Shown here: in pieces, positions 1 to 64,000 of the stretch
How positions within the stretch are numbered: position 1 is the stretch's first letter
How the letters are laid out: every line of letters starts with the position of its first letter
From: Umbelopsis ramanniana AG
Lineage: Eukaryota > Mucoromycota > Umbelopsidomycetes > Umbelopsidales > Umbelopsidaceae
Assembly (NCBI RefSeq): GCF_025399195.1
Contig: NW_026252094.1
Coordinates: 62,001-126,000 of the forward strand
Length of the DNA: 64,000 bases
Direction: 5' to 3'
The notes under the pieces: model-generated
Told to the model about the DNA's origin: nothing
Databases searched by the model: none
Seen by the model: only the letters and a program-made list of their open reading frames with translations
Program-made: the position numbers and the translations under genes

Positions 1-1235
1 CTTTTGAACTTGTAAGTACTGGTTGCATATCGGCGAGTACCTGGATGAAACTTTGAATACATAGAATGGGGGTCGTAAAAAGTAGCTCCAACAAAGACAT
101 TGGGCGGCGATCGACCGTCTGCAAGAAAACGATATGACGCTAACAACGTTGCCGCCTTGAGAATATCCCTTATATCGCCGCATTTTAGTTCTTGATCCGC
201 TACTCCCAGATGGCTCAAGAAAGGAGTGCTTTTTGGTTGAATTAATGTTGCTTTGAAGTTCTCTAGATCAGTGTTACACTCGCTCGATAATTTGAGAATG
301 TCATCGCGCGAAGTAAGCGGAGAAGTGCTTAGCAAGTCTTCGTATTCCACTTTACCTAATAAAGCTTGATGACTGCGCGAGATCAATTCACAGTCTTTGC
401 AGTTTTTGCATTTATCTGCAAGGTCCAGTAGATAGTAGGAGCCAGAAGAGAGTGTGCATTCCAATATGCAAGATGCGTACAGGCGAATCCAGGCCAAAGC
501 AGATGAGGGAGTATGCTGGGCTATAGCTTCTGCACAGTTAAATCTGAACAATTCAAGGACGTTTTCAAAAGCTGTATCTTCCTCTACAAGTACAGATTTC
601 ATCAGCTTTCGCAAACCATGAAGCAGTATTTTGGCGTACTTTGCAACCGCCCAGTCTGCTTTCGGCATTCCACAAGTTTCATCCCATCTTTCATCATCAT
701 TATGACCCTTAGGTGGACGATACCGGACCTTCACGGGATAGCGAGGATGGTTTAAAATGTTGATAGCGTGACCTACAAGAATCATCTCCAGACGTCGCCC
801 ATCGTGCATACAAAGTTTTCCGGTCCAGCACATTGGAGATGCTAAACACATCGTGAAGCGATCGCGAAAGCCAAAGCTGCGCCAAGTCTTCTTTCCAGGG
901 AAATGTTTACCTTGCTCCAGCATCATATGGCACAGGGCTAGACCGTGAACATTAGATATGTCTGGGTTATCTACAATCATTGTCTTTAATATTTGACGAC
1001 ATTTCACGATAGACACATGCAGTTTAGATATAGCCAACAGCATTTTCACAAAGGTATCTTTGAAGTACAGTTCCCGGCAAATGGCTGCTTTATCGCATCT
1101 GTATTGTTGCAAGCGTTCTTGAACATTAGTGCGTTCTATAAAACCTTTCATAAATGCATTTGTGGGTAGTGCACGCGTATCGTACACACCGTTGATATTA
1201 TGTTCCATTAGACAACGCGCATGTAGAATCTCCAT
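1..1235 (-). CDS. Partial unknown protein, runs off left edge
   Basis: An uninterrupted reading frame of about 411 codons runs from the ATG at 1235 to the window edge with no stop, so the C-terminus is missing. The start sits in a favourable context (acaaaaATGG), and no good upstream in-frame continuation is seen. I do not recognise the family. The protein is rich in Cys, His and Lys and has a CxxCxxC-type cluster near residue 300 that could bind metal or be structural. No signal peptide or membrane segment is evident. The lack of introns over 1.2 kb is unusual in this window, where most genes are split, and is shared with the next gene at 2932. Whether the two are related is not established. 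Confidence 0.55.
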   Translation of the reverse strand, partial: MEILHARCLMEHNINGVYDTRALPTNAFMKGFIERTNVQERLQQYRCDKAAICRELYFKDTFVKMLLAISKLHVSIVKCRQILKTMIVDNPDISNVHGLALCHMMLEQGKHFPGKKTWRSFGFRDRFTMCLASPMCWTGKLCMHDGRRLEMILVGHAINILNHPRYPVKVRYRPPKGHNDDERWDETCGMPKADWAVAKYAKILLHGLRKLMKSVLVEEDTAFENVLELFRFNCAEAIAQHTPSSALAWIRLYASCILECTLSSGSYYLLDLADKCKNCKDCELISRSHQALLGKVEYEDLLSTSPLTSRDDILKLSSECNTDLENFKATLIQPKSTPFLSHLGVADQELKCGDIRDILKAATLLASYRFLADGRSPPNVFVGATFYDPHSMYSKFHPGTRRYATSTYKFK

Positions 1236-2931
1236 TTTTGTAATTTTAGAGTGTTTCAGGGTCTTTGGAGATCAGTCGCATTTATACCAGAATACAAAGT
1301 TTTGACTTCATACAGAAATTTGGGTTGCACCTTACTTGATTGGACGCCATGTTAGCGCATCCTGAATAATGAGTTGCTGCGGGAATTCTGATACGCAGAC
1401 ACCATCGAGATTCAAAGTTAACTTCCAGCAACTATCCAGTTTGTAAATGACAGGGAAACGGTTCACACGAGCAATGAGATATCTTACTTTCATGCTCAGG
1501 AATCAGTCAGCAATGCCTTCAGTTGGGACGCCAGTATCAAAATCTTATCAGTCTTATGAAGAGTAACGAATGAAAATATCGATGGCGGTGAAGACAAGCC
1601 AAACTCACCAGTTCGTAGCGCCACTAAAATGCTAACTCTTGACATTCAATCTTTGCGTTCGAACTGACTTGCGAGAATGGCCGTTCGTTGCATAGATGTC
1701 GATGATACACTCGAAAGGAGACTTCAAGCTTGCGAACACTTGTGACCATTGGATTGAAACTCGGGTGCTGAAAATTAACATATTGCAAGGTATTAGTGAA
1801 ATGAAATATCTTTGCTTCTGATTTTGATTTCTTTCCCAATGGTCAGTCGTCCCTTGGTTATGCTGAAAAGTAGTGATTGAATGAACTATCTACATCAATG
1901 AATTTACTGTAAATATATATTTGTACGTTACGGCTAGGGACCTTGCAGTTAAGATATGATGGAAAGCTTATACTAAATAATAAAACGTTCAAATACATGG
2001 GTTCATGACCACGTCTTTATAAAGTGGCAACTATATCGTCAAGCTCATTGCTGCAAATGATGATATAGCTCTTTAGAAGAGATCATTGGACATATCTGAT
2101 GTGAAGAACCTAATTGCTATAGCGGTTTACTAGACATATCCTAGGAATTTCGTTACCGGATGTAATTTACTTGCCAAAGTTAATGAGATATAGACTGATC
2201 CCACTTATAATAACTAACAGGGTAGCTGGAGGAGATATGAGGTAGGTCCAGCGGAGTTATGGCCTTATTTGCATATGTGTAAATGCTTAGCCTACCACTA
2301 CGACCATCATAGGCTCAGCAGTACAGTCAACCAATAACGATTCTATAAAGTCACAAGCAGCGTAGTTCATCTTATTCGGATGAGTACCACCCAGTACGCT
2401 ACTTTATAAGAGCAACTGACTACCAATTGATTGTTTCACAATGTCACAGCTAACTACTGGCTCGATAGTATCCAAAATTGCAAACTCCATGAATGTCTTC
2501 CGTTTTACAACATTTACTGATTGCTTTGTTCTTGGACTCCAGTGCTTATTCACATGACGTTTATTTAGATTCGGTACTGCGGGTGTAACCAATGTGATCG
2601 GATCAAGAAATTGAAATCATCAAAATAGTGAGTAGCCATCCGCTTGTCCTTTTATCAACTTCTCTCTCAAAGCTAGAACGCTCAACAGTGGATAATTTGA
2701 TAGAACTTCCTGTGATAGCGAGAGAACTTACAATACCAACGCAATGTGTATGTGCGGTGACCTTTGTAGGTAAAGCTAACTACCGCAATGCCTCTATGCG
2801 ACTCAAAGTACGATGCCCATAACTAACGACCACATTTTTTATTCAGAGCTGAAACTAGCGGATATAATAGTCCCACGTCGCCTAATGAGACTATTTTAAA
2901 TATCTCATACGAACTTCTACCGAGTAGCCAA
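1236..2931. other. 1.7 kb gap between two divergent unknown genes
   Basis: AT-rich sequence with only short open frames (up to about 70 codons) on both strands, none with recognisable protein character or convincing splice-joined continuation. It must contain the promoters of the partial gene to the left and the 736-residue gene to the right. No RNA gene or repeat was recognised by eye. Confidence 0.5.
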
Positions 2932-5142
2932 ATGCACGTATCAGTAGATGACCAGAAGAATTTTAGTAAGGTCATTATGGTTGCCTTCGAAGCTCAAGAA
3001 GGTGAGATCAGGAATGCGCCTACAACGCCATTGATGCGCGTTGAAGATAGCATAGATCACTTCAGAGAAGAGTTGCAGAAAAAGCACAGTTCCGTATCAA
3101 ACCCAATTTTTTCAAACATTCTACACAATGGTCTGCTGACAATATCTTTTGTCAGTGCAATGGAAAATCCATTTGGAATCGCTCTTCTGATTTTGGCAAC
3201 TTTGCCTGGAGTCTTAGCTGAATGCCGTATGGGGATTGATGAAATTAGCCAAGCTGCAGCTGCAATTATTAACCAAATCCCAGGACAGACCCTTCTATTG
3301 AGCATTGGTGCAGCTTTTGGAGGAAATCAAGACTTCGCCAACGATTCAGCGTTATCGATTGGCTTACTCCCCATAGGTGTGGCGGGAATTAATGGCATTC
3401 ATGCAGCATCCAAAATATTCTCTGGAGACCAAGAAGTGCTTTGTAACGTGACTGATAACGAACTAGAAAACCGACCACCAGGGATGCGAGAATATGCTGG
3501 TCTGATTGCTCGGGTCTTGAGATTATCTTCGACGGCTATTGTGTTCATGGTGATTGGTATGATGACATGTCGCATCGTTTTTCTTGGATGGTTAGGGATA
3601 CTTTTGCTGACCTTTGCTGTTGTTGCCATCGGGGAATGCTATGCCCCACTGGATATTATCGTTGTTGGTATTGCTGATGGTGCAGTTTATTACCGCGGTA
3701 GAGAGGATGGATCATACTCGGATGTATGGCGCTACACTCTGACACCTGCCGGCAACATTATCATCCATAACAATTCCTTGCAAAGCGAAATACTCAATGG
3801 GCGGAACGAAATAGCGATTGATACAGACTGGTACCGTTTCTATCTCAAGAGATGGGCAGGAACTTATTTGGCGGCAGCATTATCATTCGGATCGTGGGTT
3901 TGGTGGCTGTTCTCCTTACAGCTACTAGCTCCTTGGAGCTGGGCACCTACAGCAAGTATAGTGACTAGCGTATTTGCGCTATTACTTGCAGAATGGTGCG
4001 ATTCAATTGATTCTAAAGATATCAGCTATGGCTTCAGTAGAAAGGCTTTATCTGCTCGTAGGAAGATAGCTGAATTGAATGGTATGTTTGGAGCTGCCAG
4101 TGTTAGTAACCACATGAGTCGCGAAGAGAAACTCTGGCTTACAAACCTCATGGTCGAATCCTTGGTGACAAGCGGATATCTGTCGAGTTCAAGGATTAAG
4201 TATCGAATTCCTCGTAGGCTAGGCTCTAACGTCTATATTGGAACCAAGCTTTCTGACGTCTACGATGCCGCGGCCAAAGTCACCAATGTGTTACAACACG
4301 AAAAGGATAGACTTGAGGTAGCTGGCAACTCTTGGCCACACCTTAGGGTAGTCGAGTGGGCGATAGGTTGGACAATGGAACTTAGCAACCATGCAATGAA
4401 CTGCAGCTTATACATGTCTGAGCTGAAAAATTACTATCAGTCCGGCCTCCACCCAAATAGCACCGTCTTAAAGGCATGTGCTGCTATGTCGCACGATTCC
4501 TGCGATACAATCAGGAGGTTTAGGAAGGAAGCGGAGACAGTGTGGAAAAACCAGCTTTGGAAACTAGTCGCTCTTGCCCAAATATGCACCGATACCCATC
4601 CTCAACTTGCAGCTCGAGCAGCTTTTTGTGACCCTGGAAATCATGGAGAAGCTTTGAAACTATGGTCAGAGTATCTTTTCGGCCATCAAGATTGGGACCC
4701 ATGTATTGTCATTCTCAACATGTTCTGTAAACTTTATCTTAATGATGCTATTGGTTACTCTGCATATTATACGGCCATGTCACCACCGGAGCAACTGACG
4801 GGATGTCAATACAATATTACTTTTGAAAAAGTTATCATCTGGTTTGGAAGCAAGGTGGTCGAGCTCAACCGAAGCATACCAGGTCCCCTAGCAGCTCCAC
4901 CAAGGTTTGCTTCGAACAGCATGTTCATACCGATTACTGAAGCAGCATTGAGAGCTGAAACAAAAATATTATCTTATTTGAGAGAACATGACCCTCATAT
5001 GCTCAATATCCATGCCGCTCACGCACTTCTGGAGGTACCAAATTATGGTACTGAGTTTAGGAGAGACTATGCTGACCACAGATACTTGGAGACGAACCAG
5101 TGCGGTCTACCATCGCCAGTGGATGAAGAAAAAATGGCTTAA
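2932..5142 (+). CDS. Unknown multi-pass membrane protein, 736 aa, intronless
   Basis: One continuous 736-codon frame starts at the ATG at 2932 and ends at TAA 5140-5142. The N-terminal half holds several strongly hydrophobic stretches (roughly residues 65-95, 110-155, 200-250 and 305-355), the last rich in Trp, so a multi-pass membrane protein is likely. The C-terminal half (about 370-736) is soluble, mostly helical in composition, with scattered Cys. I see no transporter signature, kinase, GTPase or ankyrin motif and cannot assign a family. The absence of introns and the gene-poor setting differ from the rest of the window and could mean an expanded lineage-specific family or transfer, but that is inference. 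Confidence 0.7.
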   Translation: MHVSVDDQKNFSKVIMVAFEAQEGEIRNAPTTPLMRVEDSIDHFREELQKKHSSVSNPIFSNILHNGLLTISFVSAMENPFGIALLILATLPGVLAECRMGIDEISQAAAAIINQIPGQTLLLSIGAAFGGNQDFANDSALSIGLLPIGVAGINGIHAASKIFSGDQEVLCNVTDNELENRPPGMREYAGLIARVLRLSSTAIVFMVIGMMTCRIVFLGWLGILLLTFAVVAIGECYAPLDIIVVGIADGAVYYRGREDGSYSDVWRYTLTPAGNIIIHNNSLQSEILNGRNEIAIDTDWYRFYLKRWAGTYLAAALSFGSWVWWLFSLQLLAPWSWAPTASIVTSVFALLLAEWCDSIDSKDISYGFSRKALSARRKIAELNGMFGAASVSNHMSREEKLWLTNLMVESLVTSGYLSSSRIKYRIPRRLGSNVYIGTKLSDVYDAAAKVTNVLQHEKDRLEVAGNSWPHLRVVEWAIGWTMELSNHAMNCSLYMSELKNYYQSGLHPNSTVLKACAAMSHDSCDTIRRFRKEAETVWKNQLWKLVALAQICTDTHPQLAARAAFCDPGNHGEALKLWSEYLFGHQDWDPCIVILNMFCKLYLNDAIGYSAYYTAMSPPEQLTGCQYNITFEKVIIWFGSKVVELNRSIPGPLAAPPRFASNSMFIPITEAALRAETKILSYLREHDPHMLNIHAAHALLEVPNYGTEFRRDYADHRYLETNQCGLPSPVDEEKMA

Positions 5143-5489
5143 TCTAGCTTAAAGTAGCCACTGAGATGGCACAACTCTATCTAATGATATATACTACTAC
5201 ATACCATGATATCTTTGCCACTCTTAACGTTTGCAAACCATTCGTAAAAATAAGCTAACTTCACAAAACGGGCTCATTTATAACCACAAAGATACTGTAA
5301 ACAATCATTTCAACCAGTAAAAGTTTTTCCAAAATTCAGTCCCCACGGCATATTGCATTTCAGCAGTTCGGTCAGCTTGGATGAACCACTTTGTCCACTC
5401 GGTGGACTTTTGGGTTTCTACCAGTCACAATTTCTTGAAATTTAAGAATTCAGGGCCTGGTTATTTTGTCAGTGCTGTCAACTTTCACC
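5143..5489. other. Intergenic, upstream of LeuRS
   Basis: AT-rich spacer of about 350 bases holding the 3' end of the membrane-protein gene and the promoter of the leucyl-tRNA synthetase gene. No additional gene is supported. Confidence 0.5.
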
Positions 5490-9184
<3,695 letters not shown>

Positions 9185-9283
9185 TTTTTATGCTGCTCGT
9201 TTGGAGCAGATATCAATATGGAAGACATAATTGATACTATAGACAAAAAGTTATATATATAAAAACACCTTGTTTTAAAAAAT

Positions 9284-11334
<2,051 letters not shown>

Positions 11335-11472
11335 GTCGCTCGGTCCACTCAAGCTTACTTTTTGCTTGCAGTAAATTCAGTCTGTGCGGTGTTTCAATAT
11401 ACCCACCAAAAAGGGGATTTTACTGGTCTCTTCCGCCGTGAAACAAACAAGCAGGTTTCGACTGAAAGCATA
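11335..11472. promoter_or_regulatory. Short shared promoter region, SelO / Pil1
   Basis: Only 138 bases separate the divergent start codons of SelO (11334, minus) and the eisosome protein (11473, plus), so both promoters and both 5' UTRs must overlap or lie back to back here. No specific factor site was identified. Confidence 0.6.
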
Positions 11473-13297
11473 ATGGCATTCAAAGATTTACAGACTTCAA
11501 TAAACAAGCTCTCGTCCGACTTGCAAGGTCAGATAGCAAGGGTAAAGTTAATTTGGCTTGGGTTCTGTAGCATACTCGAGACCTGCTAGTTGAAACTAAG
11601 CACCCGCCATTTCACTTTTTTGTAACAGAACAATCCCATGGTGAAAGAAGACTCCAGAAATATCTCTTTCTGGATCTTCAAGGTATGTTTACAATTCTCA
11701 CTTTACCCCCCTTTACAAACTGTTGAATAAACTGAAGTTTGACCATTCTCCAGGAGCGTATGGTGCTCTCCAACTTGAAAGCGCTATCCTACGAGGAGTC
11801 ACAAGCTATTACCAGCATGGAGACTTGGTCAAAGGACGAAGGAGAAGATATGAAGGTATTAGTTCATGTTGGTTGATAAGAGAAATGATTTTTTTTTTTG
11901 ATGATAGGAGTTTCATATTTTCTTAGGACGTGCTCGGTTCTCTATCTACGCTGCTGAAAAAGCAAAATTCTATCGAAAGCGACCTTGCAGGTAGGAACGA
12001 ATGGGTATGACGAGATTTAGGTTCACAGCTAACTTTGGTTAACGTTGTAGCTGGGATTCAGAGTTATCGACAACGACTCAAAATCATCCGTGAGAAAGAA
12101 CTCGATTTGACGGTTACAAGAGACAGGAAGCGACATATCGAGTCAAAACAGAGTGGAAGTCACCGGTCTAGTAGCAAGGGTAAAAGCACCGAGATGACGA
12201 AAGAATTTGCTTCTCTTGAACAAGAATGTCGTGCTCAAGAGCAAGATTTAGCGGATTATAAGCGATTTGCGGTACGAGAGGCCTTCTATGTGCGCTTCAA
12301 CGCTTTAACGGAATATGCCGAGAAACTTGCCATGATAGCAGGATTTGGCAAATATCTTGTTGATCAGATTTCAATTGAACCTACACCTTACGGTCAACCC
12401 CGTCAACCCTACACAGGTCACGAACAAACGAGTACTATCCTTGAAGATGCTCTTGCAGCGATTGATGGATGGCGGCCGATGGAACAGGACGAACGCCCTA
12501 CTATGGACCTTCCTGACCGGCACTCCTCTTTTGATTTCCAAAGACGTTCAACAGCAGCCAGTATGCATAGTCACCAATCATCTGAAGACTTTGATAGCAA
12601 TTATTTTGTGGATTCTCCTGCGACGGAGCACCACCCACCGCCGCTACCTACCCGTCCATCACGATCCCGCCAATCCGCACCGCCACTGCCGACCCATCCA
12701 AGTGTGGCCGATTTACCACCATCCTATCAAGAAAGCAATTTGGCAACACCTATTCCCTCTGCACCAGAGCATCCTGTTGAATTGCCCGAAGACACGGAGT
12801 TCTTGACCCCACACCAAGCCCACGGTCAAGTGTACCAACTTCCTAATGTGGCCACAAGCCCTGTTCATTCTCATTTCTCATCGGACCATACTTCAAACTA
12901 TAATCAGCTGTATCGTCAAATATCTCAAAGACAAGGGCATACGCAGCGTCCGTACTTAGAATATAGAGCTCGACAGCAGGAACGGATAGGCGCAGGTGGA
13001 TTTCGATTTCCTACTCACCAGCAGACTTACACTGTCTTATCAGCGGAAGAGGAAAAGCGAGAGCTAGCTGAACGTGAACGTTTAAAAGAAATACCTAACC
13101 AGCAGTCAACGCCTGGTTATTCAGGATCTTCAGCGCCCCCTTTCTGGAGCATGCCACCTCCTGCCCAGCCATACCAGATCCCGCCAGATGATAGTACGAC
13201 GAACTCAACTACATCACATCATCGACATATGTCTTCAGGTAGCCTTCGGGATCAAGCACGTCCGTCAAGTCAACCACCTCAATATCACCAACAGTAA
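11473..13297 (+). CDS. PIL1: Eisosome core protein, Pil1/Lsp1 family, with long proline-rich tail
   Basis: Pil1-type proteins form BAR-domain scaffolds under furrow-like plasma-membrane domains (eisosomes). Exons 11473-11541, 11629-11682, 11754-11855, 11927-11990 and 12051-13297 give 511 residues. The first about 230 residues carry the Pil1 domain: an N-terminal amphipathic stretch, then charged helices including an E-C-R-x-Q-E-x-D-L-x-x-Y-K block. The rest is a low-complexity tail rich in Pro, Ser, Gln and His. It contains two proline clusters near residues 288-312 (PPPLPTRPS and APPLPTHPS), which resemble SH3 ligands, and a PPSY motif at 319-322, which resembles a WW-domain ligand. Yeast Pil1 is about 340 residues, so this tail is an extension. 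TAA at 13295-13297. Confidence 0.85.
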
Positions 13298-13605
13298 TAC
13301 CTATCTAATAAAAAAAAAATTAAGAAGGCATATTCTCTTCGTGATTTTGTTATCCCTGGATTGTTTTATCAAACGTTTTAGTTTAATCTGCGGCTCGCAC
13401 GCATCTTACCACATTCGACCATTTCTTGATATAGGTTACCAGATTTCAGCAGAGTTTGCGAAACACGATGATGCAACTAGCAGAAATAAGACGTTAGCCG
13501 CAAGTAAACCCTTTTGATTTTTTAACTTTTGTGAGAAATTATAAATACTCGGTACATGCGAAATAACCAGTATCTCCATTACTCCACTTGCGGCTCCAAA
13601 ACATT
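13298..13605. other. Intergenic, upstream of M20 peptidase
   Basis: About 300 bases between tandem genes, beginning with an A-run just after the upstream stop. No gene is supported. Confidence 0.5.
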
Positions 13606-14995
13606 ATGTGGGTAGAAATATGCAAGGCTCTCGTTATTACGTGGTTGTTACCTGTGCACTGCCTCCCTATCGAACAACGAGCCACGAATGTGTCACTGCA
13701 AAACCCTGACCTATTCGCTTTTCATCGAGCCATGCTGGCCATCGATTCAACTTCAGGCCGCGAAACAAACATGACTGACTTTGTGGCTAATCATTTACGC
13801 AGTCTGAACTGGACGGTTGAGCTTCAGGCAGTCCATAACCCTACGCTAGATCCTAATATTCGCCGTGAGAATATTTATGCCTACTTGGGCTCAAATCGCA
13901 CCACAAGGCTCTTGATCAACTCTCATACAGACACCGTGCCTCCATATTACCCTCCCTCTGACGACGACGAGAACGTGTACGGTCGCGGTGCTAACGACGC
14001 AAAGGGTCAAATTGCAGTACAACTGTTTGCGTTAGAAAGGCTGCGAAAAGAAAACAAGATTAAAGAAGGAGACGTCGGTATCTTGTGGGATGTAGGCGAG
14101 GAAGAGTACGCTGATGGCATCAGAGCAGCAAATTCCCTCAACATCACGCCTATCTGGTCTATTACAGGCGAACCTACAGAATCTTTCCAAGCAACTGGAC
14201 ACAAAGGAGGTAAGTCGTACCATGCAGCATGTACATTGGACGGTTTAATAATCCCTAACACATAATTTCTGCCTGTCTATCCCAGGCTTCACGGTGTATT
14301 TAAACTCAACTGGTAAATCTGCCCATTCGTCTGTGCCGCAACTTGGCCGCAACGCAATTGTACAGCTTGTTGCAGCTTATAACGAGGTGGTGCAGAAGAA
14401 GTTCTCAGCAAATAGCTTTTGGGTCAATACCACCATTTCTTTAGACAAGGTATGTAACTTATGCGGACTTGCGCTATACCGTGATGAGGAAACCCCATAT
14501 ATCTGACGTTCTACCAGATTCAAGGTGGCCTAGTGCCAAATCAAGTTCCTGACAATGCCATCGGCACTATCAATGTGAGAAACGCTGCCAATGCCAGCTT
14601 GGTGTTAGAGGAGCTAACTGCGGCTTTTGACAAGATACCTCACATGTCTATCATCCGAAATGCTTCTATGAGCAATCCTATCAAGTTTGACGTGATCAAA
14701 AACTGGATGCCAGAGAAGGTTATGCCCTATGGTAAATTCATCTTATTTTCTATGTGGATTTTTGAGTTTTCTCCCTAATTTGATTCTAGGCACTGACCTG
14801 GCAAGCTGGACCGGCAAAAACTACCGGTTTCTCATCGGAGTTGGATCAATCACAACGGCTCATACCGATCACGAAGTGGTATCCAAGGCAGAGATGCTTC
14901 AAGGCGTTAATTACTACGCAGATTTTATAACGGGACTTTTGAATGGCACTTTTCAAGTTGACCATGCTGGTACATTTCCCAACATCACTCCATAA
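13606..14995 (+). CDS. Secreted/vacuolar M20 family metallopeptidase
   Basis: Zinc-dependent exopeptidase or deacylase of the ArgE/DapE/carboxypeptidase group. Exons 13606-14209, 14286-14449, 14518-14731 and 14790-14995 give 395 residues. The start is the first ATG (13606); it is followed by a hydrophobic signal peptide (residues 1-19) and many N-x-S/T sites, so the protein probably enters the secretory pathway. Expected metal-ligand blocks are visible: SHTDTVPP (His), GRGANDAKG (Asp), the catalytic GEEE, ITGEP (Glu) and a C-terminal TAHTDHE (His). A dimerisation domain with a GKSAHSS block lies between. The exact substrate cannot be read from sequence. Confidence 0.9.
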
Positions 14996-15232
14996 TACAG
15001 GTAGAACAGCTGCTGTTCTTTCACAAATACTATCAGATTGTTTACGGAGCGTAAAATAAAAAATTTGCGACATTACCGAAGTGCCGCCGCAGTCTAGATT
15101 CGAAAACTTTGATTGGTGGTCGGAAAGTGTGATTTCAAAAAATCTGATAAGCATTTGAAAAAATTAGATCTGATAAAAAACCTTCGACCCATTAGAAACT
15201 AGAAACCTTGTCTTCCCTTCCTTCTCTTCAAC

Positions 15233-16106
15233 ATGGCCACCGTCGCAGCTCGCTCTCTCAAGTTTTCATACAAACAACTACGTTCCTTTGCTACTGAAGC
15301 TGTTATATCAGGCAGATCTTCCAATGCAACACATTCCTTTCCCTATTCACCGGCCATGACTCGTACGGCTTTGCCACCTCCCATCATCCCATTTGCCTGT
15401 ACACAAGGAAAGGAGTACTTTAGAGAAGCCATGGACCACGGTACGGCGGAAGGCTTTTTCGGATTGATGGGAAACTTTTCATCTAACGTATTACCACAGC
15501 ATGGGGGACAAGCATCACGTAAGTTTGATTGTGCAAGTGTCGAACTAAAAATAAAATTGATACTGACCCATTTTATCTGCAGTGTCAATGGTCCTTAATT
15601 CATTGGAAATTGACCCAAAGCGAACATGGAAAGGTGCTTGGAGATGGTACTCTACGGATTTACTGCAGGCATGCTCATCTCCCAACCAAATTCAAACTCG
15701 TGGAATCACATTCACTGAATTTGCGTGCCTGGCAAGGAACCACTGTCAAGTTACAGAGCATAAACCTTCATCCACCGCATATTCCACTTTCTTGTCTCAT
15801 TTGACCGAAACCACTTCTAGTGCTGAGTCTCACATGGTTGTCTCCTTCTCAAGAAAAGCCCTTGGTCAAACTAGCCTCAAAGCGAAAACAGGCTTTGCTC
15901 CTATTGGTGGCTACAACCCGCTGCAGAATAAGGTGTTGCTGATGGATAGCTCCCGATCGGAGTATCCCTGCGTCTGGGTCGACGCTGCTCTGTTATATCG
16001 CGCAATGGCGGAAGTAGATCCTCTGCTTCAGTCGGAGCGAGGCTACTTTTTGCTTGCTCAGGGCCAGCAACTGGAAACACGCTGCACCTGCCCTAAGAAG
16101 TTCTAA
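15233..16106 (+). CDS. Phytochelatin synthase-like protein lacking catalytic Cys and His
   Basis: Family PF05023 (papain-like fold), whose active members make phytochelatins from glutathione for metal detoxification. Two exons (15233-15518, 15583-16106) give 269 residues covering the catalytic domain only, without the Cys-rich C-terminal domain of plant enzymes. Family blocks are clear: EGFF, ASLSMVLNSL, WKGAWRW, GITF and PIGGYN. The nucleophile position, reached by aligning to the plant PAYCGLAS block, is Gly91 (GGG at 15503-15505). The catalytic His position just before FxPIGGY is Gly199 (GGC at 15891-15893). The catalytic Asp is kept (Asp217, 18 residues on, as in plant enzymes). The oxyanion Gln position is Asn. 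The first about 23 residues are basic, with Ser and aromatic residues and no acids, like a mitochondrial leader. The reading frame is intact, so this is a probable pseudoenzyme rather than a dead gene. Confidence 0.9.
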
Positions 16107-17020
16107 ACCCTTACCCTACCTGTTATCATTGTTACATTAACCTACTTCCTCCGGCCATTTGTATTATACCATTTCATCCCTTCTATTGTATTATGTTTCC
16201 ATTAATGTACAGTCTCTCGCACATATTCCCTCCACTCTCGATCCTCCTCTCTCTGATTTGAATTAAATATCTCAATGCATATGAAATTGCCTGACTTGGA
16301 TCCGACAATGCCAGAAATGTGATCAACGTACCCTATGTAATGCTATACCTATTTTACTCCCGGTTAGGTTGAAACCGAGCTTAATGAGGTTCAGGCGCAG
16401 AATTTTCACTATGTAATGACAGTATGTCACAAATACCACCAGCCGATGGTCACAATACAGAGCTTACATTGCTTGACTCAAATTCTAATCATACACTTGG
16501 TTTGATATCTTGGTTGCTATTACTCGTTAGATGCACTCGCCTATAGGACTCAATGCGGTGTTTGCAAGATCATTTTAAACACGCTCTCTATTTCTTCGTT
16601 GTCTGTTAATAGCCATATTGGAAGATAGTACAAGGCGCTATTAACCTACAAGGAGTCAATTTCATTAAATACATGTTGTGGTCAAGAAAGCCTTTCATCA
16701 ACAAAGCTTCCTCAGGGCTAACGAATCAATGGATATTTTATTGTCGTAAAAGGGCTGAAATGTCTGTGCAATTTTCGCGGTCACAGTTTGAAATTCATTT
16801 CGTAGATTTCGTAGTCTCGAGATCATTCTGCTCGTATTGATCATGAGCAGAATCGCTATAACACGGGGTCTTGTACCGCTGCGATCCTTGTAAGTTATCC
16901 CTCTTCTTAATTTCACTGTGTATATTGCCTAATATCTCTTTAGAACCCAGCCTGTGCGAATACAGCCCGTTCGATCTGCATTCTCACCTCTGAGATCTGA
17001 TCTACAGTTACTTCACAGGT
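16107..17020. other. 0.9 kb intergenic, no gene seen
   Basis: Holds the 3' region of the phytochelatin-synthase-like gene (a CT-rich stretch near 16140-16260) and the promoter and leader of the LETM1-type gene. Only one short minus-strand frame of about 70 codons is present, without recognisable features. Confidence 0.5.
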
Positions 17021-18528
17021 ATGTATCATATTCGTACGATACACACCGCAATAAGTAAACTCACCAGTCTGTCCAGGCCGCAATTCACACCAGTTGCATA
17101 CTTCTCGCAATTCCCTGCCCGATTCAAGCAGGAAACTGCAGATCAACTTGGCTCAGACAAGGCGATTGACAAGTCCACAGCGAAGCAACTAGAGAATTCA
17201 GCCAAAGAACAAACTGATGTAGAAAAAAAGGAGAAGGAGCCATCCAAGATCGTTAAATTGTACCAGCAAACTAAAAAGTTGATGACATTCTACAAAGATG
17301 GTATCAAACTACTCTGGGCCAACCACAAAACCACTAAATCCCTAAAAGAAAAGGTCTCAAAGGAAGGCCATGTTCTCACAAGAGACGAATTTCAACTGGT
17401 AATTTACTGCGAGCAGATTGAAGCATTAATCCATATGAAGACTCCTCTGATGTACCGTTTGTAGATTCACCTCTCTGAAAAAGACATGATCAAACTCATT
17501 CCCTTTGCTGCTATTTTCCTCATTCTAGCCGAGTCGGTAAGCCTCATTTTCACATATGTGAACATAAATTTACGTCGGAACAAACTTTACTGATGACTCA
17601 AAAATTTACAGATACCCTTGGTTGTTATGTTCGCTCCGGGCCTTGTCCCAAGCACATGTGTGACACCCAGTCAAATGGTATGCACCTATTCTGATGATTG
17701 ACTAGTCACTTACCCTCAATACTGACCATGATATAAAGAAAAAACAAAGGGAAAAGATGTACAACAAGAGATTAGAAATGTCTAAAAATGTCGTAGAGTC
17801 AACGTCACGAGTTGAAGGAGTAAGTTCTAGAGTATATACAGGCATTCTCACTATGGGATTAACTAATGATCATTATTCTCAAAGATATCCGTATCTGATT
17901 TTTTGAGCCATGCCAATGTTTGTCGATTGGCTAAGCGATATGAGATGGACTTTAACTTGGCCAATATCGACCGTAAGCATCTATCCTCCTACTGCCGGTA
18001 CGTTATTTTGCAAGAATGTGGCACCCATAACAGCAATATCATTTCCTAATTATCTGTTTTTGCATGCTAGCTTCATGGGTTTGCCAAGCTATGGTACGCA
18101 CGGAATGCTCCGCAAGCGACTAGATAAATATTTGGATTACATTGTTCGCGACGATAAGGTATTGAACATTGAGCTTTTCGCTTCGCATACGATGTTGTGA
18201 ACCTCGATATGATGCTAACCTTTCATTCACCTCTCGTCTATATAGTACATTGCGGAAGAAGGTGTGGATCAGTTGGATATGGCTGAATTAGAACAGGCTG
18301 CTGAAGAACGTGGAATGTAAGACGCAAAACAGAGTTACTTGTCTCGCTACAACCCTGATTAACCCTTCTTCCCTTAATAGGCGTTCCGTTGACGTTCCTC
18401 CTGAACAGTTGCGCAAGTCGATTCAGTACTGGATCAGTCTCAGTTTGAAGGAAGATCCAATCATCCCCCGAGGACTGTTGGTGTTCAGCCGTCTGTTCCT
18501 TCTGAATGCTACCTATGACAAAAAATAG
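17021..18528 (+). CDS. LETM1-domain mitochondrial inner membrane protein
   Basis: LETM1/Mdm38-type proteins act in the mitochondrial inner membrane in K+/H+ balance and ribosome association. Exons 17021-17398, 17465-17536, 17612-17677, 17739-17819, 17885-17997, 18071-18158, 18246-18316 and 18381-18528 give 338 residues. The N-terminus has a basic presequence. A Lys-rich coiled stretch (about 45-125) is followed by a single hydrophobic segment with internal prolines (about 133-160) ending in PGLVPST, as in LETM1. The ribosome-binding-like domain includes FMGLPSYGTxGMLRKRL and the IAEEGVDQL block. It is shorter than Mdm38 or LETM1 and lacks the long C-terminal coiled coil, so it may be nearer LETMD1-type members. 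The donor at 17998 was chosen because it restores frame and the CRFMGLP block. Confidence 0.85.
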
Positions 18529-18686
18529 ATATAAACCCCCATAGATATCGGTACACCACATACGTAAACAAATGAAAATAGAGAATTTATCTTCTTCTCA
18601 AGGAAGAACTACAACCTATATAACATTACACCATCTACTCCGTCTACTATATTGTTTCTATTAGTGATTTTAAGTCCAGACATAGC

Positions 18687-19367
18687 TTATTGTTGCAAGA
18701 ATGGATCGGATTTGAGAGCATCGTAAGCTGGTCGCTTAAGTGATTGTCGGGCAACCTCAATGTCGGTGTTGATATCCTCGATAAGAGCATCCAGCGAAGG
18801 ATAGTTTTGCTCGGCACGCACATAACCTGTTATCATGACCTTGATGCTAGTACCGTAAAAGTCCTCTTCAAACTGGTGCATAATGTGAACTTCCTGTTGA
18901 TGATCGAGTAATCAGAAACAGCATAAATGATTGGTTGGTACAAATAAAAACTGGAAAAGATTCGCCATCAATACATACTGCCGATCGCTTTTCATTCTTG
19001 TAATAAGGATTCCAGCCGAGACTCATGACCATGGGATAAACAGTTGATTTGTCAGTGCCAATGGAGGTCCATCCGTAGTAAACACCAGTGTCGAATGCTG
19101 AGCATAACGTATCGAGAGCATCATTGGAGAGATTGGCTATTGAAGGGAACGAATGGTGATCAGTATTGGCATCCATCCTGCTTAAGCAATCGTAAAAAAA
19201 AAGCATTCAACTATGCTGCGCCAGTTACCTGTTGGAATACCGAGCTCCTTACTACCACGGCCGAAGCCTTTGACAACAGTGCCAGTCAATTTCAATGGAT
19301 ATGGTGCTTGAGGCTCTTCTGGACCGACGACGAGTTCACGGTTAGGATTGAGTTTAGGGGTGGCCAT
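18687..19367 (-). CDS. FMN1: Riboflavin kinase
   Basis: Phosphorylates riboflavin to FMN. Exons 19367-19229, 19136-18979 and 18893-18687 give 167 residues, typical of the monofunctional eukaryotic enzyme. The N-terminal block [15 protein letters not shown], which binds ATP and flavin, spans the first intron. The catalytic Glu region around FDTGVYYGW and the EVHIMHQF block follow, and the C-terminal helix ends in FLQQ. It is divergent from the prenylcysteine oxidase gene, with start codons 125 bases apart, and converges on the LETM1-type gene (stops about 160 bases apart). Confidence 0.95.
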
Positions 19368-19492
19368 TTTGGAAAGGAAGGGGAATATGAAGAAAAGGAA
19401 GATAGGCGAATCCGATAGAAACGCTTACAAAGGAAAAAGAAAAAATTGCGGAACATAAGCCGACCCCAGGTTTAGCGGTTTGCTAAGGCATT
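19368..19492. promoter_or_regulatory. Short shared promoter region, FMN1 / prenylcysteine oxidase
   Basis: 125 bases separate two divergent start codons. The stretch is purine-rich on the plus strand near 19370-19450. Both 5' UTRs and core promoters must fit here; no defined site was recognised. Confidence 0.55.
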
Positions 19493-21529
19493 ATGAAGAT
19501 CTCCATTGCTTTGCTTCTGCTATTTGTCGCACCATTCAATGCTCATTCCACCGAACAGACCGTACTGCAGCCACAGCATGCAGTGGAAAAGAGGATCGCT
19601 ATCATTGGTAAGCGCTGACATAGCATTCCACTGACTGTATCTCGGTCGTTATATTGACTCCGTCCTTTCCCCGCTCCTTGGGTGTTAAGGTGGCGGCGCA
19701 GCTGGTACGTCGGCCGCGTTTTGGATCAGCAATGTCTTTGGCAACCGTATCAATGTGTCTACAACGTTGTATGAACGCAGCAGCTATTTGGGTGGACGCA
19801 GCACGGTAGTTCCGATCAAAGGCGATCCAAAGTATGGCTACATAGAACTCGGTGCTTCCATCTTCGTGCCTGTCAATTATAACCTTATGAACGCAACCAA
19901 GAGGTTCAATCTGACATTGACAACTCTGGTGGACAAAAACATCTCGGAAAAAATAGGTGTTTGGGATGGCCAGCAGTTTCTGTTCCAGGAGTCAAACTCG
20001 GGCTGGTTTGACAAGGTTCGAGCTGTGTGGCGATATGGTTTAACTCCATTGAAGGTATTTCCCATTTGAACCAGAGTCGAACTTCCCCGTGCTACAGAAG
20101 ACAATGTTCTGATTATCATCATTATTTCTGCCTTCACAGGTCAAAAAAATGGTTTCAGATATAACGTCGAGATGGCTTAAAGTGTATGATAACGCTCCCG
20201 CGTTTACAAACATGGATCAGCTAGTGAAGGCCCTTGGTCTCAAGCGAGAAATCGAAATGACAGCTGCCAATTACTATGCTGCCGAGAAAGGTTTGAACGA
20301 GCGTTACCTTCGTGAAATTGTCCAGAGCGCAACACGCGTCAATTACGGGCAGGATCTTGACGAACTTCATGCTCTTGGATCACATGTAAGCAATATGACA
20401 CTGTATTGCAGTACACTCATCCTTTGAGAAGGATGAGCTTACAGGAGCAAAAATCACTCATCACGCGTTCTGTCTCTTCAATACTGGTTTAAAACACCAT
20501 CACTCTAGATCTCTATGGCAGCTGCAGGAGCACATTCAGTCAAAGGAGGCAATTTCAAGATATTTGAAGAATTTGCTCTTCGTTCCGGAGCTGATATTCG
20601 ACTGAACACTGTTGTTAAAGACATACAAACATCTCTGGAATATGATGATAATTGTGACCCGGTAACACAGTACATTCTCCAGACAAGCGACGGTGCCATG
20701 GAAAGCTTCGATGCTGTCGTTATCGCTGCCCCACTGGTATGTCACTACCCTCCACATTTCGATTGTTTGTGCCGTCTGTCTAACCCTTTCACCTCTATGC
20801 CAGCAATCAACCAACTTAAAAAGCTTTCGCCGCCCAGAATACCCAAAATATAAGACAATACATGTTACGCTTGTTGCTGGACGGCCCAATCCTACTAAAT
20901 TTGGAAAGAAAATATCGAATGTGCCTACCACCATTGTCACCACTGGTGCACCTTATCGTATGTTTAACGCTTAGAAATTAGCATCTGTGTAAGCTATCGC
21001 CAATGTACTGACTCTTGGAAACATCTCTCAATCCACTGTATAGTCGAGCACTTTGAAAACGGGACACAACCTTTTACAACGTTTGCTCAACACAAATTTG
21101 TCAAGCAAACAAAGGAAACGGTGGTCAAGATGTTTTCTGCAAAACGAATGGAAGAAGACGAATTGAGCAGACTTTTTTTCTCACGCAGTTGGACATATAG
21201 GAAGAAATGGGACGCATACCCAGAGCTTCGCACTGTAGAAGCGGCTCATTGGATGCCAATTGTGCTGGACGGCAATACTGAAAATGGTATTGATACAGCA
21301 GGAATCTTTTACGTAAATTCCTTCGAAAGTCTATTTTCGGTAGGTAACATTTCTATACTATACAGTGATTGCTTATCAGACCTGAATCTGACACGGAGTT
21401 TCTACGTACATGTAGACAATGGAAAGCCAAACGGTGGCCAGTAAAAACATTGTTCGTCTCTTGCATCAAGAATGGTGCACTAAGGAAGGAGACTGTCCAG
21501 ATTTTGTTGACGGCTGGGGACGGCATTAA
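19493..21529 (+). CDS. PCYOX1: Prenylcysteine oxidase (FAD-dependent)
   Basis: Cleaves the thioether of prenylcysteine during turnover of prenylated proteins, in the lysosomal or vacuolar lumen. Exons 19493-19607, 19690-20054, 20140-20385, 20509-20736, 20804-20957, 21044-21339 and 21416-21529 give 505 residues, the usual size. The first about 18 residues are a signal peptide. The FAD Rossmann motif reads IAIIGGGAAG across the first intron, followed by an acidic second-strand end (YERSSYLGGR). The prenylcysteine-lyase domain includes the AAGAHSVKGGN block. Several N-glycosylation sites support a secretory route. The stop lies 33 bases from the stop of the convergent hydrolase gene. Confidence 0.92.
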
Positions 21530-21562
21530 CAGGTAGGTTTTTTACATAGACTGGTCAGCACC

Positions 21563-22611
21563 TCACTTGGATACGAGGTATACTTCGGACATGTTTTCGA
21601 GCTCAATATTCCTTCTTGAAAGATTGATTGAGAAAAATGTGTGGATGGCTCGCCATTCCAGTTGAGACTTTGGCATAGAATGGTCTTTTCCTGGGACGAA
21701 GAAATGGGAAACTTTGGCACTGGCATCGCAATACTTCTTGATGATTTCCAGCTTGTAGATAAATGTCAGGCATCGTACTTATATATATATTCTCATATGT
21801 TGATACCATTCAATTGTTTTTACCTTCTTCTCGGCTGCTCTTTTGTCGCCAATCGTACGATCGTTGTCTCCTTGCGTCACCAATATATTACCTTTGAACT
21901 TATCGCCAGTGATCTTTTCATGCGTTTGTTCTTCCAACAGATACCCACTGATGCTCACCACACCACCGAGATTTTTCTGATTTCCAAACAAAACTTGATC
22001 CAATGCAACAGTTCCACCTTGAGAAAATCCGAAGAAAAATATGTTGGAGGGTTGGTAATGGCAGTCGTGGATCAAGTGCTGGATTAGCTTGCTTAACAAT
22101 GCGCGAGTTCGTGTCAAACCCTTTATACGATTAGGATCAGCTGGTGTCAGCACTGTCATGAATAGCAGATTATTAGATGAAAATGATATTTGTACCACAC
22201 TCTGTTGAGTTATAATGGCATTCTACACTCACTTTCACCGGTCAACAAGTCGAAACTGGGAAACCATTGATATCCATCATCCATGTAAGGCACTGGCTCT
22301 GGAGCTTGTACTGCCATTGTGGCTGTTTGAGGCAGCTTAAGGTTGATCCCTAGCTTTTTATATGGCTCCTGAGTGTCACCTTTTATGTAAGGAGAGAGAA
22401 TTTCCACGTTAGACTGGAGATTCGTCGTTTGTGGGTTTAGATCGTTTACGTGCAAAGTCTTACCTAGACCATGCAACAAAATGAGAATGTTCAAATTAAC
22501 ATTGTCCGCACTCGAAGTAAAAGAGAACGACAGCTCTGTCTTTTTCTTGTCTGGAGACTTTGTGGTGGTTGAGGCTGCCACTGGAGAGACATTCAAATGC
22601 GATTGGCTCAT
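21563..22611 (-). CDS. Acyl-protein thioesterase/carboxylesterase-like serine hydrolase
   Basis: Alpha/beta hydrolase of the phospholipase/carboxylesterase (Abhydrolase_2) type. Exons 22611-22464, 22379-22233, 22152-21824 and 21751-21563 give 270 residues. The oxyanion block LLHGLGD is rebuilt across intron 1. The nucleophile elbow is GFSQGG, the acid is probably the Asp of QGDNDRTI, and the catalytic His lies in GKDHSMPKS in the last exon. Relative to LYPLA-type thioesterases it has an N-terminal extension rich in Ser, Thr and Lys, with no signal peptide. A role in protein depalmitoylation is possible but not provable here; fungal relatives are often unassigned esterases. Confidence 0.85.
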
Positions 22612-22685
22612 GATCGGTTGAGGTGACGATCAAAAAACGTAGAAGTCTTTGATTTAACGCTCCGCGCAAGTTCGACTTTAACCTC
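22612..22685. promoter_or_regulatory. Very short shared promoter region, hydrolase / SEC20
   Basis: Only 74 bases separate divergent ATGs at 22611 (minus) and 22686 (plus). Either the 5' UTRs are minimal or the promoters overlap the coding regions. No motif was assigned. Confidence 0.55.
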
Positions 22686-23920
22686 ATGAACCCTGCTATT
22701 GAAAGTCGCATCCAAGTGGTCAACAACCATTACACCGCCTGCAAAACCTACATCGATCGTCTGCAAAGACTACATGGAGACATTGCTGTTCAGCAGGAAC
22801 TTGCAGCCGTTGTGCGAGATCAAGTGCGGACATTTGCCCATGTGCTCCAGGTACTCATTGCTCCCAATCGCCAAGCCAACTCTTCTGCAGCCACTGACCA
22901 ATACAATTTTACTAGAGCTTACAACAATTAGCTGACGAACAGGATGCACAGTCCTCTCGGCGAGTGGTTATGGAAAGATACAATCAAGGCGAAAAACAGC
23001 TGAAAGCGTATGTATAAGTTATGCATTTCTAATTGCCGACGACCACTAAAACTGACTTGCCAATACAGACTGCAGGCTAGTTCCAGGATAGCCTTAATTG
23101 AATCAAAGAAGCGCGCAGAGGAACAAGCAAAGCGCGATAGAGAATTATTGTTCTCTTCTCGGACTGGAGCAAATATGGAACAATACGAACTAATGCCACG
23201 AGGCGACAAAAAGTAATTATTTTCAGAAAATGAAAGACGAAAGTTGGGCTTTGACTGACATTACCTTTATGTTTGATCTCTATTCACTAGTAAGGAAGAA
23301 TCTTTGCTGAGAGCATCGAGCAGCGTTACAGAGGCGCTCAAACGAACGAGTACTTTGATGCAGCAAGAGCTGGAAAAGAGTTCATTTTCCACCACGGTTC
23401 TGGGTAAGCCATGCACAGAGTCTAGCTGTCGTCAAACTTTTTTTTCTAACGCACCCAATGCCTTGCTATAGCTGATTCATCGAGAACTATGAACACTACA
23501 TATTCCGAATACCAAAACTTTGGATCGTTGCTGACCTTATCCAAGTCTATCATCACTAAATTAGAAGCGTCCGATTGGCTTGACCGTATCTTCCTCCTTC
23601 TCGGCCTCCTATTCTTCGTTTGTGTTGTTATTTATATTATCAAGAAGCGAACGTGGGATGTTGGCATATCATGGGCCACTTGGCTTATGGGCAAAGGAGG
23701 AAAAACAGCGGCAAAAGTAGCCACTCAGGCAACCACCGCTATATTTGAACCTACACAAACCGTAGCTGCCACCATTTCAGAAGTGAGTAGCATAACAGAC
23801 AGCTCTGTTGGTACGGTTGTTAGCAGCGTAGCTAGTAGCGCAGCGGACAGTTCTTTGAGTGCGACTATCAGTTCTACAATAGACACGTTCGTAGAGAATA
23901 TCGTAAAAGATGAATTATAA
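22686..23920 (+). CDS. SEC20: ER SNARE Sec20 (BNIP1), C-terminal KDEL
   Basis: Sec20 is a Qb-type SNARE subunit in retrograde Golgi-to-ER fusion with Ufe1/Use1 and the Dsl1 tether. Exons 22686-22850, 22916-23007, 23069-23212, 23291-23403 and 23472-23920 give 320 residues. An N-terminal helical domain precedes the SNARE-like helix (residues about 140-205). The family signature SKSIITKLEASDWLDR leads into one membrane segment (about 211-228) followed by KKR. The luminal tail (232-320) is rich in Ser, Ala and Thr and ends in KDEL, matching the HDEL known on yeast Sec20. Acceptor 22915/22916 was selected because it alone keeps the frame. Confidence 0.9.
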
Positions 23921-24031
23921 GTTAAAATGAAAATTTGCCTTCCCGCCTTTATATTTTTGACGTGTATCGGAAACCAATTTCGGAAGCGTCAGGTTCACTC
24001 TTCTCTCCCCTTTGAGGCCAATAGCTTCTAA

Positions 24032-25584
24032 ATGGACCCTTCAGATCTCTACGTCAGTCGCTCAACCATCAAGCCTCACCCACTACGTCCTTACTACACT
24101 CCAGGTCTAGTCCCCAATTACACCTCCATTACCACAAATGCTTCATCCTCAACTCCATCCAGCCTTGGCTCAGAAGCAGTCGGCTCTAATGCTCACCAGA
24201 CTCTTAAAGAGTACGCTCGTTTTGCCGGCCTTAAATTCATGACGACCGCTGTGTTAGGTCCTTTTGAGACAGGAAAGACCCTCTTACAAGTACAATATTT
24301 ACCGCATGAAGATATAGAAGTCGTGGCTCCGCTGGCAACAGTCGTTCCAAACCCGGTAGCTGAGGTAAATGAACCTACCAATATGATACGACACTCGGTT
24401 TGCATTTATTTCTTAAGTGACTAACACGTATCTTTGTTGTTCAGAGTCGCCAAAATGACTTTTACTCGTCGTCAGAGGAAGATGAAGACGATAGCTTTTT
24501 CACACCCAATGTACACTTGCGAAAGGCAAACCACAATGGCAGTAACCGATCGAAGCTGCCAAGATACAATAGCTCTTACACCGTCAGAAGTGTATATGAT
24601 GATACCGCGCGACCTGCCCATCAACTAGCCCCGATTCAAGGCGGTATACTGGATGCTATGAGAGCGTTGATCAACAACCCTAGTGAAGGATGGCGGGCAT
24701 TGTTCAAGGGTCAATATACAGGCTGGCTCCATGGAATGCTCCTATTGATTTTACAGCCTGCCATTGAGGGTTCCTTGAACGACCTGTTCGACCTTTATGA
24801 TGACACCATTCCTCTCATTCACTTGGAACGTATTGGTCCTAATCTTGCCACCCTGTTGGGAAGCCATATTCTTGTAGGCGTATTTTTGAGCCCTCTTGAA
24901 ATTGCTCGAACACGGTAATGTAATCTATTCCGCCTAGGATAGGATATGAAACGGCTGTATGCCTTTTTACTAACTTGGATTTCCTCGGTTTATAGTCTCA
25001 TTGTTCAATCATCCGCCCCTGGTGTTAAGACATACAATGGTCTGCTCCATTGTTTAAGCAGTATGCTACAAAATGAAGGAGGCTTAAGAGGTGTCTACTT
25101 ATCTCAAAATTTGATACCCACCATTTTATATCACTTGATTACTCCGCTTGTGTCCAGCACGGCTCCTTTGATCATTGACCGACTATTTCACGTAACCGCC
25201 TCCGATGCGCCTATCGTTTATGGTTTGGCTGAGCTAGCCTTGAGTACCCTGGAGGTCCTAATTACTCTCCCCATTGAAACCATCCGCAAACGCATTCAAT
25301 GCCAAGTTCGATTTAAGGATGGAAGACCTTTCAACACCTGTGTCGCCACTCGTCCCGTCCATTACACTGGATTTTTAGACGCTATGTACAAGGTGATGAA
25401 GGAAGAGGGAAGCTCTGCAAGCGGACGAAAGCCCGCCAAAGATGAGGAATCTGCTAAAAAGGCTGCGGGATGGGGTCTTCAAGGCTTGTATAAAGGATTT
25501 AGCATCCAATGTGCATCCAATGTTCTATCAAGTTTGGGGCATACGCTGAACGGTATTGAAGGTAAGGCGGCTATAACGCTGTAG
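24032..25584 (+). CDS. UGO1: Mitochondrial fusion carrier-like protein Ugo1
   Basis: Ugo1 is a modified mitochondrial carrier of the outer membrane that links Fzo1 and Mgm1 in mitochondrial fusion. Exons 24032-24397, 24445-24914 and 24996-25584 give 474 residues. A long, disordered N-terminal region includes an acidic run of Ser/Glu/Asp residues. Degenerate carrier repeats follow, recognisable by FxxPxE/D signatures: LGPFETGKT, FLSPLEIARTR and TLPIETIRKR. These lack the strict PxD/ExxK/R pattern of true transporters, as expected for Ugo1. Assignment rests on this layout and length; another SLC25-like protein is the alternative. Confidence 0.8.
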
Positions 25585-25827
25585 AAAAAGACAGTTGCAT
25601 GGTTACTTAAAAGTTTCATGGATAGATGATTTAACCAAGTAGATATTTCAAATGCTGATAGAAGTTCAATTTTTTGTACCTTTATTCTTTGCTAAGATTG
25701 GGATAAAATTACCATATTCAGAAAGCAAATCTTTGACGGCGTGCCGGGCAATGAATTTCACATTGGAAACCTGCTTTTCCACGGCTGATCATCCTTTTCC
25801 TCATTTTGAATTGTCTTGTTAATCCCT

Positions 25828-27389
25828 ATGGCTGATGAAGAAGACTTCCGTTCAGCAATGCTGAATCTCAGACCAGGTCATACTGCTCTACGTCGGAGAC
25901 GAAAGGCTGAAGCTGAAAAAGCCGCCGCGGCAAGCCCTCCGCCTACGGTCCAGACGGATACCTCAGACTATAAGGCAAAGCTAGTGGTCTTTTCGATTTG
26001 TATGGCTTTGCTCTCGTGGGCTCTTTATTTTCCTTACAGCAGTAGTCTAAAGTTGAAAGGTTATCGGCGGGAGGCCATCGAAGATCTAGGCACCGAGAAA
26101 TGTTTCAAGACCAAAGGTCCTTCATACTGCGACGACGTTCAGGTCCACAAGCCGTCTGGCCTGGCCATCTTCAGCTGCGACACAGCAAAGGTCGTCTGGA
26201 ATCCACCACTTGGTATAGATAATGATACCCTTATCGAGAACTCGCCTCGATCTGGAGAAATTTGGGTGCAAGATATGCGTTCGGTAAGGTGCAGGCAAAA
26301 ATTACAAAAGATAGAAAGCTCATTCTAACATCGTCGTAATAGGCTGCTTCTAGCCCCAAGAAACTAGAAATAGTCGGTTTGGCGGGTGCTTTTCATCCTC
26401 TGGGAATGGCCTTCTTTCCATATACAGATCCCGACCGACCAGTTCGTATTTTGGTGGTCAATCAAGCCAACTCCTCATCTTCGTCTGTTGAAGTATTTGA
26501 AGTCAAGGCGTCTGGAAGCAAGCTGGTACACCTTCGAACGATTACCGACCCTTTATTCAAAAACTTGTATCGTCTTACGGCTGACCCTCTCCAGTGGAGT
26601 ATTGACGAAAAACTTCCTGTGCCTAGCTTTTGGGTGGTACAACACCATGGTTATGACCAAACGGAGCGCCCTCGTAGACGCTACTTTGAGGACAAGCTTG
26701 GATTGTCTGCTGCTACTGCAATCTACTATAATACTCCTGCCGAGTCTGCCGAAGCTAACCTTTGGTACCTATCATCCCCATCAGGCATTATAGTTGATAC
26801 GAAGGAGAAAACAAAACGCAGGGTCTATGTAGCGAACTCTGGCTCTGGTTCGGTAGAGATTCACAGAAACACGCTTGTATCGCCGGAGAACCAACTTAAA
26901 ACAGTTGAGGACAAACGCACAGGACAATTGGGCAAAGTGTACTGGCCATCCATGATCCATCAAGAATCATCACACTTCGATGCCTACCCTTACGGCATCG
27001 AACTAGCATTCCTTCCCAATGACGAGCAGAAAGATGGCTCGACTGCCACCTTCACTGTCGCTTTACCTCGATTTTATGAACTGTTAGATATCGCAAAGGA
27101 CTCCGCGAAAAGGCAAAATGTGTCGGACAAACGAACCGGGACTAGAGTTTACAGAAGTTTCCCTGAGTTGCGATGGAGAAGTTCGCATCGCGCTGTTCTT
27201 CCAGAGGAGCACGATTTAGTCCCTAATTTTGAAGAGGTTACGTTCTGGGCTTCGGTGCAAAAGCTTATTTACAACAATGAAGACGGTTCGCTGTTCTCGG
27301 GAGCAACCTCAGTGGCTGTTAGTGAAGACGATAACAAAATGATACTGGCTGGAGCCTACGAGGAAGGAATTCTTGTGTGCTCTTTATAA
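25828..27389 (+). CDS. Paraoxonase/arylesterase-like membrane protein
   Basis: Exons 25828-26283 and 26343-27389 give 500 residues. A cytosolic N-terminus with an LRRRRK cluster precedes one membrane segment (about residues 51-70), so a type II topology is likely. The remainder resembles the six-bladed beta-propeller of PON-type esterases: an N-terminal Cys block, VHKPSGLAIFSC, FHPLGMAFF, a central SSPSGIIV blade and a terminal GATSVAVSEDD block. PON enzymes hydrolyse lactones and aryl esters using two calcium ions; fungal members are uncharacterised, and conservation of the calcium ligands was not verified. The start is the ATG at 25828; a TTG further upstream is not used. Confidence 0.72.
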
Positions 27390-27540
27390 TAGACATTATA
27401 ATTTTCTCATAAAAAGTTTACAATTGGGCCATACTTTCGAGCCAAACCTTTCCCCCCTCACGCATCTTTCAAGGGCCCAATGACCTCATTGTTGAGAATA
27501 ATTCTTTTACCTGGATTCAAGTGATAAGCTTTCGCCTACC

Positions 27541-29330
27541 ATGGCATATCTGACCCCAAAGCTACTGCTTTTTGTTCTTCATGCTGTGTTGGGCTCTGTT
27601 GGCTTCTACCTCACTCTTTTCTACCGACAGTCTTTGCACTTGTCATTGACAGCCATTGGAATCGCAGTTGCCATATCGGCCTTTGGAAATCTGCTGGCAG
27701 GCCCATTCTGGACTATAATCATTGAGCGATATCCTTCTCGACATGGCCAATTACTCGCCGTTATGATGCTCACTGGTACTATGAGTATGGTTGCTGTGAG
27801 ACTTGCCGTGGATCTGATAGATCCTCAATACTGGCAGCTGGCATCTTTCATGTCCGCTGCATGTTATGGCGTTTTCGCTTTGCCGTGCTGTGCTCTGGCT
27901 GACTACGCAGTTTTGAAGATCCTTGGAAGCAATTCTATCCTTTATGGTAAACAGGATTTTTTTTCAGTCACTTTTGATGCTGGCTATCATTTAATAGCTT
28001 TTTTATTTAGGTAGCCAAGCTGTATACGGCTACGTATCGAAAGCATTATGTTTCCTTCTCGTTGGAGTTTTGATCGATAACACCACCAGCGGGTTTGATT
28101 CTGCTTTCTATCTTTGGGCACTTTCTGCTATCTTGTTCACCACACTGTGTTTGGCAACTGATGTCGCGCCTGATGATAAGTCAGCCCAGGAGGTTGCAGA
28201 GAGTAGCGTCGATTCATTTCAACCTCTTCTCAAGGACAATGTTTATGGCAACAATTATGCATATCATCCCTTCGAGGATCAACTTTCATACATCTCCGAA
28301 GAAGGCAGCATTCATCCCACTTTGGATGAACTGGAAAGACGGCAGACAAGCACCAGCTTCGCACCAACCTACAGGACATTTTCGTCCAATCCAAACTCCC
28401 ACATGCACCGTGTGTTGACTGGATTCGATTCGTTACACCATACGTCTACAGCTATCATCCGCGATATACATGTAAAAGCCAGCTTCATCATTGCCGATAT
28501 GGAAAACCAAGTTCCTTCTTTAGGGCTTGCCCTGTCCCATATACCAGCTGCCGATGTTGTGATGTCAGGCTTGTTTCCACTGGTCAACGACGATAACGAA
28601 ATGCCGCCAATGCGCGTTATCTTTGCCACCAAAATTATTGGCTTGTCCTTCATGATGTTGCTGACTGGCATTTCATTCTCCCTTGTGAATACGGTGCTCC
28701 CAATCTACCTCAGAGAAGTCATCAATGCGCCGATCACTTGGTTGGCATTCTTACGGCCTACTGGACTTTTGACAGAAGTTTTGACTTTTTGGATGTCTAA
28801 AAGGGTAAATAAGGACCATCGTGTTTTGGGCTTGTTATAAAATGGTCCCTATTCTTACTCCTTGTGATCTTTTTTGGCATGATAGATTATTGACAAGCTC
28901 GGCACGACAGTTGCAGTCAGCTTAGGGCATATTATTCTGATGGCACGGCCAATCATCTTCTATTGTTTTTCTCAAATTTTTATGCGCTTCAAAGCTCTTG
29001 CCATAGCTACCGAGTGCCTTCAGGGTAAGTGTGGAAACATAAAGGGATTAAACACTGGTCAGCGTGACCTAATCATACTTGACATGATCAGGTGCATCTT
29101 ACGCACTATTATGGGCCGGAACCGTGAACTACATCGACGTCTTCCTACCTGTTGAACAGCGTAGCCCCATGCACGGCCTGCTGGCTCTCTTACAGATCGG
29201 CTTTGGAAATGCCCTAGGTGCATTGATGAGCGGTATCTTCTATGACCAATTCAGTGCTTCGACCTTGTTCTTGATTGCGACAGGTTGTGGCGCCGCCTCT
29301 ATGATGTCGTTATTCGTATCGATAATATAG
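27541..29330 (+). CDS. MFS_1-like transporter (MFSD6 type)
   Basis: Exons 27541-27946, 28011-28804, 28886-29024 and 29092-29330 give 525 residues. Two membrane bundles are separated by a long acidic, Ser/Thr-rich cytoplasmic loop (residues about 200-370) that also contains a hydrophobic patch. The N-terminal half has the YLTLFYRQSLHLS pattern and the C-terminal half the GASYALLWAGTVNYID and LLALLQIGFGNALGALMSG patterns typical of MFS_1_like (PF12832) proteins such as MFSD6. The substrate is unknown. The third intron splits a Gly codon and is supported by frame on both sides. Confidence 0.82.
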
Positions 29331-29670
29331 CCTCGCCCAGACGTCTCTTGGCGAACTATATTATGGAAGAATCTCATATTTCTGGTAATTGGTAGCCCCA
29401 GCGGTACCTGTATACCTTATATAGCTGTATATACTGTTTTGAAATTAATATACTATAAACTTCGTCGTCGACTTGCTACCTTTTCCAACGTGTGTCATGT
29501 ACCCCGTTATCGCAAAGTGAACTGCTCTGAATCAAAAATGTACTTACTTGTCTTCATGTACCTGATCCCATGGTTTCATAATACTATTGCCAAAGATCGA
29601 GCGCCACTCACTTGGCTTAGCATTTATGTTCGAGCTGAGTGGCAAAAAACCCCCCAAGGGAGCAAAAAAG
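29331..29670. other. Intergenic between transporter and tRNA
   Basis: AT-rich 340 bases with nothing recognisable apart from a short T/C run near 29640-29670 that lies downstream of the tRNA on its strand and may serve as Pol III termination context. Confidence 0.4.
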
Positions 29671-29744
29671 TGATTTCTGCCGGATTCGAACCGGCGACCG
29701 TCTGTGTGTTAGACAGACGTGATAACCGACTACACCAAGAAATC
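29671..29744 (-). tRNA. tRNA-Val (anticodon AAC)
   Basis: Read on the minus strand, the sequence folds as a full cloverleaf. The 7-bp acceptor stem is GATTTCT with AGAAATC. The D arm contains GTAGTCGGTTATCAC. The anticodon stem TCTGT/ACAGA encloses loop CTAACAC with anticodon AAC. The T arm is GCCGG-TTCGAAT-CCGGC, followed by discriminator A. No intron is present. It closely resembles yeast tRNA-Val(AAC). Both internal promoter boxes are intact, so it should be functional. Confidence 0.95.
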
Positions 29745-30410
29745 GTGTTCTGTGAAGAAGACCACCATGTAATATATAGATTCTCAATATAAAAAGAATA
29801 CTTTATTATAATAGGTTTACTCCATCCTATACACTGTTCGATGGTCTAAGAATTTTCATCGGCACATACATTTTCTCTACTTCTGCTAAACACCCAAAAA
29901 ATTAATTTAGTGGCAGCATTCACAGTCTGTATCTGCTGGTAAACTGCTTGAAACCTCATGTCTCTAGCTGGTTCACTGGCATTCATGCTTCGGTCTTCAG
30001 ACATTTGTAAATTTCAGCCTGTAGATTTCATCCCCGTAAAGATAAATGTGATTTCCATTTTTTCTTTTATATATCTCAGACCCATTTCTGCAAGTTTAGT
30101 GACTTTAAATGCACAAGACATAGGCAGAGTCGGTTTATTTTCTTAGCATTAAGAGAATTTACACAAACCTTGCCTAAAAACCCTCTGCTTTCCGCATTAT
30201 ATCTCAAAACAATCTTCCAAACTGTGGCTAGCAGTTTACATTCTGCTCTATCTCACTCTCACTGGTTTGGGTGGCTTAATATGGGCATTATAAGGTTTTT
30301 TTCCTGCTCACTTACATTCTTTTATTATTATTTTCCTTTAGAACCTCAGGGAGGGATATCATTTTCTAGAAAATAAAAATAACCATACGATAATTTTTTT
30401 TCATAGTAAA
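29745..30410. other. 0.67 kb AT-rich intergenic
   Basis: Very AT-rich sequence with several short plus-strand frames of about 60-70 codons that show no protein character. It includes T-rich tracts near 30290-30420 at the 3' end of the dehydrogenase gene. No gene is supported. Confidence 0.5.
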
Positions 30411-31530
30411 TTATTTATATTCAGCGACAAGGGTTTCACTGAGTGCAAAGAGTCGCTTTGCATTTTCTCCAGTAGCATCAGCAGCCTCTTCAGTTAGTGG
30501 GTTGTAAATATGGCAATCTTCAAGATAAACGCCACCTTTGCCATTTAATTCAGGGGACGTAGCAGCGAAAACTTGAGTTGCTGCTCCTTGCTCCACGGTC
30601 TTCATCCAGCTTGGTTTAAGCGTTCCAACAAGTGGCCTGATATATGGCTGGATCATCATAGCGCCTTTCACAAACGTGCGCATAAAAGGGTTTGGAATGT
30701 TTCCTTTGAGCATTGTGTCTCTAGTTTCAGGTGACATATTTTTGGAGAGCTCAGTTGGGATCATGCCTGTGAAATAATAGAGTTAAATGCAATAAACTAG
30801 AATAAGTACGACAAAAGCTTCTATGCTGCTGACCTGGGTGTAGGGAGAAGCATTCAACACCTTGCTTAGAGTAAATCTCGTTGAAAGCTTTCGCGCAGAG
30901 GATGTTGGCAGTCTTGCTTTGTCCATATCCTTCAAAAGGGTCATACTTTTTTCCACCTTCGAATCCAATATCGTCGTAGCGGACCCCGCTAAATCGGTGT
31001 CCCTTTGAAGACACACATACCACTCTGCTACCTGGGCCAGCCTTGACCAAATCGTCGATAAGTAGCTGGATGAGCAAGAAATGAGCCAAGTGGTTGACAC
31101 CAAATTGCATTTCGAACCCTTGTTTGGTGGTCTCATAAGGGCAGGCCATAATACCGGCATTGCAAATTAGGCCGTTGAGTGGAATTCCCAATGCCTTAAA
31201 CTGTTTGACAAAATCTTTTACTGACTGTAAATCCGAAAGATCAAGAAAGATCCATTTAAGAGATGCTTTAGGGTGACGAGCTATGATGCGCTTCTTGCTT
31301 TCTTTAGCTGCGCTCTCATTTCTTGATCCCATGACCACGGTAGCTCCATATGCTGAGAGGACTCGGGCGGTCTCTTCTCCAAGTCCAGCGTTTGTACCGG
31401 TTACAATGAACACCTTGCCCTGTATCGATGCAGATTCAGGCAACTTTTTTATAATTTCATCGGAGGTCCATCGATAGCCTTCCGGTTCCTCTGCCTTGGA
31501 CCTTGGGAGCGGGGGTGGTGCGTAAGACAT
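30411..31530 (-). CDS. Short-chain dehydrogenase (retinol dehydrogenase-like)
   Basis: NAD(P)-dependent oxidoreductase of the classical SDR fold, close to retinol dehydrogenase/WW-domain oxidoreductase-like fungal proteins. Exons 31530-30834 and 30766-30411 give 350 residues. The cofactor motif is TGTNAGLG (about residues 44-51), followed by NAG in CNAGIM, catalytic Ser in VCVSSKGH, and the YxxxK pair in YGQSK. The C-terminal segment after the intron starts with a GMIPTEL block, the usual position after the PG turn. No signal peptide or membrane anchor is obvious. The substrate is unknown. Confidence 0.92.
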
Positions 31531-32107
31531 GCTTAGGTTAGGTAGCGCAACACTTTCAGGTGTACCGTATCTAGAGGTAATGTGCTTATAAAGGGGTTTT
31601 GTGGATCTATTGGCTCATGTCATACAGAAGGGGGTACGCAATCGCCATGGTTCCAAAATAGCTTGCGTAAGTACACTGGGTTTTAAACACAAAAGTATAT
31701 CCAGGTTCCGAACTTGCGTAAGTCATTTTGTTGGTCATTGGCATGGTGAATGACATTAAAATTTCCAACCGATGTGAGTATCATAATTTCAAGTAGATTT
31801 GCAAGATTAATAAAGTATTTATTGATAACAATAATAGTTCGTGTATAGTGACTTTCTCAGTATCCAAGGAAGATATATTCCCAGCGCTATTTCATAAAGC
31901 CGAGTTTTTATTTGGAACATGGTAAGGGAGATTGTGACTGAGATGAAAGAGCCCTCGAGAAAAACATTAAGTGCGCGTATTGTTTATTTTTTTCAATGGG
32001 CGAAAGGATCGGCCATCTTTGTTTGAATACTTGTTACAGAATAGAATCGCACATCGCTTGTTATATATGGATTTCTAAAGAGTAGGAGCATGACGGAATC
32101 CCGCCAT
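31531..32107. other. Intergenic, upstream of the dehydrogenase
   Basis: AT-rich sequence carrying the promoter of the minus-strand dehydrogenase. Two similar stretches near 31650-31720 share the string ttgcgtaag, perhaps a small direct repeat. No gene is supported. Confidence 0.45.
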
Positions 32108-32976
32108 TCAAGGTGTCTGTACCATGATAAGCCAGCCACAAGTTTCAGAATTAAATGGACTAAAGTCTATAGCGCCTTCGTATTCTTCAAGCCCCATGTT
32201 TTCCATTAAAATATGCACCATTGTAGATTCACAGCCATGCATCCAAAGTCTATAGGTTTTCGCTTGTATAGTGATCAATCGAGCAATCGAGAGACCATGC
32301 GTCCCATTGAGCAGTTCTGCGCTTGATATACCAAATGCTCTGTTCAAGGACTGCTTTGCTGCACAGCCATTGAAGCTGGAACATACAGCGTCATAGTCGC
32401 TCATCCCAAGTTGGCCAAGGTAAGAAATTGTCAGCCTCCATCATATTTCAGAAAGTTTGCTGGATGGAATTTCCTGGAGAGCAGTGTTGCCAAATCTTAG
32501 CAATGCAAAGGCTTGTCAATATTTTCGCTGGTAGCTCCGTCTACTGTATGCTAACCTCATAGTACAGTTAGATGCCATGGAAGGTACATCAAGTTTTCCT
32601 CTAATTTTTTTCTTCTTTTGATAGTGTGGGTTCGTGGCCATTCCATAGTCCTTCCAGAAATGGTTGCAAATGCCTTTTGCGCTTCTAAGAAATTTTGGGC
32701 GTCCCCGGGTTGTGCGCCTTTCTCTGCCTTACCGTGATATTTCATACCCCAACGTTTTTCACTATAAGCCCAAAGACCAAGATACTCCCGTCTTTTTTTG
32801 ATATTGGCTGCATCCATTGGTATAGGCATTTTGATGTAAAGGTTGACATGTTCTGTCATCAGCTCGGCCGCCAAGAAAGTAGCCTTGTGCGCTCTCCTTA
32901 CAAAGAAGAACAACGTACTCAAAAGCCTTTTCTCAAACCAAATGTGTTGTCGTTTTCTCACCACCTTGTTAAACAT
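32108..32976 (-). pseudogene. Possible degraded transposase-like fragments
   Basis: Two minus-strand open frames, 32976-32557 (139 codons) and 32404-32108 (98 codons), are separated by stops in all frames and could not be joined by a convincing intron. The first holds a helical stretch with RRAHKATFLAAELMTEHVNLYI, which has the feel of N-terminal regions of transposase-type ORFs abundant in Mucorales, and then a Lys-rich segment. The second has no recognised motif. I treat the pair as remnants of one gene, possibly a mobile element. This is inference from texture only and could be wrong; two small real genes are the alternative. Confidence 0.3.
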
Positions 32977-33022
32977 ATTAGAGTCGTATCAATGGTGCAA
33001 GTCACTGTCAGCGCTGATTACC

Positions 33023-33060
33023 GAGGGTCATCCGGACGCATCCGGACTTTGAAACCCCTC
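33023..33060. repeat. Compact inverted/direct repeat near transposase-like debris
   Basis: A 38-base segment starts GAGGGT and ends ACCCCTC (imperfect inverted ends) and contains the nonamer catccggac twice in tandem. Just beyond it, a 12-base perfect palindrome GCTGCGCGCAGC lies at about 33078-33089. This could be an element terminus or a small MITE end. No partner copy was found elsewhere in the window. Confidence 0.35.
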
Positions 33061-33153
33061 TTTAAGTTAGCTCTACGCTGCGCGCAGCTTCCAAAACGAC
33101 CTTGCCACCAGCAAACAAAAAGTGCTACAGAACTGAAAAATATTACAATTTAT

Positions 33154-33567
33154 TTAGTGTTGCTGCTGGTTCAAACCATTCATAAGAATGCCCTGAAGAG
33201 CTGTTGACAACTCATTTTGGGTTACTAGTGTACTGTTGGTATCAACGTGGTTGTTATTCGAGTAGATAGCTTGGTATCTGGTGTTAAGGTCGGTCTTGAT
33301 TTTCTTGAAGGTGAATTCTTCCCGTGGTAAGGTAGCAGTGGCAGCAAGAGAAATGGTGACTGATCGAGGTCCAATAGAAAACTTGTCATAGAAGATCTGA
33401 GCGTTCAAGTCCTTGTAGATCAAACCTTTGCCCTTCTGGAACGCTACCTGATAGTAGTGGCAGCCGTTGATAATGACGGTGTCATTATAGCACACCTCGG
33501 GCATAACAGAGCAACAGAACTCCTTGAACTCCTCTCGGCTGTTGATGGTGTACGTGTTTGTGTTCAT
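33154..33567 (-). CDS. Small orphan protein, 137 aa
   Basis: A single-exon frame runs from the ATG at 33567 to the stop at 33154. The product is soluble, rich in Asn, Thr and Tyr, with four Cys in the first about 40 residues, alternating hydrophobic strands in the middle (IGPRSVTISLA), and a Gln/Asn-rich C-terminus ending in QQQH. There is no signal peptide or membrane segment. I do not recognise the family. The composition looks like real protein rather than chance, but nothing confirms expression. Confidence 0.5.
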   Translation of the reverse strand: MNTNTYTINSREEFKEFCCSVMPEVCYNDTVIINGCHYYQVAFQKGKGLIYKDLNAQIFYDKFSIGPRSVTISLAATATLPREEFTFKKIKTDLNTRYQAIYSNNNHVDTNSTLVTQNELSTALQGILMNGLNQQQH

Positions 33568-35032
33568 CGCTTACTGTTCAGACCTTTTGGACTCTTGAAA
33601 AATGCTACGGACGGAAACCTTGAAAGATATTGAAATGTTATTCAGAAGTGGATATCAAACCAGTGAGTCATGAGTATCGTTCCTTTTTATATGCAGTTCT
33701 CGTTACACATTCTCACCTGTCCCTAAAATAAAGCGGTAGGCAACACTGTTCTTGCCATATCCAGGCCGCCACAAATCTGAAAATGCGCAGCAACCTGATC
33801 GTGCTAATTCGTCTGAAAAATTACAAGCCTCGTTTCATGGTAAGAAAGTCAGCTCAAGGAGGAACGCTAATCCTTCAAGGTCAAACCATAAGAAGGTTAA
33901 AAAACTTTAATTTTTGACGACTTCATGGCAAATACATCTAAACATCGCTGGTGTGAACTCGGTGACCACTCGTTCCCCAAGGTGGCCGATATCTTCAAGA
34001 CAGATTCCTTGTAGTAAGGATGTACTACTTTACAGCGCAGTGCTCGGATTCAAGACGTCCGAAATTTTCAATTTATCATTCTAAATTGTGGGCATATAAT
34101 ACAATGGTATCCAAGACCTTACAATATCATGCTGTGGGCATGGTCTGGAATCGCATAGTCTGTGCGACATTACTTCGTGTTTGCCTGTAATCGCCATGGT
34201 ACAGCAATTTCAAATTAAATGTGTATATTATTGTTTACAACTACATCTATGGATATCATCATTTTAAAACGAGATTCTTGGAATGTAGAAAGTAAGTTTT
34301 GCTACGGTCACGGTATGGGTCGCTCTCATGCTTGAGAGTGTACAACCGAATTCCTCGAAAGAGGAGGGAATATGTTCTTGTGATCGTTGTTCTGGTAGTA
34401 CAACACCTTTTCAATGCACCAGCCTCGACATTAACAGTCCCGCTGGCAACTGCTAATTGAATGCATTGGGCACTTTTCATGTCAGCACAAGCAGCGCCAT
34501 TGCATTCTGCAAGATTTATTTACTGTGTTGCACTTACAGAATAAAGTCCGTAGCCAGGGCGAGTGACACATACCCGTATCCAATAAACTGGGTAAACGTA
34601 TGAGCTGGTATAAGACACGTATGCCCAAAGGTATTGTGACAATGACTGAATGGCTGACCAAGAAAGATTCCTTTTATAATGTATGAGCCTCACTTGAAAG
34701 AACCGCAAAATGTAACACAAGGTAGCAGCGCCACTACAAAGGATGGTGGTATTACCTTGCGTATTGAATTTATACCTTCGAACAATGGACAAGAACAGAA
34801 CTGTTACGCAAAGCCCCAACTTGCGTATTTTTCTGTTGCCAAGTATGACAACCAAGTGTCGAAATTCAAATGTAGGTAGCGATTCGAGGCCACAATAACG
34901 TGATAATATGGATAGCCGTCTTCATGCATCGATCGAAAGCAGCATTGCAGAGCACAAAATCGTGCCTGCTAATAAGAAGTTTCATTTAATTTAAAAATAT
35001 GAATGCTCTGTGAATGAATTGTGTAATAATGT
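33568..35032. other. 1.5 kb region with only weak coding signals
   Basis: Sequence downstream of the glutaminase and upstream of the orphan ORF. Short frames exist on both strands: plus 34679-34879 (66 codons, polar, with two Cys) and minus 34855-34520 and 34480-34259 (111 and 73 codons). A minus-strand GTAAGT...TTGCAG pair lies at about 34510-34541, but joining across it gives no recognisable protein. A small secreted protein gene or a decayed one is possible; I cannot support either. Confidence 0.35.
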
Positions 35033-38000
35033 TTACACAGAGGTTAAAACCCATCTCTGCCGACCAGAACCATCATCCAAGTTATACAAATCAATAAGAT
35101 TGGAACTGTTTGTACAATCATGTCCACTAAGATATAAGTCGCAAGTTGCTCTTCCGCCGGAGACCATGAAGTTATATTGGTTCGTTGTACCTGGCACAGG
35201 GACAGCTAGCCATCTTTGTCTACCAGAACCTGAGTAAAGATGATATGAGTGCTGTTCCCATCGATATAAAATTAGATCCGATTATAACCTACCGTCATCA
35301 GAACCATAGAGGTCAACAAGGTCACTACCGCAGGATGCAGAGCTCAAATAGGTGTTGCAGCCAGATCGACCGCCAGAAACTTGGATTGTGTATACGTTGG
35401 TTTGCCCAGAAACAAGGCCAAATGTCCATCTCTGTCTTCCACTCCCTGTAATACAACACAAGCTTCTGTTTAGGATGACGCGCCTAACAAAACAAAAATT
35501 CACCAAAACCTACCGTCATCAGAGCCGTAGAAATCGACAAGGTCACTGCCGCAGGATGCACTGCTCAAATACTGATTACAGCCAGACCGGCCGCCACCAA
35601 CCTTTACAGTATATGTTCCGGCCTTAAAAGGAGTACCTGGAGTAGAAATGGTGCCAGTGCCCGAACCTGACTTTGCCGCAGCAAGTATAGCAAAGTGTCC
35701 GCCAACAACAGGTCTTGCGAGGAAGCCAGCGCTTGCAGCCGTACTGCAATCATACCAATCGGAAAAGGGTACTCGACTTGCAGTGTTTTGCAGATATTTG
35801 CTAATGTCAGCAATGATGTGGCTGGAGAGGGTGGGATTAGCCGGTCCGAAAGCAGCTGCAGTCCACATTTCCCAATCTTTGACAGACAGAAAGTCAGCTC
35901 TAAGTCATGCCCGAGTGAATTTCAGTAATCACTTACCAGACTTGGTGTATGTATGCGTGGAAACAAATGGAATTCCATAAGTGGTTTCCTTTGTAAGGTA
36001 ATAGTTGGCTTCTTCAGTATAGATGCTGGTAGGAATGAGGCCAAGCTTGAGGACGCGGTCTTGCAAGGCATTGTACCTATTGGGACGAGAATAAGTAACA
36101 CTCTCATGATATGAAAAACCTGTATTGCGAAAGGCGCTTACTTGAATTCATAACCATCGCTGATGTATTCCAACATCAAATGTGACTTATCAGCGCTTTG
36201 TGAAAGATCAATCCATTGGGTCATGTAAGCTTGCGCCGCTGTTGAATAGACCGAAGAATCATTCGTGTGACCAGTAAGTTTTGCGATGTTGGAGAAGGCG
36301 CCCATGGCGAGAATGCCTTTCAGCGCGAGGCCAGAGTTGAGAGTGGTGGTTCCAGTGAAATCATCCGTAGTGAGTTGGTTCGTTGGTTGTAAGGTGTTTT
36401 GGTAAAGGTATGTTGCCCAGGTGGAAAGGATGCTGTAGTGCTGATTGGCATATGCAACAGCGTCGCTTGAAGCCGTTGATGGGTTAAGTATATAATTCGC
36501 TACCATCAAGATCACGTTTGCTGACTCCTCAATAGGCTGTTCGAAAAAAAGAATATTAGAATGATAAGAATACTACGGCTCATCAAACTGAGCATGTACT
36601 TACCATATCCTCTTCTTGGCCGTTAGCATGGCCACTGGCTACTGGGTAGCTTGATCCAGCGTCGTGTTCAGCAAATGGCTTTGACCAGTACCCATTCTCA
36701 CATTGATAGAAAATAGGCTTAAGCAAATAAGTCAAGTAAACAGGGCTCAGGTAGTAGAACATGGGAGTTGCAGGGTAAGTGACATCGACAGTGTTCACGT
36801 TTCCATCGCTAGATATTTCTTTGAGGAAGGCATAAGGGTCACTCGTCGAACCGGATAGCTCTGTTCCACCGAAAGCTTGGCGCAAACTGAACGCTACAAT
36901 ATCTGCATGACTCTGTCCGCCATTGTTATATGCATCTAGCGAGGTATAATGGGTGAGTTTTCATCATCTATGTTTCGTATGTTTAGCGTTTGCGCCGCTC
37001 ACCAGTTAAGATTTTGGTGTCAACAGAATTGGCAGTTGTCTGTGCGTTTGACAAATCACCATAGAAAAAGTTGACCATATCGTTGGCATTAGTCCAGTAG
37101 TTCTTCCAGTAAGCATTCATCGCTGATCCATCAAATTGGATATTTTGGGGTCGAACATGGCCTGTAAGCATGTATGGTGGCAAGTTAGGTATGATAGTGT
37201 CTATTCTCTCTCCAGGCAAAACTACGTACCAATTACAAACTCCACAGGAGCGGAAGCAGTGGAGGTAACAGTACCCACATTATAAGAGAAGGCAAATACG
37301 GGCCAGTTGCACTGAACGCATCGGAAGGAGCCGTCGTTTGTGTTGCCCAATGAGCCGCTAGATATGAAACTGTTCCTGATTGTAGTGTCTTGTCCCGAAG
37401 CGTACTTTGCAGAGGTGGATGCAGCGAACACAGCCTGACCCCAAGTAGGATAGTCCGAGTTTTCTGCAAACTGAGTCTGAGTCTGTAGCTGAGAAGTCCA
37501 TATGTTGACACTTCCGTCGCCGGTAAGGGCCCACTGGATAGCCTGAGTTACGTCGTTAGATGCCCATTCACCGGAGATGTCACTGTAGACTTGAACAGAA
37601 TGAGAGTTGCCGTCATTAGAGGCGACGCTAATAAGCATGTACGACAGAGGAATGGATTGGCGCTGGAGATCATTGTATTCCACGGGAGACAGAAAAGTAA
37701 CAACAACGTTGACAGGACCTGCTGCTAAGGTGAAAATGGTTTGAGTAGGCGTTGTTGTCACCGATTTTTGAGTTGCTGATTTTAGCCCAGTGATATTTGC
37801 ATTGGTTGAAGCAGCTCCAAGTATTTCATAAGATGTTCCATCAACTCTGACAATACCCTCCCATCCCTTGGTCTTTCCAGTCCTAATCACCCAATATCAA
37901 TCCATTAATAGGCTGACGATGGTTTATATAATATATTATGGAATTATATCTCACCAAAATGTTGGCCAACTGCCAGGTAAATTGTTAGCTTCAAGCCAGG

Positions 38001-38133
38001 TCGACACATAGGGCTGTCGTACTGCTAAGGGGTACGCAGGAGCCCTTATAGTACTGGCATATTGTGCAACTGCAGACACAGTAGCAGTGAAAGTACCGAG
38101 TAGTACTATCCAAGAGTTGAAAGCCTTTACCAT
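35033..38133 (-). CDS. gtaA: Secreted GtaA-type glutaminase with C-terminal tandem repeats
   Basis: Extracellular fungal glutaminase (DUF5127/DUF4965/DUF1793 architecture) that releases ammonia and glutamate from glutamine. Exons 38133-37955, 37882-37230, 37161-37003, 36935-36604, 36536-36142, 36076-35937, 35876-35514, 35445-35293 and 35229-35033 give 856 residues. A signal peptide (about 1-21) is followed by the N-terminal beta-sandwich-like part and the helical toroid with blocks HADIVAFSLRQAFGG, HANGQEEDMPIEESAN and the signature HTYTKSDWEMWTAA. After residue about 690 come three repeats of about 50 residues (GGRxxCxxYLS...C...LxDxYxxDDGSGRQRW). Standard GtaA proteins end before these repeats. 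The repeats have two Cys each and may bind carbohydrate or cell wall; that is inference. Confidence 0.9.
35036..35621 (-). repeat. Three tandem about 51-aa repeat units encoded with matching introns
   Basis: Within the glutaminase C-terminus, unit 1 (35621-35514 plus the start of the next exon), unit 2 (35445-35293 plus the start of the last exon) and unit 3 (last exon) share GGR, two Cys, YLS and DDGSGRQRW. Units 1 and 2 are almost identical at DNA level over the CGSDLVD region. Introns interrupt units 1 and 2 at the same codon, right after DDG, in the same phase. The middle exon is 153 bases, exactly 51 codons, with phase 1 at both ends. Unit 3 has no intron there. Confidence 0.9.
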
Positions 38134-39314
38134 AGGATAATAATGAAGCCTAAGGTGTGATGAATCTCGTAATAAACCCTGACTTATATAAGTGTGCTGA
38201 ATGGGAATGTGATAAAGCGATAAATCACGTACAGTACATAATTTCCATCTGTGGACAAGGAAAGGGACTTTTGCTATTATGTGATCTTCTGCATTGGGGT
38301 GTGAACTTTACGAACTGATGCCGCGGGGTTACAGTAAGCGCAGATCATTTGGAAAAACGTTATTTGTAAGATGTTACCAGTAGTTTTCGTTGATTTGGTT
38401 CACACAGCAGGAGTTCCGAGTTATAATGTTTGAGATTACCAATGAATTATACTTGTGCAATGCAACATTTGCTTCAGGGTTCATCTTGAGAGCCATGGTA
38501 ATTACATTGCCGCCTGACATTTCAGGAATAGTCTATATTGGCAATATTTACAACGTTTTCTGCGAAGCTGTTGTGCCGTTTCATTTCTTCCTTTACCTCC
38601 AGTACTTATTTTATTACTATATACGTTGCTATGCGGTCATGAACATCCCTTACTTCAATATTTTCCAACGGCACAAGTTACATAATCTGACTAAAAAGAT
38701 TAAAGGCGTTTCATTACACTACAGCTTTACCGGTCGCACATCCCCGCATGGTGGAACTTAATTAAATTCATTTCTTTTCGATATGTTCATGTGGCCACAG
38801 CAGCATTTTAAATTGTTTACAAGGGGATTTGGGATACTAACGTTGGTACCATCATGTTGATAAGGTTGTTTATTGACGCTCCCCAAAATGTCATTTTTCC
38901 AATAGTCAAGCTATTGACCTATCCCCAAGCGCTTCATGTTCAATAGCTTAACCCCACACAGAATGTTCAGCTGATGTGCAGTGAAGAGAAGGGCGATTGA
39001 TACACTGAAAATCAGCGAGGATGTGGTACAATTTCCATCCCATTACCTAATGCCCGCTTTACAGTGGAGCGGGAAAGGCTTATGATATCAGTGTAACTTG
39101 AATCGTGCACTTCTCTATGCCACCGAGGTCCAGCTTAGCAAAATATGTTCAGCTGAAAAAAACGAATTTTTGTCTGGTGTGCTTGGCTACGACAGGGAGG
39201 TTGGCTACGGCATTGGCTGAGTTGGAATGGCAGTGGAAAGCAAGGATGTCGAGCTGGTCAACAATTTTTTTTTTTTTTGAGGGACAGCCCTGAAATTCAC
39301 TCATTGCTCTCACC
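38134..39314. other. 1.2 kb intergenic, no gene supported
   Basis: AT-rich sequence between divergent genes, holding the glutaminase promoter on the left and the heme lyase promoter on the right. A plus-strand frame of 123 codons at 38390-38761 is hydrophobic and Tyr/Phe-rich, begins with TTG, and looks like chance in AT-rich DNA. A run of T residues lies at about 39266-39280 just before the heme lyase gene. Confidence 0.5.
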
Positions 39315-40228
39315 ATGGCTGACCAATGCCCCGTTGACCACACCAAATTTCAAAAGCCTGCAGAAACTACCAACCAGGAAGCAAAATGTCCTGTCGACCA
39401 CAAAAGCATGAGCTCCTCTTCAGAGTCCTCGGAAGAAGCCAAGTGCCCTGTAGACCCTTCGGCATATCAACACTTTTTGCCACCACCTACAAAAACGGCA
39501 GAAGGTTGCGAGTCTGATGCCATTAATGCCGCAAATAACATGCCCAACTTGTCACAGCAACCTTCACCTGGACAGAAAATGAAACTTAGCGTCGAACGGG
39601 AAATCTCAACCATTCCAAGAAGTGGCGACCCTAATGAGAAGATCTGGATCTATCCCTCTGAACAAATGTTCTTCAACGCAATGAGGAGGAAGAACTGGGA
39701 TCCCAAGGAAAAAGATATGGAAGTAGTGGTACCAATTCACAATGCTGTTAATGAACAGGCATGGCAAAAGATATTACAATGGGAGAAGCGACATGAAACG
39801 TGAGTCAATGAAGCCGCCACACGAATGGTAGAGCCCAATTCACTAACAATTCCTTTTTTTCTAATAGGACCTGCGCCCAGCCAAAACTCGTTAAATTCCA
39901 AGGTAAACCCAAAGACATCACGCCGAAAGCTCGCATCCGTTCATGGTTTGGGTAAGTTCAGGACTTGATGTTCAGCAATACATACAATATGTGTTATAGA
40001 GACTCATAGCGTTTTCGTTGTAGTTATAAACTTCCCTTCGACCGACACGATTGGGTGGTAGACCGGTGTGGAGAAAAAGTTACCTACGTTATAGACTTTT
40101 ACTCTGGCAAGGCCAACCCTAATGCACCTGGCTCAGTCAGCTTTTTCTTGGATGTCCGCCCAGCCTTGAGTCCGGCCGGTGTTTGGGACAGGATAAAAAT
40201 GTCTTTTGAGAAAGGCGAATGGCTTTAG
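39315..40228 (+). CDS. CYC3: Cytochrome c heme lyase (holocytochrome c synthase)
   Basis: Attaches heme covalently to apocytochrome c in the mitochondrial intermembrane space. Exons 39315-39799, 39868-39951 and 40024-40228 give 257 residues. The N-terminal region holds three CPVD motifs (Cys5, Cys25, Cys44), the heme-regulatory type that helps bind heme. The conserved core follows: PRSG, WxYPSEQMFFNAM, then VPIHNAVNEQAW with the heme-ligating His, and the C-terminal RSWFGYKLPFDRHDWxVDR and IDFYSG blocks. No classical presequence is present, as usual for this protein. Confidence 0.95.
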
Positions 40229-40438
40229 ATATACTGTAGATTGAATTTCACAACCAATTATTTTGATATTACCAATTAGAACAATAAAATAAGCTGGCAG
40301 TCGTTGTGCTTTCATAAGGATTCAAAGGCAGTTGATTGATTTGCTGAAAAATTGTGTGGTGAAGCGTGACTGCTAATAATTTTTTCAATTCGTTCCTCAT
40401 CGTACCCATATTGGCTTGATCTACTTACTCTTTTAAAC

Positions 40439-42644
40439 ATGGCAAGAAAGGACGAGAAGAATGTCGAGAAGGGACAGGAGAAGAAGCCAAAAAACACAAA
40501 ATACACACGAGGAATACCGGTTGCTTACTCTGTAACTAGATTCGTTCCCTCATTCAAAAGCGATCCACCCGAATCGAGACATTGACCCACTCATTGCTTT
40601 GCAGAACATAAAAGACAAAAAGCTGAAATCCAGAATTAAAAAGACAGAAAGCAGATTCCAAGATGCAGCAGAAAAGGCTGAGAAGCTGGAAATGATTCTA
40701 CCCGAGGAGGTCGGTTATTTGGAAGCCGAAGGAATGGAGAAGACGTATAACTTCAGACAAGAGGAATTGGCAAAGAACGTCGACATCAACACTTCCAAGA
40801 AGGTATGTTATTGAATTTCTGTCTGTAAAACGTTATGGGAATGCCAACCATTTGTCCCTTCAGATCTTCAATCTCGATCTCAAAGACTTTGGTCCTTACT
40901 CTATCGATTATACCCGTAACGGAAGGTTCGTTGAAATTTGAAAGGTTGTTATATACAGTGAGATCATGTCTAAGCGAACTTTTTCACATCACAGAAACCT
41001 ATTGATTGGAGGCAAAAAGGGTCATATTGCTGCGTTCGATTGGCAAACTGGAAAGTTAGGCTTTGAATTGCATGTCAAGGAAACCGTTCGGGATGTACAG
41101 TAAGTGTCAGCGTCTACGACTCGTCATTGTATCATCTTCTCTGACCTTTCAATTAGCTGGCTACACAACGAGACACTACTAGCAGCAGCACAAAAGAAAT
41201 ATGTCTACATTTACGATAATAGAGGATTGGAAATTCATCGCTTGAAGAATCATATCGAAGTCAACAAGTTGGACTTCCTTCCTTATCACTACTTGCTTGC
41301 ATCAGTGGTATGTTACCTTTCTTTTTGGACAATCCCATCTCAACTTCTTCAATGATACTGACTCCTATATCAGGGTAATGCAGGTTATCTCAAATATCAA
41401 GATACCTCAACTGGTCAGCTTGTTGCCGAGCACCGCACAAAGTTGGGTGCATGCCATGTTATGGCTCAAAACCCTCACAACGCTGTCATGCACTTGGGAC
41501 ACGGAAACGGCACTGTCACCTTATGGTCGCCCAGCATGACCACTCCTTTGGTGAAGATGCTTTGCCATAAGGGACCTGTGCAGGCTCTGGCAGTGGATCG
41601 TGGCGGTAATTATATGGCAACCTCTGGGTTGGATGGCCAACTCAAGATCTGGGATATAAGGAAGTACGGAGTTGTACAAGAATACTACACTCCCACTCCA
41701 GCTTCTTCTCTCTCAATATCACAGATGGGACTTTTGGCCGTTGGTTGGGGTCCTCATGTTTCGGTAAGTGATCGGTGGTACTTGACTAAGATACGGATGC
41801 GTTATTCATATCCTACCTTTTCAGATTTGGAAAGATGCTTTCAAGACCAAGCAACAGTCGCCATACATGGTTCATCATCAACCATCATCCGCTGTACATG
41901 ATGTACATTTTGTTCCGTATGATGATGTTCTTGGACTTGGACATGGAAAGGGCATTTCCAGTATGGTTGTGCCAGGTATGATTGTGTTTACGTATGCGCA
42001 TTGTATTCAGAAGCGTCAAATTAACCTTGTTGTTGTGTAGGTGCTGGAGAACCTAACTATGACAGTTTGGAGGCCAATGTGTTCCAGACCAAGAAGCAGA
42101 GACAAGAAATGGAAGTTCATAGTCTTTTGGATAAGGTATGTGTGATTGGCAAAGTGTGGGCCATGATGCGTTTATCCAGACATGGCATTCAATTTGATAA
42201 TATCACATTACTAACTTCTCGCTCAGTTGCAACCTCATATGATTACCCTGGATCCTACTGTGGTCGGCAAAATGGATCGGGCTAGCAAAGATGTGATATC
42301 AAAGGAGCGACAGGAGGAATACGACGAGGCACATCCCAAGGGGCCAATCCAACTCCGTAACAAGGCGCGTGGCAAGAACTCCTCCCTTAAAAGATTCCTT
42401 CGCAAGAAGCAACACAACGTTGTTGATCAAAGAAAGGTAATGTTCACCAGCGTATTTTTATCATTCTTCCTGCATGTAGGCACCACATATATTGACATAT
42501 CCCAACTTTTAGCTTGATGCCATGGCCAAGCTTGAAAAGGAGAAGCTCATTCGGGTTAAGCGAGCACGAGGCGAGGTTGAAGAAGGCGAGAAGCCATTCA
42601 CAGCTTTGGACATCTTTGCTGGCAAGAAAGCAAAGACCAACTAA
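40439..42644 (+). CDS. UTP7: U3 snoRNP/SSU processome protein Utp7 (WDR46)
   Basis: Nucleolar WD40 protein needed for 18S rRNA maturation. Exons 40439-40531, 40605-40802, 40864-40925, 40995-41099, 41157-41307, 41374-41763, 41825-41975, 42041-42135, 42227-42436 and 42513-42644 give 528 residues. The N-terminus is Lys-rich and followed by YTRG, then [13 protein letters not shown]. The propeller has recognisable blades such as [12 protein letters not shown] and [17 protein letters not shown], and [23 protein letters not shown] is the family hallmark. The C-terminal [19 protein letters not shown] region is typical of Utp7. The intron-1 donor (40532) was selected because it gives frame continuity with the next Lys-rich exon. 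Confidence 0.93.
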
Positions 42645-42967
42645 TTTGTGTTTTGCTAGTTTTTTTGTAACCCATTGCATTTAGTCACACCGTTTTTCAT
42701 TCCCTCTCAACAACCATTAGAAATTGTATTTGTACATTATTCAGTCATTCCAAAAGAAAAAAAAAAAAGCCATTGAGAACCATTTTAAGTACGTCGATCG
42801 GTATCACCGAAATGCGATTGCGAAGAGAAAAATTCATAAATTATATTATATCTTATTTTATATGCGTAAGGTTGGGGAAGGGGGTGGTTTGATGAGGAGT
42901 AGTAGTTGGAGTTAGTATGGAGTGGGTGCCAAAAAAAAAAGAAGAAAGAGGAGAGCAAAATAGAAAG
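42645..42967. other. Convergent 3' regions, Utp7 / Ras
   Basis: About 320 bases between two stop codons facing each other, with A-rich runs near 42755-42770 and 42930-42945 and AT-rich sequence that probably holds both polyadenylation regions. No gene is seen. Confidence 0.5.
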
Positions 42968-44037
42968 CTACATTAGTGTACATCCACAACACTTATCGGA
43001 TTTATCGCCATCGTCCATATCAAACTGCTGCCCACCATAACCATTCCCAGGACCGCCGCCACCTTGCTGCTCCTTGTTGAAGCGACGTATATCGCGAACA
43101 ACGTGATAGAAGGCTTCATCTACGTTGATACGTTGCTTTGCGGAGGTTTCAATGAAGGTGCATCCAAAAAGTTTGGCAAGATCTCGTCCCTCTGCAATAG
43201 GAGCATGCATAAATAACTATAAGTGGGAAAAAAAAAGATTCGATCGCAGAATCTTTGAAAAAAAATAATCGTACCTTGACTAGAGACTTGACGATCATGC
43301 TCAAGATCGCATTTGTTAGCTATCAGCACCATGGGGAAAAAATCTCGGTCCTTTACACGACGAATTTGCTGATAGAATGTATTGATTTCTTCAAAACTCA
43401 TACGTGACGTTATAGAGTAGACCAGCAAAAAACCTTCTCCGTTACGCATGTATTGTTCGCGCATTGCACTGCAATTAGACCATAAAATAAACATTTGGCT
43501 CTAGTGATCTCTCTTCCTCATATGCTAATTTACCTGTATTCTTCTTGACCAGCTGTATCCAATACATCCAAAAGAGCAGTTTCATGATCGATGACACACT
43601 GCTTGCGATAGGAATCTATAGAGGATCACCTGTGTTACATTCCGTAATGAAGTATCACGAAATTTATTAAATGGGTAAAATGGCTCTCTTACCTTCGATT
43701 GTGGGGTCATATTCATCAACAAAGTGTGACTGAATGAATTGGATAGTGAGTGCAGATTTGCCCACACCTGTATGAGAAATATGTGTCAGATATAAGGTTA
43801 TATTTGTTAATTGCAATGCTTTTGTCTTTCTTCCATAGCGTAGAACAGGGTTATATTAAAAAATTGTTTTGATTTCAAGCTCAAAAGTTCTTGCATAGCA
43901 ATGTCGAAAGGTAACCCCGATCACCCCAGTGGACATGAAATTCGTGTTCTCGTAGGGAAGCGAGCAAAAAATAATACGTTACCTCCACCACCTACAACGA
44001 CAACCTTGTACTCTCTTAGAAATGACGCCTTGGACAT
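42968..44037 (-). CDS. ras1: Ras small GTPase
   Basis: Signalling GTPase of the plasma membrane. Exons 44037-43983, 43767-43693, 43615-43534, 43468-43275 and 43191-42968 give 209 residues. The P-loop is GGGGVGKS (residues 16-23), effector region YDPTIE, switch [13 protein letters not shown], then NKCD and ETSAK. The position equal to human Ala11 is Gly; the oncogenic hot-spot glycines 12 and 13 are retained. The hypervariable tail holds a run of glycines and ends DKCCGCTLM: upstream Cys residues suit palmitoylation and CTLM is a CaaX box for prenylation. The first intron (215 bases) is the longest in the gene and sits inside the P-loop codons. Confidence 0.95.
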
Positions 44038-44597
44038 GGCAGCTTGAATGTGTCGTTAATGCTGTTAATTCGACAAGGGAATAACGCAAGTCGGGAAAGC
44101 CTAGTTTTTTCCAGCTCCATGCAAGCTTATTGGGTAAAAACAAAGATCGAGTCACGTGGTTCACCCTTCTCCAGCATCATTCTGTTTCTCCGTTCTTGCC
44201 CCAGTGGTATCACTCTATTGAGTCTGTTCGCTGTGGTGGCGTACTGTCGCCATATATATCCAATGCTGTCATCGTATAAACATACTCGAATTTCGATTTT
44301 TTTGAACGGACTAGAAAAGGGAGCGGTCATTGAAGGATATGTGATGGACTCGAGGACGCACCATAGCTACGGGATATTCAGATCAAACTGTCAATATTTA
44401 TTGAGATACGCGGAACGAGATATTGACAAAGCGGGTTGATGCCACATCTGACGAGCTTGCGTGCTGGTAGGCTTCGATGCTGGTCGGCTTCCCATTCAGC
44501 CTGTGGATGAGCGGAGTGAATTGCATCCGTCTGTTGGAGCCGAAAAAGTAGGGAAAAAAAAACTCTAATTCAGGTTCATTCAACTAGGACTCTCTCC
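44038..44597. other. Divergent promoter region, Ras / rhodanese
   Basis: 560 bases between divergent ATGs. A plus-strand frame of about 130 codons from 44044 covers much of it but has no motifs. Likely regulatory DNA only. Confidence 0.45.
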
Positions 44598-45169
44598 ATG
44601 TCAATCAAAATCATTGACTATGCTGCCGTAAAGGAAGTCGAGAATTCACCTGACAAGGTAGATATGAAGATGAATGAAACATTGGAATCGACGAAAATGT
44701 CACTGATCATTAGTCATATAAGAACACATTCTTAATTGATGTTCGAGACGCTGAGGAATTTCAGGCTGGCCATATTCCAACGTCATTGAATATCCCTCTT
44801 GTAAGTGTACCTTCTAGTTTGGCCATGCAGCGTTCTTTACATTGGCTCAATTTTCTTATCTGTACGGATAATTAGAAGGAATTTCGGGAAACAATGTCAC
44901 TCTCAAACGATGAATGGGTATCAGTCTATGGAAAGGAGAAACCGCTTTTGAGTGATCGATTGGTCATTTATTGTAGAAGTGGAAGACGATCCAATCTTGC
45001 TAGTCTGGAGGCAATTGAATTGCAATACAGCTGGTAAGTTTTGGCTGTGAATGTGTGAGTGAATATGGCCAACTATCTAACACACAATACAAATATTTCG
45101 TAACGATTTGATAGGGTAGAAAATTACGCTGGCAGCTGGATCGAGTATTCTTCATTTTTGGCAGCCTGA
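44598..45169 (+). CDS. Single-domain rhodanese (sulfurtransferase-like)
   Basis: Exons 44598-44657, 44723-44800, 44876-45033 and 45115-45169 give 116 residues, one complete rhodanese domain. Visible are the N-terminal IDVRDAEEFQAGHIPTSLNIP signature, in shortened form here, and the active-site loop CRSGRRS with Cys79, so the catalytic thiol is present. The C-terminal block ends in YAGSWIEY, matching the usual GGxxxW/Y end. No targeting signal is seen, so a cytosolic thiosulfate sulfurtransferase or a tRNA/persulfide carrier role is possible. Confidence 0.9.
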
Positions 45170-45517
45170 AACTACGGTCGGTGGTCAGAAGGGTGCGGTG
45201 CGTTCTTATTGGTTCCGCTAGCTAAAACACGCCACGACGTTGGCTTTAAGCGCGACAATAAGCGTGTTTTCGAAGGGTATTCAACATGAAGATTAAAAAT
45301 ATGATGTCTAGAGATAAAAGTGCGCGCATGCTCGTTGTAAAATCATGGTGTTTGTATGTAGAATGGTTAACAAATCTTACTTTGAAAAAGCGGCATCCTT
45401 CAACATGACCTAAAATGGTAGTAGCAGAGACTACTCCTAAATTTTTTATAAACTTTGCGCAAAACTGGCAGCTCGCACTTTTCGACTTTTTTCCCTCTAC
45501 TCCACTTATTTCTCCCA
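45170..45517. other. Intergenic, histone H1 promoter region
   Basis: About 350 bases between the rhodanese stop and the H1 start, containing a pyrimidine-rich stretch close to the H1 ATG (45480-45517). No other feature was recognised. Confidence 0.45.
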
Positions 45518-46677
45518 ATGGCTCCACCAAAAGCAACAAAGGTTTCCTCATCCACCAAGAAGGCCGATCACCCCTCGGTAAGTAGTAACATGTCTTCATC
45601 TTGCCATCAGTAGACTTTTGCCTAACATGCTGGCTTTCATGCATCGCCTCCTTACCGTGCTTAGTATGAGGATATGATTCAAGGTGAGTAAAAGGGATAA
45701 TGGGTTTTTTAGTGGTGGGTACCGCGTGTTTTCATCACTGACTAACGTGATACGTACTTGTTAGCTGCCATTGTCGCTCTCAAGGATCGCAAGGGTAGCT
45801 CCAGACCTGCTATCAAGAAGTATATCTTGGCAAACTACAAGATCACCCCTGGTTCTCATTTCGATACACAAATTGCTGCCGGTATTAAGCGCGGGTAAGT
45901 GTGCCGACCGAGTGTTCAAGTGAAATAGTCTGTGTCTCATTCAAGTTTGTTGCCGTTGCATAGTGCCGATAAGGGCGTTTTCACTCTTCCCAAGGGTAAG
46001 TTTTTTGCTTGACATCATCCATGTGACCAATGCGGAAAAAGGATTGAAGCTAACTGTATTACATCTCTAGGACCCAGTGGAAGTGTCAAGCTTGGCAAGC
46101 CTGAGAAGAAGGCTACTGCTGTTAAGAAGGAGGACAAGTCTGGTGAGAAGAAGGTCACCAAGGTCACCAAGGCTAAGGTAGCCAAGGTAAGAAATCAGCA
46201 CAACTTTGTAAATGGAGAGACTCGCCCAATTGATTCTAACCCGCGTCTTACTACCCTTACTAGAAGGCTGCCCCCAAGAAGACTACCACTGCCAAGAAGG
46301 CTGCTGCCCCCAAGAAGGCCGCTGCTCCTAAGGCTAAGGCTGTCAAGAAGGAAGTTACCACTCCTAAGGTAAGATGTTTGTCTTCATATTGTCTACGAGA
46401 ATGTGAGCTGAATGGAATAGTATATTGATCTGTCATTGGTTGGTTACAGGCTGCTCCCAAGAAGACCGCAACGAAAAAGACTGCTACCACCAAGGCTAAG
46501 GCTCCCGCTAAGAAGGCTGCACCAAAGACTTCATCTGCACGCAAGTCTACCACTGCTAAGGCTGGCTTGAAGGCACCTACCAAGAAGAAGGCTGCTACTA
46601 CCAAGAAGGCTGCTGCCCCCAAGAAGGCTGCTGCTAAGAAGGCCTCTGCTTCTAAGAAGGCCACTGCCTCCGCATAA
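45518..46677 (+). CDS. HHO1: Linker histone H1
   Basis: Binds linker DNA and compacts chromatin. Seven exons: 45518-45577, 45665-45683 (19 bases), 45765-45894, 45964-45995 (32 bases), 46071-46186, 46264-46368 and 46450-46677, giving 229 residues. The winged-helix domain (about residues 18-90) reads HPSYEDMIQAAIVALKDRKG, then SRPAIKKYI and GADKGVF. The long tail is Lys/Ala/Pro-rich with repeated KKAAAPKK-like units. The two micro-exons are supported because only they keep the globular domain in frame. The antisense strand of the tail gives a long Ala-rich frame that is an artefact. Confidence 0.95.
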
Positions 46678-46933
46678 GCCTACAGATAAGGCGACATTCA
46701 TATCCTCCTCTGTACAGCTCTTTCTCGTTTGATAATGTTTCTGTTCCTTCTCTCTCTGTGATTACTTGGATATACACCTCCCTATATTCCTATATTTTTA
46801 TTTCGTTGTCTTTTTCTTATTTTGTCTCATCGTCAGTACCCAAAATCATTCAATGATTGTCTCAAAGAAAATTATCTTGCATTTGTCAAAATCGTACTGT
46901 GGGTTATATTGTGTTTGTGCAGTGAGAGGTGGT

Positions 46934-48647
46934 TTAAAAGGGAAAGCCTGGTTTCTTATGATGAACAGTAACCCACTTGAGCTCAGTGAAAGCTTCATAT
47001 GAGTACTTTCCGTTTTCTCGGCCCATACCGCTACTCTTGATTCCTCCAAACGCGGCATCGGTTGGATCGTCCAATAAAGGGCCGTTTCCAATGTGGACCA
47101 TACCTGTGTCCAAGCGGTTGGTGATATAGAAAGCCTTCTCCACGTCATTTGTTAATACTCCTCCGGACAGACCGTATTCGGAATCATTAGCAATGTCAAT
47201 AGCCTCATCTATGGTGTCAAAGCCCATGATCGGCAATAGAGGCCCAAAGGTCTCATCTTTGAAAAGCTTCATGTCTCTAGTGACCCCCGTCAGAATGGTC
47301 GGAGGGTAAAACAGTCCATTGGAGTGTTCTCCGCCACACAGAACATTGGCACCTAATCGCTTAGCGTCCTCAACGTGGTCCTTCACCATATCCAGTTGTC
47401 TTTGAGACATCATAGGGCCGAGGTCTACGCTGTGATCGGATGGGTCACCCATCTTTAGACTTTGAACCTTTTTCAACAATTTCTCGGTGAACCGATCGAC
47501 GATAGACGATTGCACTAGAATCCGTTCTGATGACCTGGAGAGATAGTCAAGCTGTGAATAGAGCAATTACACAAACTACAAAGGCATTGAAATTACTTAC
47601 ATGCATATTTGGCCTTGGTGGAACAACCCTGAAAAAGCTGTAACGTTCACAGCGAAGTCTATATCAATGTCCTCTAAAATGATGAGTGCATCTTTGCCTC
47701 CAAGCTCCAATACACATCGCTTGAGAAGACCACCGGCTTGCGCAGCAATCTTCTTTCCCGTGGCTGTAGAGCCAGTAAAAGTGACGGCCTTCGTCAGTGG
47801 ATGTGCAATCAAAGCTCGTCCTACATCACTATGACCAGTGGTCAAATTCAGCACTCCAGGAGGAAGGTCTGCTGCAGCAAACATTTCCACTAGTTTCATC
47901 ACACTCAGCGAGGAATCCTCTGATGGCTTGAGAACCACTGTATTTCCTGCAATCAAAGCACTTTTACACAAGTATCAGTTCACACTTTTCGAAGCTGGAC
48001 TTTAAGGCGCAAGAGGAATTCTTAATACATACTTTGCAACCTTCTTGACGGTGAGAATCAAGGGAACGTTCCATGGCGAGATACAAGCAATGACGCCAAG
48101 CGGACGTCTAGTGGTATAGCTCTGTAACCAGCCGCGTGTTTGTTAATTGCATGTAACACACCGTTATCGTAGCTGCTAAAATAAACATACCAAGGTGCCA
48201 TCGTCTGAAGGAAACACTTCACCGTTGCCGAACCGGAAGTCAGCACTAGCTGCTTTTAGAAACTTGACTGTATAGTCCAGTTCAAACATAGCCTAAACGT
48301 GAAATATCAATATATGACGCTTTGTAATCCAATTTCGAACACCAAGCTACCTTTGAAAACGAGGATCCTGTCTCAGCAATCAACAACTCCACAACTTCTG
48401 TTTGGTGATCTTCAAATTGCTTTGCGGTGTTGAGTAGATACTGAGCTCTTTCTACTCCAGGCAGTTGTCCCCATGCACCGAGCGCTTTATGCGCTGCTTG
48501 CACCGCGTCCTCTAATTGCTGAGGTGATGTTTCGGGAACCAGACCGAGGACCTTTTCGTTGACCGGGTTTCGCGATGGGAAGTTGGGAAGTTTTTCTGCG
48601 AGAATCCAAGAGCCATCGATGAATAAGCCAGGGTTGATAGCAACCAT
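46934..48647 (-). CDS. Aldehyde dehydrogenase
   Basis: NAD(P)-dependent oxidation of aldehydes to acids. Exons 48647-48351, 48292-48191, 48121-48033, 47960-47601 and 47534-46934 give 482 residues, normal for the superfamily. Visible are the N-terminal FIDGSW block, PWNVPL, the cofactor stretch TFTGSTATGKKI, catalytic Glu in LELGGKDA, the nucleophile Cys in GQICMSS (split by an intron) and the late ETFGPLLP and GGIKSSGMGRENG blocks. It most resembles benzaldehyde/salicylaldehyde dehydrogenase-like members. There is no targeting signal. Confidence 0.93.
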
Positions 48648-49283
48648 TGTTTGAGAAAGGGAAAGGAGATGGTGCAGAGCAAAAATTCCGATCAGTCTGA
48701 CTTTTTGATCATGTCTATTTCTGTGACTGGTGGTAACACTTCTTCTTGTTCGTGGGAAATGAGATAATGAGCATTAAACGAAACTGGCATGCATAAAAGA
48801 ACTACAACATCTCGACCGAGCTTATCAATTTAGTTCATAATTGTTCTATCATAATCAGGAGGCATATGAAACTGCAATGATCACCCTATAAAGCGCGACG
48901 AAACACCAGATCATGACGTTAAAAGGTTATGCTTGAAGACCAATTGGACCTTGAATAGCACTTGAATAGCATGAGAATGCATATCAACTAGTCATTTCAT
49001 ATACCTTTATTTGCATCAAGCGGCAGAGAATATAACCACACAAGGCGAGGAACAGCGGTAATACTGCATAAGTGGAATGCTAGTTGATTGCAATGAAAAC
49101 AATCGGCCAACGTTACTTCCTTGTTTGTTATCATGACAAAAGTGGCGGGCAAAGATCAGCAACAGGTTGATGAGTGTGGTCGATCCCTGAAGGCCAGTGT
49201 GACTGTCGTGGCTTTTTCAGTGCAAAATTGCGCTGTTGCTTTGGGATTTTTGTATTGATTCCCTTTGACAAGCAGACATAACC
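48648..49283. other. Divergent promoter region, ALDH / eIF2B gamma
   Basis: 636 bases between divergent start codons. The repeated tgaatagca pair near 48955-48970 is a short tandem duplication. No gene is supported. Confidence 0.5.
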
Positions 49284-51222
49284 ATGGGCTTATTAGAGAA
49301 ACCTAAGCAACAACAGAAACTCCAGGAGTTTCAAGCCATTATTTTGGCAGGTTACGGCAGTAGCAACAGGTAAACACTGGGCCCTTGTTTCGGCTGGCTG
49401 GAATCACACCCGATTGACACAAAATGTATCAGATTGTATCCCATTACCGAAGACGACAACATTCCCAAAGCACTTTTGCCCGTGGCAAATAAGCCTTTGA
49501 TATCCTATACCCTTGATTGGCTTGAGAAAGCAGGAATCACAGGTCGGTTTCTACTGTAATGAACGGGACACACACTGAGAAATTGTTTCGTGACTGACCC
49601 CCTTCTAGACGCATTCGTATTGACCCAGTCTATGGGTAATGCACAGCAAAAAATTGCTGGTTACCTGGCTAGAGGATATCAGGGAAATGTTCATTGCAAT
49701 CTCATTGGTGTGGATGAAGATTTCGGCACAGCAGACGCCATTCGAAGCATCAGCGACAGAATCACTGTAAGGAGAAAGCTTTCGAATCTGTATTGCTTGG
49801 TCTTATTCGCTTACCCTCAACTCAACTTTAGACTGATTTCATTGTCCTTCCGTGCGATCTTCATTGTGAAATGATTCCGCGCGAGTTTTTGGATCATCAC
49901 CGCATCAACAACCCAACTATGACCGGCCTTTTTTATGAACCACCGAAGGGAGAAAAGGGCTCTGGAAAGGAAGACGGTATGCAAAAAGCACCATCTAATG
50001 TGTATTCGACTAGTATACTCATCATGTTGTAGAGCTGGCGCAGTATATCGGTATAGACACGGCTGAATCAAGACTTGTCCATATTGCGGATTGTGACTCA
50101 TCGGAGGACGGAGACTTGTCGCTGCGCATGTCGCTGCTGTGGAGGTCAGTGGTTGGACAAATGATGTCTGCTTGCAGTAACTGGTATACTAAAACGCTCG
50201 TGTCATTTAGATTTCCTCGCGTCAAATTCCATGTCAACTTGTTAGATGCTCACGTATACATCTTCCAGCATTGGGTGTTGGACCTTATCAAGGCAAAGGA
50301 AAAAATATCGAGCATAAGACAGGATCTTGTTCCTTTGATTGTAAAGTGCCAATACCAGCGCAAACTTGTAGAAAACGAGGATATGGGTAAATGTAAGTGC
50401 TCATGCTGTGTTGTCATATCTATGACTGGTGAAGTAACCTTTGTTCCCGACAGATGCTGCCCTAGAAGACCCTTTAGATACAGCTCTTTCACTATCAACT
50501 GTGTACGATGAATTTGACGAAAACCTTTTGAACGAACACGATCCTTACCGATCCAACTTCAAGAGCAATATCAAGGTCAACACCGTTATCTACCGTGATG
50601 GCTATTGCGGCCGTGCCAACACCATTGCCAAATACAGCGAGATGAACAGATTGGTATGTGTGGAGGTTTAGGATAGAGAGGTTAAAAGCGTTTCTAACTT
50701 TAAATTGATACGATACTATAGGCCAGCAAGCAAGGATTGTCAATCAGACGAGTAGCCGAGACGGCAGAAGTAACTCAAAAGTCTCAAATTGGTAACGATT
50801 CCTTGGTTGGCGAGTACACTAAGATTGCAGAGAAGTCATCGGTCAAGCGATCAATTATTGGAGCTCACTGCGTTATTGGAAAGAATGTCAAGATAGCAAA
50901 CTCTATCATCATGGATCACGTTGTCTTGGAAGACTTGTATGTATTCTATCCTCGAATTTTCAACATGTGCTCATGACCAAGTTACTGACAGTAGTTACAT
51001 TACAGTGTCAAACTGGATGGGTGTATTGTATGTAATAACGCCAAGGTATTGGAAGGCTCTTCTTTAACTAAATGCGAGGTTGCTGGAGGTTATATTGTTG
51101 AACGAAAGAGTAAGTAGCGGTTGATTTTGATGAATTGGAAGGGATCTATCACTCACTCTTTTTCGTCTGTTACAGCTGAGGAGAATGGACAGAAGTTGGT
51201 CGGATTCCGAGAGGCGATATAA
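49284..51222 (+). CDS. GCD1: Translation initiation factor eIF2B subunit gamma
   Basis: Subunit of the guanine nucleotide exchange factor that reloads eIF2 with GTP; with epsilon it forms the catalytic sub-complex. Ten exons (49284-49369, 49433-49542, 49609-49766, 49832-49976, 50033-50144, 50211-50386, 50454-50653, 50722-50936, 51006-51109, 51176-51222) give 450 residues. The N-terminal nucleotidyltransferase-like domain shows FQAIILAGYGS, LYPIT and PKALLPVANKPLI. The C-terminal left-handed beta helix has hexapeptide repeats such as SQIGNDSLVGEYTKIAEKS and SIIGAHCVIGKNVKI. The middle linker is acidic. It is gamma rather than epsilon because there is no C-terminal W2 domain. Confidence 0.93.
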
Positions 51223-51376
51223 TTGCTCATAGACATATTGTAAGATATTCGAATATTAATAAAAGACAAAGCATTCCAAAGCGAACAGAAAAAATGGTGA
51301 CTGCCTGGCGGACTGTTGCATACTTTGCTCGGTCTCCTCAAGCTGTGCAACTTGAAACTGGTCGTGAGCAGCAGCT

Positions 51377-52908
51377 ATGAATGACAGAGACGACGGCTCG
51401 TGTGTGTATGGATTAAGGCAGCAGGTACGATTTCGAAACATGTCACGGACGGTCCAATCAACAGCTGTTTGACATGCAGGATTCCAGGCACGATGTCTAG
51501 CTGGCGTTCACAATGAGTCAGATTCTAGTCAATTCCTGGTCGGCACCACCGGCCCTAAGAAGGACAATCACTTGCATCTCCTAGACTTTGATGACTCGAC
51601 CTTCACCTTGCAATCTTCCCTGTATGGACATCCACAGGAAATATGGGATATAGCGACGTGCCCATTCAATGAACATCACTTTTTCACAACCTATAGTAAT
51701 GACGGTAAATGACAGTTGCTATGGCTACTCAGGTCTTGTTTGACGGCGACGTTGATGTAAGTTTTATAGATGGATCTCTTGGTTCTTCGTTGTGGCAAAA
51801 GGACCCCGCAGATCACCAGGAGCAAACCATGTCTTCCAGATCGGACACATCCAAAGATCTCAAGTTGCTGACCACCATACCCACTACTGGCATGCACAAG
51901 TAAGAGAGTGATTTAACATGACGTACGATTGGATAGTATCTGATGGGGAATATGATAGGGTTCTCTGGGCTCCTTGTGGCGAGAAGAGCCGTATAGCCAC
52001 GGTGTCAGATACGTCCATTGCTGTTTATGCTCTGGATGCAGGAAACCATAACGTTGAGGTAAAGTCACCTGCCATGGGCATAATGTGTTGTGCAATTGAA
52101 ATTCACCGATATTGTTACAGAATATTACAACATGGGAAATTGAGAATGGGAAGGAAGCGTCGCCTTGGAGTGTGCACAATGCAATTTGGAGTAGTCATAA
52201 CGATGAGCTGATTGCAACATACGGTTCGACCGTCGCTGGATGGGATGTTCGTTCAAACAAGGCCACATTCGAGAGACAACGGGCACATGCGTCTAATATT
52301 CGTTCTGTCGACTACAATCGTAACAAACCACATCACATTGTAACGGGAGGAGACGACGCTGCGATGCGCATATGGGACACGCGAAACCTCACGTCACCGC
52401 TAATGGAGGTCGTGAACCACACTCACTGGTATGTCGTCTGATGAGCTTCACTGTACATGACCAATCTTTCTCACAATACACGATCTTTTGTTAGGATTCG
52501 CTCGGTTGCATATAATATGGTGCATGATCAGTTGATTCTGTCGTCCGGCTCTGATACCTTGGTCAATTTACAAAGCGCCGTGTCCGTTTCTTCTGCATCC
52601 TACATGGGGAAAACTCTGGACTCAGATGACGACGAAAGTGATTCAAGTATGGATGAACCGAGAGAGTAAGTAGCAAGATACGTTTATCTATTGTTCAGTG
52701 AGACAACGACCTCCCTTTGACTGATGAATTGTTCTTTAGACTTCCTACCGATGGATTAATCAAGACGTACGATCAGCATGAGGATAGCGTTTATTCAGTT
52801 GCCTGGAGCCACTCGGATATATGGGTGTTTGCCTCTCTATCTTATGATGGACGTGTCGTTGTCAACCGTGTACCAACATCAGAAAAGTTCAAAATCTTGG
52901 GCATTTAA
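51377..52908 (+). CDS. EIPR1: EIPR1/TSSC1-like WD40 protein
   Basis: Relatives bind the GARP/EARP tethering complexes in endosome recycling and dense-core vesicle traffic. Exons 51377-51424, 51488-51704, 51770-51899, 51959-52058, 52121-52428, 52495-52665 and 52740-52908 give 380 residues. The start YGLRQQARCL aligns with the human YGLEFQARAL block. WD-type strings follow: [52 protein letters not shown] and [25 protein letters not shown], the family C-terminal hallmark. An apparent frameshift at about 51705 disappears if 51705-51769 is spliced. An acidic Asp/Ser loop lies before the last blade. Confidence 0.88.
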
Positions 52909-53386
52909 TGCAGAAGCGCTTTGTGGTCATTCCTTTACATTTCGATTCTCCCTTTGTTGCAGTTCTATGTATATTCCTGTAATTATGATGCATACCCAAT
53001 CGATCCACCCGAGGTTTTCCATCACGCTCTACTTGTTCCTTGAACGCCAAGTCGTCTTAAAAGCACATTAGAAAGTTGGTTTTCATAGATGCGTTTAAAA
53101 CTGATAAACCTGCTCAAGTGCCTCCCTCCCCCCTTTCTTCTACTTTTTGTAGATCTGCAGTAGGCTCATCCATTATGGTGCGTGGATGCATATAGAATGA
53201 TTGGAAACGATTCAATAGGAGATGTAGCAGCACTTCAATGTAGAAGCACCTTGCTTGAATAATGTACATTAAGTTTCCAAGCTGTACCGATAGGAAGGAC
53301 GGTCTCCTGCTCATCCCTCACTGAGGATACTGACTTCAAACACACTTACAATCTAACAAGGTGAAAGCATGATAAAATAGATTGAT
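52909..53386. other. Convergent 3' regions, EIPR1 / R3HCC1-like
   Basis: About 480 bases between two facing stop codons; only short frames without recognisable content on either strand. Confidence 0.5.
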
Positions 53387-54782
53387 TTATTCATCGAACG
53401 CGGCTGAAACTTCAGTGGCGCGCAGCGTCTCCTGTTCCTTCTTATTCTTTTGCTCATCTGTAGCATGTTAATATGAGTACAGGAATGAAAACCTAGCAAT
53501 GACAGCCAGATCAAAAGACAATTACCTCTTGCGGACTTCAAGACATCTTTTTCCGCTTGTCGCTGTTCTTTCGATCGAGGAGCTCGTACTCCAAGAGCAC
53601 CATGGACCAACCTTCTTGCCACCATATCAGTTGTTGGTGGTCGACGAGGAAGCTGGCCTTGAGAGGTAGCTACATGGTAATAAAAATGATGTAAGAAACG
53701 TTTCCAGCATGTTTTCTCCTCTTGGTCGAAATACTTACATCTCAAAACATTTACGGATCCACTATAGGGACGGATTTTCGCTAATGGGTTACTCACATTA
53801 TCTATGTAGGCTTTCTTCGCTGTTGGATGAAAAAAAAAAGGGTTAATATACGCCATGGTTCATCATGATCTTGTCCATTCTAAGCGGTTCTCCTCATGTT
53901 AACCTACCGGATGAGGGATGCTCGAAAATGATGAGCGCTCTGGTATCCTCCAACCACTTTATCCTGTAGCCTCCGCGCATATTCTCGTATTCACGGAAAA
54001 TGTCGTGCAAATGATGAGTCTTGAAAGCCGGTGGAAAATCGTAACAATCTAAAACTGTGGTTGGTTCTTCGATGACGGGTGCTTCAGCTAGTAGGAGATT
54101 TTTTTTTAATTTTGCAAGAGAAATGGCGTGCCACATGGTATCAATTGATATCGGCATACTTACCAGGTGGGGCAGCAAAGAGATCAATGTGGCTAGATAG
54201 CCTCTTCTTTCTAGCAGTCAATCTCGGTGAATCGTTTTCGTTAGTCTCATAATGATCGTATTCCTTCAATAAATCTTCCCACTCTTCTCGCTGTCCTTCG
54301 TCGGCCTCGTCATAGGGACCACCCGTCGATAGACCGGCCATTGCATTGCCAAGCTTGTCCATATCGCCAACGGATCCTCGGTGATCGGCTTGGAGTATTC
54401 TTGAGCGTCGTTTGTCTTGTACACCATCAGCGTGCTTTGTTGTCGCTGCTATTGAGTGATCGCTTACGGGCATGGATCTATGTTTGTTGGCGCGAGAAGA
54501 TCTCTTTGAGTCATCGGGAGCATAAGTTCTCAATTGAGTTGCATCGAAATCGCGGCCTTTGGGAGATTGCATCTCTGTTTCTTCATCAACAGATACTTCG
54601 GATGGCGCATGAAATTTACCGCGACCTCTTCTGACACTTGATCGGGATACTTCAGGCTGCGACTCTTGATCATCGCGATGGGTCGGGTCACCTGTAGTCT
54701 CTGCTCGTTTATGTACCGGAACGTACATTTTTTGTACAGAGGTACGGCGAGATTTATTCTGCTGTTGCGGTTGCTGGTCCAT
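53387..54782 (-). CDS. R3HCC1/R3HCC1L-like protein
   Basis: Exons 54782-54164, 54087-53908, 53819-53739, 53669-53526 and 53457-53387 give 364 residues. The first about 200 residues are disordered, basic and Ser/Arg-rich, including an RRGRGKF patch. After that an RNA-recognition-like fold is visible: YDFPPAFKTHHLHDIF, then GYRIKWLEDTRALIIFEHP and a KAYIDNVSNPLAKIRPY end, matching the C-terminal region of human R3HCC1L/R3HCC1. This part lacks a clear R3H motif. The function of the family is poorly defined; the RRM-like fold suggests RNA contact or contact with the exon junction complex. The ATG at 54782 is used; an upstream TTG is not. Confidence 0.75.
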
Positions 54783-55878
54783 ACAATAATAAGGAATGAG
54801 AAGGAGGTTATTGACTGGCAAGTCGCATGCAATGAGTGAAGATGGGGGTTTCAGAGAAAAAAGGATAGTCTCAGCAATCCGGTTTTATAACGTCCCAGTA
54901 TTTTTCTCACAGACCTTTTTTTGAAAAGCACACAGAGAAACGATCTAACAGATTGGAAACTACACAATCTCAGTTACTGTACGAAATTCATCCTCTCATT
55001 CGTAATTTCTCATCACCATTATTCTCAACCATCCCCGCGTTCGCCTTTTCCTTCCATGCTATGTCTTGAACTGCCGCACATGCTACCAGCTAACCATGAG
55101 ACTGCGTTTTTTCGCTAACGGGTGATTTCGACAACCCAGCCATCATCAATATTCCATCTTGTGGAAAGAAAACGTCATATCCATTGGGATCAGAAACTGC
55201 TAAGATGATATCATGATTTATTTTTTCATTGCTACGGCATCTATCTATGACTTGGAAGAAGCCAGTTCGGTATATCAGGGACGTAAAACAGACCAATGCA
55301 CAACAAAGTTTGTCTTATGTCGTAGACACGCACGCAACTCACTTAACAGACAAGGACATTCAAACACGCACAAACACCAATTACACACTCGTACCTACCA
55401 CGGTTTTCGTTCTCTACTTCTACTACCAGCCCACTATCTTTCTTTCCCTATCTTTTTTCCAGTGCAGCCGCACCAATCCATTGCCTCCCCTAAGTGAATG
55501 GTGCGGCTGATAGAGAACCGCCATTTTGTTGGGTCTCGCTCGCCCGACGGTAGTCTCGCTGGTAGGTGATGATGAAGGATAGGCGAAGTAGTAGGAAAAG
55601 GAAAAAGAAAGAGTTCTCAAAAAGAGAAACGAAATAAACCGTAGGCACTTCCCCGCGCAAAAATTACTTTGATCTGGTTGTTAGGGTATGATCTCAGCCG
55701 CAAGACAACGTAAAACGTCGAATTGAAGCACCCCTAGTGCCTGGTTTATAGAAGTTCGGTGAAAGAAAAATTGGCTGTACCTGGATGTGCTTGGAGACAT
55801 CGAGCCATGACGAAGAATAATAATAATAGAGTAGAAAGAAGATGGAATGGGATAAGGGTAGGGTAGGGTAGGTGATAC
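54783..55878. other. 1.1 kb intergenic, no gene supported
   Basis: Contains the R3HCC1-like promoter and the 3' region of the sugar transporter. Short frames on both strands are CT- or CA-rich low complexity (55210-55510). A G-rich microrepeat lies at 55856-55872. Confidence 0.5.
55856..55872 (+). repeat. G-rich microrepeat GGGTA x3 + GG
   Basis: Three GGGTA units and a final GG, immediately 3' of the sugar transporter stop (C-rich in its mRNA). It has a telomere-like look but the unit is not TTAGGG. It could form a weak G-quadruplex on the plus strand. Confidence 0.6.
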
Positions 55879-57628
55879 TTACGCATGGAAGATCTCTTCC
55901 ATGGATTCCAAAGTTCTGTTGCGAGTTTCTGGGATAAAGAAGATGACCACCGTCATAACAGCACAGCATGCTCCGAAGAAGAAGTAAGATCCTGAAAGGC
56001 TGTAGTAGAACGGACATGTAAGAAAATGTGGGGGTCCATTCAAATGACTAGGGCATTCAAAACTTACGTGGAAGCCATGAACAACGGCATGCAATAGGTA
56101 ACCAAGATGGAAAATGCCCAGTTAAGACCGTATGCCAAACCAAGACCCTTAGCACGGCAACGCATGTTGAAAATTTCAGCCCTGTGAAGTGATGGTGGTT
56201 AGTGCACATATCCAATACCACGGCATAAATGCAAATATTCACTTACGGATAAACGTAGGAAGCAACGCCCCAGGTAAGAGAGAAGGCGGCCATGAAGATG
56301 AAGATGAAAGCCATGATGGTGTTGCGAGCATTATCATTGGTCATGACAATATCACCCGTGGTATCATCGATGTATGCATAGGCTTGGAACATGGCACCAG
56401 TGATAAACATGCTGATGCCCATAACGACAGAACCGAGGATGAACAAGAACTTGCGACCCCATCTGTCGATGAATATCAAGCTCACAATGGTGGCAAACAG
56501 GGAGACAATACCAGTGCCACCGGAAGCAGCAATGGCGCTAGATACATCACTCAAACCGGCAGCAGCAAAGATGGAAGGTCCATAGTAGAGAATAGCATCA
56601 ATACCGGTGAACGAAGTGGCAATGGCAATGAAGAAAGCAATGAAGGTTCTCTTGCGGTTGCCCTTGTAAAACAATTCCGAGTAAGTTCGTTGACCCATGG
56701 CCTTTTCAGCGTCTAATTCAGTCTTGATTTCATCGAACTCGGCGCGGACGGCAGGATCATCCATTGGAGCCTCTTGAAGTTCAGCAATAACGGCAAGACC
56801 TTCGTCCTCCCGGCCAGTATCGATAAGCCAGCGAGGAGAGAAAGGAAGGAACAAAACAGCGGTACCAAGAACGACACAGATAATGAGCTGAATCAACCAT
56901 GGAGCTCTCCATCCCCAAGCGGTGGTCAAATAGCTGGTGCCGAAAGTAACAAAATATCCTACAACTTGACCAAAGGAACTCATTACAGTGAACAAACTGA
57001 CAAGACGACCACGGATATCCGGGGGAGCAATTTCCGAATGGTACAAAGGAACAGCATTGGTCATCAAACCGTTGCCAAAGCCAGCAACCAATCGACCAGT
57101 GAGCAAAAGACCAAACTTGAAGCCAATGATTTCAAACAAGATGCCCAAAGAAAAGACGTAAGAACCAAGGATAATGGCTCGCTTACGGCCAATGATGTCT
57201 AATGGAACGATTTTTTGCTTAGCACATGGGAAGATAAAAAAAAAGTGGTTCAAAGGGCAAATTCTCCTTACCACAAATAGGACCTGAGGCAAATGCTCCC
57301 AGGGCAGCAGTCATCAACATGAAGGCTACTAACAATCCCTCCAAGTATACGAATTGATCGTCCGAGGCAAGCTCGGGGAATGAGGCTCGGAATGTAGGCA
57401 TGTACAAGATTCCGGCCACAGCACCAGTATCATATCCACAAACAAACTGCAATAAAAAAAAAAAAAGATTAGCCCAGGGGTTCTCACTAAATAGCCTGAT
57501 CATCCAATACGTACACCACCAACAGCAGCCAAGGTAGCAGCGATGTAGACAGACTTGCGCCATCCTTTGTTCTTAGAAGCGTCCAGGATAATGTCCGACG
57601 ACTTGAGAGCTTCAGTTGATCCCGGCAT
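55879..57628 (-). CDS. MFS sugar transporter (hexose transporter-like)
   Basis: Proton-coupled or facilitative sugar transporter of the plasma membrane. Exons 57628-57515, 57446-57272, 57198-56247, 56181-56068 and 55999-55879 give 491 residues with 12 expected membrane spans. Signatures include FVCGYDTGAVAG, the IIGRKRA block after span 2, GRLVAGFGNGL, the span-6 end LPFSPRWL (normally PESPR), FxGIDAILYYGP, DRWGRK and the C-terminal PETRNRTLE. The cytoplasmic loop between spans 6 and 7 is acidic. The Glu-to-Phe change in the PESPR block is the only departure I noticed. The substrate is not predictable. Confidence 0.92.
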
Positions 57629-58423
57629 ATTCGTTTGGATAGAAGAGAGAGGGCGCTCGGATCGGAAGAAGTATTGTGAGCATTTTAAAACAAAAGAAAA
57701 AAAATCCTCAAGCAAACAGTCACCCGCAACCTCCGCCTGCAGCCCTCTACTTTCCTCTTTCTCTGGCACTTCTTTATGTATATGAAAGATAGTTGATCAG
57801 AAATTTGTGATGAATGGCATTATTTCACCATTTAGAAATGTCAATAGTAGCATTATATTGATACAGCAGCATAAGCTGAACATTCTTGAAGCCATTTTTT
57901 TATTTACATCATTGTGCGCTAGGGGTCACACAACAGCAAAAGCTTTTGATTCGCTCCGGAGATTGAGAACATCTTTTGATTTTACGAATGTTCCCGTATG
58001 GCGTGGAGAGGAAGTAGCAGGTGTTGCACGCTACAGCCAACAATATATTTCATGTTCAAACATATGATGTTCTCTGGTTGTCTATAATATGTTGAACACC
58101 TTTACTGTTGAGTATTCTCTGTTCGTCCCTGTAAAAAAAAATTCACAGCCGCTATATCCGATAGAGTCATATCCGCATACATTTTTGTGACTACGACCAG
58201 ATCAGAACATGTATCAAGGACGGATGAAAGATCATATCAAGATGATTGTAACCAGCCGTCCATCTATTGAGGGCTCAAATGAAACACACTAATCCGCTCA
58301 AAAATTTTCTTTAATTAAGGCTAAGTGGTCATAATGTAATTCGTAGCAGCATAGCATAGTAGATATGGAGGTATCATATACCTACGTAGAAGTGAACTAT
58401 TCGACTAAAGAGACAAAGCGTAT
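57629..58423. other. 0.8 kb intergenic between minus-strand genes
   Basis: Holds the sugar transporter promoter and leader (CT/GA-rich near 57640-57780) and the 3' region of the methyltransferase. Nothing else was recognised. Confidence 0.5.
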
Positions 58424-59664
58424 TTACTCTACTTTCTCGGCAACAATGTTCATACCAATGGGGGTGATTTCACCGGAACGGACAGCATGTTCTTCGTCAA
58501 CGATCATCTTCGTCAGAGCTGCTCTTCCTTCTTCAGTATCCTTCAAGCTATTGAGAGACATTGTGTGAGCGACTATTGGGTAACTCATAATAAAGAAAAA
58601 ATTTAAAAAACTTACCCGCAGAAGACATAATGATGATAGATGAAAGGCAAGGTATCAGTCACACGAGTATTGGCATTACCAAAGACATTGACGATGCTTT
58701 CAATAAGCTCTTTCTTCTCTGGTAGGCCATGAGTAGCGTTATAGAAGATATTCCATCTCTCAGTTGCAGGCTTTTTGGGATCACAGAACTCTTTCAATCG
58801 CTGCAATTGTGCTTCAGGGCCGCCATGGCTGTGTCCATGGTCGTGTCCGTGTCCATGATCGTGTGCGTGTCCATGGTTGTGTGCGTGTCCATGGTCGTGT
58901 CCGTGACCATGATGTCCGTGTGCGTGTTCGTGGCCATGGTGTTCGTGACTGTGATGTCCTTGATGTTGTTGCTCTCGCGGATCAGGACCAAAATGACCAG
59001 AAGAGAGGGTCTCGACCGGGTCAATCACGTTGGCAGCCACCAAGGGATCAAAGTGATCAAAGTACCACTGTATAGTGTGTGTAGGTGGGTAGTCACGGAT
59101 GAGTTCCTCAGCAACGATCAGGCCATTGTTCTTGAGTAACTTCCATGCATTTTTGGCAGCCTGTAGAAACAAAATCACGTATTTTCATTAGCAGAATGGA
59201 ATACAACGCATTTTTCCAAGTCATCTACATACCTCATTGATTGGTAGACAGTGGTGGAAAGACTTGGTGAACACAATGACATCGTACGGCGCACTATCCG
59301 AATACTTGTTGAAGTCCGCTTGCTTGAACGTGACGGAGCCTTCAACGAGACCTTCAGACAACTCATTTGCTTTCTTGATAACATTCTCATTGGCGTCAAT
59401 AGCAGTGATCTTGATCTTGGATCCATAATGTGCGCTTAGGATTCTTGAAAAGTGACCAGCGCTGTCATAAGATAAAAGTGTTTAGTAAATATGTGCGAGC
59501 GGGTACCTCCGCGGTTATGAAGAGTGACTACGCTCAACTTACCCGCAGCCAACCTCCAAGGCTCTCAATGGCTCTGAATGACCCTTTGCAAAAAAGTGAG
59601 CGTCCAAAATCCCGGACAGGTAGGTAAGAAAGGCTTGGTTTTCCAAAACGTGAACAGAAGACAT
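58424..59664 (-). CDS. Class I SAM methyltransferase with histidine-rich insert
   Basis: Exons 59664-59543, 59461-59233, 59160-58616 and 58547-58424 give 339 residues. The SAM-binding motif I is EVGCGAGHFS, split by intron 1, followed by an acidic end of strand 2 (ITAIDAN) and a strand-4 region YDVIVFTKSFHHC. The domain continues with AWKLLKNNGLIVAEE. A low-complexity stretch (residues about 183-230) is then inserted, in which about half of the residues are His in an H-x-H pattern with Gly, Asp and Ala. After it the protein resumes with a soluble C-terminal helical part. The SAM-binding motifs look intact. The substrate is unknown; the insert suggests Zn, Ni or Cu binding but that is inference. 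Confidence 0.85.
58822..58968 (-). repeat. Histidine-codon low-complexity repeat
   Basis: In-frame CAT/CAC codons alternate with GGA, GAC, GCA and AAC, giving short imperfect tandem units (catggacacg-like on the coding strand). Near-perfect repetition at DNA level suggests expansion by slippage. It sits inside the methyltransferase coding sequence. Confidence 0.85.
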
Positions 59665-60273
59665 GGTTGTTGTAGTAGTAGTAGATTCGTAAAGACCAGT
59701 GTTGGAATCTGTGAGACTTTAAATACTGTGTGGTAAGAGCTGGGTTTGGGTTTTAATTTACATTAAGCTTCAAGGCTCCTTTTTGCGAGAGGTCGAAAGC
59801 TCGGTGTGCTTTCCTCAGTTTAATTGAATCATCCTCGCTAGTTGAAGGTACACCATCCTGTGTCCTATGCGTTTCTCTCTAAAAATACGATGATCGTTTC
59901 AGTATCCCAGCAGTCTCTTCATAATCACTTAGAGTCTGTTGAGACTCAATGAATGACATTATTTGCCTTTGTTCGGCTACAATGTGACTGGAAATTTTTT
60001 GGGACCAAAAATTTCGCCCAAAAATTTCGACAAAATCTTTTTCAATGATTTGTGTTCGCTGCTTGTTACAAGTAGATCTATGAGCATATATGCACCTTAG
60101 CTTCTTTAAGATGCATATTAAAATAGTGTATCAACTTAATATACCTCAAATCGCCAGTGAATCGTAAGAATAGTTGATTTTTTGGCTGCGGCAAGAATCT
60201 GATAGTACCGACCTGAGAAATTTCTTACCGGATGGTCCGCCGAAAAAAAAAATGACAAATCGCACCGTCTTAC
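59665..60273. other. Divergent promoter region, methyltransferase / SMYD
   Basis: 609 bases between divergent ATGs. A short inverted motif aaaaatttcg recurs near 59990-60035. No gene is supported. Confidence 0.45.
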
Positions 60274-62011
60274 ATGAACCAATGGCAGCGCGCTGTTAAC
60301 TCCAGCAGCGACAGCCAACACATCACGAATGCACGCCGAAGATTAACTCCAGCTCACATTGCAGTTGGAGTATTGCAAACTCCAACGAGGTCACAAGAGA
60401 TTCGTCACATTGCCGTTGGAGCAATACAGACTCCACCGCGTTTAGAAGACTTTCGGAATGCGGAGGTGGTTTCCACACCAATACAGGGACGCCACGTTGT
60501 TGCCAGCAAAGTCGTAGAACAAGGTACATCGATCTTTTCAGAAGAGCCATTTGTTCATGAAATTGATGGAAAGTGGATTGGTAAACGATGTAGTTTTTGT
60601 CTCGGTGCAAACACGACTATCGCCTGCCGACAATGCTCCTTCCATCGATACTGCTCTACATCCTGCGAGTCAAGCAATTGGACCAGCGGGCTGCATTCCA
60701 TGATTTGCAATTTGTACGGCATTTTCGACAGCGATATGATGCTTGTTCTCAAAGCATTCACGAAGAGCTCATTTGATCAACGAACAATGCCTTTTTGTTT
60801 CAGCCAGGGAGGGAAAGAAATACCCTGTCTTGTTTCCAACATCGATTATATGTCTGAAAGTGACATCAAGGCTTACACTGTTGGAGCTCAACTTTGCGCT
60901 GATCTGTTTTACTGGCCAAAGGAAAGCGTGCAGTTGCTGGTCAAAATTATGGCTCAGATCAGATGCAACCGATTCGCCATCAAAGCAACAGTAAGCACCA
61001 ATACGGCAGGAGGAATGGTCGAGCATCAGGAAACAGCCGTGGGTAGTGCTGTTTATGCCCAAACGTCCATGTTCAACCACTCCTGTGCGCCAAATGCATA
61101 TGTGACATTTGACGGTCCACGAATTACTGTACGATGTTCGGAGACGGTTCTTAAAGGGAAGGAGATCAATATATCATATGGGCCAGTAGCCACGCGACAT
61201 TCCACCTTAGACCGCCAAAAAGAGCTTACTGAGAAATACTGCTTTCTGTGCAATTGCCATGCTTGTCTTCAAAGGTGAGTTGAATTGGTGGTAATGATAG
61301 ACAAATCGGTGAATGCCGCTAACAGATGGATTTGCTGTAGCGAACAAGGGAAAGGTGAAGTATATCGGTGTCCTTCTGGAAATGACCACTGTAAAATATA
61401 TCGATCAGACACATTGTGCCCTAGTTGCGGCCGGCCCATCGACTGGGCTACAATCGATTTGGTATGTACCAACTTCAATGAAGCAACGTACTTGAGGGTG
61501 ATGAGACAACTAACGATACCATTGCAGACCGAAAAACAGGCGAAGAAGCTACGGGATACAGCTAGGACAGTTGATGATCTGCTCAAGGCACTCGACATCG
61601 AACGACAATTATACCCCAAAGACTCTTTACGCCTTGGATCAACGTATGATGAACTGGCAGCATTCTACGCACACCGCCAGGACTTTAATACTGCGGCAAA
61701 ATACTGTACACTGTCCAATGCTATTGTGGTGCAAAACTACGGACAAGTGAGCATCGAGAGTGCCGACGAGCAGTTCAAATTGGTGACTCTATTGTTCAAT
61801 GGGTAAGTTGTGTAGCAGGCCAATTGGGCAGAAAAAAAACCGAATGCGGTGATAATGAATGCTATTCTTTATCTATAGATATCAAAGCGAAGCAGCATAC
61901 AAAGCTATAAAAAAATGCATGGAATTATTTCGGACGCTAGGACTAGATCAAGCACGCAAAGACGATATGAAGGAATTGCAGGAGATGATGAATGCTCTAG
62001 GTGTACATTAG
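60274..62011 (+). CDS. SET and MYND domain protein (SMYD family)
   Basis: Putative protein lysine methyltransferase. Exons 60274-61274, 61326-61461, 61528-61802 and 61879-62011 give 514 residues. The split SET domain encloses a MYND zinc finger (about residues 106-145, with CSFC, ACRQC, RYCSTSC and HSMIC). The SET core shows NHSCAPNA (268-275) and GKEINISYGP, followed by a post-SET Cys cluster (CFLCNCHAC) and a C-terminal TPR-like helical region with GSTYDELAAFYAHRQDF. The extreme N-terminus holds a duplicated segment: HIAVGxxQTPxR occurs at 28-39 and 45-56. The substrate is unknown. Confidence 0.88.
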
Positions 62012-62373
62012 CAACCGTGTTTTTATCTACTCATAGATTACCAATCCATCATTTTCACACTGATTAAAAAAACGAAAAAAGGTTTGGATGCCATCAAAGA
62101 TATTTTGATATTCTATAGGTTTACTCGCACATGGAGAGAACTGTGCTTTATAACTCTTTACGATAGATGTAGGAGGATGATTTGAAACAATTGCTCGAGA
62201 TACAATTAGAAGAAGTAGAAGTGTTGGATGAAGAGGTTAGCATAAAGTGGTAAGGAGGATATGTACAGATCAGAACCAAAGATTGTTGAGCTTTTTTTTT
62301 TTTTGAAAAAGAAAATGGGAGTTAAAAGAGAATTATGCTTGAAAAACAAAATGGGGATTTCTTGATAATCGCT
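62012..62373. other. Convergent 3' regions, SMYD / eEF3
   Basis: About 360 bases between facing stop codons, AT-rich, with a T-run at about 62291-62304. No gene is seen. Confidence 0.5.
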
Positions 62374-64000
62374 TTACTCGTCTTCGTCTGACCAGACTTC
62401 CTCACCACGCTTGCGACGCTCCATACGGTCCTTCTTCTTCTTTCGGAGTTCCTTGGAGGTAAGCTTGACCTTTCTAACGGTCTTGACAGTGTTACCAGTA
62501 GCATCGACTTGGTCCTCTTCGTCCTTCTCGGCGACAGCAGTGGTACCGTTACCAGTGACCCAGTTGTGTCCGGAAGCCATAAGCTGACCGTTGTCGACCT
62601 TCCAGACTTCAGTGCAAAGTTCCTCAGAGAATTCACGGTTGTGAGTAACGATAACGACACCACCACCGTATTCCTTAATGGCGGAAGCGAGACCACCAAG
62701 AGAGTCACGATCAAGATAATTAGTAGGTTCGTCAAGAACCAACATGTGGGGCTTGTTCCACATAGCAGCACCAATGACGAGCTTGACCTTTTGACCACCA
62801 GAAAGACCACGGATACGAGAGTGAGTGGCGAATTCGGGTTCAAGACCAACTTCAGCCAAGTGCTTTTCGATTTCCTTGGCAGTCAAGGGACGGTTAAGAC
62901 CGAGCTTGGCGGCTTCAGCAGCATCGCATTCAGCGATCTTCTTGGAGAAACCCATTTCCTCGAGCTTGTGACGGGGCATCCAGGTGTTCTCAACAGAGGA
63001 CTTGCCAACCCAAGAAACTTCGTATTCGTAAGATTGCTTGAGCTTACGACGACCAACGAGCTCCTCAACGACACGCTTCTCACCATCGATGATGTGGACA
63101 GCGTTCATGGCCTTCTCTTCTTCTTCGTTGATTTGACGATCAACCTTGTCGAGTTCTTCACGATCTTCACCAGTAGCGTAACGCCATTGGATATACTGGT
63201 TAGGAGTGGAATCCAAGTGCTTTTCAATATGGTGGAAAGCGTGTTGAGCGACGTAGGCAATACGCAAGTTAGGATGCTTCCAGACGACACCGCTGTTGGC
63301 TTCCATCTCACCAGTCAAAAGCTTGATGAGAGTAGACTTTCCGGCACCGTTGGGACCAATGACGGCAACACGGGAAGAGAGAGAGCACTGCATGGTAATA
63401 CCAGTCAATTGCTTGCGGTCAGTACCGGGGTACTGGAAGTCACAGTCCTTCATCTTCAAGATGGCACGTTCCTTGGTCTTGATACCCTCAAGGAAACCGG
63501 GTTCAGGGAAACGGAAAGCGAAAGCAGCATCCTGGAGAGAGTAGTAGGAAGCAGCCTCAGGGACCTTCTTGACGAATTCGGTCAAGTTACCTCTGTAACG
63601 CTTGAGCTTGTAGTTCTTTTCATAATGGATAATGTCGGTACAGCACTTGTCAAGGAAACCAGAGTCGTGGGAAACGATCATGGAGGTGACAGTCTTAAGA
63701 CCGAGAAGGTAGTTCTCCAACCAGGCGACGTTGACAACATCCAAATGGTTAGTAGGTTCGTCAAGCAACAAGATATCAGCGTTCTTAAGCATAGCACGGG
63801 CAAGAGCGAGCTTCATCTTCCAACCACCGGAAAGAGCACCAATGGGCTTGCTGGAGATCATCTCATCAGAGAAACCATATTCCTTAAGAATCTTGGTGAC
63901 GGTGACGGGATCCTTGGTCTCAACACCTTCGTCAGCAAGGACGAAGTCAACAATAGGAGTATCAGCTTCGGAACCATCAATATCGTGCTCGACATAGACA
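62374..64000 (-). CDS. TEF3: Translation elongation factor 3 (eEF3), 3' part
   Basis: Fungal ABC-F ATPase that helps release E-site tRNA during elongation. The frame is open to the right edge without a start, so the N-terminal HEAT region and the start of the first ABC domain lie outside; about 541 resid­ues are seen. The first ABC domain has signature [15 protein letters not shown] and Walker [12 protein letters not shown]. The second ABC domain has Walker [10 protein letters not shown], a chromodomain-like insert (about 62930-63060), signature GLSGGQKVK and Walker [11 protein letters not shown]. The tail is strongly basic, [16 protein letters not shown], and ends in acidic DEDE. Codon use is markedly biased, fitting very high expression. 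No intron is seen in this part. Confidence 0.97.

Follow-up and report, generated by a model that had tools for sequence, protein, structure and literature searches.

The phytochelatin synthase (PCS)-like gene at 15233-16106 of the window carries glycine where PCS enzymes have their catalytic cysteine and histidine, and protein comparison and codon use support the reading that its product is a pseudoenzyme, with its catalytic residues lost and the protein retained under selection. The window is the whole stretch of DNA analysed, 64,000 nucleotides at positions 62,001-126,000 of its contig in Umbelopsis ramanniana AG (Mucoromycota, Umbelopsidales; genome 22.8 Mb in 123 contigs). A selected pseudoenzyme had been proposed in the initial annotation of this DNA, and the proposal is backed here by the clade-wide loss of Cys and His, by a catalytic paralogue and by the constraint on the domain compared with the leader. 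We consider it likely that the product is a selected non-catalytic PCS-fold protein that acts by binding, the sensor reading discussed below being included. The gene model consists of two exons and one intron:

15233..15518, + strand: exon 1, residues 1-95 and the first base of Leu96 (splice check; exon-1 relatives P0009 and P0010)
15519..15582, + strand: intron of 64 bp, GTAAGT...CAG, phase 1 within the Leu codon (splice check; comparison with the paralogue)
15583..16106, + strand: exon 2, the remaining bases of Leu96 to the stop (exon-2 relatives P0002-P0006)

The two exons, joined by hand with no transcripts used, give a 269-aa product with its single stop at the end, in agreement with the intact frame and clean GT...AG intron described initially. 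The product belongs to the PCS domain family PF05023 by sequence score (194.2 bits against a Pfam cut-off of 24.9, E 2.1e-57) and by its modelled PCS fold, and PF05023 is its only Pfam domain. For codon use, an index was derived from nine long open reading frames in the window: the gene scored 0.783, which is host-like, the catalytic paralogue 0.794, and 1000 random synonymous versions had a mean of 0.725 and a maximum of 0.770. A bacterial promoter/terminator scan gave no hits, such a scan being inapplicable to a fungal gene. An artefact of sequencing or of the gene model, with wrong Gly codons or a wrong intron, could draw on the splicing by hand, but the chance of it is negligible: identical residues are found in other assemblies and in metagenome proteins, P0001 represents the product of the window gene, spliced in the same way, and the intron has the position and phase of intron 1 in the catalytic paralogue.

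The active-site residues were paired from a phmmer alignment to Nostoc PCS and from the fungal alignment. AtPCS1 equivalences were partly those given in sections of PMC3855540 and partly counted; Nostoc Gln64, Arg173, Lys206 and Tyr207 are numbered as in the same sections, and the remaining Nostoc numbers were counted from these. The positions of interest are as follows:

15485..15487, + strand: Asn85 (AAC) at the oxyanion Gln position (AtPCS1 Gln50, Nostoc Gln64); alignments, codon check
15500..15505, + strand: His90 (CAT, 15500) and Gly91 (GGG, 15503) replacing AtPCS1 Tyr55-Cys56, the Cys being the nucleophile (Nostoc Cys70); alignments, codon check
15852..15854, + strand: Arg186, the retained equivalent of AtPCS1 Arg152; alignments
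15873..15890, + strand: residues 193-198, with a 3-residue insertion immediately N-terminal to the lost His, after a conserved GQT; alignments
15891..15893, + strand: Gly199 (GGC) at the catalytic His position (AtPCS1 His162, Nostoc His183); alignments, codon check
15945..15947, + strand: Asp217 (GAT), the retained catalytic Asp (AtPCS1 Asp180, Nostoc Asp201); alignments, codon check
15957..15962, + strand: Ser221-Glu222 (GAG, 15960) replacing AtPCS1 Phe184-Lys185 of the second-substrate cavity, Glu222 corresponding to Nostoc Lys206; alignments

Codons and alignments thus agree with the initial annotation on the Cys-to-Gly91 and His-to-Gly199 replacements, on the retained Asp217 and on Asn85 in place of the oxyanion Gln. 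Beside the 3-residue insert the pairing of His with Gly199 depends on the alignment, whereas the lack of a His there does not. Each of the two losses had been said to need at least two base changes; this is correct for the His loss, but a Cys codon can become a Gly codon by a single change, and it is only the present GGG that lies two steps from a Cys codon. The active site had also been described as otherwise well conserved, which proved wrong, as the equivalents of Lys185, Phe184, Glu52 and Tyr55 differ as well and the insert precedes the His position. Four positions that are invariant across the 114 catalytic rows of our alignment are gone (AtPCS1 Gln50, Cys56, His162 and Lys185); at the Lys185 position the altered clade has Glu, or Gln in one relative. 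The other changes are to be weighed against variation in the family: the Glu52 equivalent is Leu87, a position that is Ser even in the Umbelopsis catalytic paralogue, and the Tyr55 and Phe184 positions differ between catalytic rows, Tyr or Phe being the usual residue. Equivalents of AtPCS1 Arg152, Gln157, Asp180 and Tyr186 are retained. The losses that go beyond the initial annotation are those of the Lys185 equivalent and the C-terminal domain, together with the 3-residue insert.

The mutant data for AtPCS1 bear directly on these changes. Loss of Cys56, His162 or Asp180 abolished activity, as stated in a section of PMC11314372, and in the mutant sections of PMC3855540 Q50N was inactive, changes of K185 left <1% activity, and Ala at Glu52, Tyr55 or Phe184 resulted in very low activity. 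Judged by these mutants, the catalytic activity of the altered copy has presumably been lost. By residues, the protein differs from a PCS enzyme (EC 2.3.2.15, MEROPS C83) in that Cys, His, the oxyanion Gln and Lys185 are missing; the Asp is present.

Relatives were collected by several searches. The single-sequence search gave 8 matches among 355 candidates, namely P0001 (U. ramanniana, 94%), the environmental exon-2 frames P0002-P0006, and the canonical P0007 and P0008; an exon-1 search gave two more, P0009 and P0010, and a profile search 1287 matches, of which the best 120 were listed, P0017 (U. vinacea) among them. The joint alignment had 126 rows, and the altered clade comprised 10 of these, the window included. 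The Cys position is Gly and the Gln position Asn in all five clade rows that cover them, and the His position is Gly in 8/8, again counting the window; the rows are partly redundant, with ~3 lineages behind the Cys count and ~4 behind the His count. P0009 is identical to P0017 in its first 94 residues, as is P0003 along 158 residues of exon 2; P0003 and P0004 have a single difference in 160 residues; and the window, P0001 and P0002 are close to one another. Close orthologues that all keep Cys and His would have spoken for a different reading, and what was found is that every covering clade row lacks Cys or His. In contrast, Gln, Cys, His, Asp and Lys185 are kept in 114/114 catalytic rows (113 distinct) drawn from the best 120 of 1287 profile matches; left out of this set were the 10 clade rows and P0008 and P0116, which have no N-terminus and keep His and Asp. 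DNA of relatives was also sought in viral contigs, with no match, and in genome contigs, where the one locus found (L013) is bacterial and encodes a PCS that retains Cys and His. The annotated P0017 model has a 238-residue tail (residues 255-492) that has no Pfam match and whose best match in the window is not significant (E 0.26). Since P0003, identical over the 158 exon-2 residues, ends in a normal tail, we regard the P0017 tail as probably a gene-model fusion.

The same genome also has a catalytic paralogue, as the initial annotation had suggested looking for. The gene lies on contig C5 at 162241-163851 and encodes, in three exons, 492 residues with SPSYCGPSS and GDGHFSPIGG, which hold the Cys and His, and with a C-terminal extension finishing near a CxC. 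Over these 492 residues the protein is identical to P0011 of U. ramanniana AG. The C-terminal domain of this protein, a domain that has been proposed to mediate metal regulation in PCS, is missing from the altered copy. No further copy of the altered gene was found by DNA search of the genome, the protein search returned only the C5 paralogue, and no third PCS gene turned up in the genome, whether it was searched by family, by DNA or by protein (the search counts are lower bounds).

For the phylogeny, 61 rows were selected from the 126-row alignment. The Gly-Gly proteins form one clade with 100/100 support, and its stem measures 1.72 changes per site vs 0.34 for the Umbelopsis catalytic clade. 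Because the stem is long, the place of the altered clade among fungi is unsure: the best tree unites it with Umbelopsis plus Mucorales at a support of only 79/89, and a tree constrained to join it to the catalytic clade of Umbelopsis is worse by 0.25 log units (AU p 0.369); these data favour neither an older duplication nor one inside Umbelopsis. In the same analysis P0117 and P0118 (Lobosporangium and Mortierella) represent a second, shorter Mortierellales PCS lineage, with Cys and His kept and a stem of 0.72.

A decaying pseudogene, in which function is lost and the sequence drifts with its frame open by chance, would fit the long stem and the faster change of the altered clade: its four exon-2 lineages are pairwise 73-82% identical vs 88-91% for the catalytic proteins of Umbelopsis in those columns, the species pairs being unmatched, and one close pair of catalytic proteins reaches 99%. 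We nevertheless hold decay to be very improbable. The reading frame is open in every relative of the clade seen, with identical residues where Cys, His and Gln have been replaced, and codon use is host-like. The changes are also unevenly placed. Between the window and P0001 they fall at 9/45 residues of 1-45 and 6/209 of 46-254 (p 1.8e-4), and between the window and P0017 at 23/43 in the leader (residues 1-45) and 32/209 in 46-254 (p 3.8e-7), so that the odds of change in the PCS domain are 6-8 fold below those in the leader. P0010, the most diverged exon-1 relative, is identical to the window at 39/47 aligned residues of 46-94 and at 3/32 of 1-45. Sites that are ≥80% conserved in catalytic PCS vary less often among the four exon-2 rows than other sites do (21/76 and 39/80, respectively; Fisher p 0.008). 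The artefact and pseudogene readings were set aside on the splice check, the residues of the relatives, codon use and the domain-versus-leader constraint.

Two features lie near the ends of the protein:

15233..15289, + strand: putative mitochondrial presequence, residues 1-19, ending R-x-F|A (R17-S-F-A20); motif common to relatives
16083..16091, + strand: CxC in the C-terminal tail (clade QLETxCTCP); 7/8 clade rows

The first 30 residues hold five Lys/Arg and one acidic residue. R-x-F-A begins at residue 17 or 18 in the window, P0001, P0017 and P0010, while residues 1-45 are otherwise diverged; by shuffling, it would arise in 2-5% of such leaders, a figure that indexes chance and is not a localisation test. 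We read the motif as a putative mitochondrial peptidase cleavage site, and on this putative presequence the altered copy is probably mitochondrial. A GFP fusion of Schizosaccharomyces pombe PCS was mitochondrial, according to a passage of PMC4410428. The CxC tail is absent solely from the annotated U. vinacea model P0017, and the near-identical exon-2 counterpart P0003 has it.

Could the cleft have been rebuilt for another reaction, for example with His90, the Cys at residue 56 and the CxC tail? His90 and Cys56 of the window protein (the family usually has Ser at the latter position) both depart from the usual family residue and are fixed in 5/5 clade rows covering them. Residues 72-97, around the former nucleophile, are nearly frozen, with 0/26 and 1/26 changes and 22/26 identities to P0010, and the CxC is present in 7/8 rows. 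No clear substitute triad can be made out, though, and the protein also lacks the oxyanion Gln and the essential Lys, which makes a new catalyst improbable. A free-standing sensor of metal or glutathione, i.e., a binding protein unrelated to the active PCS, is a sub-reading that overlaps with our preferred explanation; it is in keeping with the CxC tail and the retained Arg152, Gln157, Asp180 and Tyr186 equivalents. Taken alone we think it rather unlikely, given that the putative metal-regulatory C-terminal domain is missing, that Lys185 has become Glu or Gln, and that 2/4 of the cysteines conserved in land plants (AtPCS1 Cys90, Cys91, Cys109 and Cys113) are replaced, though Cys90 and Cys113 also vary among catalytic rows (kept in 71/114 and 69/114). 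Within the clade, conservation is not particularly high in the loops that once held the His and the Lys (invariant at 9/15 positions of 192-206 and 6/10 of 217-226), and a faithful two-substrate glutathione site is therefore not favoured.

Our preferred explanation, a non-catalytic protein that binds, may be set out as follows. An ancestral fungal PCS gene would have been duplicated before the sampled Umbelopsis lineages separated. The copy on contig C5 would have remained a full enzyme, and the other would have lost its nucleophile, general base, oxyanion Gln, essential cavity Lys and C-terminal domain, with a burst of change and constraint thereafter. It would have retained the PCS fold, a mitochondrial-looking presequence and the clade-fixed CxC tail, and may serve the active PCS as a regulator or decoy, either in a hetero-oligomer with it or by binding glutathione or metal-glutathione that it does not turn over. 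With the fold and the Arg, Asp and Tyr kept and the chemistry lost, binding is the most likely activity; as PCS can form dimers, which is noted for the Nostoc enzyme in a section of PMC3855540 and also for that of S. mansoni, the simplest route would be association with the active paralogue, and the holding of glutathione or a metal complex comes next. We tentatively take such binding, as regulatory or decoy partner, to be the most likely mechanism. In a narrower form, possible but somewhat unlikely, the altered paralogue would be a PCS-fold regulatory subunit that pairs or competes with the live synthase and controls the mitochondrial phytochelatin or glutathione pool in Umbelopsis; its binding surface might be the dismantled cleft at His90-Gly91 together with the CxC tail. 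If this were true, it would to our knowledge be the first known regulator of PCS built from the PCS fold.

The window has several other features. An M20 peptidase with a dimerisation domain (13567-14506, + strand) lies upstream of the PCS-like gene on the same strand, with no sign of a glutathione link. A SelO protein adenylyltransferase frame (PF02696, 157.5 bits; 9284-10204, - strand) is located 5 kb from the gene; SelO enzymes have an atypical kinase fold and a link to mitochondria and redox. Rfam searches gave a tRNA gene (29671-29744, - strand, 65.4 bits) and a TPP riboswitch (RF00059; 55633-55745, - strand, 55.2 bits, gathering score 54.3). Fungal TPP riboswitches are located in introns of thiamine genes. 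An open frame at 58612-59184 (- strand) has no Pfam match and includes a long run rich in His and Gly that may bind metal.

A conserved altered copy beside a live one amounts to a natural control, and it is unlikely that its role lies in making phytochelatins by the known chemistry. The finding bears on how PCS is held in check and on why organisms that rarely meet cadmium retain PCS. U. ramanniana is in culture, and the gene pair is testable in Umbelopsis.

Compared with known systems, the altered copy shares PF05023 with the canonical fungal PCS (the C5 paralogue and those of Mucorales and Mortierellales), in which Cys, His, Gln and Lys are kept. It resembles the C5 paralogue in the position of intron 1 and in a basic N-terminal extension, and differs from it in the C-terminal domain that the paralogue has. 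In predicted fold and single-domain size it is like the Nostoc PCS Alr0975 (2BU3 and 6TJL; 27-30% identity in structural alignments), which unlike it is an active cysteine enzyme. TINAG, UFSP1, OTULINL and menin, described in parts of PMC10318531, likewise have a papain-like fold, lost catalytic residues and other roles, and belong to families other than PCS; no inactive C83 member is named in 12 of the 15 relevant places of that article. Judged by title and the opening of the abstract, no literature on this protein was found except PMC4410428 on four related ones, and nothing relevant that pairs Umbelopsis with phytochelatin. Among the best 120 of 1287 profile matches and the 8 single-sequence matches, no Mucorales protein lacking the Cys was found, including those of the type reported by Shine et al.; a distant or separate origin may account for this.

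The closest precedent lowers the novelty that had first been supposed. Shine et al. (2015; PMC4410428) reported, in the portion concerned, four Cys-substituted PCS-like proteins of Mucoromycotina that form one clade with 100% bootstrap, and doubted an enzymatic role. These share with the Umbelopsis altered copy the PCS-like sequence, the substituted catalytic Cys, membership of one clade and the subphylum. The main text of that paper is without the words Umbelopsis, ramanniana, histidine, glutamine, lysine and glycine, so it does not say which residue replaces Cys or what stands at the His, Gln and Lys positions. The Umbelopsis clade is a fuller instance, and not the first sign, of an inactive fungal PCS, and it takes further what was hinted at in 2015 for Mucoromycotina homologues, to a delimited clade with a specified set of lost residues.
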